This document shows, piece by piece, positions 1-64,000 of a DNA stretch of 64,000 bases. The position numbers were made by a program, and so were the translations under genes. The notes below the pieces were generated by a model, which ran no database searches, was not told the DNA's origin, and saw nothing but the letters and a program-made list of their open reading frames with translations. The DNA lies in assembly GCA_007134025.1 (NCBI GenBank), contig SLLR01000061.1, positions 1-64,000 on the forward strand. Reading direction: 5' to 3'. The DNA comes from Desulfuromonadaceae bacterium. Lineage in GTDB: Bacteria; Desulfobacterota; Desulfuromonadia; Desulfuromonadales; Syntrophotaleaceae. Positions within the stretch are counted from its first letter, which is position 1; each line of letters begins with the position of its first letter.

Positions 1-681
1 GGCGGCGACGGCCCTTTCGGGCGGGAATTGTGGCGTACCGACGGTACGGCCCTGGGCACGGAGTTGGTCAAGGATATTCACCCCGGCCCGGGTTCATCCC
101 GCCCCATGAGTCTTTTCCTGTACGACGACATTCTGTTGTTTTCAGCCAACGACGGATCTTCGGGGTTTGAACTGTGGCGTAGCGACGGAACCGCAGAAGG
201 TACCTGGAAGGTCAGGGACATTTACCCCGGACCGGGGAGTTCCTATCCGCTGTTCATTGTTCGCTGTGGCGATCGCGCCTTGTTCTCTGCTGACGATGGC
301 GCGCACGGCAAGGAGCTGTGGGTGACGGACGGTACCACCGAAGGCACGGTCATGGTCAAGGACATTCATCCCGGTTGGCAAGGCTCGCGGCCCTATTATC
401 TGACCCGGATCGGCGATCAGGTATTCTTTTCTGCCGACGACGGGTTGCATGGTCGGGAACTCTGGATGAGTGATGGAACGCCAGGCGGCACCCGGATGGT
501 CAAGGACATCAATCGGGGCCGGGGCGGATCTTCCCTTTCACATTTTTCCGCGGTCAACGGCCTGCTGTTCTTTCGGGCCAACGACGGTCTTCATGGTCGG
601 GAGCTGTGGGTCAGCGACGGAACCGCTGAGGGCACCCGCATGGTCAAGGATATCAACCCGGGATCGTCGCCGTCGGGCTGA
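1..681 (+). CDS. ELWxxDGT-repeat protein, 5' end missing
   Basis: This is the C-terminal part of a protein that runs in from the left edge; the frame is open from base 1 and stops with TGA at 679-681. It holds five copies of a roughly 48-residue repeat with the core ELWxxDGTxxGT, followed by VKDI and a Pro/Gly/Ser-rich turn, then an F-x-A-N/D-DG-x-x-G segment. Such repeats occur in predicted beta-propeller-like secreted or surface proteins of bacteria; the biochemical role is not known. No C-terminal anchor or secretion domain follows the last repeat. The start and any signal peptide lie outside the window. Confidence 0.8.
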   Translation, partial: GGDGPFGRELWRTDGTALGTELVKDIHPGPGSSRPMSLFLYDDILLFSANDGSSGFELWRSDGTAEGTWKVRDIYPGPGSSYPLFIVRCGDRALFSADDGAHGKELWVTDGTTEGTVMVKDIHPGWQGSRPYYLTRIGDQVFFSADDGLHGRELWMSDGTPGGTRMVKDINRGRGGSSLSHFSAVNGLLFFRANDGLHGRELWVSDGTAEGTRMVKDINPGSSPSG

Positions 682-714
682 GAACAGGACGGAATTGGCA
701 GCTGCGCCGTGGTT

Positions 715-1347
715 CTAAACAAGCGTGAAGACGGCCATCTGGCTGGGGCTTCCCAGGTCGGGGTCGGCAGGGCCGATGTCGGTAAAGATCGCCCGATAAC
801 CGTTGCGGGCCGCCGCACCGCAAGCCCATTTGCGAAATTTGAAACGACTCCACTCAAAACGGTGATCGGCGTGGCGCAGGACTCCCGGCGCCAGACCGTA
901 AAGGGGGTTGTAGTCGGCGTTGGGGGTGGTGACAACGAGGATTTTGGGGCGGAAGTCGCAAAGGATGCTTTTTTCGACGACGGAGAGGCGGCCGGGCTCG
1001 ATGTGCTCGATGGTTTCCAGCAGTACTGCTCCCTGATACTCGGCAAAGTCAGACAGGGAGCAGGTGAAGGAAGCCAGCTGCAGGGCCAGGCGGCGATTCT
1101 CGCCAAGATGACCGGCGGCGGAAAGTAGCTGGTGCGCCGCCGAAAGGGCTTTCGGGGCGATGTCGATGCCGGTGATGCGGTTGAACAGTGGTTCCCGGGC
1201 CAGTCGAAGCAGCAGTTCTCCTCCACCACAGCCGAGGTCGAGAACGGTTTTTACGCCACCCTGGAGCAGCGCACGAACCACGCTCTCCAGTCGTTGTTCA
1301 TGCAGGGAAGTGGCCGTTTCGTCCCGCAGGTCGTCGTAGCGTTTCAT
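715..1347 (-). CDS. Solo Hen1-like 3'-terminal RNA ribose 2'-O-methyltransferase domain
   Basis: The 210-residue protein is a class I SAM methyltransferase: motif I is LDLGCGGGE (residues 36-44) and an acidic IDIAP follows at 61-65. It carries the features that mark the Hen1 family: E111, E114 and H115 in ETIEH, then TTPNADYN, and H162 within RHADHRFEW. In bacterial Hen1 these two Glu and two His bind the metal that positions the terminal ribose 2'-OH. Bacterial Hen1 is normally about 450-500 residues, with an N-terminal ligase-activating domain, and is encoded beside Pnkp. Here only the methyltransferase domain is present and no Pnkp or ligase gene is nearby. ATG at 1347 has GGGGA upstream. 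The family call is from motifs; RNA substrate and role are inferred. Confidence 0.75.
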   Translation of the reverse strand: MKRYDDLRDETATSLHEQRLESVVRALLQGGVKTVLDLGCGGGELLLRLAREPLFNRITGIDIAPKALSAAHQLLSAAGHLGENRRLALQLASFTCSLSDFAEYQGAVLLETIEHIEPGRLSVVEKSILCDFRPKILVVTTPNADYNPLYGLAPGVLRHADHRFEWSRFKFRKWACGAAARNGYRAIFTDIGPADPDLGSPSQMAVFTLV

Positions 1348-1393
1348 CGAAAAAAATCCCCTTGGACCTGACGGCTGTGCTGCTGCCGGAGCG

Positions 1394-1433
1394 AAAATAA
1401 AAACAGGGACCAGCTGGCTGGCTGGTCCCTGTT
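1394..1433 (-). terminator. Rho-independent terminator after initiator tRNA
   Basis: On the minus strand the arms at 1421-1433 and 1402-1414 form a 13-bp perfect stem (core ACAGGGACCAGC) with a 6-nt loop, followed by TTTTATTTT. It lies just 3' of the tRNA gene and before the methyltransferase gene. Confidence 0.85.
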
Positions 1434-1441
1434 GGTACGCT

Positions 1442-1518
<77 letters not shown>

Positions 1519-1684
1519 TCACTGAGGTGTGAAGATAAGGGATAGCCGCGGGATTGTCAACCCCTTGGCGGAAAAAATATGACAAAGGCCGGCAGCCCCA
1601 CGATCTCAAGCGGTTCGATGGAAAGCTTGCTGGCGGGACCGGAGCCTGCTACAATTCCAAACATCTTATCCGCTGGAGCTTTGC

Positions 1685-1861
1685 TTGGCTGAGAAACCCG
1701 CAAAACCCGCCTATAACGCCCTCTGTGCCCGGTGTGTGCGGTCCTGCCGCCAGCCTGCAGGCAGTCTGCTGATCGAGTGTCCCCGTTATCTTCCCCGTCC
1801 CTTTCCCATCGAGACCCACCGCTTCGATCAACTTGATCTGTTCGGCAAATCGGGAAAATAG
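1685..1861 (+). CDS. Small Cys-rich protein (58 aa), TTG start
   Basis: A 58-residue frame begins with TTG at 1685, six bases after a GGAG ribosome-binding site (1675-1678), and ends at TAG 1859-1861. The product has four cysteines (C14, C17, C21, C32) spaced C-x2-C-x3-C-x10-C inside YNALCARCVRSC and IECPRY. This could bind a metal as a small zinc-ribbon-like fold or an Fe-S site. The rest is proline- and arginine-rich. It sits alone between the tRNA gene and convergent serA. I do not recognise the family by name; the ordered Cys pattern and the good ribosome-binding site argue that it is a real gene. Confidence 0.55.
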   Translation: MAEKPAKPAYNALCARCVRSCRQPAGSLLIECPRYLPRPFPIETHRFDQLDLFGKSGK

Positions 1862-1904
1862 CCGGCCGCCCGCGCTCGGTTTCGGGCAGCTGCGGTCGAT
1901 GTGA

Positions 1905-3506
1905 TCAGGCGATGGCCTTGATCAGGTGAAGGTATTTGATGAAGTTTGCGTCCACCGTCTGGCCGATCTCGTCTACCACGTTGCCGGGAACGGCCGAATC
2001 AAGGGACAGGATGACCATGGCCTCGCCCTGCTTCTGTTTACGCCCCAGGTTCATGGCGGCGATGTTGATCTCGTGCTCGCCCATGACCTGGCCGATTTTG
2101 CCGATCATGCCGGGACGATCCTCGTAGGTGATCAGCAGCATGTGCTCTTCGGGGGCGAAATCGACCCGGTAGTCCCGCAACTGGACGATGCGGGGCTGGC
2201 CCTCGAAATGGGTGCCGGTGATGGATCGGCGGACGTTGGCGCCCTCGATGGTAATCGATATGGTGCTGGAAAAGGTTTCCGCGTTGCCGCTCTGCTCCAC
2301 CGCCACGGCGATGCCCATGTCTTCGGCGATGAGAGAGGCGTTCACCATGTTGACGTCCTGCTCGACCTTGTTGTTGAGCAGCGCTGCCAGGCCGCAGACG
2401 GTGAGGGGGTTGCAGTCGCAGTTGGCCACCTGTCCCTGATAACTGAAGGTCACCTTGTTAAGGTTGGTGTCGGCCAGTTGGGCGACGAATTCGGCCATGA
2501 TGTTGACCAGGTTGAGGAAAGGCCGCATCCGGTCCATTTCAGCGCTGTCAAAGCGGGGGATGTTGGCGGCGTAGGTCAAAGGCTGTTCGTTGATATAAAG
2601 GACGATGTCCCTGCACACGTCGATGGACACGTTGATCTGGGCTTCCACGCTGGAAGCCGCCAGATGGGGGATGGACAGAACCCGTTCATGGCCTATGAGT
2701 TGCTTGACTTTGTCGGTCCGAGGGGGTTCCTCGCTCCAGACATCGATACCGGCGCCAGCGACCTTGCCGCTCTGCAGGGCCTCAAGCAGGGCGGCTTCGT
2801 CGATGACGCCGCCGCGTGCAGTGTTGAACAGCATCACGCCGTCCTTCATCTGGGTCAGGCGCTCGGCGTTGATGAGGTTGCGGGTGCCGTCCGTGAGGGG
2901 TACGTGGACGGTGATGAAGTCGGCGCTTCGGACCAGTTCATCGAGGGAAACCAGGCGCACACCGAGGTCATCAGCACGTTTTTCCGAGATATAGGGGTCG
3001 CATCCGATCACCTCGCAGCCAAAGGCCTTGAGGCGGGTGGCGACACCGCCGCCGATCTTGCTCAGGCCGATGACTCCGGCGACCTTGTCCTTCAGTTCGC
3101 TGGCTTTGAAAGCGTTGCGATCCCATGCTCCGTCCTTGAGGCTGGCGTCGGCGGGAATCAGCTTACGGCAGCAACCGAGGATCAGCGCCATGGTGTGCTC
3201 AATGACACTATTGACGTTGCCAAAAGGCGCGTTGCAGACGATGATGCCTCGCTCGCTGGCCGCCTTGACGTCCACATTGTCGAGACCAACGCCGGCCCGG
3301 GCGACCAGTTTGAGTTTTTTGCCGGCTTCGAGCAGTTCGCGGTCGGCCTTGGTGGCGCTGCGAATGATCAGCCCCTCGTAGTTGCCAATCGCGCCAAGCA
3401 ATTCTTCCCGACTCATACCGAGGCGGACGTCGAGTTCGGCCCGGGGTTCTTTTTCAAGGATCAGCAGACCTTCTTTTGCCAGTTTTTCGGTTACCAGAAT
3501 TTTCAT
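1905..3506 (-). CDS. serA: D-3-phosphoglycerate dehydrogenase SerA
   Basis: This NAD-dependent enzyme oxidises 3-phosphoglycerate to 3-phosphohydroxypyruvate, the first step of serine synthesis. The 533-residue product is the long type: a split substrate domain, a Rossmann domain with catalytic motifs HVPLT, NTARGGVIDE and IPHLAASSVEAQ, then an intervening ASB domain and a C-terminal ACT domain (TYEDRPGMIGKIGQVM) that usually senses serine. ATG at 3506 has AAGGAAG just upstream; an in-frame TTG at 3521 lies inside that ribosome-binding site and is unlikely. One oddity: the nucleotide-binding fingerprint reads GLSKIG, with Ser in place of the second Gly of GxGxxG, a single-base difference from the norm. 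Confidence 0.95.
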   Translation of the reverse strand: MKILVTEKLAKEGLLILEKEPRAELDVRLGMSREELLGAIGNYEGLIIRSATKADRELLEAGKKLKLVARAGVGLDNVDVKAASERGIIVCNAPFGNVNSVIEHTMALILGCCRKLIPADASLKDGAWDRNAFKASELKDKVAGVIGLSKIGGGVATRLKAFGCEVIGCDPYISEKRADDLGVRLVSLDELVRSADFITVHVPLTDGTRNLINAERLTQMKDGVMLFNTARGGVIDEAALLEALQSGKVAGAGIDVWSEEPPRTDKVKQLIGHERVLSIPHLAASSVEAQINVSIDVCRDIVLYINEQPLTYAANIPRFDSAEMDRMRPFLNLVNIMAEFVAQLADTNLNKVTFSYQGQVANCDCNPLTVCGLAALLNNKVEQDVNMVNASLIAEDMGIAVAVEQSGNAETFSSTISITIEGANVRRSITGTHFEGQPRIVQLRDYRVDFAPEEHMLLITYEDRPGMIGKIGQVMGEHEINIAAMNLGRKQKQGEAMVILSLDSAVPGNVVDEIGQTVDANFIKYLHLIKAIA

Positions 3507-3604
3507 GTCGTCTTCCTTCAAAGAGAAAATTCATGCGCGGCGGCAAGGCCGAAGGCGTGGGGTCCGCGAAGGTCGTGCAGGTGCGGAAAGAGCCTTTCGG
3601 TAAC

Positions 3605-3620
3605 GGGGACTTAAGTCCCC
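3605..3620. promoter_or_regulatory. Perfect 16-bp palindrome upstream of serA
   Basis: GGGGACTTAAGTCCCC is a perfect palindrome about 100 bp upstream of the serA start and about 150 bp downstream of the esterase stop. No T-run follows on either strand, so it is not a typical terminator. A dimeric regulator site or an RNA hairpin are both possible; no regulator is assigned. Confidence 0.35.
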
Positions 3621-3769
3621 GGCCCGGGCATGAAAAGATAGGGGCAAGGCGGGTTGAACGGGGGCCATCATATATAAAACCAGGGGCTTTGGCCAGTAAA
3701 TTTCAACGCGACGAGATCCTGTTGCCTGATGGCGGGGAGAGATTTTTTCAGGGGCAATCCGCTCCGTTT

Positions 3770-4390
3770 TTAGCCGCCTGCAGCCAGTTGGCCGGCCAGT
3801 GCTTCGGCCAGCCTGAGGTAACCTGCGGCATTGGGGTGAACGGTATCGCTCCTCAGCTCGCCCTGCGAGAGAATCTTTGGCAGGCTTGTGTCATAGGGAA
3901 TACGGTAGTGCTCCGCCAGTTCCCTGTAGAAGGGGGGTGGCCTCAGCCTGAGCCCCGGGTGGGGAACCCCCAGCAGCAGGACTTGCGCTCCGCTGTCCCG
4001 AATCATTTCAATCATGATGGCCAGATTGGTAGCAGTTTGGGCCGGATCGTGCCGGCGAAGCAGGTCGTTGCCGCCGTGGCACAGCATCACCAGCGCCGGC
4101 TGGTGGCGTTCGAGCAGGGCGGGCAGGCGGGCCAGGCCCTCGCCGCTGAGTTCGCCGGGTTGTCCGGCGTTGATGACGGGGTGACCGGTGAGTCGTTGCA
4201 AAACCGCCGGATAGCTGTCTGTGCCGGCGGCACCGGTTCCCGCGGTAAGGCTGTCGCCAAAAGCCAGAATCAACGCATTGGGCGCCAGTGGAGCGAGATG
4301 CGGTGCGCGCTCCCGACAGGAGGAACAGAATGCTCCCGCTACAAGACAAAGAGTCAGGAGCAGGGCAGCACCCCAAAGCGGTCTGAACAT
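3770..4390 (-). CDS. SGNH/GDSL-family esterase (TesA-like)
   Basis: The 206-residue product is an SGNH-hydrolase. Block I is FGDSLTAG with nucleophile S47, the oxyanion block is HGGNDLL, and the catalytic Asp/His pair is in DTVHP near the C-terminus. An N-terminal hydrophobic stretch (residues 7-22) is a signal sequence or anchor, so the enzyme should act in the periplasm, as E. coli TesA does on thioesters and lysophospholipids. I chose ATG 4390, which has GGAG seven bases upstream; the longer GTG start at 4429 lacks a ribosome-binding site. It is a single gene, divergent from uup. The actual ester substrate is unknown. Confidence 0.85.
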   Translation of the reverse strand: MFRPLWGAALLLTLCLVAGAFCSSCRERAPHLAPLAPNALILAFGDSLTAGTGAAGTDSYPAVLQRLTGHPVINAGQPGELSGEGLARLPALLERHQPALVMLCHGGNDLLRRHDPAQTATNLAIMIEMIRDSGAQVLLLGVPHPGLRLRPPPFYRELAEHYRIPYDTSLPKILSQGELRSDTVHPNAAGYLRLAEALAGQLAAGG

Positions 4391-4534
4391 GGCGTCTCCG
4401 TAACGGCAAAGGAATGAGGTCTGTTTCACTGTCGATCAATCGGCCCGTTCTGTCAAGGCAGGGCAGCGTTGACCGGACGCAGTTGCATCATCTTCGAGCT
4501 TTGTTGCCGGGCCATGGGGATTAGTTCTTTTCCC

Positions 4535-4563
4535 GCTGCCGGTCTTTTGCCATAATCGGCAGC
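4535..4563. promoter_or_regulatory. Inverted repeat enclosing a -10-like hexamer before uup
   Basis: GCTGCCG (4535-4541) and CGGCAGC (4557-4563) flank CATAAT (4551-4556), a fair -10 match. It lies about 70 bp before the uup start in the intergenic region shared with the divergent esterase. It may be an operator over the promoter. There is no convincing -35. Confidence 0.25.
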
Positions 4564-4631
4564 AATCTGCTGATTTCAATCACCGAAAGGACTTTTGCGG
4601 CTTTTCGAGAAATGGAAGGACGAACGATTTT

Positions 4632-6530
4632 ATGGTGTTGCTCAATCTGCGCGATATTCAACTCGCCTTTGGTGGCCCGCCGTTGCTTGACGGCGTCAAT
4701 CTGCAGGTCAGACGGGGCGAACGGATCTGTCTGCTGGGTCGCAACGGCGCGGGAAAATCCACGCTGCTGGGACTAGTGGCGGGGGAATTGGTCGCCGACG
4801 GGGGGACCGTGGAGCGGCGCCAAGGCCTCAAGGTCTCCTGTCTGCCCCAGCAAATGCCGCCGGAAATGGGCGGCACGGTGCTGGAGGTGGTGCTGGCCGG
4901 TCTCGGACCGGCCGGGGAACGGATAACTCGGGCCCAGCAGTTGAGCCGCCTTGCCGAAACCACCGGCAATGACGCTGTTCTGGCCGAATTGCTGGAATTG
5001 CAACAGCAGATCGAAGAAGCAGGAGGCTGGCAGCCAATGCAGGTGGTGGAGCAGGTGTTGACCCGCCTCAAGCTGGAAGCGGAGGCTGTGGTCGACAGCC
5101 TTTCGGGGGGCGTCATGCGGCGGGTGCTGCTGGCTCGGGCGCTGGTCGGAGAACCGGACGTGCTGTTGCTGGATGAACCGACCAACCATCTGGATATCGA
5201 GTCCATTCAATGGCTTGAGGACTATCTGCTGCGCAGCCACCTGACCCTGCTTTTTGTCACTCACGACCGGGCTTTTTTGCGGGCTCTGGCCACTCGCATT
5301 GTCGAACTGGAGCGTGGTTCTCTGTTCGATTTTGCCTGTGATTACGAGACTTTTTTGCTGCGTCGCGAGGAACAGCAGCAGGCCGAGGAAAAAGCCTGGG
5401 CCCGTTTTGATCGCAAGCTGGCCGAAGAGGAGGTCTGGATTCGCCAGGGCATCAAGGCTCGGCGAACCCGCAACGAAGGCCGGGTGCGGGCTTTACAGCA
5501 GATGCGGGAAGAGCATCGTCAGCGGCGCACTCGCGCCGGAACGGCCCGCCTGCAGCTGGAGGAGGCCCGTCGCAGCGGCCGGGTGGTGATCGAGGCCGAG
5601 GGACTGGGTTTCGGCTTTGGCGAGCAGACGGTGATACGGGATTTTTCTACGACTGTGCTGCGGGGTGACCGGGTCGGGATTATCGGACCCAACGGGGCCG
5701 GCAAGACCACCCTGCTGAAGCTGCTGCTGGGCCGACTGACGCCCCGGGAGGGCCGGGTGAAACTCGGAACCCGATTGGAAATTGTCTACTTCGACCAGTT
5801 TCGAGAGCAGCTCGACCCCGCTCTGACCGTGCAGCAGAATCTCTCCGGGGATCAGGACACGGTCATTGTCGGCGACCGCCAGCGGCATGTCTATGGCTAT
5901 CTTCAGGATTTTCTGTTTACTCCCGACCGAGCCCGCAGTCCGGTACGGATCCTTTCAGGGGGCGAGCGCAACCGATTGTTGCTGGCCAAGCTGTTTACCC
6001 GCCCGGCCAACCTGCTGGTGCTGGACGAACCGACCAACGATCTCGATCTGGAGACCCTGGACCTTCTCGAAGAGCGGCTGGCCGATTATCAGGGGACCCT
6101 GTTCCTGGTCAGTCACGACCGGGAATTTATCAACCGGGTGGTGACCAGCAGCCTGGTTTTTGAAGGAGACGGGCGGGTCGCCGGGTATGTTGGCGGATAT
6201 GATGACTGGTTGAGCCAGCGGCCCGTCGCCCCTGCGGATTCGCCCACGAGTCGCGACAACTCTTCGGCCGAGGACCGCTCCAGACCTTCTCGGGAACGAC
6301 CGCGCAAGCTGACCTTCAAGGAGCGTCAGGAAATCGAAGGTCTGCCTCGACGCATTGATGGGCTGGAAGCGGAAATCGCGACTCTGCACCAGCAGTTGGC
6401 CGATCCGGATCTGTATCGTCATCGGGGACAGCAGGTGGCCGGAATGCAGCAACGACTGGCCGCCGTCGAAGAGGAACTGGAGCGGACTTTTGCCCGCTGG
6501 GAAGAGTTGGACGGACTTGAGACCCTCTGA
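4632..6530 (+). CDS. uup: ABC-F ATPase Uup
   Basis: A cytosolic ABC-F protein of 632 residues with two ATPase domains and no membrane segments. Domain 1 has Walker A GRNGAGKST (36-44) and signature LSGGVMRRV; domain 2 has GPNGAGKTT and LSGGERNRL. Both have Walker B followed by DEPTNHLD or DEPTNDLD. A linker rich in charged residues separates them. The C-terminal ~75 residues form a predicted coiled coil (from KLTFKERQEIEGLP), which is the Uup hallmark and binds DNA or branched nucleic acids in E. coli. Uup acts in ribosome function and limits precise transposon excision. Length matches E. coli Uup (635). Confidence 0.93.
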   Translation: MVLLNLRDIQLAFGGPPLLDGVNLQVRRGERICLLGRNGAGKSTLLGLVAGELVADGGTVERRQGLKVSCLPQQMPPEMGGTVLEVVLAGLGPAGERITRAQQLSRLAETTGNDAVLAELLELQQQIEEAGGWQPMQVVEQVLTRLKLEAEAVVDSLSGGVMRRVLLARALVGEPDVLLLDEPTNHLDIESIQWLEDYLLRSHLTLLFVTHDRAFLRALATRIVELERGSLFDFACDYETFLLRREEQQQAEEKAWARFDRKLAEEEVWIRQGIKARRTRNEGRVRALQQMREEHRQRRTRAGTARLQLEEARRSGRVVIEAEGLGFGFGEQTVIRDFSTTVLRGDRVGIIGPNGAGKTTLLKLLLGRLTPREGRVKLGTRLEIVYFDQFREQLDPALTVQQNLSGDQDTVIVGDRQRHVYGYLQDFLFTPDRARSPVRILSGGERNRLLLAKLFTRPANLLVLDEPTNDLDLETLDLLEERLADYQGTLFLVSHDREFINRVVTSSLVFEGDGRVAGYVGGYDDWLSQRPVAPADSPTSRDNSSAEDRSRPSRERPRKLTFKERQEIEGLPRRIDGLEAEIATLHQQLADPDLYRHRGQQVAGMQQRLAAVEEELERTFARWEELDGLETL

Positions 6531-6657
6531 AAAAGCTTCCCGGTGCCAACCCTGGTTCCGCGGTTGACGGGTGGCCCGGAAAGCCCGATGCTCCGACAAA
6601 AACGGCCCAGCACCGGGCGCCAGGGCACCTTCCGCATAATGCTGAAAAGGATTTGCC

Positions 6658-7101
6658 ATGACTATCGACATCACCACTCCGGCTTTGCTGTTTCCCGCCA
6701 TCTCTCTGCTGTTGCTGGCCTACACCAACCGCTTCCTTGCGTTGGCTCAGGTTATTCGCGCCCTGGCCGGTCGACTTGCCGAGAGCGACGATCTCGATCT
6801 GCGGCGGCAGGTCAACAACCTGCGCCTGCGGGTAAGGCTCATCAAATACATGCAAGGGGCCGGCATTATCAGCATTCTGCTCTGCATGGTTTCCATGGTA
6901 TGCCTGTTCGTCGATCAGGAGTACTTGGCGCGGGTCGCTTTTGTGGTCAGTCTGGCTCTGATGATCTTTTCCCTGGGCATCTCTTTCTGGGAAACCCTGC
7001 TTTCCGGGGAAGCCCTCAAGTACGAATTGCGACGCTGTGAACGTCTTCGCCACCAGACGGAAAGGGAAACACCGTCTTCGTCCAGCCCGCTGCTTCCCTG
7101 A
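6658..7101 (+). CDS. DUF2721 family membrane protein
   Basis: The 147-residue product has three hydrophobic segments: one at the N-terminus (about 8-32) and two more at about 65-87 and 93-112. A charged loop (RLAESDDLDLRRQVNNL) lies between the first and second. This arrangement matches the uncharacterised DUF2721 family of small inner-membrane proteins. The tail is Ser/Pro-rich. AAAAGG stands seven to eight bases before the ATG. It lies downstream of uup and before moxR; nothing indicates function. Confidence 0.75.
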   Translation: MTIDITTPALLFPAISLLLLAYTNRFLALAQVIRALAGRLAESDDLDLRRQVNNLRLRVRLIKYMQGAGIISILLCMVSMVCLFVDQEYLARVAFVVSLALMIFSLGISFWETLLSGEALKYELRRCERLRHQTERETPSSSSPLLP

Positions 7102-7122
7102 CAGGGCCGGAATGTTTTGCCC

Positions 7123-7151
7123 TTGACATTCTGGACGACCGGTCCAATTCT
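7123..7151 (+). promoter_or_regulatory. Possible promoter for the moxR operon
   Basis: A consensus -35 TTGACA (7123-7128) is followed after 17 bp by AATTCT (7146-7151), a poor -10. The spacer contains the palindrome GACCGGTC, a possible operator. It lies 65 bp before the moxR start. Confidence 0.3.
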
Positions 7152-7192
7152 GACCGGAAGGCTGGCAGAGAATCCCCAACAGGAGACCTCTC

Positions 7193-8056
7193 ATGACCGA
7201 CAGCGTACCTTCACTGGACCGGTTCAGCGGCAGCAGCCGCTATGTGCTGGATGAGGAACTGGGCCGAATCGTCAATGTATCCATAGTCCTGCAAATGCCT
7301 TTGCTGCTTAAAGGCGAACCGGGCACCGGCAAGACCATGCTCGCCCACGCCATTGCCGAACGTATGGCCATGCCGTTGCTGGTTCTCAATGTCAAATCCA
7401 GCATGAAGCTGGTCGAGGCTCTTTATCAATACGATACCCTGACCCGGCTCAACGACAGCCGATTCGGTGATTCGCAGCGGGATGTGAGCAACATTCGGGA
7501 CTATATCCGCATGGGCAAGATCGGCCAGGCGTTCACCGCCGACCGGCGGGTGGTGCTGCTCATTGACGAAATCGACAAGGCTGACACGGATTTTCAGGAC
7601 GATATGCTTGATGTTCTTGATCAGATGCAGTTCGACATCCTGGAAATCGATGAAACCGTCACCGCCCGTCACCGCCCGGTCATCATCATTACCTCCAACG
7701 CCAAGAAAGATCTGTCGGACCCGTTCCTGGGCCGCTGTAATTTTCACCATATTGCCTTTCCGCAACCGGACATGATGCGGCGTATCATTGCTCTGCATTT
7801 CCCCCGGATCGCCGAAGACTTGAGTGAGGCCTGCCTGGAGGCTTTTTACCGGCTGCGGGAGCTTGAGGGGGTGGAAAAAAAACCGGCCACCCGCGAGTTT
7901 CTCAACTGGCTGCGGGCACTGCAGGCGGATCCCGATTTTCATAGGGACGCGCTGCAGCGGGGATCGATTCCCTACAGGGGGCTTCTGTTTAAAAAGAGTT
8001 CCGACCTGGAGCGGGCTTTGGCGGTGTCGAAGGATGGGCCGCCGGCGGTCGTTTAA
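7193..8056 (+). CDS. MoxR-type AAA+ ATPase
   Basis: The 287-residue AAA+ ATPase has Walker A GEPGTGKT (41-48), Walker B VLLIDEIDKAD (121-131) and a sensor segment IIITSNAKKDLSDPFLGRC. MoxR ATPases pair with VWA-domain proteins and act as chaperones that insert cofactors or assemble complexes. The next gene encodes the VWA partner, 25 bp downstream, so the two form an operon. Ribosome-binding site AGGAG precedes the ATG. The client complex is not evident; no dehydrogenase or oxidase gene is adjacent. Confidence 0.88.
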   Translation: MTDSVPSLDRFSGSSRYVLDEELGRIVNVSIVLQMPLLLKGEPGTGKTMLAHAIAERMAMPLLVLNVKSSMKLVEALYQYDTLTRLNDSRFGDSQRDVSNIRDYIRMGKIGQAFTADRRVVLLIDEIDKADTDFQDDMLDVLDQMQFDILEIDETVTARHRPVIIITSNAKKDLSDPFLGRCNFHHIAFPQPDMMRRIIALHFPRIAEDLSEACLEAFYRLRELEGVEKKPATREFLNWLRALQADPDFHRDALQRGSIPYRGLLFKKSSDLERALAVSKDGPPAVV

Positions 8057-8081
8057 GGCCCTGACCGAATCGGAGAATTGC

Positions 8082-9275
8082 ATGTTTGTGCCGTTTTTCT
8101 ACGCATTGAGGGACGCAGGGCTATCAGTCACACCCACTGCTTTTCTGCGGTTGCAGCGGGTGCTGACCATGGGCCTGATCGCCTCGCTGGAAGACTTTTA
8201 TACCATTGCCCGTTCCCTTTTGATTAAGAGCGAGCGGGATTTCGACCTTTACGATCAGGTATTCGCGAGTTGCTTTGAGGGGCTGGAGTTGCCCCCGGAT
8301 CAAGAGCCGGACCTGGCTGCCGGGATCCGCCAATTGCTCGAGGAGTGGCTGCGCGACCCGCAAGACCTGGCTGAGGCCCTGGGCCTGGATCCCGGACAGA
8401 TGGACCGACTTTCTCTGCAAGAGCTGGAACAGTATTTTCAGGATCGGCTGCGGGATCAGAAGGAAGCTCATCACCAGGGACGCAAGTGGATCGGCACCGG
8501 GGGCATCTCTCCCGTCGGCCATTCGGGCCGCAATCCCGCCGGCATGCGGGTCGGCGGGGCGTCTCGAGGCCGCACCGCGGTGAAGGTGGCCATGGAGCGC
8601 CGCTATCGGGAGTACGGCCGGGATGCGCCTCTGCGCCGGGCCGATTTTGGCGAAGCGTTGAAGCGGCTTCGGCTCCTGCGACCGGTCGGCCCCTGTGATC
8701 AGCTCAGCATGGAAAAAACTTTACGGGCCACCATGGACAATGGCGGTGCGATCGAAATCGTTTTCGAACGGCGCCTGGCAAACCGGCTCAAGGTGCTGTT
8801 GTTGATCGACAACGGCGGCTGGTCCATGGATACCTACGTCGAGACGGTAGAGCACCTGTTTCAGGAGGCTCGCAGCCATTTTCGCGAACTGGAAATCGGT
8901 TATTTCCACAACACCCTTTACCGGCGGGTGTGGCGGGATCCCCAGAGGAGCCGGCTGCCGGTCCCGGTGGAGGACCTGCTGGCCGGTGATCCGGAAACGC
9001 GGCTGATTGTAGTGGGTGACGCCAGCATGGCACCGGAGGAACTGCTCGGCACCGGCGGCAAGTTGCAGCGACGGCAGCTGCTGGATCGGCCGAGCATCGA
9101 GAGCTTCAGGTCTCTCGCCCGAACCTTTCACCACGGGGTCTGGCTCAATCCTGTGGCCCGCTCCCTGTGGCCGCAGAGTCAGACCATCGGCCTGCTGGCG
9201 GAAATTTTTCCCATGTATGAACTGACCTTGTGCGGTCTGGAAAAGGCCGTCGTCCACCTGACCGCCCGCCACTGA
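8082..9275 (+). CDS. VWA-domain protein, CoxE-like partner of MoxR
   Basis: The 397-residue cytosolic protein begins at ATG 8082; the frame is open further upstream, but that region overlaps moxR. The N-terminal half is helical and the C-terminal half is a VWA-like domain. The metal-site motif reads LLLIDNGGWSM, where classical VWA domains have DxSxS, so metal binding may be altered. A Gly/Arg-rich basic linker (residues 135-170) separates the halves. It should work with the MoxR ATPase just upstream as a chaperone pair. The client is unknown. Confidence 0.8.
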   Translation: MFVPFFYALRDAGLSVTPTAFLRLQRVLTMGLIASLEDFYTIARSLLIKSERDFDLYDQVFASCFEGLELPPDQEPDLAAGIRQLLEEWLRDPQDLAEALGLDPGQMDRLSLQELEQYFQDRLRDQKEAHHQGRKWIGTGGISPVGHSGRNPAGMRVGGASRGRTAVKVAMERRYREYGRDAPLRRADFGEALKRLRLLRPVGPCDQLSMEKTLRATMDNGGAIEIVFERRLANRLKVLLLIDNGGWSMDTYVETVEHLFQEARSHFRELEIGYFHNTLYRRVWRDPQRSRLPVPVEDLLAGDPETRLIVVGDASMAPEELLGTGGKLQRRQLLDRPSIESFRSLARTFHHGVWLNPVARSLWPQSQTIGLLAEIFPMYELTLCGLEKAVVHLTARH

Positions 9276-9349
9276 TCCGCTGGTTTCGCCCCCTCGGTGT
9301 TCGTGGAAGGAAGCCGTTGGCCAATCAGCAGCAGCAGAAAAGGAAAGAC

Positions 9350-9646
9350 TCAAAGGATGATCAGCGAATCCTGACTGCCGTAATCGTTGGGGATGTAGCC
9401 GTCCGCCTGGTCGTCGTTGTGCCAGTGGATGCCGTCCAGCAGGTAACGGAATCGGTAGGACTGCTCGGCAGGCAGGCACAGGGTGAGGCTGAACCCGCCC
9501 TTTTTCAGGGGTTTCATTGCTTTGGCCTGTTTTTGCCAATCGGTAAAATCGCCGCACAGCAGAGCGGTTTCGCCACCGGTTTCCGGTGGCAGGTTGAAGG
9601 TGACACGACAGCTTTTTCCGGTTTTGGAATAGTTTTTTTTCAGCAC
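9350..9646 (-). CDS. Stand-alone glycogen-binding domain (CBM48/AMPK1-like)
   Basis: The 98-residue protein is a single immunoglobulin-like carbohydrate-binding domain. Visible family features are VTFNLPPE, CGDFTDWQ (the WNxW-like ligand region), GGFSLTLCLP and YRFRYLLDGIHWHND. Domains of this kind bind alpha-glucans such as glycogen and usually sit on branching or debranching enzymes; alone they may target partners to glycogen. The start is GTG 9646, preceded by GGAGG at five bases. No glycogen enzyme is adjacent in this window. Confidence 0.82.
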   Translation of the reverse strand: MLKKNYSKTGKSCRVTFNLPPETGGETALLCGDFTDWQKQAKAMKPLKKGGFSLTLCLPAEQSYRFRYLLDGIHWHNDDQADGYIPNDYGSQDSLIIL

Positions 9647-9826
9647 GACGCCCTCCTCAAAAAGGTTGCGGGAGCAGACTTTGCGGATCCAGGCGGGCTC
9701 CCTTCCCGCGAACCGGTACCAGATTTCAATACTAGCAGATCCACAGAACTTTGCCCGCAGATTCTCGTTGTTTCCCTGTCGGTCAATGATTGCAAGGCCT
9801 ATTGTTCAGGCTGGGCAGATTGTTAC

Positions 9827-10189
9827 TCAGCCTTTTTTAAAAAACAGATAAAAGGCCAACCCCAGCAGAACCAGGGCAAAGATTTTTTTGAAGCTGTCCG
9901 TGGAGACATGTGCAAGCAGCCGGGCTCCGATCTGAGCTCCGGCGATGCCGCCGAGTCCGAGCAGGATGCCGGTGCGATAATCGACGTTGGCCAGTTTGTT
10001 GTGCGCCAGCAGGGCCGAGGCGGCAATGACCAGAATGGCCAGGAAAGAGGTGCCGACCGCCTTCTGAGCCGAATACCCCATGAACAGCAGGAAGGGAACC
10101 ACCAGAAAGCCGCCGCCGAGGCCGGTAAAAGCCGCCCCCAGGCCGACGACGAGGCCGATGAGCAACATCCCGAGTACGTGCATGGTCAA
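9827..10189 (-). CDS. TauE/SafE-family permease, half length
   Basis: The 120-residue product has four hydrophobic segments and matches one half of the TauE/SafE family: GLGAAFTGLGGGFLVVPFL, then AVGTSFLAI and GGIAGAQIGARLL. Typical members are about 250 residues and contain two such repeats. This one has a single repeat, so it may act as a dimer or belong to the short class. Members export sulfite, sulfoacetate or other anions. TTG at 10189 has GGGAG eight bases upstream; an in-frame ATG at 10183 is an alternative start. Confidence 0.75.
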   Translation of the reverse strand: MTMHVLGMLLIGLVVGLGAAFTGLGGGFLVVPFLLFMGYSAQKAVGTSFLAILVIAASALLAHNKLANVDYRTGILLGLGGIAGAQIGARLLAHVSTDSFKKIFALVLLGLAFYLFFKKG

Positions 10190-10238
10190 AGCGAAGTCTC
10201 CCTAAAGTGATACTTGTGGTGAAAAAAGCAAGGCGACA

Positions 10239-11619
<1,381 letters not shown>

Positions 11620-13671
11620 ATGAATTTGGAATTCCAGGACTATCCGGCCTCGCTGCGTCCCTTTGCGCGGTTGCCGAAGAAGGTGGGCCGGCCGCAGGAT
11701 CTGGTCGTTGAGTGGCAGCCGAAGGCCGATGACCGCTGGCAACTGGCCGTTTCGACCACGGACAAGGACGGCCTGCTTACGGTCATGGCCGGTCTGCTCA
11801 CCGCTTACGGGTTCGACATTCTCGCCGGAGATCTGCTGACCCTGGAAAAGCAGCCCGGTCACCTGCAAAGGAAAATCCTCGACCGCTTTGAGGTGGTTTT
11901 GCCTGCCGGTGCCGATTCGGACCTGTTTTCCCGCTTTGCCGAAGCGTTGCGTTCCTGTAACGGGCGGCTGTCGGAGAAGGGAATCGAAGGGGTGCGGGAC
12001 GCCATTATTGAAAAGGCCGCCCGTCGTTTCGCCGAGCGCACCGTCCCCGGGGATCAGCTGCTGCCGGTGGAGGTCGTTATCGACAATGAGAGTTCGGCAA
12101 ACAATACCATTCTGCATATCACCTCTCAGGATACTCCCGGCTTTCTGTTTGCCTTTGCCAACGCTCTGTCGTTGCTCGCTATCCAGATCGAGGGGGCGAC
12201 GGTCCGGACCGAGGCGGCGACGGTGCGGGACACGTTCCTAATCCGTGACTTGAGGGGCCGCAAGATCAGGGACCCGCAGAGTTTGCGGGAACTGCGCTTT
12301 GCCTGTGTCCTGATCAAACAGTTTGCCTACCTGCTGCCCCATTCTCCTAATCCCGGCCAGGCCATTCGACAGTTTCGCGAGATGGCTTCGCGCATGCTGG
12401 AAAATCCCCGGCAGGCCGCTGACCTGGCCAGCATGGGTACGCCGGAGACTCTGCAGGTTCTGGCAGAAGTGATGGGAGTGAGTCGCTTTCTGTGGGAAGA
12501 CTTTCTGCGCATGCAGCACGAAAACCTGTATCCGCTGATTCGGGATCGCAAGGAACTGGAGCGGCGCCTCGACGCATCTGCACTGGCGTCCCTGCTTGAA
12601 GACAAGTTGGCTGTTGAGACGAATTTGCCGGATCAGGTACAGGCTCTTAACGACTTCAAGGATCGGGAAATGTTTCGCATCGACCTGCGGCACATTACCG
12701 GCCTTTGCGGCGACGTGGAATTTGCCCGCAGCTTGAGCGACCTGGCCGATGTGGTGGTGGCGGCGGCGGCCCGGCTGAGCCACGCCCAGCTGGAACCCCG
12801 TTTCGGCCGACCTCTACTGGATGGCCGGGACTGCCCCTGGGCGATTCTGGCGGCGGGTAAATTCGGCGGCCGGGAGATGGGTTTCGCTTCGGATTTGGAG
12901 CTACTGTTCGTCTACCGGGGATCGGGGCAGACTTGCGGCGGCCGCACGGTGGCCAACAGCAGTTACTTCGAGGAGTTCGTCCGTACCTTTCTGAAAACCC
13001 TGCGGGCGCGCAAGGAAGGAATTTTCGAAATCGATCTGCGCCTGCGTCCCTACGGCAGCAAAGGCACCCTGGCCAGTGCGCTGCCGGCGCTGCGGGAGTA
13101 TTATTCGAAGGACGGCAACGCCGAACCTTTTGAGCGGATGGCGATGATCAAGTTGCGCCCGGTGGCCGGTGACGAAAAGCTGTGCGCCGAGGTTCTGACA
13201 GTGCGGGATGACTTCGTCTATTCAAAGCAGCCCTTCGACTACGCCAATCTGACGCATCTGCGGCGGCGCATGGCAACGGAACTGGCCGCAGGAGGTGGCG
13301 TGCATCTCAAATACAGCCCCGGCGCCCTCATCGACATCGAGTTTTTTCTGCAGTCCTGGCAGATCCAGTTTGGAGCCGATCATCCCGAGTTGCGGGTAAC
13401 CAACAGCATGCGGGCCCTGAAACGGCTGCAGCAGGCCGGTCTGGTGGAAGCAGGGCTGGCCGACGATATTCGTCGCGCCTACCGTTGCTTTCGCCGTGCC
13501 ATCGATGCGCTGCGGGCGGTACGGGGCCATGCCAAAGACCTGACCCTGCCCGATTCGGCTTCGGCGGACTTTCGCTATCTGGCGCGGCGACTCGGTTTTG
13601 CCGACAGTGGTGCCCTGGAGCGGGAAATTTCCTGGAGCCGAGATTTAAGTCGAAGGCTGCTGGAGTGGTAA
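11620..13671 (+). CDS. ACT-ACT-GlnE-like nucleotidyltransferase chimera
   Basis: The 683-residue protein has two ACT-like sensor domains (about 40-110 and 150-215) resembling the C-terminus of the PII uridylyltransferase GlnD. A helical region follows, then one nucleotidyltransferase domain of the GlnE type: GKFGGREMGFASDLEL (413-428), DLRLRPYGSKG (472-482), and a helical C-terminus. Standard GlnE is about 950 residues, with an adenylyl-removing and an adenylylating half, and lacks ACT domains. The metal pair is D425-x-E427 instead of the usual D-x-D; D472 is kept. Amino-acid sensing coupled to nucleotidylation of glutamine synthetase or another target is a reasonable inference, but the substrate is unproven. 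Confidence 0.75.
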   Translation: MNLEFQDYPASLRPFARLPKKVGRPQDLVVEWQPKADDRWQLAVSTTDKDGLLTVMAGLLTAYGFDILAGDLLTLEKQPGHLQRKILDRFEVVLPAGADSDLFSRFAEALRSCNGRLSEKGIEGVRDAIIEKAARRFAERTVPGDQLLPVEVVIDNESSANNTILHITSQDTPGFLFAFANALSLLAIQIEGATVRTEAATVRDTFLIRDLRGRKIRDPQSLRELRFACVLIKQFAYLLPHSPNPGQAIRQFREMASRMLENPRQAADLASMGTPETLQVLAEVMGVSRFLWEDFLRMQHENLYPLIRDRKELERRLDASALASLLEDKLAVETNLPDQVQALNDFKDREMFRIDLRHITGLCGDVEFARSLSDLADVVVAAAARLSHAQLEPRFGRPLLDGRDCPWAILAAGKFGGREMGFASDLELLFVYRGSGQTCGGRTVANSSYFEEFVRTFLKTLRARKEGIFEIDLRLRPYGSKGTLASALPALREYYSKDGNAEPFERMAMIKLRPVAGDEKLCAEVLTVRDDFVYSKQPFDYANLTHLRRRMATELAAGGGVHLKYSPGALIDIEFFLQSWQIQFGADHPELRVTNSMRALKRLQQAGLVEAGLADDIRRAYRCFRRAIDALRAVRGHAKDLTLPDSASADFRYLARRLGFADSGALEREISWSRDLSRRLLEW

Positions 13672-13707
13672 ACGGCCAACGGTTTTGCCGCCTTGCTGAT
13701 ACACTTG

Positions 13708-14574
13708 CTACAGACGACGCTTTTGGGCGATGAGGGCCTGCAGGCGGGCGGCATCCAGCGCACGCCGGTACAAAGGCTGGGGGTTGTCTTGGTAGGCCGG
13801 CAGTTGCTCTTCAAAGGTTTTTCTGCCCTCGACCCGATAGAAGACTCCCAGTGGCAGAAGCTTTGTTTCGCAGGCGCGGGCGAAGGCCGCCTGCCGGTCG
13901 GCGGGATCGTGATCCCCTTCCAGCGGATAGGTGTGAGTGTCGAACCACTCGTAGGTGTTCAGTTTGTTGAAGGTCACGCAGGGTTGGAGAATGTCGACCA
14001 GGGCATAGCCGCGATGGCGGATGGCCGCCTTGAATACGGCCACGGCCTGGTCGAAAGCACCGACGAAAACCCGGGCCACGAAGCTGGCGTTGAGGGCGAT
14101 GGCCACGCTCAGGGGGTTGAAGGGTTCCTGGGTCACACCCCGGGCCTGCAGGGGGGTGATAAAACCGGGCTGGCTGGTTGGGGAAGCCTGGCCTTTGGTG
14201 AGGCCGTAGACCATGTTGTTGTGGACCAGATGCGTCAGGTCGGGGTTGCGCCGCACGGCGTGCATAAAGTGATTGCCCCCTTCACCGTACATGTCGCCGT
14301 CGCCGCCTTCAGCTACAACGGTCAGGGCAGGGTGGGCCGACTTGATGGCAAGGGCGACGGGCAGCGCACGACCGTGAAGCCCGTTAACGAAATTGGTGCG
14401 CAGGTAGTGGGGGGTCTTGGCCGCCTGGCCGATACCGGAAGCGATCACCAGTTGCTGCGGGGCAATAGTCAGTTCCGTCAGCGCCTGTTTGAGTATTTTC
14501 AGAATGGCGAAGTTGCCGCAGCCGGGACACCAGCTGATGTCCGTGTTTTCTCGGTCGTACTCTTGAGTATTCAT
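13708..14574 (-). CDS. korB: 2-oxoacid:ferredoxin oxidoreductase, beta subunit
   Basis: The 288-residue subunit binds thiamine diphosphate: the [19 protein letters not shown] segment is the TPP/Mg motif, and the N-terminal SWCPGCGNF has the conserved CxxC. With the alpha/gamma subunit encoded just upstream (6-bp gap) it oxidatively decarboxylates a 2-oxoacid, most likely 2-oxoglutarate, to an acyl-CoA and reduced ferredoxin. Subunit length and the lack of a separate ferredoxin-like delta gene match two-subunit KorAB enzymes. It is convergent with the GlnE-like gene. Pyruvate or branched-chain oxoacid specificity cannot be excluded by sequence alone. Confidence 0.88.
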
Positions 14575-14580
14575 CGGTCT

Positions 14581-16311
14581 TTACTCCCCGGTGGGATTAC
14601 TCGCCGCTTCGATCACTTCCCGGAGCCGGCGGGCCAGTTCTTCGACACTGAAGGGCAGGCCGTCATATTTGAGGATCTGCTGGTGAATCGGCAGCCCGCA
14701 GGACTGTTCCAGCAAGCGGGCGAATTGTCCGGTGCGGTTGCCTTCGATCACCACGCGGCACGGCGCCCTTTGCAGAAGCTGCTCCGTTTCCGGCGGTAAA
14801 GGGAATACCTGGCTGAAGTGCAGCCCGGCCACCGGCAGGTCCCTCAGCTGCTGAAGGGCCTCGCGCAGCGCATGCAAGGTCGATCCCCAGCAGATCGCCA
14901 GAACCCGGCATTCGCCGCTGCCCAGCCATTGGGGGACGACCGCTTGGTGAAGCAGCAGCTCCCCTTTGCGCTGTCGCTTGTCGCTCATGACAACCCGCAG
15001 GGCAAGATCTTCGCTGATGTGCCCCTGCTCATCGTGTTCGTGGCTGTCCAGGCAGACCAGCCCGGTGCCGTGTCCCGGCAGTCCCCGGGGTGACAGGCCG
15101 TTTTCGGTGATCCGGTAGCGGAGGTAGTCCTTGTCGGTCTCGACTATGTGGTGGCGCGGCTGCAGGTCGTGCATATCCAGAGCCGGAAGGTTGCCCAGGG
15201 AGTCGACCAGATACTGGTCGGTGAGCAGAATTGCCGGCACCTGGCAGGCGTCCGCCCGGTCAAAAGCTCGCCGGGTCAGGGAAAATGCTTCCTGCAGGCT
15301 GCCCGGGGCCAGAACCAGCCGGGGAAATTCGCCATGGCCGCTGTACAAAGCCAGTTCCAGGTCTTCCTGAGCGGTGCGGGTCGGCAGTCCGGTGGCCGGG
15401 CCGGGGCGCTGGGCAAGATGAATCACCAGCGGCGATTCGGTGACGCCGGCCAGACTCAGCCCCTCGCTCATCAGGGCGAAACCGCCGCCGGAGGTGGAGA
15501 CCAGCGCCCGCGCTCCGGCATACCAGGCGCCGAGCGCCATGTTGACGGCGGCGATCTCGTCTTCCGCCTGATCCACCACCAGAGCGAACTCTTCCGCTTG
15601 TTGGGCCAGAAAGGTCAATACCCCGGTGCCGGGGGACATGGGGTAGGAAGCGATGAAATTGCAGCCTTCCGCCAGAGCACCGAGGGCGATGGCCTCGGTA
15701 CCGCTCAGCAGCAGATCCCCGGCCACCGAAGCCAGCCTTTGCGGAGCGGCGGGCAGCAGTTCCCGTTCCTGCAGCTGGCGGCCAAAGCGGTAACCGGCGG
15801 AGGCGGCGACCCGGTTGCCGGCGATCACTGCCGGCTTTCGATCGGCAAACTGCTGGCGCAGATAGTCATCGAGTTGTTCCAGGCAGGTGCCGAGTAGGCC
15901 GAGCACCGCACCGATGGCGACGCTGCCGGCGTAGCGGGTGTTGCCCGCCTCTTCGGCGATGCCGTCGAGGGGCAGATGGACAAGCCCCGGATGTTCGGGA
16001 AGCTGATTCCGGTCGCCCAGAACCAGGGTTTGTTCAGAAAGCTGCGGCGAAAGGCGCACAAAGGCTTCCCGGTCCAGGGGGATAAAGAGGTCGATGCGTT
16101 CCAGGGGGGCCGCGACCGGAATGGAGGCTAGGCGGATTCGCGTCGAGTTGCTGCCGCCGCGAATGCGGGACATGTATTCCTTGCAGGCAAAGACATGATA
16201 ACCGGCCTGCTTCAACAGGCGGGTCAGCCCCTGCTCAATGGTCTGAATGCCCTGGCCTGCCGCGCCACCGAGAAGAATGTTCAGGCTGCCGTCTTGGTTT
16301 CGGGGTGTCAT
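14581..16311 (-). CDS. korA: 2-oxoacid:ferredoxin oxidoreductase, fused gamma-alpha subunit
   Basis: The 576-residue protein fuses a gamma domain (N-terminal ~180 residues, starting LLGGAAGQGIQT and SRIRGGSN) to an alpha pyrimidine-binding domain (EAIALGALAEGCNFIASYPMSPGTG...). This is the KorA arrangement seen in two-subunit 2-oxoglutarate:ferredoxin oxidoreductases. ATG 16311 has GAGGAG 12 bases upstream, a longer spacing than usual; an in-frame TTG at 16356 is an alternative. korA leads korB in an operon. Upstream on the same strand lies the sdhC-sdhB scar, so KOR probably once sat downstream of a succinate dehydrogenase operon. Confidence 0.88.
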   Translation of the reverse strand: MTPRNQDGSLNILLGGAAGQGIQTIEQGLTRLLKQAGYHVFACKEYMSRIRGGSNSTRIRLASIPVAAPLERIDLFIPLDREAFVRLSPQLSEQTLVLGDRNQLPEHPGLVHLPLDGIAEEAGNTRYAGSVAIGAVLGLLGTCLEQLDDYLRQQFADRKPAVIAGNRVAASAGYRFGRQLQERELLPAAPQRLASVAGDLLLSGTEAIALGALAEGCNFIASYPMSPGTGVLTFLAQQAEEFALVVDQAEDEIAAVNMALGAWYAGARALVSTSGGGFALMSEGLSLAGVTESPLVIHLAQRPGPATGLPTRTAQEDLELALYSGHGEFPRLVLAPGSLQEAFSLTRRAFDRADACQVPAILLTDQYLVDSLGNLPALDMHDLQPRHHIVETDKDYLRYRITENGLSPRGLPGHGTGLVCLDSHEHDEQGHISEDLALRVVMSDKRQRKGELLLHQAVVPQWLGSGECRVLAICWGSTLHALREALQQLRDLPVAGLHFSQVFPLPPETEQLLQRAPCRVVIEGNRTGQFARLLEQSCGLPIHQQILKYDGLPFSVEELARRLREVIEAASNPTGE

Positions 16312-16481
16312 GGGACGTTTGGACTCCTCTGTTGGATAGCAAGGCCTTCTGCACAAAGCTGCCTTCGTAAAAGCCTTCTGTCAAGGAGACTCTTCTGCGA
16401 CGCGCTGCAAAAACCCGGTGGTTCTTTTCGAGAGACCTGGGGAGTCGGGCGCTTTTTCAACTAAAGAACGGCAGGCCCGCT

Positions 16482-16743
16482 TCAGGAGGTCATTTTGGCC
16501 GCGTCCGCCGGCAGCGCCCGGAGGTATTCGCGGTTGAGCTGAGCGATAAATTTGACGCTGATTCCTTTGGGACAGGCCGCTTCGCACTGATAATGGTTGC
16601 TGCAGTTGTGCGGCGTAACGGTTGAGTGCTTCCGGTCCGGCAAACAGGGCCAGGTTGCCCGGCCGGTGGCTGACGACAGAGCCTGTCAGAAGCAGGCCGC
16701 TGACGGCCATGATCAGCTTTCGGCCAACAGGACTTCGAAGCAG
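16482..16743 (-). pseudogene. Scar of sdhC-sdhA-sdhB: sdhC start joined to sdhB end
   Basis: Reading the minus strand from 16743, the frame encodes LLRSPVGRKLIMAVSGLLL, then GNLALFAGPEALNRYAAQL. This is the N-terminus of a cytochrome b558-type SdhC/FrdC. At about 16600-16607 the homology switches to another frame, HNCSNHYQCEAACPKGISVK, then AQLNREYLRALPADA, ending with TGA at 16482-16484. That is the C-terminus of the iron-sulfur subunit SdhB/FrdB with its last Cys cluster. Most of sdhC, all of sdhA and most of sdhB are missing. A TAA codon directly precedes the sdhC-like part, so no intact start remains. AACTGCAG at the junction is a likely short repeat for the deletion. Confidence 0.8.
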
Positions 16744-17285
16744 TTACTTCAGTTGCAGGTTGAAACCTTTACGAAAAGCTATTGTCAGGCCGTTTTGCAC
16801 TCTCTCAAGGCGCCCCTCGATCAGACAAATAAAGGCGGCGGAATGAGAAAAAGGATGGCGGGTTTTGAACGGGCACCTTTCGGGACCGGGGCATCCTGAC
16901 AACAGCAGAAGCAGTCGAAGGACCAACGTGGCCCGTTTGAGAAAAGGCAGCGCAAACTGGCGGCTTTGACAGGGTCTCTATTGTCGCCGGGTCACCGCTC
17001 AAGTTAGTTTCCGAATATAATCTATTCCCGGAGGCAAGTGCAAAAAAATTGTCGGACCGAGTGGCCGCCGACACGTTTGCCGCCGGCCCGGCCGCTGTCG
17101 GTGGATGTAAGTTGCCAGCGGTTGTTGTGTCCGCCTTGGCAGTAGGGAGTGGAATATGGGGCTTTGTTTTGTAAAAAAATATGCTAGCATGCATCCTCTC
17201 ATGCTTATGTCCGAAATTTGAACGGACAGAAACCGGCCACCCACTTAGTACTACGGTAAGGCACAGGGAACGACAAGGTGAGGCA
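16744..17285. other. Non-coding region between sdh scar and mlaE
   Basis: About 540 bp with no supported gene; minus-strand frames here have no recognisable domains or ribosome-binding sites. It probably holds the former sdhC promoter (minus strand) and the mlaE promoter (plus strand) near its right end. Confidence 0.45.
17163..17190 (+). promoter_or_regulatory. Candidate promoter of the mla operon
   Basis: TTTGTT (17163-17168), a 16-bp A-rich spacer, and extended -10 TGC-TAGCAT (TAGCAT at 17185-17190), about 95 bp before the mlaE start. The -35 is weak; the extended TGn and the A-tract support it. Confidence 0.35.
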
Positions 17286-18128
17286 ATGAATCATCAATCC
17301 AAGAAAATGTCCAATCCTCTTTTGCTTGTGGCGTCTCGAGGAGCGGGTTTGCTGGAAAAAATCGGCGACGAGGTTCTTTATTATCTTGAACAGGCCGGGC
17401 GGATGGGAATCTTTCTGTTCACCTGCCTGCTGAACGCGGTCCGGCCTCCGTACAAGATTTCCCCCATTGTTCGCCAGATCCATTTTATCGGGCACCGTTC
17501 TGTTTTCGTGATACTTTTTACCGGTACCTTTACCGGCATGGTGCTTGCGTTGCAGGGCTACTACACGCTGCGCAGGTTCGGATCCGAAGCCCTGCTCGGT
17601 TCGGCCGTGGCTCTGGCTCTGTTGCGGGAGTTGGGGCCGGTCATTTCTGCCCTGATGGTCGTTGGCCGGGCCGGTTCGGCCATCTGTGCGGAAATCGGCA
17701 TCATGCGCAATTCGGAGCAGATCGATGCCCTCGAGTGCATGGCCATCGATCCCTACAAATACCTGATGGTGCCAAAATTTATCGCTGCCATTGTCGCCAT
17801 GCCGCTGCTGACCTCCATCTTCGATGTGGCCGGCATTGTCGGCGGCTACCTGGTTGGCGTCAGCATGTTGGGGGTGCCGGCGGGCAGTTATTTTCAGGAA
17901 ATGTACCGCAGTGTGGTCTGGGCCGACGTGGAAATGGGGCTGGTCAAATCCCTGGTGTTTGGTTTGCTGATCATCTGGATAGCCACTGCCAAGGGCTTTT
18001 TTCTGCATCTCGAGCGCTCGGGGGGGTTTGGCGCCGAAGGCGTGAGCCGCACCACCACCAGCGCCGTAGTGCTGTCTTCGGTGGCGATTCTGGTTTCGGA
18101 TTACCTGATCAGCGCCATTTTGCTGTAG
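17286..18128 (+). CDS. mlaE: Phospholipid ABC transporter permease MlaE
   Basis: The 280-residue inner-membrane permease has five to six hydrophobic segments and the MlaE/YrbE signature: GMVLALQGYYTLRRFG, LRELGPVISALMVVGRAGSA and AEIGIMRNSEQIDALE. With MlaF and MlaD it moves glycerophospholipids between the outer and inner membranes, keeping outer-leaflet lipid asymmetry. ATG 17286 is chosen because AAGGTGAGG precedes it. It opens a co-directional operon of six genes. Confidence 0.92.
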   Translation: MNHQSKKMSNPLLLVASRGAGLLEKIGDEVLYYLEQAGRMGIFLFTCLLNAVRPPYKISPIVRQIHFIGHRSVFVILFTGTFTGMVLALQGYYTLRRFGSEALLGSAVALALLRELGPVISALMVVGRAGSAICAEIGIMRNSEQIDALECMAIDPYKYLMVPKFIAAIVAMPLLTSIFDVAGIVGGYLVGVSMLGVPAGSYFQEMYRSVVWADVEMGLVKSLVFGLLIIWIATAKGFFLHLERSGGFGAEGVSRTTTSAVVLSSVAILVSDYLISAILL

Positions 18129-18217
18129 TTAATCCGTTTCCGGACCCGGGATTCGCAAAGGGCATTCCGGCCCGGTCGGCGGATAATCTTTATCCCGTTG
18201 AGTGACGAGGAAAAACG

Positions 18218-19006
18218 GTGAAAGAAACGAACAATATCGCCATCGAACTGATCGATGTAGAACGCTCTTTTGGGACTCAGCAGGTTCTGAGGAAGGTCAA
18301 CCTGGTTGTGGAGGAAGGTACTACCACGGTCATTGTGGGGCCAAGCGGACAGGGCAAGAGCGTGATGCTCAAGCATATGCTCGGGCTTCTGCGGCCGGAT
18401 CGGGGCCAGGTGCTCGTCTACGGCCAGGATCTTGCCAGGCTGGGGAAAAGCCAGCTTAACGAGGTGCGCAAGGATTACGGGGTGCTTTTTCAGAATGCTG
18501 CCCTTTTCGATTCCATGAATATTTTCGACAATGTCGCCCTGCCTCTGAGAGAGCGCACGGAATTCGGCGAAGACGAGATCAGGGACTGTGTCGAGGAAAA
18601 GCTTGCTCTTATGGATCTTGACGGGGTGAACGAGAAGTATCCGGCCCAACTGAGCGGAGGCATGAAAAAACGGGTCGGTCTGGCCCGGGCGCTGGTGATG
18701 AATCCGCGCATTGTTTTTTTTGACGAACCGACCACCGGGCTGGACGTGAGTCGCAGCAACGAAATCTACCGGCTATTTTACCAGACCCAGGCGCGATTGA
18801 AATATACCGCAGTAATTGTGAGTCATGACGTGCCCAAAATTTTTAAACTTGCCGACCGGGTCGCGCTCATCGCCAATGGCGTGGTCGAAGGCAGCATGAC
18901 ACCAGAGGAATTTCAGTTGTCCGAGGATCCGAACATCCGCTCTTTTGTTCGGGAGACCATGGGGCCGCTTTATTGCAGTAAAGAAGAGGAGACGTGCGGT
19001 TTATGA
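18218..19006 (+). CDS. mlaF: Phospholipid ABC transporter ATPase MlaF
   Basis: The 262-residue ABC ATPase has Walker A GPSGQGKS (41-48), signature LSGGMKKRVGLARAL, and Walker B IVFFDEPTTGLD. GxGKSVMLKHMLGLLRPD is typical of MlaF. It energises the MlaE permease. The start is GTG 18218 with GAGGA eight bases upstream. The end overlaps the mlaD start by an ATGA. Confidence 0.92.
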   Translation: MKETNNIAIELIDVERSFGTQQVLRKVNLVVEEGTTTVIVGPSGQGKSVMLKHMLGLLRPDRGQVLVYGQDLARLGKSQLNEVRKDYGVLFQNAALFDSMNIFDNVALPLRERTEFGEDEIRDCVEEKLALMDLDGVNEKYPAQLSGGMKKRVGLARALVMNPRIVFFDEPTTGLDVSRSNEIYRLFYQTQARLKYTAVIVSHDVPKIFKLADRVALIANGVVEGSMTPEEFQLSEDPNIRSFVRETMGPLYCSKEEETCGL

Positions 19007-19446
19007 AAAAGTTCACGGTTGAAATGGCTGTCGGCATTTTTATGGTCATAGGGTTTTTATGTTTCGTGTATCTTTCCGTTCGCCTCGGCGACGTGAGCTT
19101 TTTCGGAGATCCCACCTACGCTCTGAGCGCCCGTTTTAACTCGGTATCCGGCCTTAAAGAAGGAGATCTGGTGGAAATGGCGGGAGTGAAAATCGGTACG
19201 GTGCGGCGGATCGAACTGGATACGGAGTTGTACCAGGCGGTAGTGCACCTGGATATCCAACGGTCGGTGCGTCTTCAGGAAGATAGCATCGCCTCTATTC
19301 GCACGGCCGGAATTATCGGCAGCAAGTACATCGATGTGTCACCCGGCGGCATGGAGGACTTCATTGCCGAAGGCGGGGAAATATTCGAGACCCAGTCGGC
19401 GATTAATCTGGAACAACTGGTCAGCAAATACATTTTTGAAAACTGA
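19003..19446 (+). CDS. mlaD: MlaD, MCE-domain lipid-binding subunit
   Basis: The 147-residue protein has one N-terminal membrane anchor (about 8-28) and a single MCE domain (YALSARFNSVSGLKEGDLVEMAGVKIGTV). In Mla systems it forms a periplasmic hexameric ring on MlaE that passes lipids. The ATG overlaps the mlaF stop and has GAGGAG upstream; an in-frame GTG at 18994 is less likely. GxxGSKYIDV (near residue 105) is also typical of the family. Confidence 0.9.
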   Translation: MKKFTVEMAVGIFMVIGFLCFVYLSVRLGDVSFFGDPTYALSARFNSVSGLKEGDLVEMAGVKIGTVRRIELDTELYQAVVHLDIQRSVRLQEDSIASIRTAGIIGSKYIDVSPGGMEDFIAEGGEIFETQSAINLEQLVSKYIFEN

Positions 19447-19463
19447 TTGAAGTGGAGGTGCTC

Positions 19464-20264
19464 ATGCGCTTTTTCACCGGGACCCTGCTGGTGCTTTGCC
19501 TATGTGGCACCGGCCTGGCTTTTGCTGAACAGGATCCCCTGCCGGTTTTCTCGGCAGGCGCAGTAACGGAACTCGCCGTTATTGACTCTGACGAGTACAA
19601 TGACGTCTGGTACGACTTTGACGATGATGAGGATTTTACCAACGGTGATTTTGTCATCGTCGACATACGGGACCCGTTGGAGCCGTTTAATCGGGGCATG
19701 TTCTGGTTCAACGATAAGCTGTATTTCTATCTGTTCAAGCCGGTTGCCCGAGGCTACCGGGTGGTGCCGGAACCGGCCCGCCGATCGGTGAGCAATTTCT
19801 TCAGCAATCTCGGCACCCCGGTCCGTTTTGTCAACTCCCTGCTGCAGTTCAAGTTTGCCGATGCCGGGACCGAACTAGGACGACTGGTGGTTAATTCGAC
19901 CTTTGGCATCGGCGGGCTGTTTGATCCGGCCCGCCACTATCTGGACTGGCAGAAAAAGGATGAGGACCTGGGACAGACCCTGGGCCATTACGGTGTCGGT
20001 AACGGCATCTATATCGTGTGGCCGATACTCGGACCGTCCACGGCCAGAGACACGGTCGGCATGGCCGGCGACTTTTTTCTCAATCCGCTGCTTTATGTGG
20101 ATATGCAGCCTGCGGAGCGGATCGGTATCAAGGCGCTGGAACAGCAGACCGCCCTGTCTCTCGACAAAGACAGCTACGAAGCGCTGAAGCGCCAGGCTCT
20201 CGATCCCTATATGGAGTTGCGCAGCACTTACGTGCAGTATCGTGAGGGAAAAGTTCGTCGATAA
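19464..20264 (+). CDS. mlaA: MlaA/VacJ outer-membrane lipid-asymmetry protein
   Basis: The 266-residue VacJ-family protein starts with a signal peptide ending near LAFA; no clear lipobox is present, unlike the E. coli lipoprotein. Family motifs are DPLEPFNRGMFWFND, FFSNLGTPVRFVNSLLQ, GGLFDPA and GQTLGHYGVGNGIYIVWPILGPS. It removes misplaced phospholipid from the outer leaflet and hands it to MlaC. An acidic stretch (YDFDDDEDF) lies between the signal and the domain. GGAGG precedes ATG 19464 by five bases. Confidence 0.9.
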   Translation: MRFFTGTLLVLCLCGTGLAFAEQDPLPVFSAGAVTELAVIDSDEYNDVWYDFDDDEDFTNGDFVIVDIRDPLEPFNRGMFWFNDKLYFYLFKPVARGYRVVPEPARRSVSNFFSNLGTPVRFVNSLLQFKFADAGTELGRLVVNSTFGIGGLFDPARHYLDWQKKDEDLGQTLGHYGVGNGIYIVWPILGPSTARDTVGMAGDFFLNPLLYVDMQPAERIGIKALEQQTALSLDKDSYEALKRQALDPYMELRSTYVQYREGKVRR

Positions 20265-20357
20265 TAAGTATCCCCTACCCGATGAAGGTTTTTGACCCGG
20301 ATGAAGGGGAAGGAGCATCGTAAACTGACAGGGAAGAAGCCTCTGTGAGGAGAGAAA

Positions 20358-20987
20358 ATGATAGTGAAACGGGTTTTGATGGTGATGGCCCTGATCGTGC
20401 TGATGACCGTACAGGGTGTGGCTGCGGTACCGTCGCCGACGGAACAGTTGCGGGGTGCCGTGGACCGGATAATCGAACTTCTACGGGATAACGGGCAGCC
20501 CGAGGATGAGGTGTTGCAGGAAATTACCAGGTTGGTGCGAAGCAAGTTTGATTTTGTGGCCATGTCCCAAAGCACTCTGGGAGTCAACTGGCGCCACGCC
20601 ACACGGGAGCAGCAACAGCGCTTTGTGCGGCTGTTCAGCCAATTGCTGGAAGACACCTACCGGGAACGGGTGGCGGCCTACTCCTACGGAGACGAATACG
20701 TTGAGTACGTAGGTGAGCGGATCCTGGGCAGTCGGGCGGAGGTTCAAACCATCATCGTAGCCAATAAAAACATTCCCGTTGCCTACAGAATGCGGCTGCG
20801 GGGAGAGGAGTGGCTGGTCTACGACGTGGTGATTGAAGAGGTCAGCCTGGTCGGCAATTATCGCGGCAGCTACGCGCGGATTATCCAGAACGAAGGATTT
20901 GACGGTCTGCTCTCGCGCATGGAGGAGCGAATCCGGGAGTTGGCCAAGAGTGACGGAACCAAGCCCGCAGAGAGCGATGCGCCATGA
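20358..20987 (+). CDS. mlaC: MlaC periplasmic phospholipid shuttle
   Basis: The 209-residue protein has a signal peptide (cleavage near GVAA) and the MlaC/Ttg2D domain: ITRLVRSKFDFVAMSQSTLG, FVRLFSQLLEDTY and VYDVVIEEVSLVGNYRGSY. It ferries phospholipids across the periplasm between MlaA and MlaFED. GAGGAGA lies just before ATG 20358. The stop overlaps the next gene by ATGA, so translation is coupled. Confidence 0.9.
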   Translation: MIVKRVLMVMALIVLMTVQGVAAVPSPTEQLRGAVDRIIELLRDNGQPEDEVLQEITRLVRSKFDFVAMSQSTLGVNWRHATREQQQRFVRLFSQLLEDTYRERVAAYSYGDEYVEYVGERILGSRAEVQTIIVANKNIPVAYRMRLRGEEWLVYDVVIEEVSLVGNYRGSYARIIQNEGFDGLLSRMEERIRELAKSDGTKPAESDAP

Positions 20988-21466
20988 CCGTTGGAACCCA
21001 CCTTGTTGTCGATAGCGCTCTACTGAATTCCTTGCGGGACAAATTGCCGGTGTTTCAGCAGCTGACCGCGGGCCAGGCAGTACTGCTGGCCGAGCATCTG
21101 AATTTCAGCAGCCTGGCGACCGGCCAAATCTTGTGGAAAGAGGAGGAAGACAGCCATTACCTGGCTTTTGTTCTTTCGGGCAGGATACAGATGAAGAAAA
21201 ACACCGAGTTCGGCAGTTCGGCGGTTGTGGTGGGAATTCTTACCACCGGATCCGTATTGGGCGAGATCGCCTTCTCCCGCAAGGGCTGCCGGGCTCTATC
21301 AGCTTCAGCCCTGGAACCCTGCGAACTGGCGGTTCTGACCCGGCCCCGCTTCGATACCTTGATGGCGGAGCATCCCGACCTTGGGGCCAAGGTGCTGGAA
21401 AGCCTTCTTCAGGCCACCTGTGGCAGGCTGGAACAAGCCTACCAACGTCTGGCGGCTATTTTCTAA
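20984..21466 (+). CDS. Cyclic-nucleotide-binding domain protein (no HTH)
   Basis: The 160-residue protein is a single Crp-type cyclic-nucleotide-binding domain: LSGRIQMKK, GSVLGEIAFSRKGCRALSASALEPCELAVL. It has no helix-turn-helix, so it is not a standard Crp-family transcription factor. The phosphate-binding cassette reads GEIAF...CRALSA, where cAMP binders have GELAL...RAAT, so the ligand is uncertain. It overlaps mlaC by four bases and is the last gene of the mla operon, hinting that it adjusts Mla activity. That link is inferred from position only. Confidence 0.8.
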   Translation: MTVGTHLVVDSALLNSLRDKLPVFQQLTAGQAVLLAEHLNFSSLATGQILWKEEEDSHYLAFVLSGRIQMKKNTEFGSSAVVVGILTTGSVLGEIAFSRKGCRALSASALEPCELAVLTRPRFDTLMAEHPDLGAKVLESLLQATCGRLEQAYQRLAAIF

Positions 21467-21497
21467 CGGTTTTACGCCATCTTTGCAGCTGTTCAGG

Positions 21498-21522
21498 GGC
21501 GACCTTCGGGTCGCCTTTTTTT
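21498..21522 (+). terminator. Rho-independent terminator of the mla operon
   Basis: GGCGACC-TTCG-GGTCGCC followed by seven T. It stands 32 bp after the cNMP-binding gene and just before the convergent tonB stop. Confidence 0.9.
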
Positions 21523-21533
21523 CGGTCCCGGGG

Positions 21534-22331
21534 TCAATTCTTCAAACTGTAGTGAATCGGAACCTTGACCTTGCCGGGAATCGTCCTGCCCTCCTGGCGG
21601 GCCGGGTGGAATCGCCAGCGGTATACCGCCTGGCTTGCCGCCTGATCCAGCAGTTCGTAGCCCGATGATTGCAGAACCGTGACCCGGTCGACCCGACCGC
21701 GGGCTGAGACATCCACCAACAAAAGGACATTTCCTTCCCAGCCCCGCTGTCGGGCACGGGCCGGATAGACGGGGTGCGGGTTGCCGGCGCAGGCCAGGGG
21801 TGCTGATGCGGCACTGGGAGCGGCCTGTCCGGAATTCTGCGAACGTGCAACTCCCTGTCCTTCCTCGATCAAGGCGGCGGAAGACGGTTCTCCGAAGCGG
21901 GTCCCGGTGAGCTCTTGCAAAGGGGAATCTTTCGCAGCCTCCTGCGGAGGCTGCTGTGCAACGATCCGGCGGGGATTCGGTACGGGGGGAGCCGGGGCGG
22001 GCGACAACCCGGACGGCGTGTTCTGCCTGTTTTGATCGGCGGAAGGGCTGTTGAGGGCGATTTCAGGCGGTGGTTCGGCGGGCCTTGGCGGGATCGTCCC
22101 GGATTCTGCGCCGGTGGATTTGGCGGCGGAAAGGCCGGGGGCGGTCCGCGCGTCCGAAGCGTCGACCGGGACGGGGGCCGCAACGACCGTCGCATCGAAC
22201 CATCTTTCCACAATGAAATAGTCGGGCTGCGGGGTTACCCGTTCTGCGGATGACGGCCAAAAGAGCAGGCCGACAAGGTGCAGAGTCAGTGAAAGCACCA
22301 TCGAGAGCATTGCCGGGCTTTTACCAACCAT
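21534..22331 (-). CDS. tonB: Energy transducer TonB
   Basis: The 265-residue protein has an N-terminal membrane anchor (about 8-25), a long Pro/Ala/Ser-rich periplasmic spacer, and a C-terminal TonB domain (NPHPVYPARARQRGWEGNVLL, VLQSSGYELLDQAA, YRWRFHPAR). It couples the inner-membrane proton gradient to outer-membrane receptors. It lies 116 bp downstream of, and on the same strand as, the BtuB-like receptor gene, so it may be its dedicated TonB and share its riboswitch-controlled transcript. No exbB/exbD is adjacent. Confidence 0.88.
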   Translation of the reverse strand: MVGKSPAMLSMVLSLTLHLVGLLFWPSSAERVTPQPDYFIVERWFDATVVAAPVPVDASDARTAPGLSAAKSTGAESGTIPPRPAEPPPEIALNSPSADQNRQNTPSGLSPAPAPPVPNPRRIVAQQPPQEAAKDSPLQELTGTRFGEPSSAALIEEGQGVARSQNSGQAAPSAASAPLACAGNPHPVYPARARQRGWEGNVLLLVDVSARGRVDRVTVLQSSGYELLDQAASQAVYRWRFHPARQEGRTIPGKVKVPIHYSLKN

Positions 22332-22447
22332 GGCGGATTCCGTGCAGGCGGCCTTGCGGTAGGGTCGGGCGCGTGGTTGCGGGAGCGTGTGCCGTGCGGC
22401 AAGGTGCGCACGGCACGCATATTACAGGGCAGACTAACAGATTCTTT

Positions 22448-24400
22448 TCAGAAGGTAAACTCGGCTCCGGCATAGCCGGCAATGCCGGGGGTACCGTACC
22501 CCCATACCTCCACATAGTCCTTGTCCAGCAGATTCTCCACTCGCCCAAAAAGACGCAGTCTCTGGTTCACTCGATAAGAGCCGGAGATGTTGGCCAGGGC
22601 ATAGCCGGGCATTCGGGTGCGACCGCTGGCAAAGGTTTCGTTGTTGAAAAAAACATCGGAGCGCGGCCCGACGCAGGTCACATTCAGAGTCAGGTTTCCC
22701 CTTTCCAAAAATCGGTAATCCAGGTCTACGGCGAACTTATGGCGGGGACGACGCAGCAGGCTTCTTTGGGTCTGTCGGTTTTCCGTTTCGGTGTAGGTAT
22801 AGCCCGCTCGCACCGTAAGATTGGCGGACAGGTAACCACTGGCGACGAATTCCACCCCCTGGGTCCTGGCTTTGCCCACATTTTCATAAACAAATTCAAA
22901 AATCACGGGGTCAAAATTGTTGACGATCAGATCCCTGAAGTCATTGGCAAAATAGGTTACCCCGAGGGTAAGCCGATTGGACCACAGCGGCTGTTCCAGC
23001 CCTACATCCCAGCCTCTGCTCTTCTCCGGCCGGAGTTCCCGGTTGCCGCCAAAATCCGGATCGTACAGTTGCAGCAGCGACGGCGCTTTGAAGCCGGTGC
23101 CGTAGGAGCCCCTCAGCAGGGTATCGCTGGCGTGAATCCGATAGCTTGAAGCGATCTGCCAGGTGGTTCGACTGCCAAAGCGTTCGTGGTCGCTGAGGCG
23201 CAGGCCCAGGGTGGTAAAAAAACCATCCCGCCATCGAATCTGGTCCTGCAGGTAGTAGCTGAGGGTGCGGGCCGACCGCTTTTCCAGGTGGGTGGAGGAC
23301 GATGCGGCGGTGCCTGGCGCCAACCAGTCCTCAAAGGTTCTTTGGTCCTTTTGTCTGGCTGTTTCCCGCTGGTAATCAAGGCCCATGGTCAGGGTGTGGG
23401 TTTCCGACAGTAACAGGTTGTGCTGCCAGTCGATTTTTTGCAGATGGCCTTCATAGCGGCTGCGTGAAGAATCGAAGGGCCGCAACGAGTCGGTATCGTC
23501 TCTACTTTTGCGATCGTAATCGGCAAGGAAGAAGCCCAGGGTCTGTTCCCAGCGCTCATTGAACAGGGCCAGGCGGGACTGAGCGCGAAAAAACAGCGAA
23601 CGGTTGGTCAGGGTGAAATTGGGATCATCGCCGCCGGGACCGCCGGAATTGTCCAGATCCGTATCACTGTCCGTATAGCGCAGAATCACATCGATACCGA
23701 ATGGCTCCATCGGCGTGAAGCCGATACGGGTCGATAGGGCAACGGTCTCCTGCCCGTCTCTCTCCCGGTTGCCATCTTTGCGCCGGGCGGCGCTGAAACC
23801 TTCACTGTGAGCGTAGGAGGCGGCCAGGGAATAGTTAACCAGAGAGGTCCCGCCGCGGATGCTCAACTGATGCCGGTGAGTGTCGTAGGCGCCGCCCTCC
23901 ACCGTCAGAGATGCCCGTGGCGGGCCCTGTCCCTTGCGGGTAAGGATGTGAATCACGCCGCCGAGGGCGTCCGATCCGTGCACGGCGCTGCCGGGGCCAC
24001 GAACGATCTCGATGCGTTCCACGTTGTCGGTGGTTAGATCAGCAAAGTTGAAGAAACGGGAAGGGGAAGCGGGGTCATTCACCGGAATGCCGTCCACCAG
24101 CACCAGGGTGTGTTCCGAATTGGCACCCCGCAAAAAAACCGAAGTCTGCTGGCCGGGACCGCCGGCGCGAACAACGTCCAACCCTGGAACGCTGCGTAGC
24201 GCATCCTGAACGGTCGCGAACTGACCGTCTTCAAGTTGCCGCGCATCAATCACGGTGACCGAGCGGGAGGTTTGGCTCAGGGGTGTTTCGATGCGGGTGG
24301 CGCTGACCACAACCGGATCAAGAGACGCAAGGGATTGTGACCAGCAGAGACTCGCCTGCAGCAGCAGGCCAGCCAGGGTCACAGCAAGGAGTTTGTGCAT
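22448..24400 (-). CDS. btuB: TonB-dependent outer-membrane receptor, BtuB-like
   Basis: The 650-residue protein has a signal peptide (to about 22), a TonB box-like VVVSATR near the mature N-terminus, a plug domain (VTVIDARQLEDGQF, GAVHGSDALGGVIHI) and a C-terminal barrel ending in Phe (AGAEFTF). Receptors of this group carry corrinoids. The cobalamin riboswitch in its leader supports cobalamin as ligand. ATG 24400 has GAGGAG seven bases upstream; longer in-frame extensions would lie in the riboswitch leader. Confidence 0.88.
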   Translation of the reverse strand: MHKLLAVTLAGLLLQASLCWSQSLASLDPVVVSATRIETPLSQTSRSVTVIDARQLEDGQFATVQDALRSVPGLDVVRAGGPGQQTSVFLRGANSEHTLVLVDGIPVNDPASPSRFFNFADLTTDNVERIEIVRGPGSAVHGSDALGGVIHILTRKGQGPPRASLTVEGGAYDTHRHQLSIRGGTSLVNYSLAASYAHSEGFSAARRKDGNRERDGQETVALSTRIGFTPMEPFGIDVILRYTDSDTDLDNSGGPGGDDPNFTLTNRSLFFRAQSRLALFNERWEQTLGFFLADYDRKSRDDTDSLRPFDSSRSRYEGHLQKIDWQHNLLLSETHTLTMGLDYQRETARQKDQRTFEDWLAPGTAASSSTHLEKRSARTLSYYLQDQIRWRDGFFTTLGLRLSDHERFGSRTTWQIASSYRIHASDTLLRGSYGTGFKAPSLLQLYDPDFGGNRELRPEKSRGWDVGLEQPLWSNRLTLGVTYFANDFRDLIVNNFDPVIFEFVYENVGKARTQGVEFVASGYLSANLTVRAGYTYTETENRQTQRSLLRRPRHKFAVDLDYRFLERGNLTLNVTCVGPRSDVFFNNETFASGRTRMPGYALANISGSYRVNQRLRLFGRVENLLDKDYVEVWGYGTPGIAGYAGAEFTF

Positions 24401-24407
24401 AAAAAAG

Positions 24408-24445
24408 CTCCTCTTTGTGCCCAGGCGGGGGTAGGCACAAAGAGG
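24408..24445 (-). promoter_or_regulatory. Leader hairpin covering the btuB ribosome-binding site
   Basis: On the minus strand CCTCTTTGTGCC (24445-24434) pairs perfectly over 12 bp with GGCACAAAGAGG (24421-24410). The 3' arm includes four bases of the GAGGAG ribosome-binding site (24413-24408). This looks like the expression platform through which the upstream riboswitch could block translation. Confidence 0.6.
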
Positions 24446-24540
24446 AACACGAAAAGCCAGGCCCTGCAAAACAGGGCTGTGATTCTGGTCCGCCTCAGCC
24501 CACCTTCCCAAAACCCGGGGAAGATGATGTGGGGGATCCG

Positions 24541-24695
24541 ATTCGGCAGGTCTTCTGGCTTGCGCATCGTCCGCGGGACCGCCTTCCCGGCTTAAAGCCA
24601 GTGGCCTGATGGTCCGTTGTCCGCGCTTACAGTGGCGGGTCCGCGGGGGAGTCTCACCCCTCTTCCCGTTTAAGCCCCAAAGGGCACCGATGGAT
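24541..24695 (-). ncRNA. Cobalamin riboswitch
   Basis: On the minus strand the conserved blocks appear in order: AAACGGGAA, GGTGAGACTCC, GCGGACCCGCCACTGTAA (the B12 box region), CCGGGAAGGC, and AAGCCAGAAGACCTGCC. It lies in the leader of the BtuB-like receptor, about 140 bp before the start codon. Adenosylcobalamin or another cobalamin binding should lower expression of receptor and probably tonB. Confidence 0.93.
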
Positions 24696-24823
24696 CGTAT
24701 GCAGTGGGTAAAAAACAGTTTCCGTTTTTAAAAAAGAACTTTTGTTTGTAGCTTTTGGTGACACAATCTTCAACGCAGTGCGCGACCAAAATTCCCTTGT
24801 AATGAGGAAAGGCCGGTTGTATA

Positions 24824-25048
24824 TCAGCCGCCACCGACCTTGGGAAACAGGGACAAGGTCTCCCCATCCGCCAGAACGTGTTCCCTGGTAACATGGCGAC
24901 CGTTGATCATGGCGACCCCAAGTTCGGGACTGTTGATCTTCAAAGCGTCAAGAACGTCAACGACGGTGGCGTTCTCCGGAAATTCCAGGTCGTCCACCTT
25001 GAAACGGTCATTGCGAAATCCGGCAAAAAGTTTCACGGTAATCTTCAT
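24824..25048 (-). CDS. MoaD/ThiS-family sulfur carrier protein
   Basis: The 74-residue ubiquitin-like protein ends in VGGG, giving the C-terminal Gly-Gly used for thiocarboxylate formation. LFAGFRNDR, TVVDVLDAL, and a late VLADGETLSLFPKVGGG are MoaD-like. MoaD donates sulfur in making molybdopterin. It lies 100 bp downstream of aor on the same strand, a common pairing in which it supports the tungstopterin cofactor. A terminator hairpin stands between the two genes. Confidence 0.85.
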   Translation of the reverse strand: MKITVKLFAGFRNDRFKVDDLEFPENATVVDVLDALKINSPELGVAMINGRHVTREHVLADGETLSLFPKVGGG

Positions 25049-25084
25049 GGACTGCAGGCCTCGAATAGGATGGTGCGGTTAAAT

Positions 25085-25121
25085 ACAAAAAATTGTGGGC
25101 ACCCGTAACGGGTGCCCACAA
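25085..25121 (-). terminator. Terminator between aor and moaD-like gene
   Basis: A 13-bp perfect stem (arms 25109-25121 and 25093-25105, core GTGGGCACCCG) with a 3-nt loop, followed on the minus strand by TTTTTTG. It follows the aor stop and precedes the moaD-like gene, so it should reduce moaD-like expression relative to aor unless read through. Confidence 0.88.
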
Positions 25122-25150
25122 CGGTTCTGCCGAGCTTGGTTGCAGAGTTC

Positions 25151-26881
25151 TTAGAAGTTCCAGAACTCGTCGAGCTCTTCACCGGTGAAGTCCCAAACCA
25201 TGTTGTGGGGCGGCAGCGGCTCGTACTCGAAGAACTCGGGGAGACGGTCGTCAGCTTTGGTGAAGCCGGCGGCGTCATTGAAGGCTTTTTCCGTCTTCAT
25301 GATGGACTTGCCGAGGTCGGTTACATCGTCACCGCTCAGGTTGATGCCGTAGCGGGCGTTGATCATGTCGATCAGGGAAGGCAGACACTCGGGAATGTCC
25401 AGGGCCGGGAAGGCCACGAAGATGCACATACCGGTGCTGTCCACAGCGGCAGTAGCGATGCACAGGTTGCGGGCAAGCTCTACCTGGCCGTCCTTTTTCA
25501 GCGGGTCGACATGGCCGCCGACCTGCAGGATGTTGGTAGCGATGGCGTAACCGGCTGTGTGGTCGGCACCCATGGTGGACATGGCATAGGTGACGCCGAT
25601 ACCCTTGATGGTACGGGGGTCGTAAGCCGGGATGCCCTGGCCCTTGACGACCGCGACGCGAGTCAGGCCGTAGGCATCGCCGACGGACTTGGTGCCGTTG
25701 CCGAGAATGCGGCCGAGGGGGGTGGCCTTGCCGATTTCCTCTTTCATGACGCGCAGGCATTCCTTGCCGTCGCCCCAGGGAATTACGCCGGCTTCCATGG
25801 CGGTGCCGAGAATAACGGCGCCCTCGATGGAGTCGATGCCGATATCGTCCATGGCATTGTCGATGCGGGCGCAGTCGTCCAGATCTTCGATCATACAGTT
25901 GATACCCAGGCCCCAGACGGTCTCGTATTCAAAGCCGGAGGTGATGTATTCAGCTTTTTCGTCTACATACACCTGGGAGCACTGAATCACGCACCCGGCA
26001 TGGCAGCCGTGTTTGGTGCTGCCGCCGCGACCGGCGATGACGTCATGCATGGTTTCTCCGGACACCTTGTCGTGGTGCTCACAGGTGCCGTAGCGGAAGT
26101 TCTTGGTGGGCAGGCCGCCGGCTTCGTTGATGATGTTGATCAGAACGTTGGTGCCGTAGATGGGCAGACCTTCGCCGGTGACCGGGTGGTCGAGCATGGC
26201 CTTGGCGAACACCTTGGCGGCGGCGCGGAACTTCTCGGGATCGGCAATTTCGACCTTCTTGCCGGCGCTGTCGTCGATGGTGATGACCTTGACGCCCTTG
26301 GAGCCCATAACGGCGCCGAGACCGCCACGGCCGTGGCTGCGAAGCTTCTGGTCGGGGTCTTTGACGGAGATGTTGGCGGATTTCAGGCGCTCTTCGCCGG
26401 GAACGCCGATGGTGACAACGCCGATTTTCGGGCTGTACTTGGCGTTCATGGCGTCGATGACGGCGAAGTTTTGCTTGCCTTTGAGGGCCGAAGCGTCATG
26501 GAAGGTGACGCCGTCGTTGTTGACGTGCAGCTCGTACCACTTGCCTTCGGCCGGCTGACCTTCGATGATCATGGCCTTGATGCCGAGCTTGGCGAACTGC
26601 TGGGCACTGGTGCCGCCGGCGTTGGACTCCTTGATGGTGCCGGTCAGGGGGCTCTTGGCGCCGGCGGACATACGGCCGGACTGGGCTGCCGGAGTGCCGG
26701 TCAGCAGGCCGGGGGCGAAAACCAGTTTGTTGTTGGGGCCGAGGGGATGACAGGTGGGCGGTACTTCGGCTGCAACGATGTTGGAGGTGAGGCCACGACC
26801 GCCGAGGCCGACCCAGGCGGCCGGAACATCTTCGATCTTGCAGGTGAGGTCCTTCATGTTAACGCGGTAAATTTTGTTCAT
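25151..26881 (-). CDS. aor: Aldehyde:ferredoxin oxidoreductase (tungsten, AOR family)
   Basis: The 576-residue enzyme oxidises aldehydes to carboxylic acids with ferredoxin, using a tungsto-bispterin and one 4Fe-4S cluster. Pterin-binding motifs are LGGRGLTSNI (26-35) and GRGGLGAVMGSKG (185-197), and GADHTAGYA lies at 437-445. The cluster ligands are C293, C297 and C301 (C-x3-C-x3-C) plus C485 in DSTGMC; Pyrococcus AOR has C-x2-C-x3-C, so this belongs to a distinct branch, similar in spacing to BamB-type members. ATG 26881 is preceded by GGGAGG at 11 bases; the upstream in-frame extension lies in leader DNA. A long leader and a strong promoter candidate precede it. Confidence 0.92.
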   Translation of the reverse strand: MNKIYRVNMKDLTCKIEDVPAAWVGLGGRGLTSNIVAAEVPPTCHPLGPNNKLVFAPGLLTGTPAAQSGRMSAGAKSPLTGTIKESNAGGTSAQQFAKLGIKAMIIEGQPAEGKWYELHVNNDGVTFHDASALKGKQNFAVIDAMNAKYSPKIGVVTIGVPGEERLKSANISVKDPDQKLRSHGRGGLGAVMGSKGVKVITIDDSAGKKVEIADPEKFRAAAKVFAKAMLDHPVTGEGLPIYGTNVLINIINEAGGLPTKNFRYGTCEHHDKVSGETMHDVIAGRGGSTKHGCHAGCVIQCSQVYVDEKAEYITSGFEYETVWGLGINCMIEDLDDCARIDNAMDDIGIDSIEGAVILGTAMEAGVIPWGDGKECLRVMKEEIGKATPLGRILGNGTKSVGDAYGLTRVAVVKGQGIPAYDPRTIKGIGVTYAMSTMGADHTAGYAIATNILQVGGHVDPLKKDGQVELARNLCIATAAVDSTGMCIFVAFPALDIPECLPSLIDMINARYGINLSGDDVTDLGKSIMKTEKAFNDAAGFTKADDRLPEFFEYEPLPPHNMVWDFTGEELDEFWNF

Positions 26882-27421
26882 TTCTTTGTTTTCCTCCCAA
26901 GTTACCTTACGTTTGGAACGGTTCCGGGAAAAATCTCCTTTCCAAGGCTGGGAGGCACCGCTGTTTCCAGCGAAGCCCGTCGGCCTGGCAACCATAAGGA
27001 CCTTCCCCGTAGGTTGACAAGCTCGGAGATTGAAGCGTGCAGTAACACAGTAGTTTGACGGCCCGACAAGGTCGGCGAGACCGCCCTTAAAATATGATAG
27101 AACTGCGTTATATCAAAAGCCGATGGAAAGTTCAACACCTATAAAGACAGGTCAAGTTTCGGTCTTGATTGGTAACAAAAATCGAGCCACTTGCAAGATA
27201 CCGGTTTGCATTGTTTTAATAAAAGTAAAACCCCTATTAAAATTGGTCGGTTGGCTTTCATTGAAGAAACAGAGTGCAAAAAATTAAGTAAAATTTAATA
27301 ATATCAACTGCTCCAAAATGGAACGAAAGGCGTTAAAGAGGACAGTTCGGAGTAAAAAATGCGCCTGAAATAATTTAAAAAAACAGTTTTTTTTGTGATC
27401 TTGTCTTGACTGGGCTACGGG
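26882..27421. other. AT-rich intergenic region between btuC and aor
   Basis: About 540 bp without a supported gene. Its right half is clearly AT-richer than its surroundings. It holds the aor promoter candidate, a leader of about 200 nt, and a GGAAC-G-GTTCC inverted repeat (26916-26926) near the aor start. Confidence 0.5.
27089..27116 (-). promoter_or_regulatory. Candidate sigma70 promoter of aor
   Basis: On the minus strand TTGATA (27116-27111), 16-bp spacer, TATTTT (27094-27089). Both hexamers are good matches. Transcription would start near 27082, giving a leader of about 200 nt before aor. Confidence 0.5.
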
Positions 27422-28468
27422 TCAAAAGCTGACAAACTTTTTTCGGTCTCTGAGGATCAGGAACAGAAAGAAGGGGCCTCCCAGCAGGGCCGTCAGCACG
27501 CCAATGCGCAGGCCGCCTCCTCCGAGTCGGACCACACAGTCGGCGAGCAGGACCAGTAACGCTCCGAGCATGCCGGCGGCGGGAATCAGCGGCCGGTGGT
27601 CCGATCCGACCAGCCGGCGCATGATGTGCGGTGCGATCAATCCCACAAAACCGATGGTGCCGGCAACGGCAATCGCCCCGCCGGTGAGCATGGCGGCGAT
27701 AAGGAGCAGCGTTATGCGGATACGAACCACGGCGACCCCCAGATTTGAAGCCGTGTCCTCGCTGAGCATGAGGAGATTGAGTTCGCGGGCATGAATCCGT
27801 GCAGCCAGGGTGCCGACCACAACGATGGGCAGCACTATCCGCACATGCTCCCAGGAACGATTGGTCAGGTCGCCCATCAACCAGCCGACGATGCGATGGG
27901 TCATGGCGAATTCATCGGTGGACAGCATGATGAGCAACGATGTCAGGGCGCCGAAAATGGCATTGAAGGCGATTCCCGCCAGTAGCAGGGTATAGCGCGC
28001 GGTCAGCCCTCCGGTGGTGGCAATCAGCAAGACCACGACCATGGACAGGAAGGCAAACAGCACGGCGGCGGCGGGAACCGCATGGATGCTTATCGATGAA
28101 AAGCCGAAGTAGATGGCGGTGACGGCCCCCAGGGCGGCTCCCGAACTGGTGCCGATGACCCCCGGGCTGGCCATGGGGTTTCTGAAAAGCCCCTGCATGA
28201 TGGCCCCGGCGCAGCCCAGGGCAAAACCGACCAGGGCGCCGGTAAGGGTTCGGGGCAGCCGGCCATGCCAGATAATGGCTTCGGTGGCGGAATCGAGGCC
28301 GGCTCCCAGACCGAACAGTTTGGCGGCAAGCACCCTGACGATCTCTGCAAAGGGAATTTCCCAGGCACCGAAACGCAGTGAAAAGAAAAGACCGATCACC
28401 AGGATCAAGGCGGTGATCGCGAAGGTTGCTCGAATCGTGCGCCGGCGGCCTGGAGCGCTGTCAGTCAT
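27422..28468 (-). CDS. btuC: FecCD-type ABC permease, BtuC-like
   Basis: The 348-residue inner-membrane permease has about ten hydrophobic segments and the family motifs RLPRTLTGALVGFALGCAGA, GVIGTSSGAALGA, and GTIGFVGLIAPHIMRRLVGSDHR. It is the translocation subunit of an importer for corrinoids, haem or ferric siderophores. It overlaps the binding-protein gene by eight bases. The nearby cobalamin-regulated receptor makes a corrinoid substrate most likely, but this operon itself has no riboswitch. Confidence 0.85.
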   Translation of the reverse strand: MTDSAPGRRRTIRATFAITALILVIGLFFSLRFGAWEIPFAEIVRVLAAKLFGLGAGLDSATEAIIWHGRLPRTLTGALVGFALGCAGAIMQGLFRNPMASPGVIGTSSGAALGAVTAIYFGFSSISIHAVPAAAVLFAFLSMVVVLLIATTGGLTARYTLLLAGIAFNAIFGALTSLLIMLSTDEFAMTHRIVGWLMGDLTNRSWEHVRIVLPIVVVGTLAARIHARELNLLMLSEDTASNLGVAVVRIRITLLLIAAMLTGGAIAVAGTIGFVGLIAPHIMRRLVGSDHRPLIPAAGMLGALLVLLADCVVRLGGGGLRIGVLTALLGGPFFLFLILRDRKKFVSF

Positions 28469-29642
28469 AAAGCAGTCCGGCCAGATAATTAACGCTGGCG
28501 ACCAGGTACTGAGAAGCGCTCAACAGGTAAACACCGGGAATCCCGTGAATCCTATGTTTTTGAACCGCCCGGGCACCGGCCAGCACCCGGCTCTGGTAAA
28601 GGTCCCGGTCAAGGCGGCTTTCGGCGGGAACGATAATCCTGTCCGGGTTCCATTGCAGCAGGGTTTCGTGGTCGATCTGCTTAAAATAGTCGATGCCCTG
28701 TTCGGCGGCGACGTTAATGACGCCGAGCATTCGGCAGATCGCGTCAAAGGTGCTGTGGCGGCCGGCAACATAGCCCATGTGATCGTAAAAGAGCACCCGC
28801 AGGGGGGGGTCGCCCTGCCGGTCCGCAACGTGAGCGCGAATTGCCTGAAGATTTTCAGCTATGATGTCCACCAACTGTTCGGCGCTGGGTTCTTCGCCGA
28901 TGAGCCGGCCGATAAGCCGAATCTGCTCCACAATCTGTTCGAGGTCGCCAAAAAAGCCGAGCTGCACCGTGGGCACTTGAGCCCGTTTCAGCTGGTGCAG
29001 AAAATTTTCGTCCGAGTAGTAGGTGGTCAGGACCAGGTCGGGCCGGTAGCCGATTACCATCTCCGCATCGCCGGTGCCGTAGCTCGGCAGGGAGGCCGGC
29101 AACGTTTTGGCGATGAAGGAGTAGCGGGGATTGCGACTGCTGCGGTGGATGGCCAGAATCCGTTCTCTGGGACAGATGGCCCAGAGGATTTCGGTAATGC
29201 CAATGGATTGGGGAATGATGCGCTGGGGCTGTTGCGGTATGTGTGCGCTGCGGGTCTCCTGCCACAAGCGATCCGCAGCAATATCGTAGGCCAGATAGGG
29301 ATAGACAAGGGTAAGTGGAAAACGGCTTTCCGCGTCGTTTGCCGGTTTTCGAGCATCGCCCAATGCCGTCAGCAAGGTCTCCATTTCCAGGGGAAAACCG
29401 CCCTGGTGGAGATGCGTTTTGGCGGCGCCGGCTGGTACCGTAAACCACCAGAAGAACAGCAGGAAGCCGGTGAAAAGCACCGAGTAAAACGGCCACCAGG
29501 ACCCGCGGCGGAACAGGGGCGGGATTTTACCCGGTTCGGCTGGCTGAACTCGGTAATTGGAACCCCGGAAGGGTTTCGCCGCAGTCTCAATAAAACAACA
29601 TTGAGACGCCGCGGTCGTCGGACCTTTCCTCCACTTCGACAT
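28461..29642 (-). CDS. btuF: Periplasmic binding protein of BtuF/FepB type
   Basis: The 393-residue substrate-binding protein has a membrane signal/anchor (WWPFYSVLFTGFLLFFWWF) after about 45 residues, an unusually late position. The binding domain contains LPSYGTGDAEMVIGYRPDLVL and GYVAGRHSTFDAICRMLG. ATG 29642 has AGGGAGG six bases upstream and overlaps the end of btuD by 56 bases; the real start may instead lie nearer the hydrophobic segment. It has a G8 run at 28802-28809. Substrate is probably a corrinoid by context, though a siderophore is possible. Confidence 0.78.
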   Translation of the reverse strand: MSKWRKGPTTAASQCCFIETAAKPFRGSNYRVQPAEPGKIPPLFRRGSWWPFYSVLFTGFLLFFWWFTVPAGAAKTHLHQGGFPLEMETLLTALGDARKPANDAESRFPLTLVYPYLAYDIAADRLWQETRSAHIPQQPQRIIPQSIGITEILWAICPRERILAIHRSSRNPRYSFIAKTLPASLPSYGTGDAEMVIGYRPDLVLTTYYSDENFLHQLKRAQVPTVQLGFFGDLEQIVEQIRLIGRLIGEEPSAEQLVDIIAENLQAIRAHVADRQGDPPLRVLFYDHMGYVAGRHSTFDAICRMLGVINVAAEQGIDYFKQIDHETLLQWNPDRIIVPAESRLDRDLYQSRVLAGARAVQKHRIHGIPGVYLLSASQYLVASVNYLAGLLYD

Positions 29643-30384
29643 CAAAAACCTCCCTGATTCTCTGCCGTTCAAATGCTTTCGAGGCCGCACCGTGAAAAAA
29701 GATCTCTCCCTGATGCAGGATGGTGACGCTGTCGCAATAGCGACGGGCCAGATCCAGATCGTGAATGCTGATCAGGATGGTTTTGCCGTTTGCACGCAAC
29801 CTTGTCAACAGTTCCATGATGTCCAGTTTGTGCCGAATGTCGAGAGCGCTGGTCGGCTCGTCCAGCAGAATCAGCGGTGCTTCGGTGGCCAGTGCCCGGG
29901 CCAGGTTGACCAACTGGCTTTCTCCGCCGGAAAGCTCGTTGACCCAGCGCTCTCGCAAGGGGGCGGTTCCGGTTTGTTCCAGTGCCTCGTCGATCACCGC
30001 CAGGTCCCGCTGCCCCAACCCCTGCATGCGTCGCAGGTGCGGGTAGCGCCCCAGAGCGACAAAATCGGTCACTCGAATTGAAAAATCCACCTGGGTGTCC
30101 TGCTGCACCAGGGTAACGCGGCGGCTCAGGGCTTTGCGGCTCAGGCCTCGATAATCCCGGCCGTCGATGAGCACCCGCCCGGAACGGGGACGCCAGATGC
30201 GACAGAGGTTCTTCAGCAGCGACGATTTGCCCGAGCCGTTGGGCCCGATAAGGCCGTGGACGGCGCCGCCGGAAAAACAAGCGCAGATATTCCGTAGGAT
30301 CGGCTGCCGATCGATGGTGAAATGAAGATTGTCGATCTGCAGCAGGGGGCTGCGCCGTTCAGGACGGGGTGGGGTTCGATCCAT
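29587..30384 (-). CDS. btuD: ABC importer ATPase, BtuD/FecE-like
   Basis: The 265-residue ATPase has Walker A GPNGSGKSS (47-55), signature LSGGESQLVNLARAL and Walker B LILLDEPTSALDIRHK. It powers the BtuC-like permease. It is the first gene of the btuD-F-C operon. The leader of 150 bp shows no cobalamin riboswitch, in contrast to the receptor gene. Confidence 0.87.
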   Translation of the reverse strand: MDRTPPRPERRSPLLQIDNLHFTIDRQPILRNICACFSGGAVHGLIGPNGSGKSSLLKNLCRIWRPRSGRVLIDGRDYRGLSRKALSRRVTLVQQDTQVDFSIRVTDFVALGRYPHLRRMQGLGQRDLAVIDEALEQTGTAPLRERWVNELSGGESQLVNLARALATEAPLILLDEPTSALDIRHKLDIMELLTRLRANGKTILISIHDLDLARRYCDSVTILHQGEIFFHGAASKAFERQRIREVFDVEVEERSDDRGVSMLFY

Positions 30385-30536
30385 TTTCGGTTCCGGATAA
30401 GGGCTCGCGGCAGGGTTTTCAAACGCCGCAGGTCGAATGACAGCTTCTAAACTTCGAAACGGCCGGCCGACACTGTAGCATTGCGGACACCGTCCGCGCC
30501 AGTATCGTGAGGGTCGCTTTAGTCCGCAGGAAAGAT

Positions 30537-32231
30537 TCAGACGGGACGATAGCGGACATAAAGGGGCCGTCCCGGTCGGGTCAGATAGAGGAAAAGTACC
30601 AGGCCGGCCGCCGGCAAGCCGGAACGGTGATGAAAGCGCGCTGCCAGATGCTGAACCTTAAAGCCCCGTCCTTTAAGAGCGGCTTGTACCCGCCGCAGTC
30701 GTTCCCGAACCCGCTGTTTTTCCTCGGCGTCGAGGTCGGTGTCAAAAAAATCCGGAACCTTGTCCTGGGCAATGCGCTCGCTCAGTGCCAGACCCCAGGC
30801 CAGACTTTCGCCGAGATATTTCTGCTGGGAAGGGGAGAAATGGCAACGGGAAAATTCCCAGAGCCGCTCGAAAATTTCCCGTTGAGCGAGGGGGCGGCGG
30901 AATAAGCCCTGCTCGCGCCAGAAGGCCTCCAGGCATTCCAGTCCGTCGCCCAAAGAGCCGCAGATGGAACTCAAAGCCTCCAGAAAGGGCCGACCCCGTT
31001 GTTCATTGTAGGTCAAATCGACAAGCCGGCCGATGCCTCGCAGGCGCTCGAGTTCGGCAAAGCTCATATGGCTTGTGCCGAGAACGCTGTAGGGCGGGTG
31101 AGGGTCAAAGCGGATGCCGTAACGGGAAGCGTCCCGGCGCAAAGGAGCCCCGGGCAGCAATTTGACCGGCTCCAGCTGCAGATGGTGAGGGCGCAGGGCG
31201 GCGACCCGGTCGATGGAGTGGAGAAAATCCTTGAAACCCTGCCCCGGCAGGCCGGCGATGAGGTCGAGATGGAGTTGGATCGTGCCTATCTGGCGCAGGC
31301 GTCGGACATTGGTTTCCAGCACATCCAATGCCTCCGGCCGCTGGATGGCCCGCAGGGTGTCAGGCAAAGTCGACTGGATGCCGATTTCGAACTGGAAGGT
31401 GGCGGGCGGCACCTCGGAGAGCAGTTGCAGGGTCGCCTGGTCGAGAAGGTGGCCGCCGATCTCGAAATGAAAATGGCTGCCACGGTTGTGGCGTAGAATG
31501 TATTTAAAGATCTGTCGGGCTCTTTCCGGGTCGTAATTGAAGGTGCGGTCCACCAGTTTGATTCGGGACACCCCTTGGCTCATCAGCAGGTCCAGATCGC
31601 GGCAAATGCGATCCATGGAATAGGAGCGCACCGTCGTTTCCAGAGCGCTCATGCAGAAAGCGCAGCGATAGGGGCAGCCGCGGGATGTCTCCAGGTAGAC
31701 AAAGCCGCGGTTCAGGTCGACCAGGCCAAGCTCGAAGGGTGATGGAATCGCGTCCAGCACCGCCAGAACCGGACCGTCGGGATTCTCCCGAACGGTTTCG
31801 CCATCGCGCCAGGTCAGGCGCGGCACCTGTTCCGGGGGGCGGTTCTGCAGCCAGGCGGCAAGCAGTCCGCGCAAAGGCTCTTCACCCTCGCCCCGCACCA
31901 AAGCACGGATAGCGGGATGCCTTGCCAGCAATTCCGGCCCGTCGAAACTGACTTCCGGGCCGCCGATCACGATGCGTAACTCGGGGCGGACCGTCACCAG
32001 CGCGTCGGCCAGTTCCAGGGTCTGGCGCCGGTTCCAGATGGCGATGGAAAAAGCGATGACATCGGGGGCTTCGGCCAGCAAGGCGCCGAGAAGCTGTTCA
32101 CGGGGCTCGTGGACGGTAAACTCGCGAATTTGCAGGTCGGCGCCGAGATCCCGGCAATAGGCCGCCAGCAGTGGCAGGGCCAGGCTGGCGTGAATATATT
32201 TGCTGTGCAAGGTGGTCAGCAGAATGCGCAT
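30537..32231 (-). CDS. B12-binding-domain radical SAM protein (DUF4080 type)
   Basis: The 564-residue protein has an N-terminal Rossmann domain of the cobalamin-binding class (about 1-130) without the DxHxxG His ligand. It then has a radical SAM domain with C186-x3-C190-x2-C193 in RGCPYRCAFCMS, and an extended C-terminal domain of the DUF4080 type. Such enzymes cut SAM to make a 5'-deoxyadenosyl radical; most members are uncharacterised. ATG 32231 is used because the protein then begins MRILLTTLHSKYIHAS, typical for the family; the ribosome-binding site is weak. It is divergent from the second radical SAM gene. Confidence 0.83.
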   Translation of the reverse strand: MRILLTTLHSKYIHASLALPLLAAYCRDLGADLQIREFTVHEPREQLLGALLAEAPDVIAFSIAIWNRRQTLELADALVTVRPELRIVIGGPEVSFDGPELLARHPAIRALVRGEGEEPLRGLLAAWLQNRPPEQVPRLTWRDGETVRENPDGPVLAVLDAIPSPFELGLVDLNRGFVYLETSRGCPYRCAFCMSALETTVRSYSMDRICRDLDLLMSQGVSRIKLVDRTFNYDPERARQIFKYILRHNRGSHFHFEIGGHLLDQATLQLLSEVPPATFQFEIGIQSTLPDTLRAIQRPEALDVLETNVRRLRQIGTIQLHLDLIAGLPGQGFKDFLHSIDRVAALRPHHLQLEPVKLLPGAPLRRDASRYGIRFDPHPPYSVLGTSHMSFAELERLRGIGRLVDLTYNEQRGRPFLEALSSICGSLGDGLECLEAFWREQGLFRRPLAQREIFERLWEFSRCHFSPSQQKYLGESLAWGLALSERIAQDKVPDFFDTDLDAEEKQRVRERLRRVQAALKGRGFKVQHLAARFHHRSGLPAAGLVLFLYLTRPGRPLYVRYRPV

Positions 32232-32292
32232 GGCGGAAGCATAAGCCAAGCAGGTGTGCCAGATAAAGGATCTTTTTAACGACGACCGAAGA

Positions 32293-32321
32293 TTGCTCTG
32301 GTCAGGGCGCTGTGCTATGCT
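32293..32321 (+). promoter_or_regulatory. Candidate promoter for the rightward radical SAM gene
   Basis: TTGCTC (32293-32298), 17-bp spacer, TATGCT (32316-32321). It is in the divergent region, about 160 bp before the start codon. Confidence 0.42.
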
Positions 32322-32478
32322 GGCGACCAGCTCAACGGAGAATAAATCTTCGCAAAAAGACACTGTTCAGCACAGGTCTCGAGGCGTCCGCGCCGAAAGT
32401 GTTCGGCGGCCTCAATCTTCTGCCTCTCGCCGCGGCGCTTTCTGTTTTAAGTCCATACCGTCGAACAAGGAATCCCCT

Positions 32479-33810
32479 ATGTCCCGAAGGCAAACCATTC
32501 TCGCGGTCGTGGCGGATCGGAACGGCGAGGTTTTTGAGCACCCCGATCTGCTGATGGTCGGTATGAACGGTATGGAGAACCGCCGGCCCCGGCCCTCGGA
32601 GCTGACCCCCCTTCCCGAAGGCAGCCGGCTGTTTACGGTCCCCGACACGCCCCCTATCGGTTTTGATCCCCGCAGCGGTTCCACGAAGACCCTGCGGCGC
32701 CTTCCCCGGGCCTTAGGGGGGGGGGTGGTGCAAGCGGTATCGGCCTTTTTGACCCCCGGGTTTATGCGCACCCTGCTCCCCGCCGCCGATTACGACCGCA
32801 AGCAAGTGCAGTTGCCCCTCTGGGCTTACACGGCGGTGGGCTGGTGCGTGGAAGAACAGCGATTCTACGCGGCGGCGGTGCGGGTGGATCGGAATACCCA
32901 GTGGCAACCCGATCATTTCGACGACCGGCAGCTCGACCCTCTGGTGCGGCGCCTGCTCGCAGAGCAGCCGGACAACCGGCTTCTTGAACAATTGGCCCGT
33001 TGTGCCCTTGATTACCACTGCTTTGCCGCCAAGAATCTGTTTTTCCGTCGCTGGGAAGCGCCGCTGCCGACTTCGCCCCAATGCAACGCCCGCTGTCTCG
33101 GCTGCATCTCTCTGCAGGAAGCGCCCGACTGTTGCCCTTCAAGCCAGGAGCGCATTACCTTTGTTCCCACCGTGGAGGAACTGGCCGGTATTGCCGTGCC
33201 CCACCTGGAGCAGGCCGAGAATGCCATTGTGTCCTTTGGCCAGGGATGTGAGGGGGATCCTATTCTGCAGGCCGACCGCATCTGCGCCGCGGTTCGGGAA
33301 ATGCGTCGCCGCACCGACCGGGGAACCATCAACTTCAACTCCAACGCCTCCGATCCCGAGGCTGTGGAGCGCCTCATCGAGGCCGGGATCGATTCGCTGC
33401 GGGTCTCCATGAACTCGGTGCAGGAGGCATTTTACAACAGCTATCACCGGCCTTGCGGCTATCGCTTTGCCGATGTTTGTGAATCCCTTCGTCGGGCCAG
33501 GCGCGCCGGGCTTTTCACCATGCTCAACTACCTGGTGTTTCCCGGAATCACCGACCGGGAAGACGAGGTGGAGGCGCTCATCGAGTTGCTTGAGGAGACC
33601 GGCATCGACCTGATTCAGATGCGCAACCTCAGCATCGACCCGGCCCTCTACTGGAAGGCTCTGGGAGGCGGGGGCGAAGGGATGGGCATGGCGGCAATGC
33701 TGGAGCGGGTGAAGGCGCGGATTCCGCGCATACAGTACGGCTACTTCAATCGCACACGGGACAATTTTTTCCCGCCGGGTTTTGAGAGCGACTGGCCACT
33801 GGACCCTTAA
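32479..33810 (+). CDS. Radical SAM protein of unknown function
   Basis: The 443-residue protein has C202-x3-C206-x2-C209 in QCNARCLGC, the radical SAM cluster motif, followed by FGQGCEGDP, INFNSNASDP and LRVSMNSVQEAFYNSYHRPCGY. These resemble the radical SAM/SPASM-like core used for peptide and small-molecule modification. The first ~190 residues are a separate domain I do not recognise. ATG 32479 has AAGGA seven bases upstream. A run of ten G (32716-32725) lies in the coding region at the RALGGGVVQ segment. No precursor peptide is seen nearby. Substrate unknown. Confidence 0.75.
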   Translation: MSRRQTILAVVADRNGEVFEHPDLLMVGMNGMENRRPRPSELTPLPEGSRLFTVPDTPPIGFDPRSGSTKTLRRLPRALGGGVVQAVSAFLTPGFMRTLLPAADYDRKQVQLPLWAYTAVGWCVEEQRFYAAAVRVDRNTQWQPDHFDDRQLDPLVRRLLAEQPDNRLLEQLARCALDYHCFAAKNLFFRRWEAPLPTSPQCNARCLGCISLQEAPDCCPSSQERITFVPTVEELAGIAVPHLEQAENAIVSFGQGCEGDPILQADRICAAVREMRRRTDRGTINFNSNASDPEAVERLIEAGIDSLRVSMNSVQEAFYNSYHRPCGYRFADVCESLRRARRAGLFTMLNYLVFPGITDREDEVEALIELLEETGIDLIQMRNLSIDPALYWKALGGGGEGMGMAAMLERVKARIPRIQYGYFNRTRDNFFPPGFESDWPLDP

Positions 33811-33820
33811 TTGATTTCCG

Positions 33821-33860
33821 CCGTCTGGAAGCACCGGGCTCGTCCGGTGCTTCCAGACGG
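33821..33860. repeat. Perfect 17-bp inverted repeat after radical SAM gene
   Basis: CCGTCTGGAAGCACCGG (33821-33837) and its exact complement (33844-33860) flank a 6-nt loop. There is no T-run on either side. It lies ten bases after the radical SAM stop and 30 before the histidine kinase start. It may end transcription without a U-tract, stabilise the mRNA end, or be a mobile-type palindrome. Confidence 0.6.
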
Positions 33861-33889
33861 CCGTCGCCTCGCTCCTTGCCGGGGATCTC

Positions 33890-35338
33890 ATGCGTTTTTA
33901 TCGTCCCAAATCGTTTCTGACCCTGGTTCTGATCGGTTTTGCGGTGGTTTCCCTGCCGCTGCTGCTGGCTCTGGTTAATGCGGAAATTTTTATGTCCCGG
34001 CTGGCCCAGCGCAGCAGCGAGGAGATTCACCGTTCGGTGGCAATGATCCAGGGCAGTCGCAGTCTGCTGGACGAACTTTTGTTCATGGAACGTCGCGCCC
34101 GCCAGTATCAGGTGCTCGGGGATCCCGAACTGCTGCAGGATATCAGTGCCCGCCATCGGCAGTTTGTCCAGACCATCGACCGATTGCTCGATTTGTCCCG
34201 GGACGAGGAACAGCGGCAGCGACTGCTGACCCTCAAGGACGAAGAAGAGGCTCTCTATCTGCACTGGCTCAAGGTGTTTCCCGAACTGCCGGTGACCGAG
34301 CAGCCACCCATGGACCGTTTCGCCCAACTCAGTACTCAGGCCCGGCAGATTTATCTGCAAAGCCAGGTGCTGATCGTCAGGGAAACCGAGGCCATGCAGC
34401 AGGCGACCCGTAGGGCCCGCAGCTTTCTCGCCTGGCTGCCGCTGCTGCTGGTGGTGGTCACGACCGCTATCGTGTCGCTGTTCACGACCCTGCTGGCCAA
34501 GCCCATTCGCCAGATCGCCCAGGCCATCAACCGTCTCGGTGAGGGTGATTTTCAGGAACCGGTTCGCATCGGCGGCCCGCGGGACCTGGAATATCTGGGA
34601 CTGCGCCTGGACTGGCTACGGGTTCGTCTCGGAGAGGTGGAGCGGGACAAGAGCCGCTTTCTGGCCCATGTTTCCCATGAACTCAAAACCCCCCTTTCCT
34701 CGCTGCGGGAAGGCTCGGAGCTGCTTGCCGATGAGGCCGTTGGTCCTCTCAGCGAGGCTCAGCAGGAGGTGGTCGGGATTCTGCGCCGCAATGGCTTGCA
34801 GTTGCAGAAACTCATCGACAACCTCCTCGGCTACAGCAGAGCGCAGGCGGAAATGCCGTCTTGTCGCCACGACCGGCTCGATTTTGCTCATCTGATTGAA
34901 ACGGTGGTGGCCGATCATCGTGCCATGATCATGAAGAAAAAGATTCGATTGCAGTTGAAGCTGGCGCCACTGACGGTACGGGGCGACGGTGAACGGCTGG
35001 CGGTGGTGGTCGACAACCTGCTGTCCAACGCGGTTAAATTCACTCCGCCTGAGGGCGAGATTCGGGTTCGGCTGGTCGGTAATAAAAACCAGGTTCTGCT
35101 CGAAGTCAGCGACAGCGGACCTGGCATTCCCCAAGAGGAGCACGGCAAAATTTACCGACCTTTTTATCAGGCGGGAACTCCCTATGTCGGTCCGGTTTCG
35201 GGAACCGGTCTCGGCCTGTCTATTGTCAAGGAATATGTTCGGGATCACAACGGCCAGATCCGGCTGTGTGCCGGTTCGCTGGGCGGAGCCTGTTTTCAGG
35301 TGTTGTTGCCACGGGAAGAGGGAGAGTTGAGGCCATGA
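33890..35338 (+). CDS. glrK: Sensor histidine kinase GlrK/QseE-like
   Basis: The 482-residue kinase has two membrane segments (about 8-30 and 180-202) around a helical periplasmic domain. A HAMP-like linker follows, then the HisKA site FLAHVSHELKTPLSSLREG with H263, and an HATPase domain (VVDNLLSNAVKFTPP, DSGPGIP, GTGLGLSIVKEYV). Together with the lipoprotein and sigma54 regulator downstream it reproduces the glrK-qseG-glrR operon of enterobacteria, which senses envelope conditions. It overlaps the next gene by ATGA. Confidence 0.88.
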   Translation: MRFYRPKSFLTLVLIGFAVVSLPLLLALVNAEIFMSRLAQRSSEEIHRSVAMIQGSRSLLDELLFMERRARQYQVLGDPELLQDISARHRQFVQTIDRLLDLSRDEEQRQRLLTLKDEEEALYLHWLKVFPELPVTEQPPMDRFAQLSTQARQIYLQSQVLIVRETEAMQQATRRARSFLAWLPLLLVVVTTAIVSLFTTLLAKPIRQIAQAINRLGEGDFQEPVRIGGPRDLEYLGLRLDWLRVRLGEVERDKSRFLAHVSHELKTPLSSLREGSELLADEAVGPLSEAQQEVVGILRRNGLQLQKLIDNLLGYSRAQAEMPSCRHDRLDFAHLIETVVADHRAMIMKKKIRLQLKLAPLTVRGDGERLAVVVDNLLSNAVKFTPPEGEIRVRLVGNKNQVLLEVSDSGPGIPQEEHGKIYRPFYQAGTPYVGPVSGTGLGLSIVKEYVRDHNGQIRLCAGSLGGACFQVLLPREEGELRP

Positions 35339-35853
35339 AGGGTTGTATCGGGTGGTGCGCGGTCCTCTTGACGCTGGTGGTGCTATCGGGCGGCTGTGCT
35401 GCGATGGGTGAGCACAGGGATCTGTTTCGTCCGGCCGGGTTGCAAAAGGACGCGGCCTGGGTGCTGCGGGAGAGTCGCCGTATCGGGCAGCTGGCGGAAG
35501 CGGAGCGGCGTGTCGAGTATCGCCGATTGCAGCAAAACGCCGCCCTGCCCGGCGGTGAAGAAGCTGGACTGGTGCTGGCTTGTGTGGTGTTGCGGCCACA
35601 AAGCTCCTTCGACGATCCGGATCTGGCGCTACGCCGGGTGCAGGAGGCGCGGCGGCGGACCGATCTTTCCGAGGATTTACTCGCTCTGGCGGAACTGCTG
35701 GAGGCGCTGATCTTGCAGCAACAACAGCTGAAACGGGAACTGGGCACGGAGCGGGAACGCTCCGGGTCCTTGGCTGACAAACTCAGGGCGCTCGAAGACA
35801 TCGAAAAAATCATCCAGGAGCGAGAGCAGAAGGCTTTGCCTCTGCCAAGATAA
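35335..35853 (+). CDS. qseG: QseG-like lipoprotein of the Glr system
   Basis: The 172-residue protein has a lipoprotein signal with LSGGC as lipobox (C21), then a helical, charged domain with a coiled coil at the end (about 120-165). In E. coli QseG sits between the kinase and regulator genes and tunes the kinase. The gene overlaps glrK by four bases. Gene order, length and lipobox support the call, while sequence identity is hard to judge by eye. Confidence 0.7.
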   Translation: MKGCIGWCAVLLTLVVLSGGCAAMGEHRDLFRPAGLQKDAAWVLRESRRIGQLAEAERRVEYRRLQQNAALPGGEEAGLVLACVVLRPQSSFDDPDLALRRVQEARRRTDLSEDLLALAELLEALILQQQQLKRELGTERERSGSLADKLRALEDIEKIIQEREQKALPLPR

Positions 35854-35858
35854 GGACT

Positions 35859-37220
35859 ATGGAAGAACACGATCGCTATCGCCTGTTGCTGGTGGACGAC
35901 GACGTCGACCTGCTGCGGCTGCTGAGCATTCGCCTCAACGCTGCCGGCTACCAGGTAACGGTGGCCCAGAGCGGCGAGCAGGCACTGGCCCTGCTGCCGG
36001 TGGTCAGGCCCCATCTGCTGCTCAGCGACATGCGCATGGAGGGGATGGACGGGCTGGCCCTGTTCGAGGCCGTTCGCAAGAACTACAGCGCGTTGCCGGT
36101 GATCATCATGACCGCCCACGGTTCGATCCCCGATGCCGTCGAGGCCACCCGTCGGGGAGTTTACGGGTTTCTCGCCAAGCCTCTGCAGAAGGAAGAACTG
36201 CTGGCGGAAATCTCCCGTGCCTTGAGTCTGTGCGGAGGAGCTCTGACCCCTGAAGCCGACCTGGAGGGTCCGGAGCACTGGCGTCGCGAGATCATCACTC
36301 AGTCGCCGCGGATGCTCGATTTGCTGTCCCGGGCCAAACTGGCCGCCGAAAGCGGTTCGGCAGTTCTGATCCGCGGGGAGAGCGGGACCGGTAAAGAGAT
36401 GCTGGCGCGAGCCATTCACTGGGCCAGCGGCCGCTGCGACGGACCTTTTGTGGGCATCAACTGCGGAGCGATTCCCGATACCCTGCTGGAGTCTGAGCTG
36501 TTCGGCCACAGCAAGGGCGCCTTTACCGGGGCGGTCAAGGACTATCCCGGTCTTTTCCGCTCGGCCCAGGGGGGCACCCTGTTTCTCGACGAAATCGGCG
36601 ACATGCCCCTGAATCTGCAAGTGAAGCTTCTGCGGGTTCTGCAGGAAAGGCGCATGCGCCCCTTGGGAGCGGTGGCGTCGGTGGATATTGATGTGCGGAT
36701 TATTTCCGCCACTCATCGTCAACTCGAGGAGGAGATCAGCGCAGGGAATTTTCGGGAGGACCTCTACTACCGACTGAATGTGGTGGCGCTGGAACTGCCC
36801 TGCCTGGCGGACCGCCGGGAAGATATTCCCCTTTTAGCCCAGTATTTTCTCCAGGAGCTGGTTGCCCGTTCGGGCAAACAGCTCAGCGGCTTCGCTCCGG
36901 AAGCCATGGAGATTCTGCTCAACGCCGCCTGGCCGGGAAACGTACGGCAGTTGTGCAACGTGGTGGAACAGGGGGTGGCTCTTTCCACCAGCCCGATTAT
37001 TCCGGCCGAGCTGATCAGCAGCGCCATCAAGGAAAGCAGGGATCAGATCCTGCCTTTTAGTGAGGCCCGCCGAGAATTTGAACAGCAGTACCTGGTGCGT
37101 CTGATGCAGCTGACCAAGGGCAACGTGTCCCATGCTGCGCGCATTGCCGGCCGCAATCGCACTGAGTTTTACAAACTGCTGGGACGTCATCATATCGTGC
37201 CGGCTCTTTTCAAGGAATGA
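35859..37220 (+). CDS. glrR: Sigma54-dependent response regulator GlrR/QseF-like
   Basis: The 453-residue regulator has a receiver domain with phosphoacceptor D57 (LLLSDMRME), a sigma54-activating AAA+ domain with Walker A GESGTGKE (173-180) and GAFTGA (220-225), and a C-terminal Fis-type HTH (GNVSHAARIAGRNRTEFYKLL). It is phosphorylated by GlrK and switches on sigma54 promoters. A sigma54-type element lies 170 bp downstream of this gene. The start is ATG 35859, with AAGGA very close to it. Confidence 0.92.
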   Translation: MEEHDRYRLLLVDDDVDLLRLLSIRLNAAGYQVTVAQSGEQALALLPVVRPHLLLSDMRMEGMDGLALFEAVRKNYSALPVIIMTAHGSIPDAVEATRRGVYGFLAKPLQKEELLAEISRALSLCGGALTPEADLEGPEHWRREIITQSPRMLDLLSRAKLAAESGSAVLIRGESGTGKEMLARAIHWASGRCDGPFVGINCGAIPDTLLESELFGHSKGAFTGAVKDYPGLFRSAQGGTLFLDEIGDMPLNLQVKLLRVLQERRMRPLGAVASVDIDVRIISATHRQLEEEISAGNFREDLYYRLNVVALELPCLADRREDIPLLAQYFLQELVARSGKQLSGFAPEAMEILLNAAWPGNVRQLCNVVEQGVALSTSPIIPAELISSAIKESRDQILPFSEARREFEQQYLVRLMQLTKGNVSHAARIAGRNRTEFYKLLGRHHIVPALFKE

Positions 37221-37551
37221 TTACGCACATTGTTGCCATTAAGCGACACCTGGTGCGCGTTTTTTTCGCAAGGGAGGAACAACAAAAGAGGATTTGGCGC
37301 CGTTTTGGTCGTTATGATGAGTTCCTGCAGCTGACGTTTTAAGGTGACTGTCGTTTTTTGGCAACGGCGATCGGCTATCCTTTTCGGGAGGCAAGGACCT
37401 TGCGAGCGGCACGGGGCTTGGCGGAGCCCGCAAGCCTTGGTTGGCCTTCACTTTGCATATTTCTGAAGCCCGTCAACGTTGTTTTCATTCTTGATGGCAT
37501 CGCCACAATTCAGTTGAGATGTCATCCTCTTGAGCAAGGAGTGCAGGCCCT
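37221..37551. other. Intergenic region downstream of glrR
   Basis: About 330 bp. The rightward frames here show no recognisable domain. It contains the sigma54-type promoter element (37389-37404). A GC-rich inverted repeat (GGGGCTT...AGCCC) lies near the expected transcript start, and the long leader could be a small RNA. Confidence 0.4.
37389..37404 (+). promoter_or_regulatory. Sigma54-type (-24/-12) promoter element
   Basis: AGGCAAGGACCTTGCG has GG (37390-37391) and GC (37402-37403) separated by exactly ten bases, with GGCA...TTGC matching the TGGCAC-N5-TTGCA consensus at the key bases. Transcription would start near 37416 and read into the small membrane protein and the SH3 gene. GlrR, a sigma54 activator, is encoded directly upstream. 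No activator binding site was identified. Confidence 0.5.
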
Positions 37552-37743
37552 ATGGTGACCGACACCGATATTTCTTCCGGGGGAATCCGGGATCCCTATC
37601 GTTCATTGCTTATTCTGTCAGGTGGCATTCTGCTGGCCCTGGCGCTGCTGGCCGGACAGGCGGGCTACCGTGAGGATTTGCCGCCGGCCCCTCAGCACAG
37701 TGCGAAAACCTCTGCTGTCGGGGGAATTCAAGTCAGCCGATGA
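37552..37743 (+). CDS. Small single-pass membrane protein (63 aa)
   Basis: The 63-residue product has one hydrophobic segment (LLILSGGILLALALLAGQAG, about 19-38), a short cytoplasmic N-terminus and a polar tail. AAGGAG lies 11 bases before the ATG. It is downstream of glrR and the sigma54-type element and 130 bp before the SH3 protein gene. I recognise no family. It may be real, given the clean membrane segment; the length makes chance possible. Confidence 0.4.
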   Translation: MVTDTDISSGGIRDPYRSLLILSGGILLALALLAGQAGYREDLPPAPQHSAKTSAVGGIQVSR

Positions 37744-37872
37744 CCGGTCGTTTCAGGAATCTGTGTCGTTTGCGGCCGCCGGTTCATCCGTGGCGCCGGC
37801 CAGTTGCCGCCGGTGATCTCATTATTTCGGCCTGTGGGCCGCAATCCCAATCGGTCCAGTAAAGGAGTTGTT

Positions 37873-38544
37873 ATGCGGGTTTTCACCTTCTGTTGTTTGT
37901 TGCTCGGTCTGTTGGTGCTGGCAGCCGTGCCGGCTATTGCCGAAACGCGCTATGTGTCCGACCAGATCAGCATCACTTTGCGGCGTGGGCCGGGAACCCA
38001 GTACCGGATATTGCGATCTGTGACCACCGGCACAGCCTTGGAGGTTATCGAAGAAGAGGGGGATTACCTCAAAGTACGCACCCGGGACGGTCTCGAGGGT
38101 TATGTACTGAAGCAGTATATCAGTGCCCAGCTTCCCCGAGCCCAGGTTATAGCCCGTCTTGAACGGGAGTTGGGCCAGCTCAGGGAACGGCAGGCCGAAA
38201 TGACCGGGCAGGCCACCGAATGGGGTCAAGAAAAAAAAGCCCTGCAGCAACAGCTTGCCGAAGCGCAGCGGGCCCTGACCCGGGAGCAGGAGTCTCGGGC
38301 GGCTTTGGAGAGGCAGTATCGGGTGCTGCAGGAAGGCGCCAGCAACGTCGTGGAACTGATGGAAGAACGGGACCGGCTGCAGGAAGAGAACAGCCGCTAC
38401 GGTAGTGATCTGGAGCGTCTGCAGCGGGAAAATGAAAATCTGTTGCGCAAGGCCATGATCAAGTGGTTTCTGGCCGGCGCCGGGGTTCTTTTTGGTGGCT
38501 GGCTGCTGGGCAAAAGTTCACGGACCAAAAAACGGCCCTTTTAG
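37873..38544 (+). CDS. SH3-domain and membrane-anchor protein (TIGR04211 type)
   Basis: The 223-residue protein has a signal peptide (cleavage near AIAE), a bacterial SH3 domain (LRRGPGTQYRILRSVTTGTALEVI, about 35-95), a long coiled coil (about 105-200, rich in Glu, Gln, Arg and Leu), and a C-terminal membrane segment (WFLAGAGVLFGGWLLG) with a basic tail. This matches the TIGR04211 SH3-and-anchor layout (E. coli YgiM-like). It likely sits in the periplasm facing the cell wall, anchored in the inner membrane. AAGGAG precedes the ATG. Possible target of GlrR. Confidence 0.85.
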   Translation: MRVFTFCCLLLGLLVLAAVPAIAETRYVSDQISITLRRGPGTQYRILRSVTTGTALEVIEEEGDYLKVRTRDGLEGYVLKQYISAQLPRAQVIARLERELGQLRERQAEMTGQATEWGQEKKALQQQLAEAQRALTREQESRAALERQYRVLQEGASNVVELMEERDRLQEENSRYGSDLERLQRENENLLRKAMIKWFLAGAGVLFGGWLLGKSSRTKKRPF

Positions 38545-38562
38545 CCTTTGTTGCAGCATGTG

Positions 38563-38616
38563 AACAACCGGCATAAAAAAACCCGCCTTGAGGCGGGTTT
38601 TTTTATGCCGGTTGTT
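38563..38616. terminator. Bidirectional terminator with 25-bp perfect stem
   Basis: Arms 38563-38587 and 38592-38616 are perfect complements around a TTGA loop, with core ACCCGCC/GGCGGGT and A7/T7 runs on the two sides. It separates the convergent SH3 and NAD(P)HX repair genes and should stop transcription from both directions. Confidence 0.93.
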
Positions 38617-40190
38617 CAGTCGAGACAGGGAACAGAATAACGCTGGGTCAGTTCTTCGGGCAGGCCGCAGCGTTCGGCCTGCAGCGCCTTTGGCAGATGT
38701 CGCAGTACATCCTCGGCGGTCATGCCGTCTTCGCCGACGTCCGCGGCCGCCAGATCGCCGGCCATTCCGTGCAGCAGAACCCCCTTACAGACCGCTTCGA
38801 CAAAAGGCAGACCGAGACCGTAAGCGGCGGCGATGGTGCCGGTAAGAACGTCGCCGGTTCCCGCCGAACCCAGGCCGCTGTTGCCGCTCGGGTTGATAAA
38901 AACCTCTCCCTCTGGCGTGGCGATGAGGGAGTGGGGCCCTTTGAGCACGATCACCGATCGGGTTTGTTGGGCTGTCTGCCGCACAATATCGATTCGGTCC
39001 TTGGCAATCGCTTCGATGGAGAGTCCGGTCAGGCGGGCCATTTCCCCCATGTGCGGCGTGAGAACCGTCGGTCCCCGGCGCATTGCAAGCTGCCGGAAGT
39101 CGGAGCCCAAAGCAGTCAGTCCGTCACCGTCGACAAGCAAGGGGCGCTCGATATGGTCGACCAGTTCTCGAATCAGTTGCTGGGTTTCCGGATCGAGAGA
39201 GGTGCCCGGTCCGATTACGACGAAGTCCTGGCTCGCGGCCAGTTCCAGAAGGGCGTCTTGGTTAACAAGAGCGAGACTTCCGGTCGAGGTCTGGCGCTGG
39301 GGTATGAAGACGATTTCGCCGGCCTGCACGGACAGAAAAGGAACAATGGATTCAGGAGCCGCGAGTCGGCTGTAGCCGCCTCCGGCTTTGAGAAAGGCCA
39401 AAGCGGCAAAGCGCGGTGCGCCGAGGTAGCCGGCCGCGCCGGCCACAAACAGGGCCTGGCCGAAACTGCCCTTGTGGCCGGTTGCTTCCCGGGGCGGCAG
39501 AGGCGGGGGAGTGTTGATGGCAACCCGCAGTCGGGAATCTTCGGTCAGGGCCCTGGGGAAAGAAATATGACTGACATAGAGCTGGCCACACCGGGTAAAC
39601 CCCGGGTGGAGAAAATTGCCGAGTTTGGGCAGGCCGAAGGTGACGGTGGCGGTTGCCTGCACCGCAGTTCCCAGGACCTGACCACTATTGCCGGCCACTC
39701 CCGAGGGTATGTCCAGGCTCAGTACCGGCTTGCCGCTGCGATTGATCTGAGCGATAACCTGCTTATGCAACCCCTCGACCGGACGGGACAGGCCGGTTCC
39801 AAAAATGGCATCGACCAGGATGTCACACCGGGCCAGTTCTTGGTCGAGGTCGTCAGCGGATGAAATATTTTTCATGGTGAGGTTCAGGCGCTGAACGATG
39901 GCATAGTTGCTCCCTGCGGCTCCTTGAAACCGGGCCGGATCATCCAGCAGCCAGAGGCGGACTTCCGCTGTCAGCGCGTGGAGTTTGCGCGCCAGCACCA
40001 GACCGTCACCGCCATTGTTGCCAGTACCGCAAAAGATCGCCACGCGCTTTCCAGCGATTGGCAGCAGTCGTTGAAGGGCCGTACAGGCCGCCTGCCCGGC
40101 ATTTTCCATGAGCAGGTCTTCGGCGATGCCGTATTCTTCAATGGCCTGGCGATCCATGTTGCGCATCTGTTCCACGGTGCTGATTTTCAT
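38616..40190 (-). CDS. nnr: Bifunctional NAD(P)HX epimerase/dehydratase (NnrE-NnrD)
   Basis: The 524-residue enzyme repairs hydrated NAD(P)H. The N-terminal epimerase domain (about 1-215) carries FCGTGNNGGDGLVLARKL and LSLDIPSGV; the C-terminal ADP-dependent dehydratase domain has GHKGSFGQALFVAGAAGYLGA, LTPHMGEMARLTG and GSAGTGDVLTGTIAA. The two activities together return R- and S-NADHX to NADH. ATG 40190 has GGAG eight bases upstream. It matches E. coli YjeF (515 aa) in size. Confidence 0.93.
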   Translation of the reverse strand: MKISTVEQMRNMDRQAIEEYGIAEDLLMENAGQAACTALQRLLPIAGKRVAIFCGTGNNGGDGLVLARKLHALTAEVRLWLLDDPARFQGAAGSNYAIVQRLNLTMKNISSADDLDQELARCDILVDAIFGTGLSRPVEGLHKQVIAQINRSGKPVLSLDIPSGVAGNSGQVLGTAVQATATVTFGLPKLGNFLHPGFTRCGQLYVSHISFPRALTEDSRLRVAINTPPPLPPREATGHKGSFGQALFVAGAAGYLGAPRFAALAFLKAGGGYSRLAAPESIVPFLSVQAGEIVFIPQRQTSTGSLALVNQDALLELAASQDFVVIGPGTSLDPETQQLIRELVDHIERPLLVDGDGLTALGSDFRQLAMRRGPTVLTPHMGEMARLTGLSIEAIAKDRIDIVRQTAQQTRSVIVLKGPHSLIATPEGEVFINPSGNSGLGSAGTGDVLTGTIAAAYGLGLPFVEAVCKGVLLHGMAGDLAAADVGEDGMTAEDVLRHLPKALQAERCGLPEELTQRYSVPCLD

Positions 40191-40339
40191 CGGCAAGTCT
40201 CCAGATCCGGGCAGGAAACCGTCGCCTGCACGAAGGGGGAAATAATTATCGAAGGGCGTCAGCTTCGCGGAAGATTAACGAAAGATTCTCGCGGTATCGC
40301 CGCGCAAGGGCGAGTTCGAATCAACGACCCTGTTTATGG

Positions 40340-41740
40340 TCAGTCGGGAACTGTTTCCGGTTCGGTCTGGCAGCGGCTACGGGCGACGTACAACACATTT
40401 TCGGCGCTGTCGCCGAGGGCCGGTACGGTGGTGGCCAGGCCGATACTTACTCTTATACAGGATTCCCAAGGCTGGCCGCAACGGACAATATCCAGGGCGG
40501 CAATGGCCTGCTGTACGGCGGCGGCTACCTTGCGGCTCCCCGGGGCGTCGGTGCCGGGAAGCAGGGCCAGGAACTGGGCTTGGCCGTGTCGGGCCACCAG
40601 ATCGTTGTGGCGCTGGAGTGCCGACTGGATGGCCTGAGCGATCTCCCTCAGACGCTGGTCGGCTGCCTGCCGGCCATGGTCATCGCTGTACTGGCGGTGG
40701 CAATCAATGCTGCAGGCCAGGATGGAAAGAGGTCTTTTTTGCCGCAGCAACTGCTTCCAGTAGAGTTGCAGCTGTTCCTGAAACTTTCGGTAACTTGCAA
40801 TCCCTGTCAGACCGTCCACCGGCCAGAGCTCCCGAAGTTCCAGGTTAAGCCGGTTCAGGGCGGCTTCCGCCCGCTTCCGCTCGGTTAGTTCCTGCTGGTA
40901 GGCCAGGGAGAGCCGCTCCAGTTCCATGATGCGTTCTTTCAACTGTCGATCAACCAGCTCGAACTCTTTCTGCTCCTGTGTGAGGAGGTTGCGATTCCGG
41001 CAAGACAGCGATTCGATGCGCTGGAACCAGCGACGCCAGGGACCATGAGAGAGAGATTCCATGGGCCATGGCTCACACCGGTCAAGAGCGTTGATACCTT
41101 GAAGCAGTCGCCTCGCAGGACGGACCATGCGCCAGTGATTGAAAAGAACCATGCCGCCGAGGCAGGCAAAACCCAGAAGAAAGACGGCGAAGGCGCCGCT
41201 CTCCGGACTTAGGGCGGCGGCCATTTTGGAGGTTTCCGGTGGGAGGATCAGCACGGCCTGCCAGGGGGAATCCTGCAACGGGGACCGAATCAAGGAGATG
41301 TTTTTGTAGGACACCCGTTGCCAGGCCGGCAGGGAGGTCAGAAAAGCCGTAACGGGTTCTTCGTCGACGGAAAACAGCTCGGAAACTGCAACCGGAATTG
41401 AAGCGGCATCCCCGGAGGAGAAGGCAGACCTTATGGTCCCGTCCTGGTGAATCAGCAGCAGCCCGGGGTGCTGCTGATTCAGTGTCCGGTACTCAGGCGC
41501 TAAAACGGGGTCGGTTTCCTGAAAAGGCGGCTGCCCGGTGCCCCCATATTCGATTGCGCGCACCTGGTCGTGAAAGTAGGCCAGCAACTCCAGTGTGTCA
41601 ATTTGGCGTCGCAGCGTTTGTTGTTGTCCCAACAGCCAACCAAAAATCAGCAGCGGCAGAAGAATCAAAACTCCGGTGAGCAGGGTGTGTCGAAAAAGGA
41701 AGCCGGTGTCGGCATTTTTTGAATCATCCAGGGGGTCCAC
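40340..41740 (-). CDS. Membrane protein with degenerate GGDEF domain
   Basis: The ~466-residue protein has two membrane segments (about 20-40 and 190-212) with a periplasmic sensor region between them. A coiled-coil region follows, then a GGDEF-like domain (DGLTGIASYRKFQEQL...). The signature site reads RHGQAQF where active diguanylate cyclases have RYGGDEF, so catalysis is unlikely; it may bind GTP or c-di-GMP or act as a scaffold. The start is uncertain: GTG 41740 is used, but the frame is open to TTG 41803 and neither has a strong ribosome-binding site. It is a single gene. Confidence 0.8.
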   Translation of the reverse strand: MDPLDDSKNADTGFLFRHTLLTGVLILLPLLIFGWLLGQQQTLRRQIDTLELLAYFHDQVRAIEYGGTGQPPFQETDPVLAPEYRTLNQQHPGLLLIHQDGTIRSAFSSGDAASIPVAVSELFSVDEEPVTAFLTSLPAWQRVSYKNISLIRSPLQDSPWQAVLILPPETSKMAAALSPESGAFAVFLLGFACLGGMVLFNHWRMVRPARRLLQGINALDRCEPWPMESLSHGPWRRWFQRIESLSCRNRNLLTQEQKEFELVDRQLKERIMELERLSLAYQQELTERKRAEAALNRLNLELRELWPVDGLTGIASYRKFQEQLQLYWKQLLRQKRPLSILACSIDCHRQYSDDHGRQAADQRLREIAQAIQSALQRHNDLVARHGQAQFLALLPGTDAPGSRKVAAAVQQAIAALDIVRCGQPWESCIRVSIGLATTVPALGDSAENVLYVARSRCQTEPETVPD

Positions 41741-41880
41741 GTTTGAAAACGCCTGAAGTTTGAAGGGTTGAAGCAGGCAGATTGAAAGAAAACAGCCTGC
41801 CAAAGGTTAGTTTTTCTTGATAGTAAAACGTTCATAAAAAAAAGTAAACTAATTTTTACCCTTGGAGAGGTTTTTTTCTA

Positions 41881-42555
41881 TCAGGCGGTGGTCGGAATGT
41901 GGTTTTTTGAGGAGTTGGGGCCGTGTATCAGCGAGGGGAGTTCCCGCAGGTCGCGAAGCACCCGAAAAGCACCTTCAAAGGGGGCGTTCGGCGCCAGGCG
42001 GTTGGGCAGCACGACGCAACGCAGGCCGGCCCGGCGGGCGGCTTCCAGGCCCCGTCGAGTGTCCTCGACCACCAGACATTCCTCAGCGCAAAAACCGCTC
42101 ATCTTCAATGCTTTCAGATAGGGTTCCGGATCGGGTTTGCTGTTTTGATAATCTTCACGGGTCAGAATGAAGTCGAAATAGTGCAACAGGCCATTGGGAC
42201 GATGAATAAGCTCGAAATGGTCGCGCTGCGAACTGGTGACGATGGCCATGGCTACCTTGCCTTGAAGGGAAGACAATGTTTCAACAACCCCCCCCATGGG
42301 CAGGGCTCCTTCCCGCAACAGTTGAGCATAGCGTTCATTTTTGTAGTGGCGCAGATTCTTCAGGGTTGCTTCGGAGACACCTTGTCCAGTGGCAAGAGCC
42401 AGCGGGCTCTGCCCCAGATTCAGAGACCGGTGAACGAAGTCCGCCAGGGAAAGTTCGACTTTCACCTGACGCAGGGCGTCTCTGCAGGCTTCAAAGTAAA
42501 GGTGTTCGGTATCGACCAGAACCCCGTCGTTGTCCCAGAAAATGGCTTTAATCAT
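41881..42555 (-). CDS. HAD-superfamily phosphatase (subfamily IA)
   Basis: The 224-residue enzyme has the HAD motif I DNDGVLVDT (nucleophile and acid/base Asp), an alpha-helical cap, motif II IVTSS, conserved Lys in NSKPDPEPY, and motif IV VVEDTRRGLEAARRAG. It resembles beta-phosphoglucomutase or phosphoglycolate phosphatase-type enzymes, acting on small phosphorylated compounds. The substrate cannot be told from the sequence. It is a single gene in a minus-strand row. Confidence 0.85.
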   Translation of the reverse strand: MIKAIFWDNDGVLVDTEHLYFEACRDALRQVKVELSLADFVHRSLNLGQSPLALATGQGVSEATLKNLRHYKNERYAQLLREGALPMGGVVETLSSLQGKVAMAIVTSSQRDHFELIHRPNGLLHYFDFILTREDYQNSKPDPEPYLKALKMSGFCAEECLVVEDTRRGLEAARRAGLRCVVLPNRLAPNAPFEGAFRVLRDLRELPSLIHGPNSSKNHIPTTA

Positions 42556-42658
42556 GGACGCGTCCTGTTGTGGCGGAGAAACAAGGTAGGTTCTAAAAGG
42601 GCTCTCGCCTTTGTCTGACCCTTATCAGGTCGTTGGCGAAGGCAAGCTGAGTCGGAGT

Positions 42659-43045
42659 TCAGTTTTTTGACGGTAGGTCAAAGGTCGTCAGTTCTCCGGA
42701 AAAAATCCGCTCCGCGGGACTGTAGCAGCGATAGCGGAGACTGTCGAGGTTCAGGATCCCCCGGTTGCGCTGTTGATCGATTCGCAGACGTATGCGGCCT
42801 TCGGCGAAAATGGCGTCAATCGAGTAGTTGAACTGGCGAAAGTCCTGTTCCGGAGACAGGGTCATGCGGGCGAATGGTTCCGTGCCCAGAAAGAATTCGA
42901 CATGAACCGTGTCACTGTCCCGGGGAACCCTCCAGTGCATGTCAATACAGGCAAAACGTTTGTGCCCTCGGGTTCCGGCAAGGGTCGTGGCAGAGCCCAG
43001 AGTCACTAGCAGCAGTATCGATAAGAGCAGCGATCGTAGAAACAT
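42659..43045 (-). CDS. Secreted hypothetical protein (128 aa)
   Basis: The 128-residue product has a signal peptide (hydrophobic 4-20, cleavage near TLAG) and a mature part of about 105 residues rich in beta-forming segments (HVEFFLGTEPFARMTLS, GRIRLRIDQQ). It contains two cysteines (RFACID, RYRCYS) that could form a disulfide. No family is recognised. ATG 43045 has AAGGAA seven bases upstream. It is a separate gene between the HAD and DUF1847 genes. Confidence 0.6.
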   Translation of the reverse strand: MFLRSLLLSILLLVTLGSATTLAGTRGHKRFACIDMHWRVPRDSDTVHVEFFLGTEPFARMTLSPEQDFRQFNYSIDAIFAEGRIRLRIDQQRNRGILNLDSLRYRCYSPAERIFSGELTTFDLPSKN

Positions 43046-43119
43046 GACGAATTTCCTTGAAGCGGCCAGAGGACGAACGGAATCTCTTTCGCCGGCCCGG
43101 CAACAGAAAGTGACCACAG

Positions 43120-43611
43120 TTATATCAAAGCGGCCGCAGGGTTGTTTCCATGCCTTCGGTCCTTGACGATGAGCGTGGTTACCGGCGCCTGGGAATGGCG
43201 GGCGAAGAGCAGGTCATGGCCGAAACACAGACCCATGGCGATGTTCAGATCGGTACACTCAGTAGCCAGGATCAGCGCCTGACCGATGGGATTGCAGGAG
43301 ATGCCCTGGGCTCCCGGCACCAGTGCTTCGGCTGCAATACGGCAGATTTTACAATCGACGTGGGTTATGCGAAAGTGCTCGCCTAGGCGTTGTGCCAAGC
43401 GCTTCGCCTCTTTGCTGAAGAGCACACAACAGGCGATGCCGATGTGCTTCCAGCCGGCGGCGGCGGCAAAGCGGGCGATTTCCTCGATACGGTCCGCGTC
43501 CCGGACTTTGGCGATGGCGGCCAGAGCCATCAGGTGGCGATCCTGGTCGCCGTAAAGGGCCGGAGCATCCGGCTCGTTACAACCGGAAACAGTCACAAGG
43601 TTCGGGTTCAT
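43120..43611 (-). CDS. DUF1847 metal-binding protein
   Basis: The 163-residue protein matches the DUF1847 family: RIEEIARFAAAAGWKHIGIACCVLF, CKICRIAAE, SCNPIGQALIL, NIAMGLCFGHDLLF, APVTTLIVKDR and GNNPAAA. Cysteines in these motifs may bind a metal. Many family members carry an extra N-terminal Cys-rich segment that is absent here, so this is the short form. It lies divergent from the SBF-type transporter gene. Function unknown. Confidence 0.78.
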   Translation of the reverse strand: MNPNLVTVSGCNEPDAPALYGDQDRHLMALAAIAKVRDADRIEEIARFAAAAGWKHIGIACCVLFSKEAKRLAQRLGEHFRITHVDCKICRIAAEALVPGAQGISCNPIGQALILATECTDLNIAMGLCFGHDLLFARHSQAPVTTLIVKDRRHGNNPAAALI

Positions 43612-43867
43612 GTCGGCCTCTGGGAAAAAGGTTGCGTTACGGCGGTATCGCCGTTCCGGGCCCGCTCAACGGCATTGTCGTTCGTGGTCCATGGCGGTGG
43701 TCCCTGCCGCTGACAACCTGTAAGTTTTTGCGGAAAAAGTCAAGGGCCGCCGCGCTGTGCACCCCCCTGTCACCGGTGCCGGAGTCTTCGCGGGCCGGTT
43801 GAAAACGGAATGACAACAGACCCTGCCGGCCAAATGTGGCGGCTTTAGCGAGAAAGATGATCATGCC

Positions 43868-44806
43868 ATGTTTCGAAAAAAAGACGCTCTGCTGCTGATC
43901 ACCAGTTACACTACCATGGCGGTTGGCATTTTTCTGCCTCAGCTGGCCGAACCCCTGCGGGTCGTACCCATGGCCTGTGTGATGTTCATGCTGTTTCTGT
44001 CTTTTCTGGCCGTCGATCTGGGCCGGGTAGTGGGATGCGCCCTGGAGGCTCCCTTGGATACGGTGCGACTGCTGACGGCAAAATGCCTGCTGCTGCCCTT
44101 GGTGGCCTTTTTGTTTTATCGGACGTTCTGGCCCCAATACGAACTGGCCGCCCTGCTTATGGCAGGTGCCTCAACGGCAGTACTAGCGCCTTTTTTTGCC
44201 CGCCTGCTGCAGGCCGATGTGGGACTGACCACAGCCGGCGTGATCCTGTCTTCCATGGTGCTGCCCTTCACTCTGCCGACCCTGGTTTCCTGGCTGGCCG
44301 GTGCTAACCTGCAGGTCGGGGTGCTGGCCATGGTACAGATGCTGGCGATGATGATTTTTGTTCCGGCCCTGTCCGGACGGGCTTGTCAGCGCTGGCTGCC
44401 CCGGTCTACCGACTGGCTGTTGCGGCACCACTATCCTCTGTGTCTCGGGGCTATCGCGCTGACCAATGTGGGGGTTTTTTCCCGTTACTCGGAGCACTTT
44501 CGACGGGACCCGGTTCTGGCTCTGGAAGCGATGGCCGCCGCCGGTCTGCTGGTCGTTGTGGCCCTGCTGGTTGGCTCCCTGCTGATACGGGGAATGACGC
44601 CCTGCTACCGGTCGGCTGCTCGGGTCTGTATATCGTTTCCCAATTACATTCTGATCCTGGCTTTCAGCAGCCAGTTTTTTGGCCCACAAGAGGCGACCTT
44701 TGCCGCCACCTACAGTGTCCCGTTTTTCTTGCAGGTGCTCATCTTGCGTCAATGGATCGGGGAACCGGCGGCCGGTGTCGAAGAAGGGGTTGAAGAGGAG
44801 CAATGA
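43868..44806 (+). CDS. Bile acid:sodium symporter-family permease (SBF/BASS)
   Basis: The 312-residue protein is mostly hydrophobic, with nine to ten membrane segments. The layout fits the bile acid/sodium symporter (SBF) fold: repeated inverted halves and polar breaks such as AGASTAVLAPFFARLLQADVG and SSMVLPFTLPTLVSWL. The tail is acidic (EEGVEEEQ). Substrate unknown; organic anions or oxyanions are typical. It is divergent from the DUF1847 gene. Confidence 0.65.
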   Translation: MFRKKDALLLITSYTTMAVGIFLPQLAEPLRVVPMACVMFMLFLSFLAVDLGRVVGCALEAPLDTVRLLTAKCLLLPLVAFLFYRTFWPQYELAALLMAGASTAVLAPFFARLLQADVGLTTAGVILSSMVLPFTLPTLVSWLAGANLQVGVLAMVQMLAMMIFVPALSGRACQRWLPRSTDWLLRHHYPLCLGAIALTNVGVFSRYSEHFRRDPVLALEAMAAAGLLVVVALLVGSLLIRGMTPCYRSAARVCISFPNYILILAFSSQFFGPQEATFAATYSVPFFLQVLILRQWIGEPAAGVEEGVEEEQ

Positions 44807-45046
44807 ATTAAGTTCTGGCTCCTTGAATATTGCGATGATTGGGTCTGCGGCGGGAGGGGATGATGGGCTGAAGTTGGGCCGGGTCTGTTTATCGACGTCA
44901 AACACAAAAGATGTCGGCCAAGGGCGTCCAGGGCATGTCTTGGTGGACCCTGGACACCGACTTGAATGCCGAAGATGCTGCCTTTGTGCCGTCAAGCCGG
45001 GCCAGAGAAACGGCCTCAAAGGTCTGGTTCATTGAATTCCTTCCGG

Positions 45047-45724
45047 TCAGAATCGGTAATTGATTCCGAGTGCGATTACCGGATAATACTTGTAGTCGTC
45101 CAGTCGCTCCTTCAGATCCCGTTTTTCCCGTTCCAGATCGGCCTGGAAGTTGGGGTCGGAAGCGATGGGCCCGCTGGCGAACATGTCGACCCGCGCTTTG
45201 CCCTGGAACACCACGCCGATATCGCAGCTCAGGGACCAGCGACCGGTTTTTCCCAAGGCGTTGCCCCAGCCGATGCCGGCGTAGGGCGCGATTTTGTTGA
45301 AATCGACCTTGCCGGTGAGTTTTCCCACCTGGTCGGCGGTATAGGTGGTAGAGCCGATGGTGATGCTGTCTTGTGTGGTTCCCCTTGCATCCGCTTCGTT
45401 GTAGTTCAGCAACATGCCGCTGGAGACACGGAAAGCCGAGGTTTTAAAGGGGTGCCAGTCGAGAACGATAGGGAAGGAAAGCAGCCGGGTTTTCATGCGG
45501 TACTCGTTGTCCCGGGATGACGTGTCAAAGTTGAACCGAAAGGTGTTGGCGCCGGCCCTGAGGTTGATTCGTGGCAGCAGCCCAGCGGTACCCTCCAACC
45601 CGCCACCCAGGGTACCGGCCTTGAGGCCCAGGGCCAGACCGCCCGGGTCGGAGAGGCCGGGCGTCGCCGTCAACAGCAGCAGGATCGGGGCCAGCAGCAG
45701 AAACAGGAGGTTTTTTCGGGCCAT
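45047..45724 (-). CDS. Outer-membrane beta-barrel protein (225 aa)
   Basis: The 225-residue protein has a signal peptide (cleavage near GLSD) and alternating-residue beta strands (LALGLKAGTLGGGLEGTAG, RTRLLSFPIVLDWHP, PYAGIGWGNA). It ends with an aromatic residue in YPVIALGINYRF, as in barrels inserted by BamA. A short coiled-coil segment (residues 188-206) lies before the last strand. ATG 45724 has AAGGA eight bases upstream; an ATG three codons earlier is too close to that site. Role unknown. Confidence 0.72.
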   Translation of the reverse strand: MARKNLLFLLLAPILLLLTATPGLSDPGGLALGLKAGTLGGGLEGTAGLLPRINLRAGANTFRFNFDTSSRDNEYRMKTRLLSFPIVLDWHPFKTSAFRVSSGMLLNYNEADARGTTQDSITIGSTTYTADQVGKLTGKVDFNKIAPYAGIGWGNALGKTGRWSLSCDIGVVFQGKARVDMFASGPIASDPNFQADLEREKRDLKERLDDYKYYPVIALGINYRF

Positions 45725-46032
45725 GAGAGGCATCCTTTCGTGGGAGCTGGAAAGGTCGGAGCGGCCGATGAAGCGGGAGCAGCCGGTGTGACATTCGTTG
45801 TAGACGCAAGGGGCGGGCCATTTTTTTCATTTCGCCCCGGTTTTAATGGAAAGCGCAGGCTGTCCTCGCTGAAAGGGTTTGAAATGACACGTGGTCCAAA
45901 GGTGAATCGATTCACCGCAAGCGGGAAAATTAACGAGACCGGGGACGGGCGGCGAGCCCTGTTTGCCCTTTTGTGTGGTTATCGGGTCAAATCACCTGCA
46001 CTGCTGTCATTTTTTAGCACTCTGCCGTCTGT

Positions 46033-46062
46033 TTGACTTTTTTTCTTATTTTGCGCTATGAT
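46033..46062 (+). promoter_or_regulatory. Strong sigma70 promoter of prfC
   Basis: TTGACT (46033-46038), an 18-bp spacer rich in T, and TATGAT (46057-46062). Both hexamers differ from consensus by one base. Start would be near 46069. Confidence 0.7.
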
Positions 46063-46073
46063 CCTTCTCCCAT

Positions 46074-46098
46074 CGGGCCTGGCGGCCCGGTTTTTTTT
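46074..46098 (+). terminator. Terminator-like hairpin just after the prfC promoter
   Basis: CGGGCC-TGGC-GGCCCG followed by G and eight T. It begins only about five bases after the expected transcription start, so any terminated transcript would be about 30 nt. It could attenuate prfC or end an incoming upstream transcript. Confidence 0.65.
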
Positions 46099-46233
46099 AT
46101 TCGGTTTTCAACGACTCCGGCAGGCTCTCCCGGTTCAACCGTTCCTTCATGCCGCCGGGGCTTTACGGTGACCCGTATGGACAGGAGAGTTTCTAAACCG
46201 TTGAGATTCGATCATCTCTCAAGAGGATGTTAC

Positions 46234-47823
46234 GTGAGCAAGAATCATCGCAGGGAAGTCGACAGCCGACGCACCTTCGGCATTATCAGTCATCCCGACG
46301 CCGGCAAGACCACCTTGACGGAAAAGCTGCTGCTGTTCGGCGGGGCCATTCAGATGGCCGGCTCGGTCAAGGCCCGCAAGGCCTCGCGCCATGCCACCAG
46401 CGACTGGATGGCCATGGAGCAGGAGCGGGGCATTTCGGTCACCTCCTCGGTCATGAAATTCAATTATCGGGATTACGAGATCAATCTGCTGGACACTCCC
46501 GGCCATCAGGACTTTTCGGAAGATACCTACCGGGTGCTGACCGCCGTCGACAGCGCACTGATGGTGATCGACAGCGCCAAGGGGGTGGAAACCCAGACCC
46601 GCAAGCTGATGGAGGTCTGCCGGATGCGCAACACGCCGATCATGACTTTCATCAACAAGCTGGACCGGGAAGGGCTGGCGCCGCTGGATCTGCTGGCCGA
46701 CATCGAAGAGACTCTGCAGATTGAATGTGCTCCCCTGTCCTGGCCCATCGGCATGGGCAAGCGTTTCAAGGGAACTTATAATCTCTATCGAAAGCGTCTG
46801 TTGCTGTTCACTCCCGGCCAGGAAATTCGGCACCGGGATGCGATCGTGATTGAGGATCTGGCCGATCCCCGTCTCGATGAGCTACTTGGCGGCAGCCAGG
46901 CCGATGAATTGCGCGAAGACATCGAGCTGCTGGAGGGAGCGGCCAATCCCTTTGATCCCGAAGACTACCTCAAGGGCAATCAGACCCCGGTTTTTTTTGG
47001 CAGCGCCATCAACAACTTCGGCGTCGAGGAATTGCTGGATGCTTTTGTCGAGCAGGCCCCGGCGCCCCGTTCGGCCCAAACCGTCACCCGGGAGGTGTCA
47101 CCCTACGAAGAGGCGTTTTCCGGTTTTGTGTTCAAGATCCAGGCAAACATGGATCCCGCCCACCGGGACCGTATCGCCTTTCTGCGCATCTGTTCCGGAA
47201 CCTTTCGGCGGGGCATGAAAGTCCGCCATCACCGCATCGGTAAAGAGGTGACCCTGGCCAACGCCACCATTTTCATGGCTCAGGACCGCAGTCATGTGGA
47301 GGAAGCTTTTCCAGGGGATATTATCGGCCTGCACAACCACGGCACCATCAAGATCGGCGACACCTTCAGCGACAAAGAGCCCCTCAAGTTCATTGGCATT
47401 CCGAGCTTTGCTCCGGAGCACTTTCGGCGGGCGCGGCTGAGCAATCCCCTCAAGACCAAACAGCTGGAAAAGGGCCTCACCCAACTGGCCGAGGAGGGTG
47501 CAGTGCAGCTTTTTCGGCCCCTGATCAACAGCGACTATATTCTGGGCGCTGTGGGGGTGCTTCAGTTTGAGGTGATTTTATCCCGACTGAAGAACGAATA
47601 CGGGGTCGACGCTCTTTTTGAAGGGGTGGAATATGCCACGGCCCGCTGGGTGGAATGCGACGACGGCAAGAACCTCAAGGAATTCGAGAAGAAAAACCAG
47701 GCCAGCCTGGCCTGGGATTCGGAGGGCGGCCTGACCTTTCTCGCTTCCAGTGAATGGCGTCTCGGGCACACCATCGAGCAGTGGCCGCAGATCCGTTTCA
47801 ACAAGACCCGCGAGCAGCGTTAG
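46234..47823 (+). CDS. prfC: Peptide chain release factor 3
   Basis: The 529-residue GTPase equals E. coli RF3 in length. The G motifs are [19 protein letters not shown] and NKLDRE, and switch I lies in [22 protein letters not shown]3 releases RF1 and RF2 from the ribosome after termination. The GTG start at 46234 has AAGAGG upstream; the frame is open to 46033, but that part covers the promoter. It is monocistronic or read together with asnS. Confidence 0.94.
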
Positions 47824-47849
47824 CGGTTCGCCGGTACAAAATAACAGCG

Positions 47850-47877
47850 GGACGGTCTTGAGCCGTCCTTTGTCTTT
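47850..47877 (+). terminator. Probable terminator after prfC
   Basis: GGACGG-TCTTGAG-CCGTCC followed by TTTGTCTTT. The stem is only six pairs, so termination may be partial between prfC and asnS. Confidence 0.6.
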
Positions 47878-47928
47878 AAGGACAGCAGAGTTTTCGCCGG
47901 CATTAGAGCCGAAAAGGAGCAACAGGCC

Positions 47929-49335
47929 ATGAGCAGGTTTGCGGAGATTCGCCGGGACCGGCACCGCATACGGGATATTCTGGCGGCCGATGAAGGGCGG
48001 GAAAAAGTGACGGTGCGGGGCTGGACGCGCACCGTGCGCCGCGGCAAAGAGGTGACCTTTGTCGCCTTGAACGACGGTTCCTGTCTGGGGTCGCTGCAGG
48101 TGGTACTTGAGCCCGATTTGCAGGACTACGAGGCTGTTGTCCGCTGCGGCACCGGCGCCTGCCTGGAGGTGGAGGGAGCCCTGGTCGCTTCACCGGCGGC
48201 CGGTCAGCGCTGGGAGCTGTACGCCAGGCAGGTCAGGCTGCTCGGTGTCAGCGATGCCGACTATCCCCTGCAGAAAAAACGCCATTCCTTCGAATATCTT
48301 CGCTCCATGACCCACCTGCGGCCGCGAGCTAACGTCTTTGGGGCGGTTTTTCGGGTGCGCAGCGCCCTGTCCTTCGCCATTCATGATTTTTTTCGGCAGC
48401 GGGGATTTCTCCATGTCCACACGCCGATCATCACCACCAATGATTGCGAGGGAGCCGGAGAGATGTTCCGTGTCACCACCCTCGACGCCGCCAATCCACC
48501 TCTGTTGGAAGGTGCCATCGATTGGCGGCGGGATTTTTTTGGCAGCCGAACCGGCCTGACGGTTAGTGGCCAGTTGCAGGGAGAGCTGTTTTCCGGAGCT
48601 TTTGCCGATATCTATAGCTTTGGACCGACCTTTCGGGCCGAAAACAGCAACACCAGCCGCCATGCCGCCGAATTCTGGATGATCGAACCGGAGATGGCTT
48701 TTGCCGATCTGGCTGAAGATTGTGCTCTGGCCGAAGATTTTCTCCGTACCCTGGTCACCTTTGCCCTGCAGGAGTGCGGCGAGGATCTGGCTTTTTTCAA
48801 TGAACGTATCGAACCGGGGCTGCTCGGCAAGCTCGAGGCTCTGGCCAGAGCTGAATTTCAGGTCATGACCTACAGCGAAGCGATCCACCGCCTTGAGCGG
48901 GCCGGCCGCAGCTTTGAATTTCCGGTGGCCTGGGGTGCGGACCTGCAGTCAGAACACGAACGCTACCTGACAGAAGAAGTTGTGGGCGGCCCCCTGTTCG
49001 TCACCGACTACCCGTCCGGGATCAAGGCCTTTTACATGCGCCAGAACGACGACGGCAAGACCGTGGCGGCCATGGACCTGCTGGTTCCCCGGGTCGGCGA
49101 GATTATCGGCGGCAGTCAGCGGGAAGAACGTTTGGATGTCCTGCAACAGAAGATGACCCGCTGCGGCATCGATCCCCAAAGCCTCTGCTGGTACCTGGAC
49201 AGCCGTCGCTGGGGCAGCTGCCCTCATGCCGGCTTCGGTCTCGGCTTTGAGCGGCTGCTGATGTATCTCACCGGCATGGAAAACATTCGGGACGTGATCC
49301 CTTTTCCTCGGACACCGGGGCAGGCGCGTTTCTGA
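47929..49335 (+). CDS. asnS: Asparaginyl-tRNA synthetase
   Basis: The 468-residue class II enzyme charges tRNA-Asn. It has an N-terminal OB-fold anticodon domain (VRGWTRTVRRGKEVTFVALNDGS), motif 2 around TFRAENSNTSRHAAEFWMIEPE, and motif 3 in GFGLGFERLLMYLTGMENIRD. NTSRH is typical of AsnRS as distinct from AspRS. Length matches E. coli AsnS (466). AAGGAG lies 10 bases before ATG 47929. Confidence 0.94.
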   Translation: MSRFAEIRRDRHRIRDILAADEGREKVTVRGWTRTVRRGKEVTFVALNDGSCLGSLQVVLEPDLQDYEAVVRCGTGACLEVEGALVASPAAGQRWELYARQVRLLGVSDADYPLQKKRHSFEYLRSMTHLRPRANVFGAVFRVRSALSFAIHDFFRQRGFLHVHTPIITTNDCEGAGEMFRVTTLDAANPPLLEGAIDWRRDFFGSRTGLTVSGQLQGELFSGAFADIYSFGPTFRAENSNTSRHAAEFWMIEPEMAFADLAEDCALAEDFLRTLVTFALQECGEDLAFFNERIEPGLLGKLEALARAEFQVMTYSEAIHRLERAGRSFEFPVAWGADLQSEHERYLTEEVVGGPLFVTDYPSGIKAFYMRQNDDGKTVAAMDLLVPRVGEIIGGSQREERLDVLQQKMTRCGIDPQSLCWYLDSRRWGSCPHAGFGLGFERLLMYLTGMENIRDVIPFPRTPGQARF

Positions 49336-49399
49336 GAACTTGAAAGTCTGGCGTTTTTCCTGTGAAGGACTCTGGGAAAACTCAAGCGAGGAGTTAACA

Positions 49400-49788
49400 A
49401 TGACGACCGATTTTACCGCAACCTTTCATGGTATTTATATTCGGGTCGAGCATCCGCGCGGCTGCGAGTTAACGGAACAGGGCGTCACCGAACTCTGGCG
49501 GAAATTGGCGGAACTCTGCGAACAACACCCGTGTTGCAAAGTGCTTTCCCTCCTGGTTGCGCCGTGAAGGCGAATGAGTATGATGGACTCCTTTGAATCG
49601 GGAAAAGCCGCTTCACGATTGCTCTCCGGAATAAAGCTCGCCCGCTGCATGCTGGAATACGCACTCGACGAACAGAAGGAATTTTTGCCAATGTGGCCCA
49701 TAACCGGGCTTTGCGAGTAGGGGTTTCCACCGATAAACAGGCGTCTCTCGAGCGACTGGGAGTCCTCCCCTCGCAAGGTGAGGGTTAG
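49400..49788 (+). pseudogene. Broken small cytosolic protein gene (stop plus frameshift)
   Basis: GAGGAG precedes ATG 49400. The frame reads MTTDFTATFHGIYIRVEHP... to VAP, then hits TGA at 49565-49567. The same frame continues at once as RRMSMMDSFESGKAASRLLSG and further to DEQKEF, where T5 at 49680-49684 stands in place of an expected T6. After a one-base shift the protein resumes as FANVAHNRALRVGVSTDKQ... and ends at TAG 49786-49788. The restored ~129-residue product resembles a small STAS/SEC14-like protein of Geobacter relatives. A premature stop plus a homopolymer deletion mark it as a pseudogene, unless both are assembly errors. Confidence 0.7.
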
Positions 49789-49842
49789 AAAGAGACGTAA
49801 AAATTTCGGCATGTTTACGGCTGGCGAAAGGACCGATAAGTG

Positions 49843-50016
49843 ATGGAATACAAGGTAGTGGAAACCAGTCTGGTAACGGATGAAGCCCTGGAGGAGATTC
49901 TCAACCGGTGGACCGGGGCCGGGTGGCATTTTGAATGTGTCCAGTTCGCCATGCGCGAGGCCAGCAAGCGCCCCGCCATGGCCTTTGTGTTCTTTACCCG
50001 GGCGGCAGCCGATTGA
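49843..50016 (+). CDS. DUF4177 small protein (57 aa)
   Basis: The 57-residue product begins MEYKVVETSLVTDEALEEI and contains GWHFECVQFAMREASKRPAMAFVFF, the DUF4177 pattern: a beta strand, helix, and two more strands. AAAGGA lies 10 bases before ATG 49843; GTG at 49840 is an alternative with better spacing. Small proteins of this kind are frequent in Geobacter-type genomes, and their role is unknown. Confidence 0.75.
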   Translation: MEYKVVETSLVTDEALEEILNRWTGAGWHFECVQFAMREASKRPAMAFVFFTRAAAD

Positions 50017-50073
50017 GACGGCCGCAAACCCTGGCTTTGGTGTGTGGAACAAGGCCTGCCCCAACCTGCCCTG

Positions 50074-50250
50074 TCAGTCGTCCCACTGCTCTATATCCTC
50101 GTAAAGAACGGTCTTCTTCGGATCGGATGAAGGGGTCGCTCCACAGATCTGGCAAGCCGGCTCCAGAGGCTCATCCTCGCTCAATTCCGTGGCGACCATT
50201 TCAACGGGGGTTCCGGTGCAGTTGCAATACCATTTACGAACGATGCTCAT
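50074..50250 (-). CDS. Small zinc-ribbon-like protein (58 aa)
   Basis: The 58-residue product MSIVRKWYCNC... has two Cys pairs, C9-x-C11 and C33-x2-C36 (CQICG), which suggests a small zinc-binding knuckle. The tail is acidic (YEDIEQWDD). The ribosome-binding site is a weak AAAGAAAG. It lies alone, convergent with the DUF4177 gene. No function can be assigned. Confidence 0.55.
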   Translation of the reverse strand: MSIVRKWYCNCTGTPVEMVATELSEDEPLEPACQICGATPSSDPKKTVLYEDIEQWDD

Positions 50251-50433
50251 AGGATTTCTTTCTTTAGGGGGAAACAAAACGTTTTGGTCAGGCCATGGGA
50301 CCCAACAGAAAAAGGAGCAAAGATACAAAGGGTATCTTTCCCCCTGCTGTCACTATAACAGAAGACCGCAGGTGAACTGAACAAAAGGCTCAAGCCAGTT
50401 GGTTTATCGTTTAAAAACCGGCGAGTTGGCTGT

Positions 50434-51399
50434 TCAGTAATTCAGGCCGGTCTTTTTTCGGACTTTGCGCAAGGTCCGGGCGGCCACCTGTCGGGCCTTT
50501 TCGGCGCCCCGGGAGAGAATGCACCGCAATTCCTCCTTGTCGGCCAACAGGGCCTTGCGCCGCTCGGTGTAGGGGGCGAAAAAGTCGCGCACCGTTTCAA
50601 ACAATTCCTGCTTAACCTCACCGTAGCCGAGACCGCCGGCCAGGTAGCGCCGGCGCAGGGCCGACTCCTGTTCTTTGTCGAGGAACAGCCGGAAGATCTG
50701 AAACACGTTACAGGAGTCTGGATCCTTGGGCTCTTCTACCGGAGTCGGATCGGTGACGATGCGCATGATCTGCTTGCGCAGGGGCTTTTCATCAAGAAAC
50801 AGATCGATGGTGTTCTTGTAGCTCTTGCTCATTTTCTGGCCGTCGAGACCCGGCACCGTGGCCACCTGGTCGTCGATCTCCGCCTCCGGCAGGGTGAAGA
50901 TATCGCCGTACTCGTTGTTGAATTTGATGGCGATGTCGCGAGTCACCTCGACATGCTGTTTCTGGTCCTTGCCCACAGGAACCTTTTCGCTCTGGAACAG
51001 CAGAATGTCCGCGGACATGAGCACCGGATAGGCGAACAGCCCGTGATTGGCGGCGATGCCCCGAGCAATCTTGTCCTTGTAACTGTGGCAACGCTCCAGC
51101 AGCCCCATGGGGGTGAAGTTGGACAGAATCCAGGTCAGTTCCTGGACTTCCGGGACGTCGGACTGAACCCAGAACAGGCTTTTCTCAGGGTCCAGCCCCA
51201 GAGCCAGAAAGTTGGCCGCCGCTTCCAGGGTGCCTCCGGCGAGAGCCTTGCCGTCGCTGACACTGGTCATGGCATGGTAATTGGCGATGAAACAGTACAG
51301 TTCCTGCTGCTCCTGGTAGGCGACCATTTTCTTCATCATGCCGAAGTAGTTGCCCAGATGCAGGGAGCCGGAAGGTTGAATGCCGGAAAGAACGCGCAT
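50434..51399 (-). CDS. trpS: Tryptophanyl-tRNA synthetase
   Basis: The 321-residue class I synthetase charges tRNA-Trp. It has GSLHLGN (HIGH box variant) near residue 11-17 and GQKMSKSYKN (KMSKS loop). GAGG lies eight bases before ATG 51399; the longer frame to 51456 has no ribosome-binding site. E. coli TrpS is 334 residues. A terminator upstream separates it from the lon transcript. Confidence 0.94.
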   Translation of the reverse strand: MRVLSGIQPSGSLHLGNYFGMMKKMVAYQEQQELYCFIANYHAMTSVSDGKALAGGTLEAAANFLALGLDPEKSLFWVQSDVPEVQELTWILSNFTPMGLLERCHSYKDKIARGIAANHGLFAYPVLMSADILLFQSEKVPVGKDQKQHVEVTRDIAIKFNNEYGDIFTLPEAEIDDQVATVPGLDGQKMSKSYKNTIDLFLDEKPLRKQIMRIVTDPTPVEEPKDPDSCNVFQIFRLFLDKEQESALRRRYLAGGLGYGEVKQELFETVRDFFAPYTERRKALLADKEELRCILSRGAEKARQVAARTLRKVRKKTGLNY

Positions 51400-51488
51400 G
51401 GTCGATACCTCGTTGCCGGTTATGGAAGGCGAAACGGTGGTGGCCCAACCGCTCACTCTGTCCCTTGCCGGTAAAAACAGCAGAAGTC

Positions 51489-51521
51489 AAAAAGCCGCGG
51501 TCCGTCAGGGCCGCGGCTTTT
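51489..51521 (-). terminator. Terminator after the lon operon, upstream of trpS
   Basis: On the minus strand AAAAGCCGCGG pairs with CCGCGGCTTTT (arms 51511-51521 and 51490-51500) around a 10-nt loop, followed by a T-run. It isolates trpS from lon and the small gene. Confidence 0.85.
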
Positions 51522-51794
51522 GTGGTTATCTCCATCGCCCCGTGTCGCCGGCGACGGGTTCAGGTCACGAACCGCCTCAGGTCGAGAGGTCTCACCGTCA
51601 CTAACAGGACGCAGGGACTGTCGAAACGTACTGAATTTTCAAGGTGACCGGAGATGCTGACTTGAAACAGTGCAAAGGGTCTCAGGGGCGGCCCCTGACA
51701 AGCACCGGGCCAACCGAAAACACCGTATCATCGGCTTGCGAGACCACGAGACTAACAGTTCCAGCGCAGGCCGTCAATGATCAAATACCCCTTC

Positions 51795-52034
51795 TCAAGG
51801 CTCTTTAAGGCCCGCCGGATTTGACATCGAAAACAGGCCGGCCATTCGCAGCAACTGTTGCGGATCGAGACCGCTTTGTTGCAGCAGTTCGAAAAATACG
51901 GGAAACAATTGCAGCAGAAAAGTCTGATCCTGGATAGCCTCGCGGACCAGTTCGGGCATGATCTCAAGTAGCAGAGCCTTGCGGCTGTCGCTGTCAAGAT
52001 TTCTCAGAGCGCTGCTGAGATCTTCCGGGGTCAT
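51795..52034 (-). CDS. Small helical protein downstream of lon (79 aa)
   Basis: The 79-residue protein MTPEDLSSALRNLDSDSRKAL... is predicted helical and amphipathic (EIMPELVREAI, FPVFFELLQQSG), with no Cys or membrane segment. CAGGAG lies eight bases before ATG 52034, and the start is two bases after the lon stop, so translation is coupled to lon. No family is recognised. Position suggests a partner or regulator of Lon, but nothing in the sequence shows it. Confidence 0.6.
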   Translation of the reverse strand: MTPEDLSSALRNLDSDSRKALLLEIMPELVREAIQDQTFLLQLFPVFFELLQQSGLDPQQLLRMAGLFSMSNPAGLKEP

Positions 52035-52036
52035 GG

Positions 52037-54514
52037 TCAAATCTCCTGGCGGCTGTTGACGGGCCAGTCCTCTCCAAAAGCGATCCGGCAGACGTCCCGG
52101 TAGTCTCGGGCGAAATACACTTCGAGACCCTCTTTGAGATAGTCGGGCAGCTCGTCGAAATTTTTCCGGTTTTCTTCAGGGAAAATAACGGTTTTTAATC
52201 CCGCCCGGCGCACCGCGATGGTCTTTTCTTTGACTCCGCCGATGGGCAGAACCCTTCCGGAAAGAGTCAGCTCGCCGGTCATGCCGAGCTTGGGCAGTAC
52301 CGGTTTGCCGGTGATCATCGACAACAAGGCGGTGGTCATGGTAATTCCCGCCGAAGGGCCGTCTTTGGGGGTGGCTCCGGCAGGCACGTGCAGGTGCACG
52401 AAGTGCTTGTCGAAGTATTCGGGATCGGCTCCGAAGTCCCGCAGGTGAGCCATGATGTAAGAATAGGCGATCTCGCTGCTCTCGACCATGACGTTGCCGA
52501 GTTGGCCGGTCTGTTTGAACCCCTTGTTTTTGCTCGGCATGGCGGTGGCCTCGATCTGCAGGGTGGCCCCCCCCCTGGCCGTCCAGGCCAGGCCGGTAAC
52601 GACTCCCGGCACCCCTTCGAAGACCTCTTCCTTGGAGAAAACCTCCTTGCCCAGATACTCTTCCACCTGCTGCTTGCCGATGACAATCCGTTCAGTCCGG
52701 CCCTCGGCAAAGGCCATGGCCGCCTTGCGCATGATTTTCTTGATCAGGTTTTCCAGGGAGCGCACGCCAGCTTCCCGAGCATAGCCGTCGATGATGGTGC
52801 GCAGCGCATCCTTGCGGATGCTGACCTGCGATTTGTCCAGACCATGGTTTTGCAGGGCCTTTGGGATCAGGTAGCGGCGGGCGATCTCGAGTTTTTCCTC
52901 GAGAATGTATCCGGCCAGGCGGATGACCTCCATGCGATCGAGAAGCGGCCCGGGAATGCTGTCCAGGGTGTTGGCTGTGGCTACAAACAGTACGTTGGAC
53001 AGATCGAAGGGCACGTCCAGGTAATGATCGCGAAAGGTGGCGTTCTGCTCCGGATCGAGAACCTCAAGCAGGGCCGAAGCCGGGTCCCCCTGAAAAGAGG
53101 CGCCGATCTTGTCGATTTCATCCAGCATCAGCAGGGCATTGGCGGTGCCGGCGCTCTTCATGGCCTGGATAAAGCGACCGGGCATGGCGCCGATATAGGT
53201 GCGGCGGTGACCCTTGATCTCGGCTTCGTCCCGCATGCCGCCAAGGGAAAAGCGGTAGAAGGAGCGATTCAGGGCGCTGGCTATGCTTTTACCCACCGAG
53301 GTCTTGCCAACCCCTGGAGGACCCACCAGGCAGATGATGGAACCGGAGATGTCGCCCTTCATTTTACCCACGGCGATAAATTCCAGAATCCGGTCCTTGA
53401 CATCCTTGAGACCGTAGTGGTCCCGGTCGAGAATCTTGCGCGCCCGGCCCAGATCGTAGGAATCCTTGCTGAACTTGCCCCAGGGAAGAATAGTCAGCCA
53501 ATCCAGATAGTTGCGGCACACATTGTATTCAGGAGAAGAAGGCTCCAGCAGGCGCAGCTTCTCGATCTCTTCGTCGATGGTCTTGGCCGCTTCCTCGTTA
53601 AGCTTCAGCTTCTCCAGGCGTTTCTGGAATTTTTCTATTTCGCTGGTTTTGCCTTCTTTTTCCAGGCCGAGTTCCTTTTTGATTTCCTTGAGTTGCTCGC
53701 GGAGGAAAAAGTCCCGCTGCTGCTTGGAAACCTTGGCCTCGATCTGCTTGGAAATCTTGGTCTGCAGTCGCGAGACCTCCAGCTCTTTTTTCAGCAGCAC
53801 CAGCACCTTGTCGATGCGTTTGCGCACGTCGAAGGTTTCCAGAATCTGCTGCAGTTCCGGTCCGTCACTGGAGGTCAGGTTGGCGGCGAAATCGGACAGT
53901 CGTCCCGGGTCGTCCATGCTCTGGCGGTTGAGGAACAGCTTGATCTCCTCAGAATACAGGGGGTTGATCTGGACAAGTTCCTTCAGCGCGGTAATGATGG
54001 CCATGGAATAGGCCTGCAACTCGGAATTGACGGACAATTCCGCTGTAAAATGGTATCGAACGCGGGCGAAAAGACCCTGGGGAGAGGGGAGCACTTCGGT
54101 GACGCTGAAGCGCTCCAGACAGTTCATCAGCAGGTGAATGCTGTTTTCGTCCGAATGCAGCACCTTCATGATCTTTCCAACCACGCCAATACGATACATG
54201 TTTTCGGGTGAGTCGGGCTCTTCCGGGTCTCTGGCCAGCACAAAGCCGAGAGTTTTGGTGGTGCTTTCCGCTGCCTGCCGGGCCATGGCCAGCTGAGGCT
54301 TGCCGCTCAGAACCATGGGAACCAGGGTGCCGGGAAAGGCGGGGCGCGGCCTTAGCAGAATGATCGGCAGCACCGGCGGCAACGAGTCGCTGGCCAGGAC
54401 CAGGGCATCACCCTGATGACCTGCTTCGTCTTCCTCCGATTCGGATTCGACAAGGCTGCCGTCGCTGTCGAGATAAAGAAAGCTGTTTTCCGAGTTTTCC
54501 TGTTCGTCACTCAT
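52037..54514 (-). CDS. lon: ATP-dependent protease Lon
   Basis: The 825-residue cytosolic protease has an N-terminal LAN domain (PIILLRPRPAFPG), coiled-coil region (QQRDFFLREQLKEIKKELG), AAA+ domain with GPPGVGKTS and FSLGGMRDEAEIKGHRRTYIG, and the Ser/Lys protease domain with GPSAGITMTTAL (catalytic Ser) and GGVKEKTIAVRRAG (catalytic Lys). It degrades misfolded and regulatory proteins. An unusual acidic N-terminal extension of about 45 residues (SESEEDEAGHQGD) precedes the domain. A C9 tract lies within the gene at 52567-52575. It is followed by the small gene in an operon. Confidence 0.95.
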   Translation of the reverse strand: MSDEQENSENSFLYLDSDGSLVESESEEDEAGHQGDALVLASDSLPPVLPIILLRPRPAFPGTLVPMVLSGKPQLAMARQAAESTTKTLGFVLARDPEEPDSPENMYRIGVVGKIMKVLHSDENSIHLLMNCLERFSVTEVLPSPQGLFARVRYHFTAELSVNSELQAYSMAIITALKELVQINPLYSEEIKLFLNRQSMDDPGRLSDFAANLTSSDGPELQQILETFDVRKRIDKVLVLLKKELEVSRLQTKISKQIEAKVSKQQRDFFLREQLKEIKKELGLEKEGKTSEIEKFQKRLEKLKLNEEAAKTIDEEIEKLRLLEPSSPEYNVCRNYLDWLTILPWGKFSKDSYDLGRARKILDRDHYGLKDVKDRILEFIAVGKMKGDISGSIICLVGPPGVGKTSVGKSIASALNRSFYRFSLGGMRDEAEIKGHRRTYIGAMPGRFIQAMKSAGTANALLMLDEIDKIGASFQGDPASALLEVLDPEQNATFRDHYLDVPFDLSNVLFVATANTLDSIPGPLLDRMEVIRLAGYILEEKLEIARRYLIPKALQNHGLDKSQVSIRKDALRTIIDGYAREAGVRSLENLIKKIMRKAAMAFAEGRTERIVIGKQQVEEYLGKEVFSKEEVFEGVPGVVTGLAWTARGGATLQIEATAMPSKNKGFKQTGQLGNVMVESSEIAYSYIMAHLRDFGADPEYFDKHFVHLHVPAGATPKDGPSAGITMTTALLSMITGKPVLPKLGMTGELTLSGRVLPIGGVKEKTIAVRRAGLKTVIFPEENRKNFDELPDYLKEGLEVYFARDYRDVCRIAFGEDWPVNSRQEI

Positions 54515-54556
54515 GAAATTTGATCTCCTTGCAAGAGGCCGTAATGGACTCCAGGG

Positions 54557-54585
54557 AAGCTAATCATTGCGAGCAGGAAAGTCAA
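54557..54585 (-). promoter_or_regulatory. Candidate promoter of lon
   Basis: On the minus strand TTGACT (54585-54580), 17-bp spacer, TAGCTT (54562-54557). It lies in the 113-bp gap between gspN and lon. The start of transcription would be about 35 bp before the lon ATG. No heat-shock (sigma32 or CIRCE) element was seen. Confidence 0.55.
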
Positions 54586-54627
54586 CCGCCGGACTCCGGA
54601 ATCGTCGGCGGTGGGACAGAAAATATT

Positions 54628-55497
54628 TCAGCGCAGTGCCGGTTGCCGCAGGCTCCCCGACAGACGAAGACTGCGTCCGCCATCCGCGGTGCCGCTGCCG
54701 AGCAGGTCCAGCAGCTCCCGTAGATTGGGATCCAGCGTGTCGCCGGGGCGCAGTTCCAGGGTCAAGTTAAGGCGGGTGGCGGCCAGGGAAGGGCCGAGCA
54801 GCAGGGTGCCCTGTCCCCGTCCCTCCAGTGCGCCCCCTTGCAGAGACAGTTCCCGCACGTTCAGTGTGGCTCCCTGTCCTTCGACCCGCAGGTGCAAACG
54901 GCCCAGGTCAAGGCGACCTTCGGCGACTCCGTAAGCTTCCAGTCCGGCAAGCTGGATCTGTTCCAGGGTCAGCTCCAGCTGTCGTTCTCCCGGCAGATCC
55001 AGGGGAAGCCTCCCCTCAAAGTGGCCGCTGCTCATAGTCCCTTGCAGGATCGGGCCGGATTCGGCTCCGAGAACTTCCCGCACCGGAATCCCCTTGGCTT
55101 TGACTAGCGTCTCGCCGTTGCGGCGAAGGTTTCCGGTCAGGGTGCCGCCGTGAAGTTCGGCTCGAAAGCGCAGGCCGGGGCGGTCGCCGGCCAGGGAAAG
55201 CCAGAGCGGGACGACACGCAGTTGTCGCAGGGGCAGTTCCCGGCGGGGAGATTCGCTGATCAGCAGATCCGCCCTGGGGAAGTACAGGCCGGGGGGGAAC
55301 AGTAGCGTCGGCGGCTCCAGGCGGATTTCCACCAGGCCCGCCTGGGTCATTTCTTGTTGCAGGCGGTCCCGCAGGGTCTGGCGGGGAAAGGCGCGATAGT
55401 AGACGGTCAGTGCGGCAATCAGCAGCAGTACACACATTCCCAGCCACCGGCCGGTGCGGCGACCGCAACAACGGCTAAGGGTAGCCATGACGGTCAT
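54628..55497 (-). CDS. gspN: Type II secretion protein GspN
   Basis: The 289-residue inner-membrane protein has one N-terminal membrane segment (about 18-36) and a periplasmic beta-rich domain (LELTLEQIQLAGLEAYGVAEGRLDLGRL, LSLQGGALEGRGQGTLLLGP). It is the last gene of the gsp operon; its start overlaps the gspM stop by four bases (ATGA). GspN is a minor, often dispensable part of the secretion system. Confidence 0.82.
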   Translation of the reverse strand: MTVMATLSRCCGRRTGRWLGMCVLLLIAALTVYYRAFPRQTLRDRLQQEMTQAGLVEIRLEPPTLLFPPGLYFPRADLLISESPRRELPLRQLRVVPLWLSLAGDRPGLRFRAELHGGTLTGNLRRNGETLVKAKGIPVREVLGAESGPILQGTMSSGHFEGRLPLDLPGERQLELTLEQIQLAGLEAYGVAEGRLDLGRLHLRVEGQGATLNVRELSLQGGALEGRGQGTLLLGPSLAATRLNLTLELRPGDTLDPNLRELLDLLGSGTADGGRSLRLSGSLRQPALR

Positions 55498-56033
55498 GAG
55501 AGCCTCCGATAGCTGGCGAAGACAAGGGTCACATCGAGCAGCGCCCGATCGTCAAAGCGGTTGCGTAGCCGCAAGGATTTGACCTGCATCGGAGCCGGCG
55601 CTCTTTCGATGGCGACCAGCAGCTGCACGAGTTGATCAAGACGAATGCGCTCCAGGCGAACTTCCACCGCTTCTTCACGAAACTCCTCCATCATGGCTCC
55701 CGGCTGCGGACGCATGGATATGAGGCGGTCGCGGCCCGCCAGGCGAGTGCTGGTGGCTTCGACGAAAGTCAGCAGGGAAAAATCCCCGGCCGCGTCCAGC
55801 CGCCGTTCGCCAGCCGCTGTCTGCTGCTGCAACTGCCGGTACTCGCGGCTCAGCTGCTGCAGCTCCGAAAGCTGCCGACGGCGGGAGGCGATCTGCGTGT
55901 CGAGACGTGCCAGAGTCGCCCGGTAAGGTTGCAGGATCCCGAAGATCAGGACCGCAAGGGCGATGACCAGCGCCGCCGCCAGCAGCATCAGCCGCTCTCT
56001 TTGACTGAGATCCTGTAGAAACTTGAGATTCAT
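55494..56033 (-). CDS. gspM: Type II secretion protein GspM
   Basis: The 179-residue protein has an N-terminal membrane segment (LMLLAAALVIALAVLIFGIL) followed by a coiled coil (ARLDTQIASRRRQLSELQQL) and a ferredoxin-like periplasmic domain. It forms the inner-membrane assembly platform with GspL, GspF and GspC. It overlaps gspL by four bases at its start and gspN at its end. Confidence 0.86.
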   Translation of the reverse strand: MNLKFLQDLSQRERLMLLAAALVIALAVLIFGILQPYRATLARLDTQIASRRRQLSELQQLSREYRQLQQQTAAGERRLDAAGDFSLLTFVEATSTRLAGRDRLISMRPQPGAMMEEFREEAVEVRLERIRLDQLVQLLVAIERAPAPMQVKSLRLRNRFDDRALLDVTLVFASYRRLS

Positions 56034-57421
56034 GGTAGCGCCTCCCCGGTCAAGGGCAGATTCAGGCGGAATTCGACGCGCTGGTTGTCGGCGGCGGTGC
56101 GGGCGTCGCCGATCTGGGCTTCGCCGAACAGGGCCGATTGTTCAAGGCTGCGGGCGATGCGGTTGAGGTCGTCGTAGGAATCGGTCGCCCCTTCCAGGCG
56201 CAGTCCCTCGGCGCCGTAGTTGAGGGTATTGATGTCGACCCGGACCTGCTCCGGCATGCGTGCGGAGACTTCCAGCAGGACGGACAGGGCCGAGGCGCTG
56301 CCATCGATACCGAGCAGACGGCCCCGGGTGCGCAGACGGGCAATCGCCTGACGCAGTTGCAGGGGCATGTCGACAATGGCGCCGGCTTCGGGCAGGGTTT
56401 CACGGAACTGGGCGATGAGCTGCTGTTGCAGCATGCGCGCCTGGCGTGACTTGTGAGCGTAGCCCATCCAGCCTGCAACGACGAACAGAGCCAGAGCGGT
56501 CAGCAGGGCAGTGCCGGCCAGCAGCAGCTTTTTCTTCAGCGCAGCCCATTCCCCCTTAAGAGCGAGGGGGCCGCGGCGAAAGTTGCCGTCCCCCTGCCGT
56601 CCCGAGCGCAGGGCGCGCCAGGCCAGGGTTACTGCAGGAAGGAATTCTGCGGCCACCGGTTCGTCGCCCAGGGTCCAGAGGGGAATTTCCACGGCGTACC
56701 CCTGCTGCCTGAGGGTTTCGACCAGATCCTCATCGGCCCGGGGACCCAGCAGATACAAGGGAAGCTGTTCCAGGCGGTGCTGTGCCTGCAACTGGCGACT
56801 CTGCTGGATCAGCTCCTCGGCCTGCTCGGCGGTGGTCGACAGGGGGGAGGCGAGGCGGTAGTCGACGGTGCATCCCCGCTGCAGCAGGGCGACCACCGTT
56901 TCTTCGTTACGCAGCAATGCGACTACAGCCGTTTCGCTGCGGTCCGCCAGCGCCGGGGGCATGGCAAAGGGAGCCAGATCCAGCACCTGGAGGGGAATGT
57001 TTTCCTGGTCAAAGGCTTCGAGAAACGCCGCCACCGCAGCTTGCGGAACGGCACTGGCTCCGATTTGGCAACCCTGGTCATGCTCCTGCCGATGGTGCAG
57101 GACCATGACGCAGTCCTGATCGGCCACAGGCAGCTGGGACGCCAGGGAAAAACCCATGGCCGCTTCGATCTTTTTCGGATCCTTGAAGGGATAGTTGAGC
57201 CAGCGGCTGAAACCGCTGCTCGCCGGCAGGGCGGCGGCCAGACGGTCGCCATAGATGCGGGTGCCTTCGGTGAGTTCACGCAGGGCCCGGTGCAGTTCCT
57301 CCCGGTTGGACCAGGGACGTTTGTCGACGAGGCGCAGTTCAGGTTCGTCCGACGTCTGCGTGACAATGGCCAGCCGAACCCAGTCCCGGTCGATGTCGAT
57401 GCCGATAAAGCGTTTTTCCAT
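56030..57421 (-). CDS. gspL: Type II secretion protein GspL
   Basis: The 463-residue protein has an N-terminal actin-like cytoplasmic domain (MEKRFIGIDIDRDWVRLAIV), a membrane segment around residue 300-320 (LLLAGTALLTALALFVVAGWMG), and a periplasmic ferredoxin-like domain. It links the GspE ATPase to the inner-membrane platform. The actin-like domain and the length support the call. Confidence 0.87.
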   Translation of the reverse strand: MEKRFIGIDIDRDWVRLAIVTQTSDEPELRLVDKRPWSNREELHRALRELTEGTRIYGDRLAAALPASSGFSRWLNYPFKDPKKIEAAMGFSLASQLPVADQDCVMVLHHRQEHDQGCQIGASAVPQAAVAAFLEAFDQENIPLQVLDLAPFAMPPALADRSETAVVALLRNEETVVALLQRGCTVDYRLASPLSTTAEQAEELIQQSRQLQAQHRLEQLPLYLLGPRADEDLVETLRQQGYAVEIPLWTLGDEPVAAEFLPAVTLAWRALRSGRQGDGNFRRGPLALKGEWAALKKKLLLAGTALLTALALFVVAGWMGYAHKSRQARMLQQQLIAQFRETLPEAGAIVDMPLQLRQAIARLRTRGRLLGIDGSASALSVLLEVSARMPEQVRVDINTLNYGAEGLRLEGATDSYDDLNRIARSLEQSALFGEAQIGDARTAADNQRVEFRLNLPLTGEALP

Positions 57422-57426
57422 AAGCC

Positions 57427-58341
57427 TTAATCCACCTTGAAGTAGAGGACCTGGTTGTCGTCCTTGCGAATATCCGCCTGCACCACACTGCGGCCGGGGC
57501 CTACTTCGGCCCGCGCCGTCACCCGGTAACAGGAACTGTCGAATTTCACATAGCGGAAAATGAACCCGTAGGCCCGCTCCAGTTCCGGCAGCTCGCGCAG
57601 TTGTGTCAGTGAGGTCAGGGGACTGTGCTGTCGGGCGTTGAGAATGGCGTCGCCCGCCCGCCCGTCCATTTCCTCTGCCAGGGCCAGCAGCAGTTCGCGT
57701 CGGGCGGTGTTGACATTCACCCGGCGGTCCCCGTAAAGGGTCACGTAGGGAGTCAGCCGCTGCAACAGCCGGGGATCGAAGCCCCGCACCCGAAGCAGTT
57801 CTTCCAGGGTGTCGAGGGGAGCGTTCTTGGCCCGGTAGGGGGTGGCAAGGCTCAGGTAATAGTCGCTTTCCGCCCCCAGCGGTTGCGGCTCGTCATCGGG
57901 GTCGATCCAGTCGATGAGTGCCGCGGTCAGTTCGGGTCCTTCGGCAATGTCCAGATGCCGAAACAGCCGCAGCAGGCGGTCCCTGATCACCACATCGATG
58001 TTGCCCTGAACGCTCACCAGACGGTTCAGGTTGAGGCGGCCGTCGTGATCTTCGATGACGATGGAAACCGCCCCGTCTCCCACCGGGTAGTGACTGATCG
58101 GTTGTGCCCAGAGCTCATCCAGACTGTCGTGGGCGTTGGTGTCCTCCTGCAGCAGCATGCGTCCGAAACGGACGCCGCCCTTGGCCAGATAGTAGGCTTT
58201 GGTCCGATCACGAAAACTTTCCGTCAGACGCAGATCCACCAGGGTCGAAAAGGCAAAGTCGCCAAGCAGGGCGCTGAGCAGGGCGACCACCACCAGGACC
58301 AGCAGCAGCACCGTGCCTTGTTCCTGTCGCAGAGATCTCAT
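57427..58341 (-). CDS. gspK: Type II secretion minor pseudopilin GspK
   Basis: The 304-residue pseudopilin has a short basic leader ending QEQG before TVLLLVLVVVALLSALLG; as is usual for GspK, Glu at +5 is missing. The large C-terminal domain contains a helix-hairpin-helix segment (RVNVNTARRELLLALAEEMDG) typical of the family. GspK tips the pseudopilus with GspI and GspJ. It overlaps gspJ by four bases. Confidence 0.87.
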   Translation of the reverse strand: MRSLRQEQGTVLLLVLVVVALLSALLGDFAFSTLVDLRLTESFRDRTKAYYLAKGGVRFGRMLLQEDTNAHDSLDELWAQPISHYPVGDGAVSIVIEDHDGRLNLNRLVSVQGNIDVVIRDRLLRLFRHLDIAEGPELTAALIDWIDPDDEPQPLGAESDYYLSLATPYRAKNAPLDTLEELLRVRGFDPRLLQRLTPYVTLYGDRRVNVNTARRELLLALAEEMDGRAGDAILNARQHSPLTSLTQLRELPELERAYGFIFRYVKFDSSCYRVTARAEVGPGRSVVQADIRKDDNQVLYFKVD

Positions 58342-58940
58342 AGGCTTTTATACAGAGGCGCCAGTTCAATAACGGTCATGAACGGCAGCGGGCCTCCGTC
58401 GGTCTCGATGGTCAGATTCACCTCCACCAGATCAGGCAACCCTCCCTGTTCCAGACTGTCCCACAGGGGCTGCCGATCCGTCGCGCTGCCGAAGCGCAAC
58501 TCCAGGCTTTGAATTCCCGCCGCCAGGCGGCGGCGAGGCGGCTCTTCGGGGCTGTCGTCGTGCAGGGGGTGTTCGTCCCGCAGCAGTATTCCGGCCGCGC
58601 CGTTCTCCCGATCCAGCCGGTATCTTACCCGGACCAGCCCGCCCCCTGAAGAAGTTGGTGTCGCCGCCGTGGTTGCCAGTTGCAGAAAGGTGGCGCCCCT
58701 GTCGTCCACACCGCCGACGAACCGGGTTTCGGGTCCATGGGCGCTGTAATAGGCGCCTCGCAGTTCCCTGGCCAGTCGTTCGGAGATGACCCGGGCCAGG
58801 TGAAAGGCTTCGCCCTCGTCAGCCAGCCGATCCCGTGAGAGGCTCACCGAGCGGACGACACCGTAGGCCGTGGCCAGCAGCAGGGCGCTGATCGTCATGG
58901 CAACCAGCATTTCGATGAGGGTAAAGCCTTTGTTGGTCAT
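58338..58940 (-). CDS. gspJ: Type II secretion minor pseudopilin GspJ
   Basis: The 200-residue pseudopilin has the prepilin site NKG-FTLIEMLVAM (cleavage after G, Glu at +5) and a hydrophobic helix, then a beta-rich domain. It joins GspI and GspK at the tip. Order gspH-I-J-K is standard. Confidence 0.87.
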   Translation of the reverse strand: MTNKGFTLIEMLVAMTISALLLATAYGVVRSVSLSRDRLADEGEAFHLARVISERLARELRGAYYSAHGPETRFVGGVDDRGATFLQLATTAATPTSSGGGLVRVRYRLDRENGAAGILLRDEHPLHDDSPEEPPRRRLAAGIQSLELRFGSATDRQPLWDSLEQGGLPDLVEVNLTIETDGGPLPFMTVIELAPLYKSL

Positions 58941-58949
58941 CCCGCTTTC

Positions 58950-59315
58950 TCAGAGCAACAGAAACGACGTCAGAGACACGGACTCGTTGTCCCGTTCCTC
59001 GCCCCAGGCAACAATGACCCGGACCTCAATGGTCGAGGGCAGCGGCGTCTCGGCAATCGCGTAATGCCAGCGGAACTGTTCGAAAGGCTCCGCAAAGCGA
59101 TCCGAATCCCTGTCCCGGGGCAGACCCGCGGTTTCAAATTCAGCCATCTTGGCCTGGGCCAGCAGGGTGGCCCGAGTGGTTTTCTGCAAGCGGTCGTGAA
59201 CTGCGATGGAGCGGTTGCCCAGACTCAGCAACGCCAGCAGCGCTGTTGCCGCAACCGCCAGGGCGATCATCACTTCAAGCAGGGTAAAAGCCTTGTGACA
59301 ACGGAATAGGGCCAT
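58950..59315 (-). CDS. gspI: Type II secretion minor pseudopilin GspI
   Basis: The 121-residue pseudopilin has the site CHKA-FTLLEVMIAL. Residue -1 is Ala where the peptidase usually meets Gly; Glu at +5 is kept. ATG 59315 is chosen because TGAGGA stands just before it and it avoids overlap with gspH. Short length is typical of GspI (about 120-130). Confidence 0.83.
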   Translation of the reverse strand: MALFRCHKAFTLLEVMIALAVAATALLALLSLGNRSIAVHDRLQKTTRATLLAQAKMAEFETAGLPRDRDSDRFAEPFEQFRWHYAIAETPLPSTIEVRVIVAWGEERDNESVSLTSFLLL

Positions 59316-59322
59316 CGTTTCC

Positions 59323-59847
59323 TCAGAACTCAAGAAATCCTTCGTGAATTTCGCTGGCTCCGGTAAGGGGCATCAAGCGCACGGTGAGGCGCGCCGTCTC
59401 GCCGGCCTCCAGGTGAAGCACCGTTTCTTCCAGCCAGCCGAGGGGAAGAACCCGAACCACAACGGTCTGCTCACCAAAGGGCCTCTGGCCGCCGACGATC
59501 ACATTGGCGATGCGGGATCTGCCGGCCGCGGAGCGCTCCCGGCCCGGTCCGCCCAGGGCCACCTGTTGGCCGTCGGCTTCCAGGCGTCGAGCAAAAAAGA
59601 CCTGCCGCTGCAGATCAAAGACCAACTCGTGCTCCTGGCCGGTCAGGGCGGCCTCGCTGTAGACCCAGCGGGTCAGGCCGCTGATGCGTCGGGCCGTCGA
59701 GCGCAACTCCCGGTGTCTGCCCTGACCCAGCAACGGCAGGGTCAATCCGGCAAACAGGGCAATGATCACGGTGACCACCGCCAGTTCCACCAGGGTAAAG
59801 CCGGAGCGCGCCGTGGTTCTTGCGGCCCGGTTCGAGGAAGGGATCAT
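59323..59847 (-). CDS. gspH: Type II secretion minor pseudopilin GspH
   Basis: The 174-residue pseudopilin has RSG-FTLVELAVVTVI (Glu at +5), then a beta-rich domain with a late hydrophobic-charged pattern. ATG 59847 gives a 17-residue leader before the cleavage site, longer than most. The longer frame to 59937 overlaps gspG and is less likely. GspH is thought to link the tip to the GspG shaft. Confidence 0.82.
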   Translation of the reverse strand: MIPSSNRAARTTARSGFTLVELAVVTVIIALFAGLTLPLLGQGRHRELRSTARRISGLTRWVYSEAALTGQEHELVFDLQRQVFFARRLEADGQQVALGGPGRERSAAGRSRIANVIVGGQRPFGEQTVVVRVLPLGWLEETVLHLEAGETARLTVRLMPLTGASEIHEGFLEF

Positions 59848-59872
59848 CCTGAACCCGGAACGGTCCGAGCCA

Positions 59873-60313
59873 TCAGTCCAGTTCCCAGCTGCGAATCTCG
59901 GCATTGTTCCCCTCACCGCCTGGTTCGCCGTCGGCACCGTAAGAAAGGATGTCGTACTCGTCGTGCAGGCCGGGAGACAGATAAACGTAGGGATTCCCCC
60001 AGGGATCCATCGGGACTCTGCGCAGATAGCCGTTATCCGGGTAGCGGGTCGGAATGCGCCCGATCTGGGGTTTTTCCACCAGGGCCCTCAGTCCCTGTTC
60101 CGTCGAGGGGAAAAAGCCGTTGTCGAGCTTGAACATGCCCAGGGCTTCACCGATGCCGCGAATATCCGCCGCGGCTTTGGTGCGGCGGGCTTCCTCCGGC
60201 CGATCCAGAATACGCGGCACTACGATGCCGACAAGGATGCCGAGGATGGTCACCACTACCAGAATTTCAATAAGAGTAAATCCTCGACGGTTTTTGAGTC
60301 TGGGGACAGACAT
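59873..60313 (-). CDS. gspG: Type II secretion major pseudopilin GspG
   Basis: The 146-residue major pseudopilin has RRG-FTLIEILVVVTILGILVG (Glu at +5) and the conserved TEQGLRALVEKP, then DPWGNPYVYLSPG and a C-terminal calcium-loop region (LSYGADGEPGGEG). It polymerises into the pseudopilus that pushes substrates out. AAGGAG lies eight bases before ATG 60313. Confidence 0.92.
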   Translation of the reverse strand: MSVPRLKNRRGFTLIEILVVVTILGILVGIVVPRILDRPEEARRTKAAADIRGIGEALGMFKLDNGFFPSTEQGLRALVEKPQIGRIPTRYPDNGYLRRVPMDPWGNPYVYLSPGLHDEYDILSYGADGEPGGEGNNAEIRSWELD

Positions 60314-60385
60314 GGTCGCTACTCCTTGGTCAGAAATGTCAAAACGGAGCGTGGCTTGCTTCACCCGAAGCTGTTTGTCAGACGC

Positions 60386-61594
60386 TCAGCCCATGCCCTG
60401 GCTGGCCTGAAAGATGGGAAGCAGAACGGCCAGCACCACGGCACCGACTACACTTCCCATCAGTAGAATCATCAGGGGCTCCAGCAGCGGCAACAGGGCG
60501 GCGATGGTGCTATCTACCTGGTTTTCATAACTGCGGGCCGCCCGTCCCAGCATGTTTTCCAGCTGGCCGCTTTTTTCTCCGGCTGCGGCCATCTGGATCA
60601 ACAGGGGCGGAAACACGCCGCTGCGCTGCAGGGGCGCGGCCAGACCTTCGCCCTCCCGTACGCAGACCGCGGTGTTTTCCAGGGCCTGCCGCAGTACCCG
60701 GTTGCCCATCAAACCACGGCTGATATCGAGAGCTGTGAGCAACGGTACGCCGCTGCCCAGCAGCGTAGCCAGAGTGCGGCTCAGGCGGGCAGTGGCGGTG
60801 AACAGAATAAGCCGCCCGATCAGGGGCAGCTGCAGAACCCGACGGTGCAGTTCCAGGGCCCCCCGTTCACTGCGTCCGTAACGCCGCAGCACCGCGGCCC
60901 CCAGTAGCACTGCCAGCAGCAAAAGCCACCAGCCGCCGGAAAACAGTTCCCCGGCCCGAATCAGCAGGCGGGTCATGAGCGGCAGTTCCATGTTCAGGTT
61001 ATCGAGCATGCGGGTGATCTGCGGAACCACGAAAGCAAACAACAGCAGCAGGACGGCGCTGCCCACCAGTCCCATGAGAGCCGGGTAGGTCAGGGCTGCC
61101 TGAATGCGGCTGCGGGTACGGGCCTGATTCTCCAGCAGGTCAGACAACTGGGCCAGCACCTGGTCGAGGGTGCCGCTGCTTTCGCCGACCTTGACCATGT
61201 TGATGAACAGCGACGAGAAGATTCGGGGCTGGGCTTCCAGAGCCTGGTGCAGCGACCCGCCCTGTACCAGTTCTTCCCGGGCGCGGTTCAGGGACCGGCT
61301 CAGGAGCGCGCGGTTGGTCTGTTCGGCAACCGATGCGAGCACCTCGTCAAGGGGCAGTCCGGCTTCCAGCAGGGTGGCCATCTGGCGAGTGGCGGCGGCC
61401 AACTCCAGGGGTCCGACACGACGTCGCTGCCAGCGAAAGGAGCGCCGGTTCAAAGCCGCCAGTTCCTGCATCTCGGTGGCAAAAACCTGCCGTCCGCGCA
61501 GGGTCTCCAGAGCGACCCGGCGTCCTGGTGCTTCCAGGGCGCCTTTGACCCGGGCGCCGCTGGCATCGAATCCTTCGTATTCGAAGCGGGGCAC
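60386..61594 (-). CDS. gspF: Type II secretion inner-membrane protein GspF
   Basis: The 402-residue polytopic protein has the two GspF domains, each with a helical bundle, and three membrane segments (about 165-190, 215-235 and 370-395). Motifs include PRIFSSLFINMVKVGESSGTL and PPLLIQMAAAGEKSGQLENML. It anchors the platform and contacts GspE. GTG start at 61594, with GGAG upstream, follows the gspE stop by two bases. Confidence 0.92.
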   Translation of the reverse strand: MPRFEYEGFDASGARVKGALEAPGRRVALETLRGRQVFATEMQELAALNRRSFRWQRRRVGPLELAAATRQMATLLEAGLPLDEVLASVAEQTNRALLSRSLNRAREELVQGGSLHQALEAQPRIFSSLFINMVKVGESSGTLDQVLAQLSDLLENQARTRSRIQAALTYPALMGLVGSAVLLLLFAFVVPQITRMLDNLNMELPLMTRLLIRAGELFSGGWWLLLLAVLLGAAVLRRYGRSERGALELHRRVLQLPLIGRLILFTATARLSRTLATLLGSGVPLLTALDISRGLMGNRVLRQALENTAVCVREGEGLAAPLQRSGVFPPLLIQMAAAGEKSGQLENMLGRAARSYENQVDSTIAALLPLLEPLMILLMGSVVGAVVLAVLLPIFQASQGMG

Positions 61595-61596
61595 GG

Positions 61597-63294
61597 TCAG
61601 ATCTCCTCCTGGGTGACACGCAGTACTTCTTCGATGGTGGTTTCTCCGGCCAGGGCCTTGGCGATTCCGGCGTCGCGCAGCGAGCTCATGCCGGCCGCCA
61701 GAGCCGCTTTCTTGATGAGAGCGGCATCACGTTTCTGCAGCAACAGATCCCGCACCTTTTCATCGACGGTGAGCAGTTCAAAGATGCCCTTGCGGCCCCG
61801 ATAGCCGATGCCCATGCAGCGGTCGCAGCCCACCTCCCGGTAGAGAGCAGTGCCTTCCGGTAGATGGGGCGGCAGACCCGCCTCCCGCAGCAGCTCGTCA
61901 CTCGGCTGATAGGCCTGGCGGCAGTGGGGGCAGAGTTGGCGCACCAGTCTTTGGGCCAGAATGCCGACAATCGACGAAGCGGCCAGAAAGGGCTCGATGC
62001 CCATTTCCACCAGGCGGGTCAGGGCGCCGGCGGCATCGTTGGTGTGCAGGGTGGAGAAGACCATGTGGCCCGTCAGGGCCGACTGAACGGCCATCTCTGC
62101 CGTCTCCCGGTCGCGGATCTCACCGACCATGATGATGTCGGGATCCTGGCGTAGAATCGAGCGCAGGCCAGCGGCAAAGGTCAGCTCAATCCGGGGATTG
62201 ACCTGGATCTGGCCCACTCCCTTGAGCTGATACTCGATGGGATCCTCGACGGTGATGATGTTTTTTTCCCGGCTGTTAAGAAGCGTCAGGGCGGCGTAAA
62301 GGGTGGTGGTTTTGCCGGATCCGGTCGGCCCGGTGACCAGGAAGATGCCGTGACTCTTGCGGATCATGGCCTGAACCTGCAGCAGCAGGCGGGGGGCCAT
62401 GCCGATTTCTTCCAGGGTCAGGACGTTGCTCGATTTGTCCAGCAGGCGCAGCACGATGCGTTCGCCAAAGGCGGTGGGCAGCGTCGAGACGCGCACATCC
62501 ACATCCTTGCCGGCGATGCGCACCCCGAAACGGCCGTCCTGGGGCAGGCGCTTCTCGGCGATATTGAGGTTGGACATGATCTTGATGCGACTGCCGATGC
62601 TGGCCTGGGCCCGCACCGGAGGGCGCAGTACGTCATACAGGATGCCGTCAACCCGATAACGGATCACCAGTTCCGTTTCGTAGGGTTCGATGTGAATGTC
62701 GCTGGCCCGTTCCCTGTATGCCTGAGTCAACAGGCTGTTGACGAAACGAATGATGGGACCTTCATCGGAAGCGTCAAGCAGGTCGGTGGGTTCCAGCCGG
62801 GCCGTTGCAGCGTTCTCCGCGCCGTCGTCGATTTCAGCGACCACGTTCTGGGTTTTGCCGGCGTGCTGTTCGTAGCTGCGGTTGATGGCGCGGAGGATTT
62901 CGTCGGCACTGGAAACGGTAATCTGCAGTTGGCAGCCGGTCAGCACGGTCAGGTCGTTCAGGGCGCGATTGTCCAGCGGATCGGCCACCGCCAGAGTCAG
63001 GCGATGGGACTGACGGCTGATGGGAAAGATTCGGCGTTCCTTGGCAAAGGCGATAGGGATCAGGTCAAGCAGATCCGCTTCCGCCAGTTCTTCGAGGTGC
63101 TCGGCAAAGGGCAGATCGGACTGGAGTGCCAGCGCCCGGGCCAACAGGGTTCCATCGATAGCACCGCTGTGCAGCAACAGCTCACCAAGACGCTGGCCGC
63201 TCTGGGGCTGAACCGCGAGGGCCTGCTCGACCGCCGATGCCGGGACGTTGCAGTGAAGTTGCAGAATTTCGCCAAGGAGCTTCCAGCTTTTCAT
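61597..63294 (-). CDS. gspE: Type II secretion ATPase GspE
   Basis: The 565-residue ATPase has an N-terminal GspE domain, Walker A GPTGSGKTT (322-330), the Asp box region ITVEDPIEYQL, Walker B ILRQDPDIIMVGEIRD, and a zinc-binding tetracysteine C455/C458 and C490/C493. It drives pseudopilus assembly from the cytoplasmic face. ATG 63294 is used, although there is no obvious ribosome-binding site; translation may be coupled to gspD. Confidence 0.94.
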   Translation of the reverse strand: MKSWKLLGEILQLHCNVPASAVEQALAVQPQSGQRLGELLLHSGAIDGTLLARALALQSDLPFAEHLEELAEADLLDLIPIAFAKERRIFPISRQSHRLTLAVADPLDNRALNDLTVLTGCQLQITVSSADEILRAINRSYEQHAGKTQNVVAEIDDGAENAATARLEPTDLLDASDEGPIIRFVNSLLTQAYRERASDIHIEPYETELVIRYRVDGILYDVLRPPVRAQASIGSRIKIMSNLNIAEKRLPQDGRFGVRIAGKDVDVRVSTLPTAFGERIVLRLLDKSSNVLTLEEIGMAPRLLLQVQAMIRKSHGIFLVTGPTGSGKTTTLYAALTLLNSREKNIITVEDPIEYQLKGVGQIQVNPRIELTFAAGLRSILRQDPDIIMVGEIRDRETAEMAVQSALTGHMVFSTLHTNDAAGALTRLVEMGIEPFLAASSIVGILAQRLVRQLCPHCRQAYQPSDELLREAGLPPHLPEGTALYREVGCDRCMGIGYRGRKGIFELLTVDEKVRDLLLQKRDAALIKKAALAAGMSSLRDAGIAKALAGETTIEEVLRVTQEEI

Positions 63295-63313
63295 AACGGT
63301 AACAGCTTGTAAA

Positions 63314-64000
63314 TTAGGGGGCCGAGGGTGCCGGCTCGTGATACTCAAAGGGCACGTAGAGCAGGTCGTTGCCGAGCAGTTCCGCCGGAATCAGGGCCGG
63401 AGCTCCGTCGGGACGGAAAGCTTCCATGGCCCGGCTGCTGCGCCGGGTCACCGCCGCCAGGTCGTCCCGGTTGTAAATGATACGCGGCGTGATGAAGACC
63501 AGCAGGTTGGTTTTGCTCTCGCTGGTGCGGGTGTGTTTGAACAGGTGACCCAGCACCGGGATGTCCCCCAGCAACGGAACCTTGCTGACCGAATTCTGTT
63601 GATTGTTGCTGATCAGGCCGCCGAGTACCACGGTCTGGCCGTCTTCCGCGAGAACCGTGTTGCGCAGCAGACGCTTGGTCAGGGTCGGGCCGACCTGGTT
63701 GATATCACCGACGGCGCTTGCTTCAGGAACAATATTGGTAATCTCCTGGTAGACGTTGAGCCGCACCAGATCGCCTTCGGTAATCTGCGGGGTGAACCGC
63801 AGGGTCAAGGCCACGTCCTTGCGTTCCACCGAAACACTTTGGGCGAGACTGTTGCCGCCACCGGTGTCGGTCAGCCGCTGGGTGATGATGGGCACGTTGG
63901 CGCCGACGATGATCTCCGCCTCTTCATTGTCTGAGGTGAGCAGCCGGGGTGCGGAGAGAATGTTCACGTCGCTGTCGGTTTTGGACAGGTCGATGAGGGC
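63314..64000 (-). CDS. gspD: Type II secretion secretin GspD, C-terminal part
   Basis: The frame is open to the right edge, so the N-terminal part lies outside the window. The ~228 visible residues are the secretin core: LSAPRLLTSDNEEAEIIVGANVPI, FTPQITEGDLVRLNVYQE and the signature VPLLGDIPVLGHLFKHTRTSESKTNLLVFITPRII. It forms the outer-membrane channel of the system. The tail after the secretin domain is about 45 residues long. gspC, normally before gspD, would lie further right. Confidence 0.93.
   Translation of the reverse strand, partial: ALIDLSKTDSDVNILSAPRLLTSDNEEAEIIVGANVPIITQRLTDTGGGNSLAQSVSVERKDVALTLRFTPQITEGDLVRLNVYQEITNIVPEASAVGDINQVGPTLTKRLLRNTVLAEDGQTVVLGGLISNNQQNSVSKVPLLGDIPVLGHLFKHTRTSESKTNLLVFITPRIIYNRDDLAAVTRRSSRAMEAFRPDGAPALIPAELLGNDLLYVPFEYHEPAPSAP

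Follow-up and report, generated by a model that had tools for sequence, protein, structure and literature searches.

The stretch of DNA analysed (hereafter the window, 64,000 nucleotides from a Desulfuromonadaceae bacterium) encodes, on the minus strand at 715–1347, a 210 aa protein with an ATG start. The open reading frame, matches to TIGR04074 and PDB entries, a structural model (AlphaFold2/Foldseek) and dN/dS values predict a solo Hen1-type RNA 3'-terminal 2'-O-methyltransferase domain, referred to here as short Hen1. Reading of the sequence places a Shine-Dalgarno-like AAGGGGA (1357–1363, minus strand) 9 nt 5' of the start codon. This is the one Hen1 in the genome (2.25 Mb, 99% complete). 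An open-ended reading frame at 1–681, convergent with short Hen1 across a gap of 33 bp, is built of tandem ELW..DGT..GT..VKDI repeats and belongs to a repeat protein truncated where the window begins.

The minus-strand order is a sigma-70-like promoter (TTGACA-17-TATCTT, 1560–1532), a tRNA-Met(CAT) gene (1518–1442), an intrinsic terminator with a 13-bp stem and T tail (1433–1402) and then short Hen1, with the tRNA on the 5' side, 94 bp from the ATG of Hen1. Read by eye, the tRNA is initiator-like (unpaired C1–U72, GGG/CCC anticodon stem). The promoter is conserved in the sister species, and the terminator, which folds at −25.1 kcal/mol (z −7.2), keeps its pairing there via a paired C–G to T–A change. 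Since tRNA-fMet is served by a separate promoter and closed off by a strong terminator that is conserved, it forms a transcription unit apart from Hen1. The first-pass annotation, made from the sequence alone, had named an initiator tRNA as the neighbouring gene on the same strand and had suggested action on tRNA fragments as one possibility. The tRNA does adjoin, but upstream and separated by the terminator, and the functional tie was rejected given the separate promoter, the conserved terminator and an adjacency seen only in the window's genus; we judge the tRNA to lie outside the Hen1 system. A tmRNA gene is found 80 bp upstream of short Hen1 in Wenzhouxiangella (L040), hence RNA genes recur beside short Hen1, but only twice.

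The NCBIfam model of bacterial Hen1 (TIGR04074) matched the window protein at 2.5e-59, only over model positions 259–461 of 462, and the score of 201 bits lies far under the curated cut-off of 340 bits. As the alignment is confined to these positions, the N-terminal, ligase-activating half of Hen1 is absent from the protein, which agrees with the first-pass annotation on both the domain present and the domain missing. The best PDB matches were the methyltransferase domains of bacterial Hen1 (3jwh, 6e-45; 3jwg, 2.5e-42), followed by human HENMT1 and plant HEN1. Three metal ligands (E111, E114 and H115) fall in the ETIEH of codons 111–115 (1003–1017, minus strand) and the fourth, H162 (codon at 862–864, minus strand), lies inside RHADHRFEW (residues 158–166), completing an E/E/H/H site exactly as had been claimed. 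These ligands are invariant in a 25-sequence alignment of short forms, and also across 33 short and 62 long sequences. Short forms furthermore keep the RH.DHRFEW, TTPN..YN and QM..F motifs as in repair Hen1. An AlphaFold2 model built with 17 aligned relatives as input reached a pLDDT of 90.6, and its best Foldseek match was 3jwg (E 2.3e-23). All of the top 12 matches were Hen1, HENMT1 or HEN1, with CtHen1, AvHen1, HENMT1 and HEN1 in the lead and other methyltransferases well behind. Structure prediction against bacterial Hen1, a check that had been proposed for this gene, thus gave CtHen1 and AvHen1 as nearest folds (target-normalised TM 0.89–0.92), with the Hen1 fold matched along the full length.

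Compared with CtHen1 (3jwg) and AvHen1 (3jwh), the window protein shares the whole methyltransferase domain at about 38–41% identity, the metal site and the fold; it differs in the missing N-terminal domain, the absence of Pnkp from its genome, its place in a separate clade with ETIEH where the repair type has EVIEH, and a TIGR04074 score of 201 bits, well short of the 340-bit cut-off. The methyltransferase domain of bacterial Hen1 is a folded unit in isolation (PDB 3jwg–3jwj). Homology extends to the Hen1 of the Pnkp1-Rnl-Hen1 system of Capnocytophaga (4xrp; PMC4411300), which is more distant (54.9 bits) and has an Rnl-type ligase that the window's genome lacks. Animal HENMT1, likewise a small solo enzyme, and plant HEN1 (5wy0, 3htx) have the catalytic domain and metal ligands in common with short Hen1, together with ligase-free end methylation, predicted here; identity to them is about 30%, the window's genome has no Piwi partner, and HENMT1 lies on the long side of the tree.

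Phylogeny of short against long Hen1, also proposed beforehand, resolved the short forms as a separate clade: in two trees a single fully supported branch (SH-aLRT 100; 100/100) parts them from the long forms. As no root is placed, the trees do not say which form is ancestral. Human HENMT1 grouped with the long forms, its own branch being long, and a closeness of the eukaryotic enzyme to short forms was not seen. Position 112, beside the metal ligands, is a clade mark, being T in 33 of 33 short and V in 62 of 62 long sequences; ET[IL]EH was kept in 14 further short-Hen1 records, a few of which are near-copies of loci already counted, and EVIEH in 12 further long ones. One exception (L182, genome G904, 8607–9365) is a short Hen1 with EVIEH on a long branch between the two groups, from a genome with no Pnkp; with it included, the support value of the short side falls to 81, and it is a candidate for a short form of independent origin.

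By sequence, the clade of the window protein spans Desulfuromonadales and alpha-, beta- and gammaproteobacteria, that is, two phyla. Short Hen1 was detected in 16 of 58 genomes in the search of relatives and, class-wide, in 20 of 244 genomes, one copy each, and there was no long Hen1 among the matches in those 244 genomes. Sampling of 398 Pseudomonadota yielded ten matches, half short and half long as judged by open frame. Carriers include Desulfuromonadales, Desulfuromusa, Rhodoferax, Azoarcus, Gallionella, Wenzhouxiangella, Chromohalobacter, Methylophaga, Reyranella and Parvibaculum, and from these relatives the window's genome probably falls in the order Desulfuromonadales. The gene of the sister species (G001) has 80% identity to that of the window, with a dN/dS of 0.25, and values for four other pairs were 0.07–0.15 (dS was saturated in a sixth pair). 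These low ratios indicate that short Hen1 is maintained under purifying selection. The single annotated record that was inspected, from a Comamonas plasmid, labels short Hen1 “methyltransferase domain-containing protein”; such genes are missed by annotation pipelines.

Our strongest result is the clean split of short and long Hen1 by their Pnkp partner. A genome-wide search found no Pnkp in the window's genome, where the sole weak match spans 80 model positions. TIGR04075 was run first against 36 entries for short-Hen1 genomes, with two long-Hen1 genomes as controls, then against a second set of 10 short and 12 long; two assemblies were counted twice (G137/G247 and G230/G251), leaving about 44 distinct short-Hen1 genomes. 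Pnkp exceeded the cut-off in none of these, versus 14 of 14 long-Hen1 genomes, and it directly adjoins Hen1 in all 12 long-Hen1 genomes of the second set. The absence of the partner that had been noted at this locus therefore extends to the whole genome and to every short-Hen1 genome searched, and this makes a role outside Pnkp/Hen1 repair, suggested at the outset, the best reading.

To our knowledge, the only role on record for bacterial Hen1 is methylation within ligase-coupled RNA repair. The short forms make up a conserved clade whose site is intact, and their occurrence without Pnkp in all of about 44 genomes implies a different use of RNA 3'-end methylation in bacteria; the scatter of this separate branch across many bacteria likewise suggests that its job is probably other than the known repair. 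We consider it probable that short Hen1 is an autonomous, metal-dependent RNA 3'-terminal ribose 2'-O-methyltransferase that works without Pnkp or ligase and is probably stress-related. All residues for Hen1 chemistry are kept in the protein and all of the ligase-activating part is missing, and catalysis on RNA 3' ends is what this pattern would predict. The enzyme would bind SAM in its Rossmann fold, hold a Mg or Mn ion with E111, E114, H115 and H162, and methylate the 2'-OH of the terminal nucleotide in RNAs ending in 2',3'-OH. In Pnkp/Hen1 repair, methylation falls between the phosphatase step and the ligase step, with the ligase turned on by the N-terminus of Hen1 (PMC4411300). For short Hen1, methylation would instead be the end of the path and leave a blocked RNA 3' end, since neither Pnkp nor ligase is involved; the consequence would be protection or blocking against 3' exonucleases, tailing and other 3'-end reactions, not repair with immunity. 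A survey in 2006 had just six bacterial relatives of HEN1 on its list and raised the function of the short forms as a question (PMC1397878), one on which this clade bears. In the openly searchable papers, no description of short Hen1 as a clade free of Pnkp turned up, and the clade may be noted elsewhere.

The invariant site residues do not decide the substrate, and a Hen1-descended methyltransferase that has moved to another substrate (a small molecule, an internal RNA site or the body of a tRNA) is an unlikely alternative. Small-molecule methyltransferases have the same fold as the Hen1 domain. The nearest relatives of the Hen1 catalytic domain are UbiG-type small-molecule enzymes (PMC1397878), the V to T change next to a metal ligand runs through the whole clade and could mean a shifted substrate, and the scattered neighbours of short Hen1 include tRNA and translation genes (mnmE, tgt, prfC). 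However, the retention of all four ligands and of the three motifs as in repair Hen1, and a full-length match to the Hen1 fold, argue against such a move.

Alternatively, short Hen1 could still be a repair enzyme for which the place of Pnkp is taken by a different kinase or ligase in trans, either RtcB or a ligase that escaped recognition. RtcB is encoded by the window's genome as well as by 50 of 58 relatives, and fragments with similarity to the phosphatase and kinase of Pnkp occur elsewhere in the genomes searched. The ends that RtcB seals carry a 2',3'-cyclic phosphate or a 3'-phosphate, and a 2'-O-methylated 3'-OH end is neither. Being nearly universal in the order, yet without a match in three short-Hen1 genomes (G015, G035 and G048), RtcB is uninformative and was dropped as a partner. 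T4-type RNA ligase (PF09414) was not found in the window's genome and was detected in just 2 of 42 short-Hen1 genomes. As the ligase-activating domain is also missing and the conserved neighbours are not ligases, we regard repair in trans as improbable.

A further proposal, modelled on the protection of small RNAs by eukaryotic HEN1, is that short Hen1 guards tRNA fragments or the guide RNAs of a prokaryotic Argonaute; it draws on the chemistry shared by homology with HENMT1/HEN1 and on the initiator tRNA adjoining in the window's genus. We consider it very improbable: no Piwi domain was found in the window's genome or in any of 42 short-Hen1 genomes, on which ground an Argonaute partner was rejected, HENMT1 groups with the long forms, and the tRNA is separately terminated and a neighbour in this genus only. 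Presence of the C-terminal half alone might also suggest a drifting remnant of a Pnkp-Hen1 operon after recent loss of Pnkp and the N-terminal half, but an old clade with its own signature in two phyla, its low dN/dS and the lack of any long Hen1 found in 244 genomes of the class make this scarcely credible, and it was rejected. A phage origin was likewise set aside, with a single weak phage match (to a polynucleotide kinase) and distant viral-contig matches (23–35% identity), as was a defence system, for which the defence library gave a weak generic match (35 bits to mad2, residues 24–80).

Returning to the autonomous 3'-end methyltransferase, a stress-related role linked to RNA and translation homeostasis is only weakly indicated, by the genes for RF3, DksA/TraR and UspA that adjoin short Hen1 in some relatives. 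Most short-Hen1 loci have no common neighbours, and no conserved short-Hen1 operon was found within Desulfuromonadales. On a Comamonas sp. C11 plasmid (L163) the order is SulP-UspA-hypothetical-DksA/TraR-short Hen1-Cfa-RF3-GGDEF-NMP kinase-NUDIX. Relatives of SulP, UspA, DksA/TraR or RF3 also lie near short Hen1 in Azoarcus (L042), Reyranella (L185), G736 (L181), Rhodobiaceae (L048), G1078 (L184, all four) and Desulfuromonadales (L029 and L028/L030). With the query locus excluded and the L028/L030 pair taken once, at least one of SulP, UspA, DksA and PrfC occurred at 7 of 37 short loci versus 1 of 82 controls (Fisher p = 0.001), the controls comprising 0 of 20 same-genome regions and 1 of 62 long-Hen1 loci (p = 0.045 versus same-genome controls alone). 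The query set was picked after the association had been seen, hence it is a lead and no proof. SulP is 70–80% identical across classes in these islands, which sometimes include Cfa, NMP kinase and NUDIX genes (L163, L184, L185, L042 and L029), and the sequences suggest that the SulP-UspA-DksA/TraR-RF3 island with short Hen1 moved by transfer. The window locus has none of these neighbours; its own prfC (46252–47817) is 45 kb from Hen1, hence the RF3 association does not hold locally. It is possible, though speculative, that many bacteria use repair-independent 3'-end 2'-O-methylation by short Hen1, tied to an RF3/DksA-TraR/UspA stress module, with the ends protecting or silencing RNAs (e.g. tRNA or mRNA) under translation stress.

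Several other gene arrangements were observed. In L030 (8991–9215) a prfC cut to 74 codons, with N- and C-terminal pieces joined, lies just before Hen1, representing a deletion or an assembly fault, whereas the sister locus L028 has full-length prfC. Four alphaproteobacterial loci (L183, L184, L185 and L115) have a RES-domain protein near short Hen1 (by Pfam match in L184 and by similarity in the others), preceded in L184 and L185 by a protein of ~215 aa with no Pfam match; RES proteins include NAD-degrading toxins. At L180 (1287–3931) short Hen1 adjoins an NAD-salvage-like cluster for NAPRTase, a macrodomain protein and a nicotinamidase-like protein. In three Methylophaga genomes (L056, L059 and L065) short Hen1 follows a gene read as mnmE by 3–18 bp, and in Desulfuromusa (L037) it lies 49 bp after a gene read as tgt.

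What the first reader, a model, noticed from the sequence alone, without database searches (positions are those of the whole stretch)
715..1347. Solo Hen1-type methyltransferase domain without Pnkp
The two-Glu, two-His metal site (E111, E114, H115, H162) and RHADHRFEW mark this as a Hen1 RNA 3'-end methyltransferase. The partner Pnkp and the Hen1 N-terminal ligase-activating domain are absent here, and the next gene on its strand is initiator tRNA. It may protect RNA ends outside the known Pnkp/Hen1 repair system, or act on tRNA fragments.
Basis: partly seen in the sequence, partly recalled or inferred. Interest (0 to 1): 0.72.

Follow-up and report, generated by a model that had tools for sequence, protein, structure and literature searches.

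The report
Stand-alone bacterial Hen1 RNA-end methyltransferase
This gene encodes the catalytic half of Hen1, an enzyme that seals RNA 3' ends with a methyl group, and it belongs to a distinct lineage, scattered among bacteria, that has no sign of the repair partner Pnkp; this points to an RNA-end protection role whose target is still unknown.

Summary
Window 1347..715 (-) encodes a 210-aa protein that is the Hen1 methyltransferase domain and nothing else. It matches TIGR04074 at E 2.5e-59 (profile positions 259-461 of 462) and bacterial Hen1 structures at about 40% identity. The metal ligands E111/E114/H115/H162 are invariant in 27 relatives. Pnkp, the Hen1 N-terminal domain, and (by Pfam PF09414) an ATP-dependent RNA ligase were not found in the whole genome. 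The new result is that this is not a stray fragment. Twenty-nine short Hen1 proteins from Desulfuromonadales, alpha-, beta- and gammaproteobacteria and a Myxococcota MAG form one clade (support 100/98), apart from the long Hen1 proteins. Pnkp lies beside 52 of 54 long hen1 genes but beside 0 of 34 short ones, and full-length Pnkp is absent from 13 of 13 short-hen1 genomes tested but present in 3 of 3 controls. The clade has fixed differences (ETxEH against EVxEH at the metal site; invariant H16). The initiator-tRNA neighbour means little: a terminator separates the genes, and they are adjacent only within this genus. Most likely function: SAM- and Mn/Mg-dependent 2'-O-methylation of RNA 3' ends outside Pnkp/Hen1 repair. 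Substrate unknown. New variant of a known kind.

The parts
715..1347 (-). short Hen1 (methyltransferase domain only), 210 aa, ATG start
1216..1245 (-). SAM-binding motif VLDLGCGGGE (residues 35-44)
   Evidence: sequence; D37, G39, C40, G41 and G43 invariant
1003..1017 (-). metal site part 1, E111-T-I-E114-H115; T112 is diagnostic of the short clade (V in all long Hen1)
850..876 (-). RHADHRFEW (residues 158-166) with the fourth metal ligand H162
1357..1363 (-). putative ribosome binding site AAGGGGA, 9 nt before the ATG
   Evidence: sequence
1402..1433 (-). intrinsic terminator of the tRNA gene (13-bp stem, 6-nt loop, T tract), which separates the tRNA from hen1; also present in the same-genus relative
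1442..1518 (-). initiator tRNA-Met(CAT), neighbour, judged not part of the system
1532..1560 (-). sigma-70-like promoter of the tRNA gene (TTGACA-17-TATCTT)

Best explanation
The gene encodes a stand-alone Hen1. It uses SAM and a Mn2+/Mg2+ ion held by E111, E114, H115 and H162 to methylate the 2'-O of the 3'-terminal ribose of an RNA that has free 2'- and 3'-hydroxyls. Unlike all well-studied bacterial Hen1, it works without Pnkp or Rnl. It most likely caps processed, undamaged or cleaved RNA 3' ends against 3'-to-5' exonucleases or further cleavage, rather than preparing ends for ligation. Shown here: the domain, fold, invariant active site, monophyletic short lineage, absence of partners and purifying selection. 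Inferred from homology: the chemistry (about 0.85). Inferred by elimination: end protection outside repair (about 0.5). Unknown: the RNA substrate.
For: Fold and sequence: best matches are bacterial Hen1 methyltransferase domains (E 1e-45; model pLDDT 88.9; TM 0.82-0.84 to 3jwg/3jwh/3jwj). Metal ligands are invariant in 27 of 27 short proteins. The short clade is monophyletic: 29 rows, UFboot/SH-aLRT 100/98, in 99% of bootstrap trees (99). Fixed differences: T112 in 100% of short and V in 100% of long; H16 in 100% of short; position 96 is Y in 98% of long but variable in short. Pnkp is next to 52 of 54 long and 0 of 34 short hen1 loci. Full-length Pnkp: 0 of 78 genomes of the order, 0 of 13 other short-hen1 genomes, 3 of 3 long controls. 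No PF09414 RNA ligase or Hen1_L domain in the own genome. dN/dS is 0.19-0.25.
Against: No activity has been measured, and no substrate or conserved partner gene was found. The distribution is patchy (20 of 136 genomes of the order; 3 of 297 in the phylum sample, one of them long), which suggests an accessory role. RtcB and archease are present (archease read), so participation in another repair route in trans is not excluded.
Confidence: 0.6

Rival explanations
1. It is the methylation step of an RNA repair route assembled in trans, with RtcB/archease or an unrecognised ligase plus end-healing enzymes encoded elsewhere, as in Pnkp1-Rnl-Hen1, where hen1 lies far from the pnkp1-rnl operon.
For: RtcB with an adjacent archease is present in the own genome. 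A precedent for unlinked hen1 exists (PMC4411300).
Against: Three of 16 hen1-bearing genomes have no RtcB hit, and RtcB is as common without hen1 (51 of 62) as with it (13 of 16). No Pnkp-type ligase segment (profile beyond about 430) scores in any of 78 genomes, and no PF09414 ligase is found in the own genome. From general knowledge, RtcB joins 3'-phosphate or cyclic-phosphate ends, whereas Hen1 needs free 2'- and 3'-OH. Short Hen1 lacks the ligase-binding half.
Confidence: 0.15
2. It is a decaying remnant of a Pnkp/Hen1 operon that lost the partner and the N-terminal half.
For: The domain is exactly the C-terminal half of long Hen1. The distribution is patchy.
Against: All sampled short forms make one well-supported clade rather than nesting repeatedly among long ones. 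The active site is invariant over deep divergence, selection is purifying, and clade-specific residues are fixed.
Confidence: 0.05
3. It has a Hen1 fold and metal site but a changed substrate (for example the CCA end of intact tRNA, a specific small RNA, or a non-RNA diol), so that it is regulatory or even toxic rather than protective.
For: The metal-site neighbour is changed (T112 for V) and several positions fixed in long Hen1 are free in the short clade. No partner is conserved.
Against: The whole Hen1 signature is kept, including TTPN, RHxDHRFEW and the two-Glu two-His site. There is no antitoxin-like conserved neighbour.
Confidence: 0.15
4. It is functionally tied to the adjacent initiator tRNA (a shared operon, or methylation of tRNA-fMet fragments).
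For: Same strand, 94 bp apart, and conserved in the one same-genus relative.
Against: The tRNA has its own promoter-like site and a strong terminator before hen1. In all other loci examined hen1 sits beside unrelated genes.
Confidence: 0.04

Closest known systems
Bacterial Hen1 of the Pnkp/Hen1 repair cassette (TIGR04074; CthHen1, AvaHen1)
   Same: Methyltransferase domain, fold, metal site, RHxDHRFEW motif, about 40% identity
   Different: Lacks the N-terminal ligase-activating half; no Pnkp in the genome; scores 201 bits against the equivalog cutoff of 340; separate clade with ETxEH instead of EVxEH
Hen1 of the Pnkp1-Rnl-Hen1 complex (4xrp, PMC4411300)
   Same: hen1 not in an operon with pnkp; same methyltransferase fold (TM about 0.67)
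   Different: That Hen1 is about 436 aa with an N-terminal Rnl-activating domain; sequence match to ours is only E 6e-8; no Rnl-type ligase found here
Eukaryotic HEN1 / HENMT1 (3htx, 5wy0, 4xcx)
   Same: Same catalytic domain and metal ligands; acts without Pnkp, protecting small RNAs
   Different: About 30% identity; works with Argonaute/Piwi RNA interference; no Piwi protein in any of 78 related genomes

Membership tests
Hen1 methyltransferase superfamily (RNA 3'-terminal ribose 2'-O-methyltransferase domain) | Sequence and fold of the Hen1 methyltransferase domain | tested here: met
Hen1 methyltransferase superfamily (RNA 3'-terminal ribose 2'-O-methyltransferase domain) | Two-Glu two-His metal site | tested here: met
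   E111, E114, H115 and H162 invariant in 27 short Hen1, equivalent to E132/E135/H136/H181 of HENMT1
Hen1 methyltransferase superfamily (RNA 3'-terminal ribose 2'-O-methyltransferase domain) | Transfers methyl from SAM to the 2'-O of an RNA 3' end, metal dependent | not testable with these tools
   needs an enzyme assay
Bacterial Hen1 equivalog of Pnkp/Hen1 repair (TIGR04074) | Full-length match above the curated cutoff (340 bits) | tested here: not met
   201 bits, profile 259-461 only
Bacterial Hen1 equivalog of Pnkp/Hen1 repair (TIGR04074) | N-terminal ligase-activating domain Hen1_L (PF12623) | tested here: not met
   Absent from the protein and the genome
Bacterial Hen1 equivalog of Pnkp/Hen1 repair (TIGR04074) | Operon with Pnkp | tested here: not met
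   0 of 34 short loci against 52 of 54 long loci; no full-length Pnkp in 78 genomes of the order or 13 other short-hen1 genomes
Pnkp1-Rnl-Hen1 repair system | Separate Rnl and Pnkp1 genes in the genome | tested here: inconclusive
   No Pnkp-type ligase segment and no PF09414 ligase in the own genome; T4-Pnkp-like kinase not searched specifically
RNA-interference-type HEN1 (Argonaute partner) | Argonaute/Piwi protein in the genome | tested here: not met
   0 of 78 genomes with PF02171

The most novel reading that the evidence does not exclude
Short Hen1 is a dedicated bacterial RNA 3'-end capping enzyme, independent of RNA repair and of Argonaute, that 2'-O-methylates a defined set of cellular RNAs (small RNAs or stress-generated fragments) in scattered proteobacteria and Desulfuromonadales.
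Probability: 0.4. Interest if true: 0.75.

Novelty: new variant of a known kind. Interest (0 to 1): 0.5.

Why it matters
Studied bacterial Hen1 proteins act inside RNA repair complexes, and eukaryotic Hen1 proteins protect small RNAs. A separate bacterial lineage that keeps only the catalytic domain, has no ligase or Pnkp, and is under selection would be the bacterial case of Hen1 working alone. It makes a concrete question testable: do some bacteria mark RNA 3' ends with 2'-O-methyl outside repair? Such ends could also be under-counted in sRNA-seq libraries that depend on 3' ligation.

Tried and rejected
Operon with tRNA-fMet: rejected, because a terminator lies between the genes and the adjacency is confined to one genus. 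Pnkp elsewhere in the genome: only a 3.9e-6 hit to profile positions 187-266 (metallophosphatase part), judged a generic phosphatase. RtcB partnership: no association (13 of 16 against 51 of 62). Argonaute partnership: no Piwi domains. Phage or defence cargo: no match in 50,697 phage records; viral contigs give only distant, long or fused Hen1; the PADLOC hit is a generic methyltransferase part of mad2 covering residues 24-80. Conserved neighbours: none general. SulP-UspA recurs three times but the stress protein is promiscuous, found on 1374 plasmids, and does not track hen1 in the order (4 genomes with both, about 2.2 expected). The weak second hit in the own genome (L002/L213, 31% identity) is a 245-aa generic methyltransferase. 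Several key papers (Shuman 2010-2011; Burroughs and Aravind 2016) were sought but are not held, so the claim that the short lineage is undescribed is limited to the held library.

Full report
Observation. The minus-strand ORF 1347..715 is 210 codons with an ATG start and an AAGGGGA ribosome-binding-like site 9 nt upstream. It hits TIGR04074 (bacter_Hen1) at E 2.5e-59, but only over profile positions 259-461 of 462 and at 201 bits against a curated cutoff of 340. Pfam sees only generic methyltransferase domains. Against solved structures it matches bacterial Hen1 methyltransferase domains 3jwh/3jwj/3jwg/3jwi (E 6e-45 to 2e-41), human HENMT1 (about 3e-22) and Arabidopsis HEN1 (1e-20). A model from the family alignment has pLDDT 88.9, and its best PDB fold matches are the same bacterial Hen1 domains, TM 0.82-0.84. 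E111, E114, H115 and H162 are invariant in 27 short relatives. In human HENMT1 the ligands are E132, E135, H136 and H181 (PMC10781085), and the alignment puts H181 opposite H162, since human has D at the H159 position.

Completeness of the 'solo' claim. Upstream is tRNA-Met(CAT), so no N-terminal half precedes the ORF. In the whole genome (2.25 Mb, 99% complete) there is no Hen1_L domain, no PF09414 RNA ligase, and no Pnkp beyond an 80-position phosphatase-like hit. RtcB is present, and the gene before it reads as archease. No Piwi domain exists in 78 related genomes.

The gene is a member of a lineage, not a fragment. Short Hen1 occurs in 20 of 136 genomes of the order (14 of 53 genera), nearly all in open frames of about 200-270 codons (one frame of 545 and one of 303 run on upstream of the conserved start; one match is cut by a contig end). 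It also occurs in Rhodoferax, a Gallionellaceae MAG, Marinobacter halophilus, Luteimonas suaedae, Brevundimonas, Paracoccaceae, Aurantimonas, Falsiroseomonas, a Myxococcota MAG and a Comamonas plasmid. The genome record nearest the window is a Desulfuromonadales MAG. Open-frame lengths of the Hen1 relatives are clearly bimodal, mostly 200-310 codons against about 460 or more. In a tree of the shared methyltransferase part, 29 short proteins form one clade against 42 long proteins, UFboot/SH-aLRT 100/98, in 99% of 200 bootstrap trees (99 SH-aLRT with 58 long). The bootstrap correlation was 0.980 rather than the 0.99 wanted, so the values are rough. The root is unknown, so which form is ancestral is open.

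Controlled test of the missing partner. Within the fetched flanks, Pnkp lies beside 52 of 54 long hen1 loci and 0 of 34 short ones (one short contig is counted twice, and some short contigs are small). At whole-genome level, full-length Pnkp above cutoff is found in 3 of 3 long-hen1 control genomes, 0 of 13 short-hen1 genomes reached through other loci and 0 of 78 in the order.

Sequence signature. Comparing 29 short with 58 long proteins, the catalytic residues are shared, but position 112, inside the metal motif, is T in all short and V in all long proteins. H16 is invariant in short and variable in long. Y at position 96 and A at position 132, near-invariant in long, are free in short. These may reflect a changed substrate context, but no structural test of that was made. 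The gene is under purifying selection: same-genus dN/dS 0.25 (NG86) or 0.19 (YN00).

Surroundings. The tRNA gene has a promoter-like site (1560-1532) and a 13-bp-stem terminator (1433-1402) before hen1. The same hairpin is in the same-genus relative, and the tRNA is not beside hen1 in other genera. Neighbours elsewhere are diverse: release factor 3, a peroxidase-family protein (731 aa, KatG-like by reading), GGDEF/EAL, a TonB receptor, ArsD-like, universal stress protein. No gene family recurs across most loci. A SulP transporter plus universal stress protein lies just upstream in three distant hosts, but the stress protein is widespread on plasmids.

Mechanism. By homology the protein should bind SAM at VLDLGCG and a Mn2+/Mg2+ ion at E111/E114/H115/H162, which also binds the 2'- and 3'-hydroxyls of an RNA 3' end, and transfer methyl to the 2'-O (homologous mechanism from PMC10781085). 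[quoted passage not shown] That half is absent here, as is any detected ATP-dependent RNA ligase. RtcB is not enriched with hen1 and is not found in three hen1-bearing genomes. End protection outside repair is therefore the best remaining reading, but it is reached by elimination, and the substrate is unknown.

Novelty. The catalytic domain is well known. A monophyletic partner-free bacterial lineage is not described in any held paper I found, but central papers by Shuman and by Burroughs and Aravind are not held, so prior mention of stand-alone Hen1 cannot be excluded. I rate it a new variant of a known kind.

Noticed in passing
L038 5209-7662; L073 1842-4181; L167 3609-5964: A SulP anion transporter plus a two-domain universal stress protein lies upstream of short hen1 on the same strand in Desulfuromonadales, Brevundimonas abyssalis and a Comamonas plasmid (SulP 75-80% identical). 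It is absent from 54 long-hen1 loci, but the stress protein is also on 1374 plasmids.
   Followed up: partly
L037 7190-8776; L039 7991-8215; L167 9837-11444: Release factor 3 (prfC) lies directly upstream of short hen1 in one Desulfuromonadales genome, a broken prfC remnant sits there in its sister genome, and prfC is two genes downstream on the Comamonas plasmid.
   Followed up: partly
L167 7516-14460: Comamonas plasmid stress/translation cluster: DksA-like zinc finger, short hen1, cfa, RF3, diguanylate cyclase, adenylate-kinase-like protein, NUDIX.
   Followed up: no
L029 7875-8138; L031 8843-9190; L034 10702-10971: An 87-115 aa protein with no Pfam match overlaps the start of hen1 by 4 bp in two genomes; a homologue lies 2 kb away in a third.
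   Followed up: partly
window 1-681: Repeat protein with ELWxTDGTxxGTxxVKDIxPG units, cut off by the contig start, convergent with hen1.
   Followed up: no
L125 and L126, 8001 onward: Viral contigs encode 830-870 aa frames with a distant Hen1-like segment in the middle, possibly fused RNA-end enzymes.
   Followed up: no
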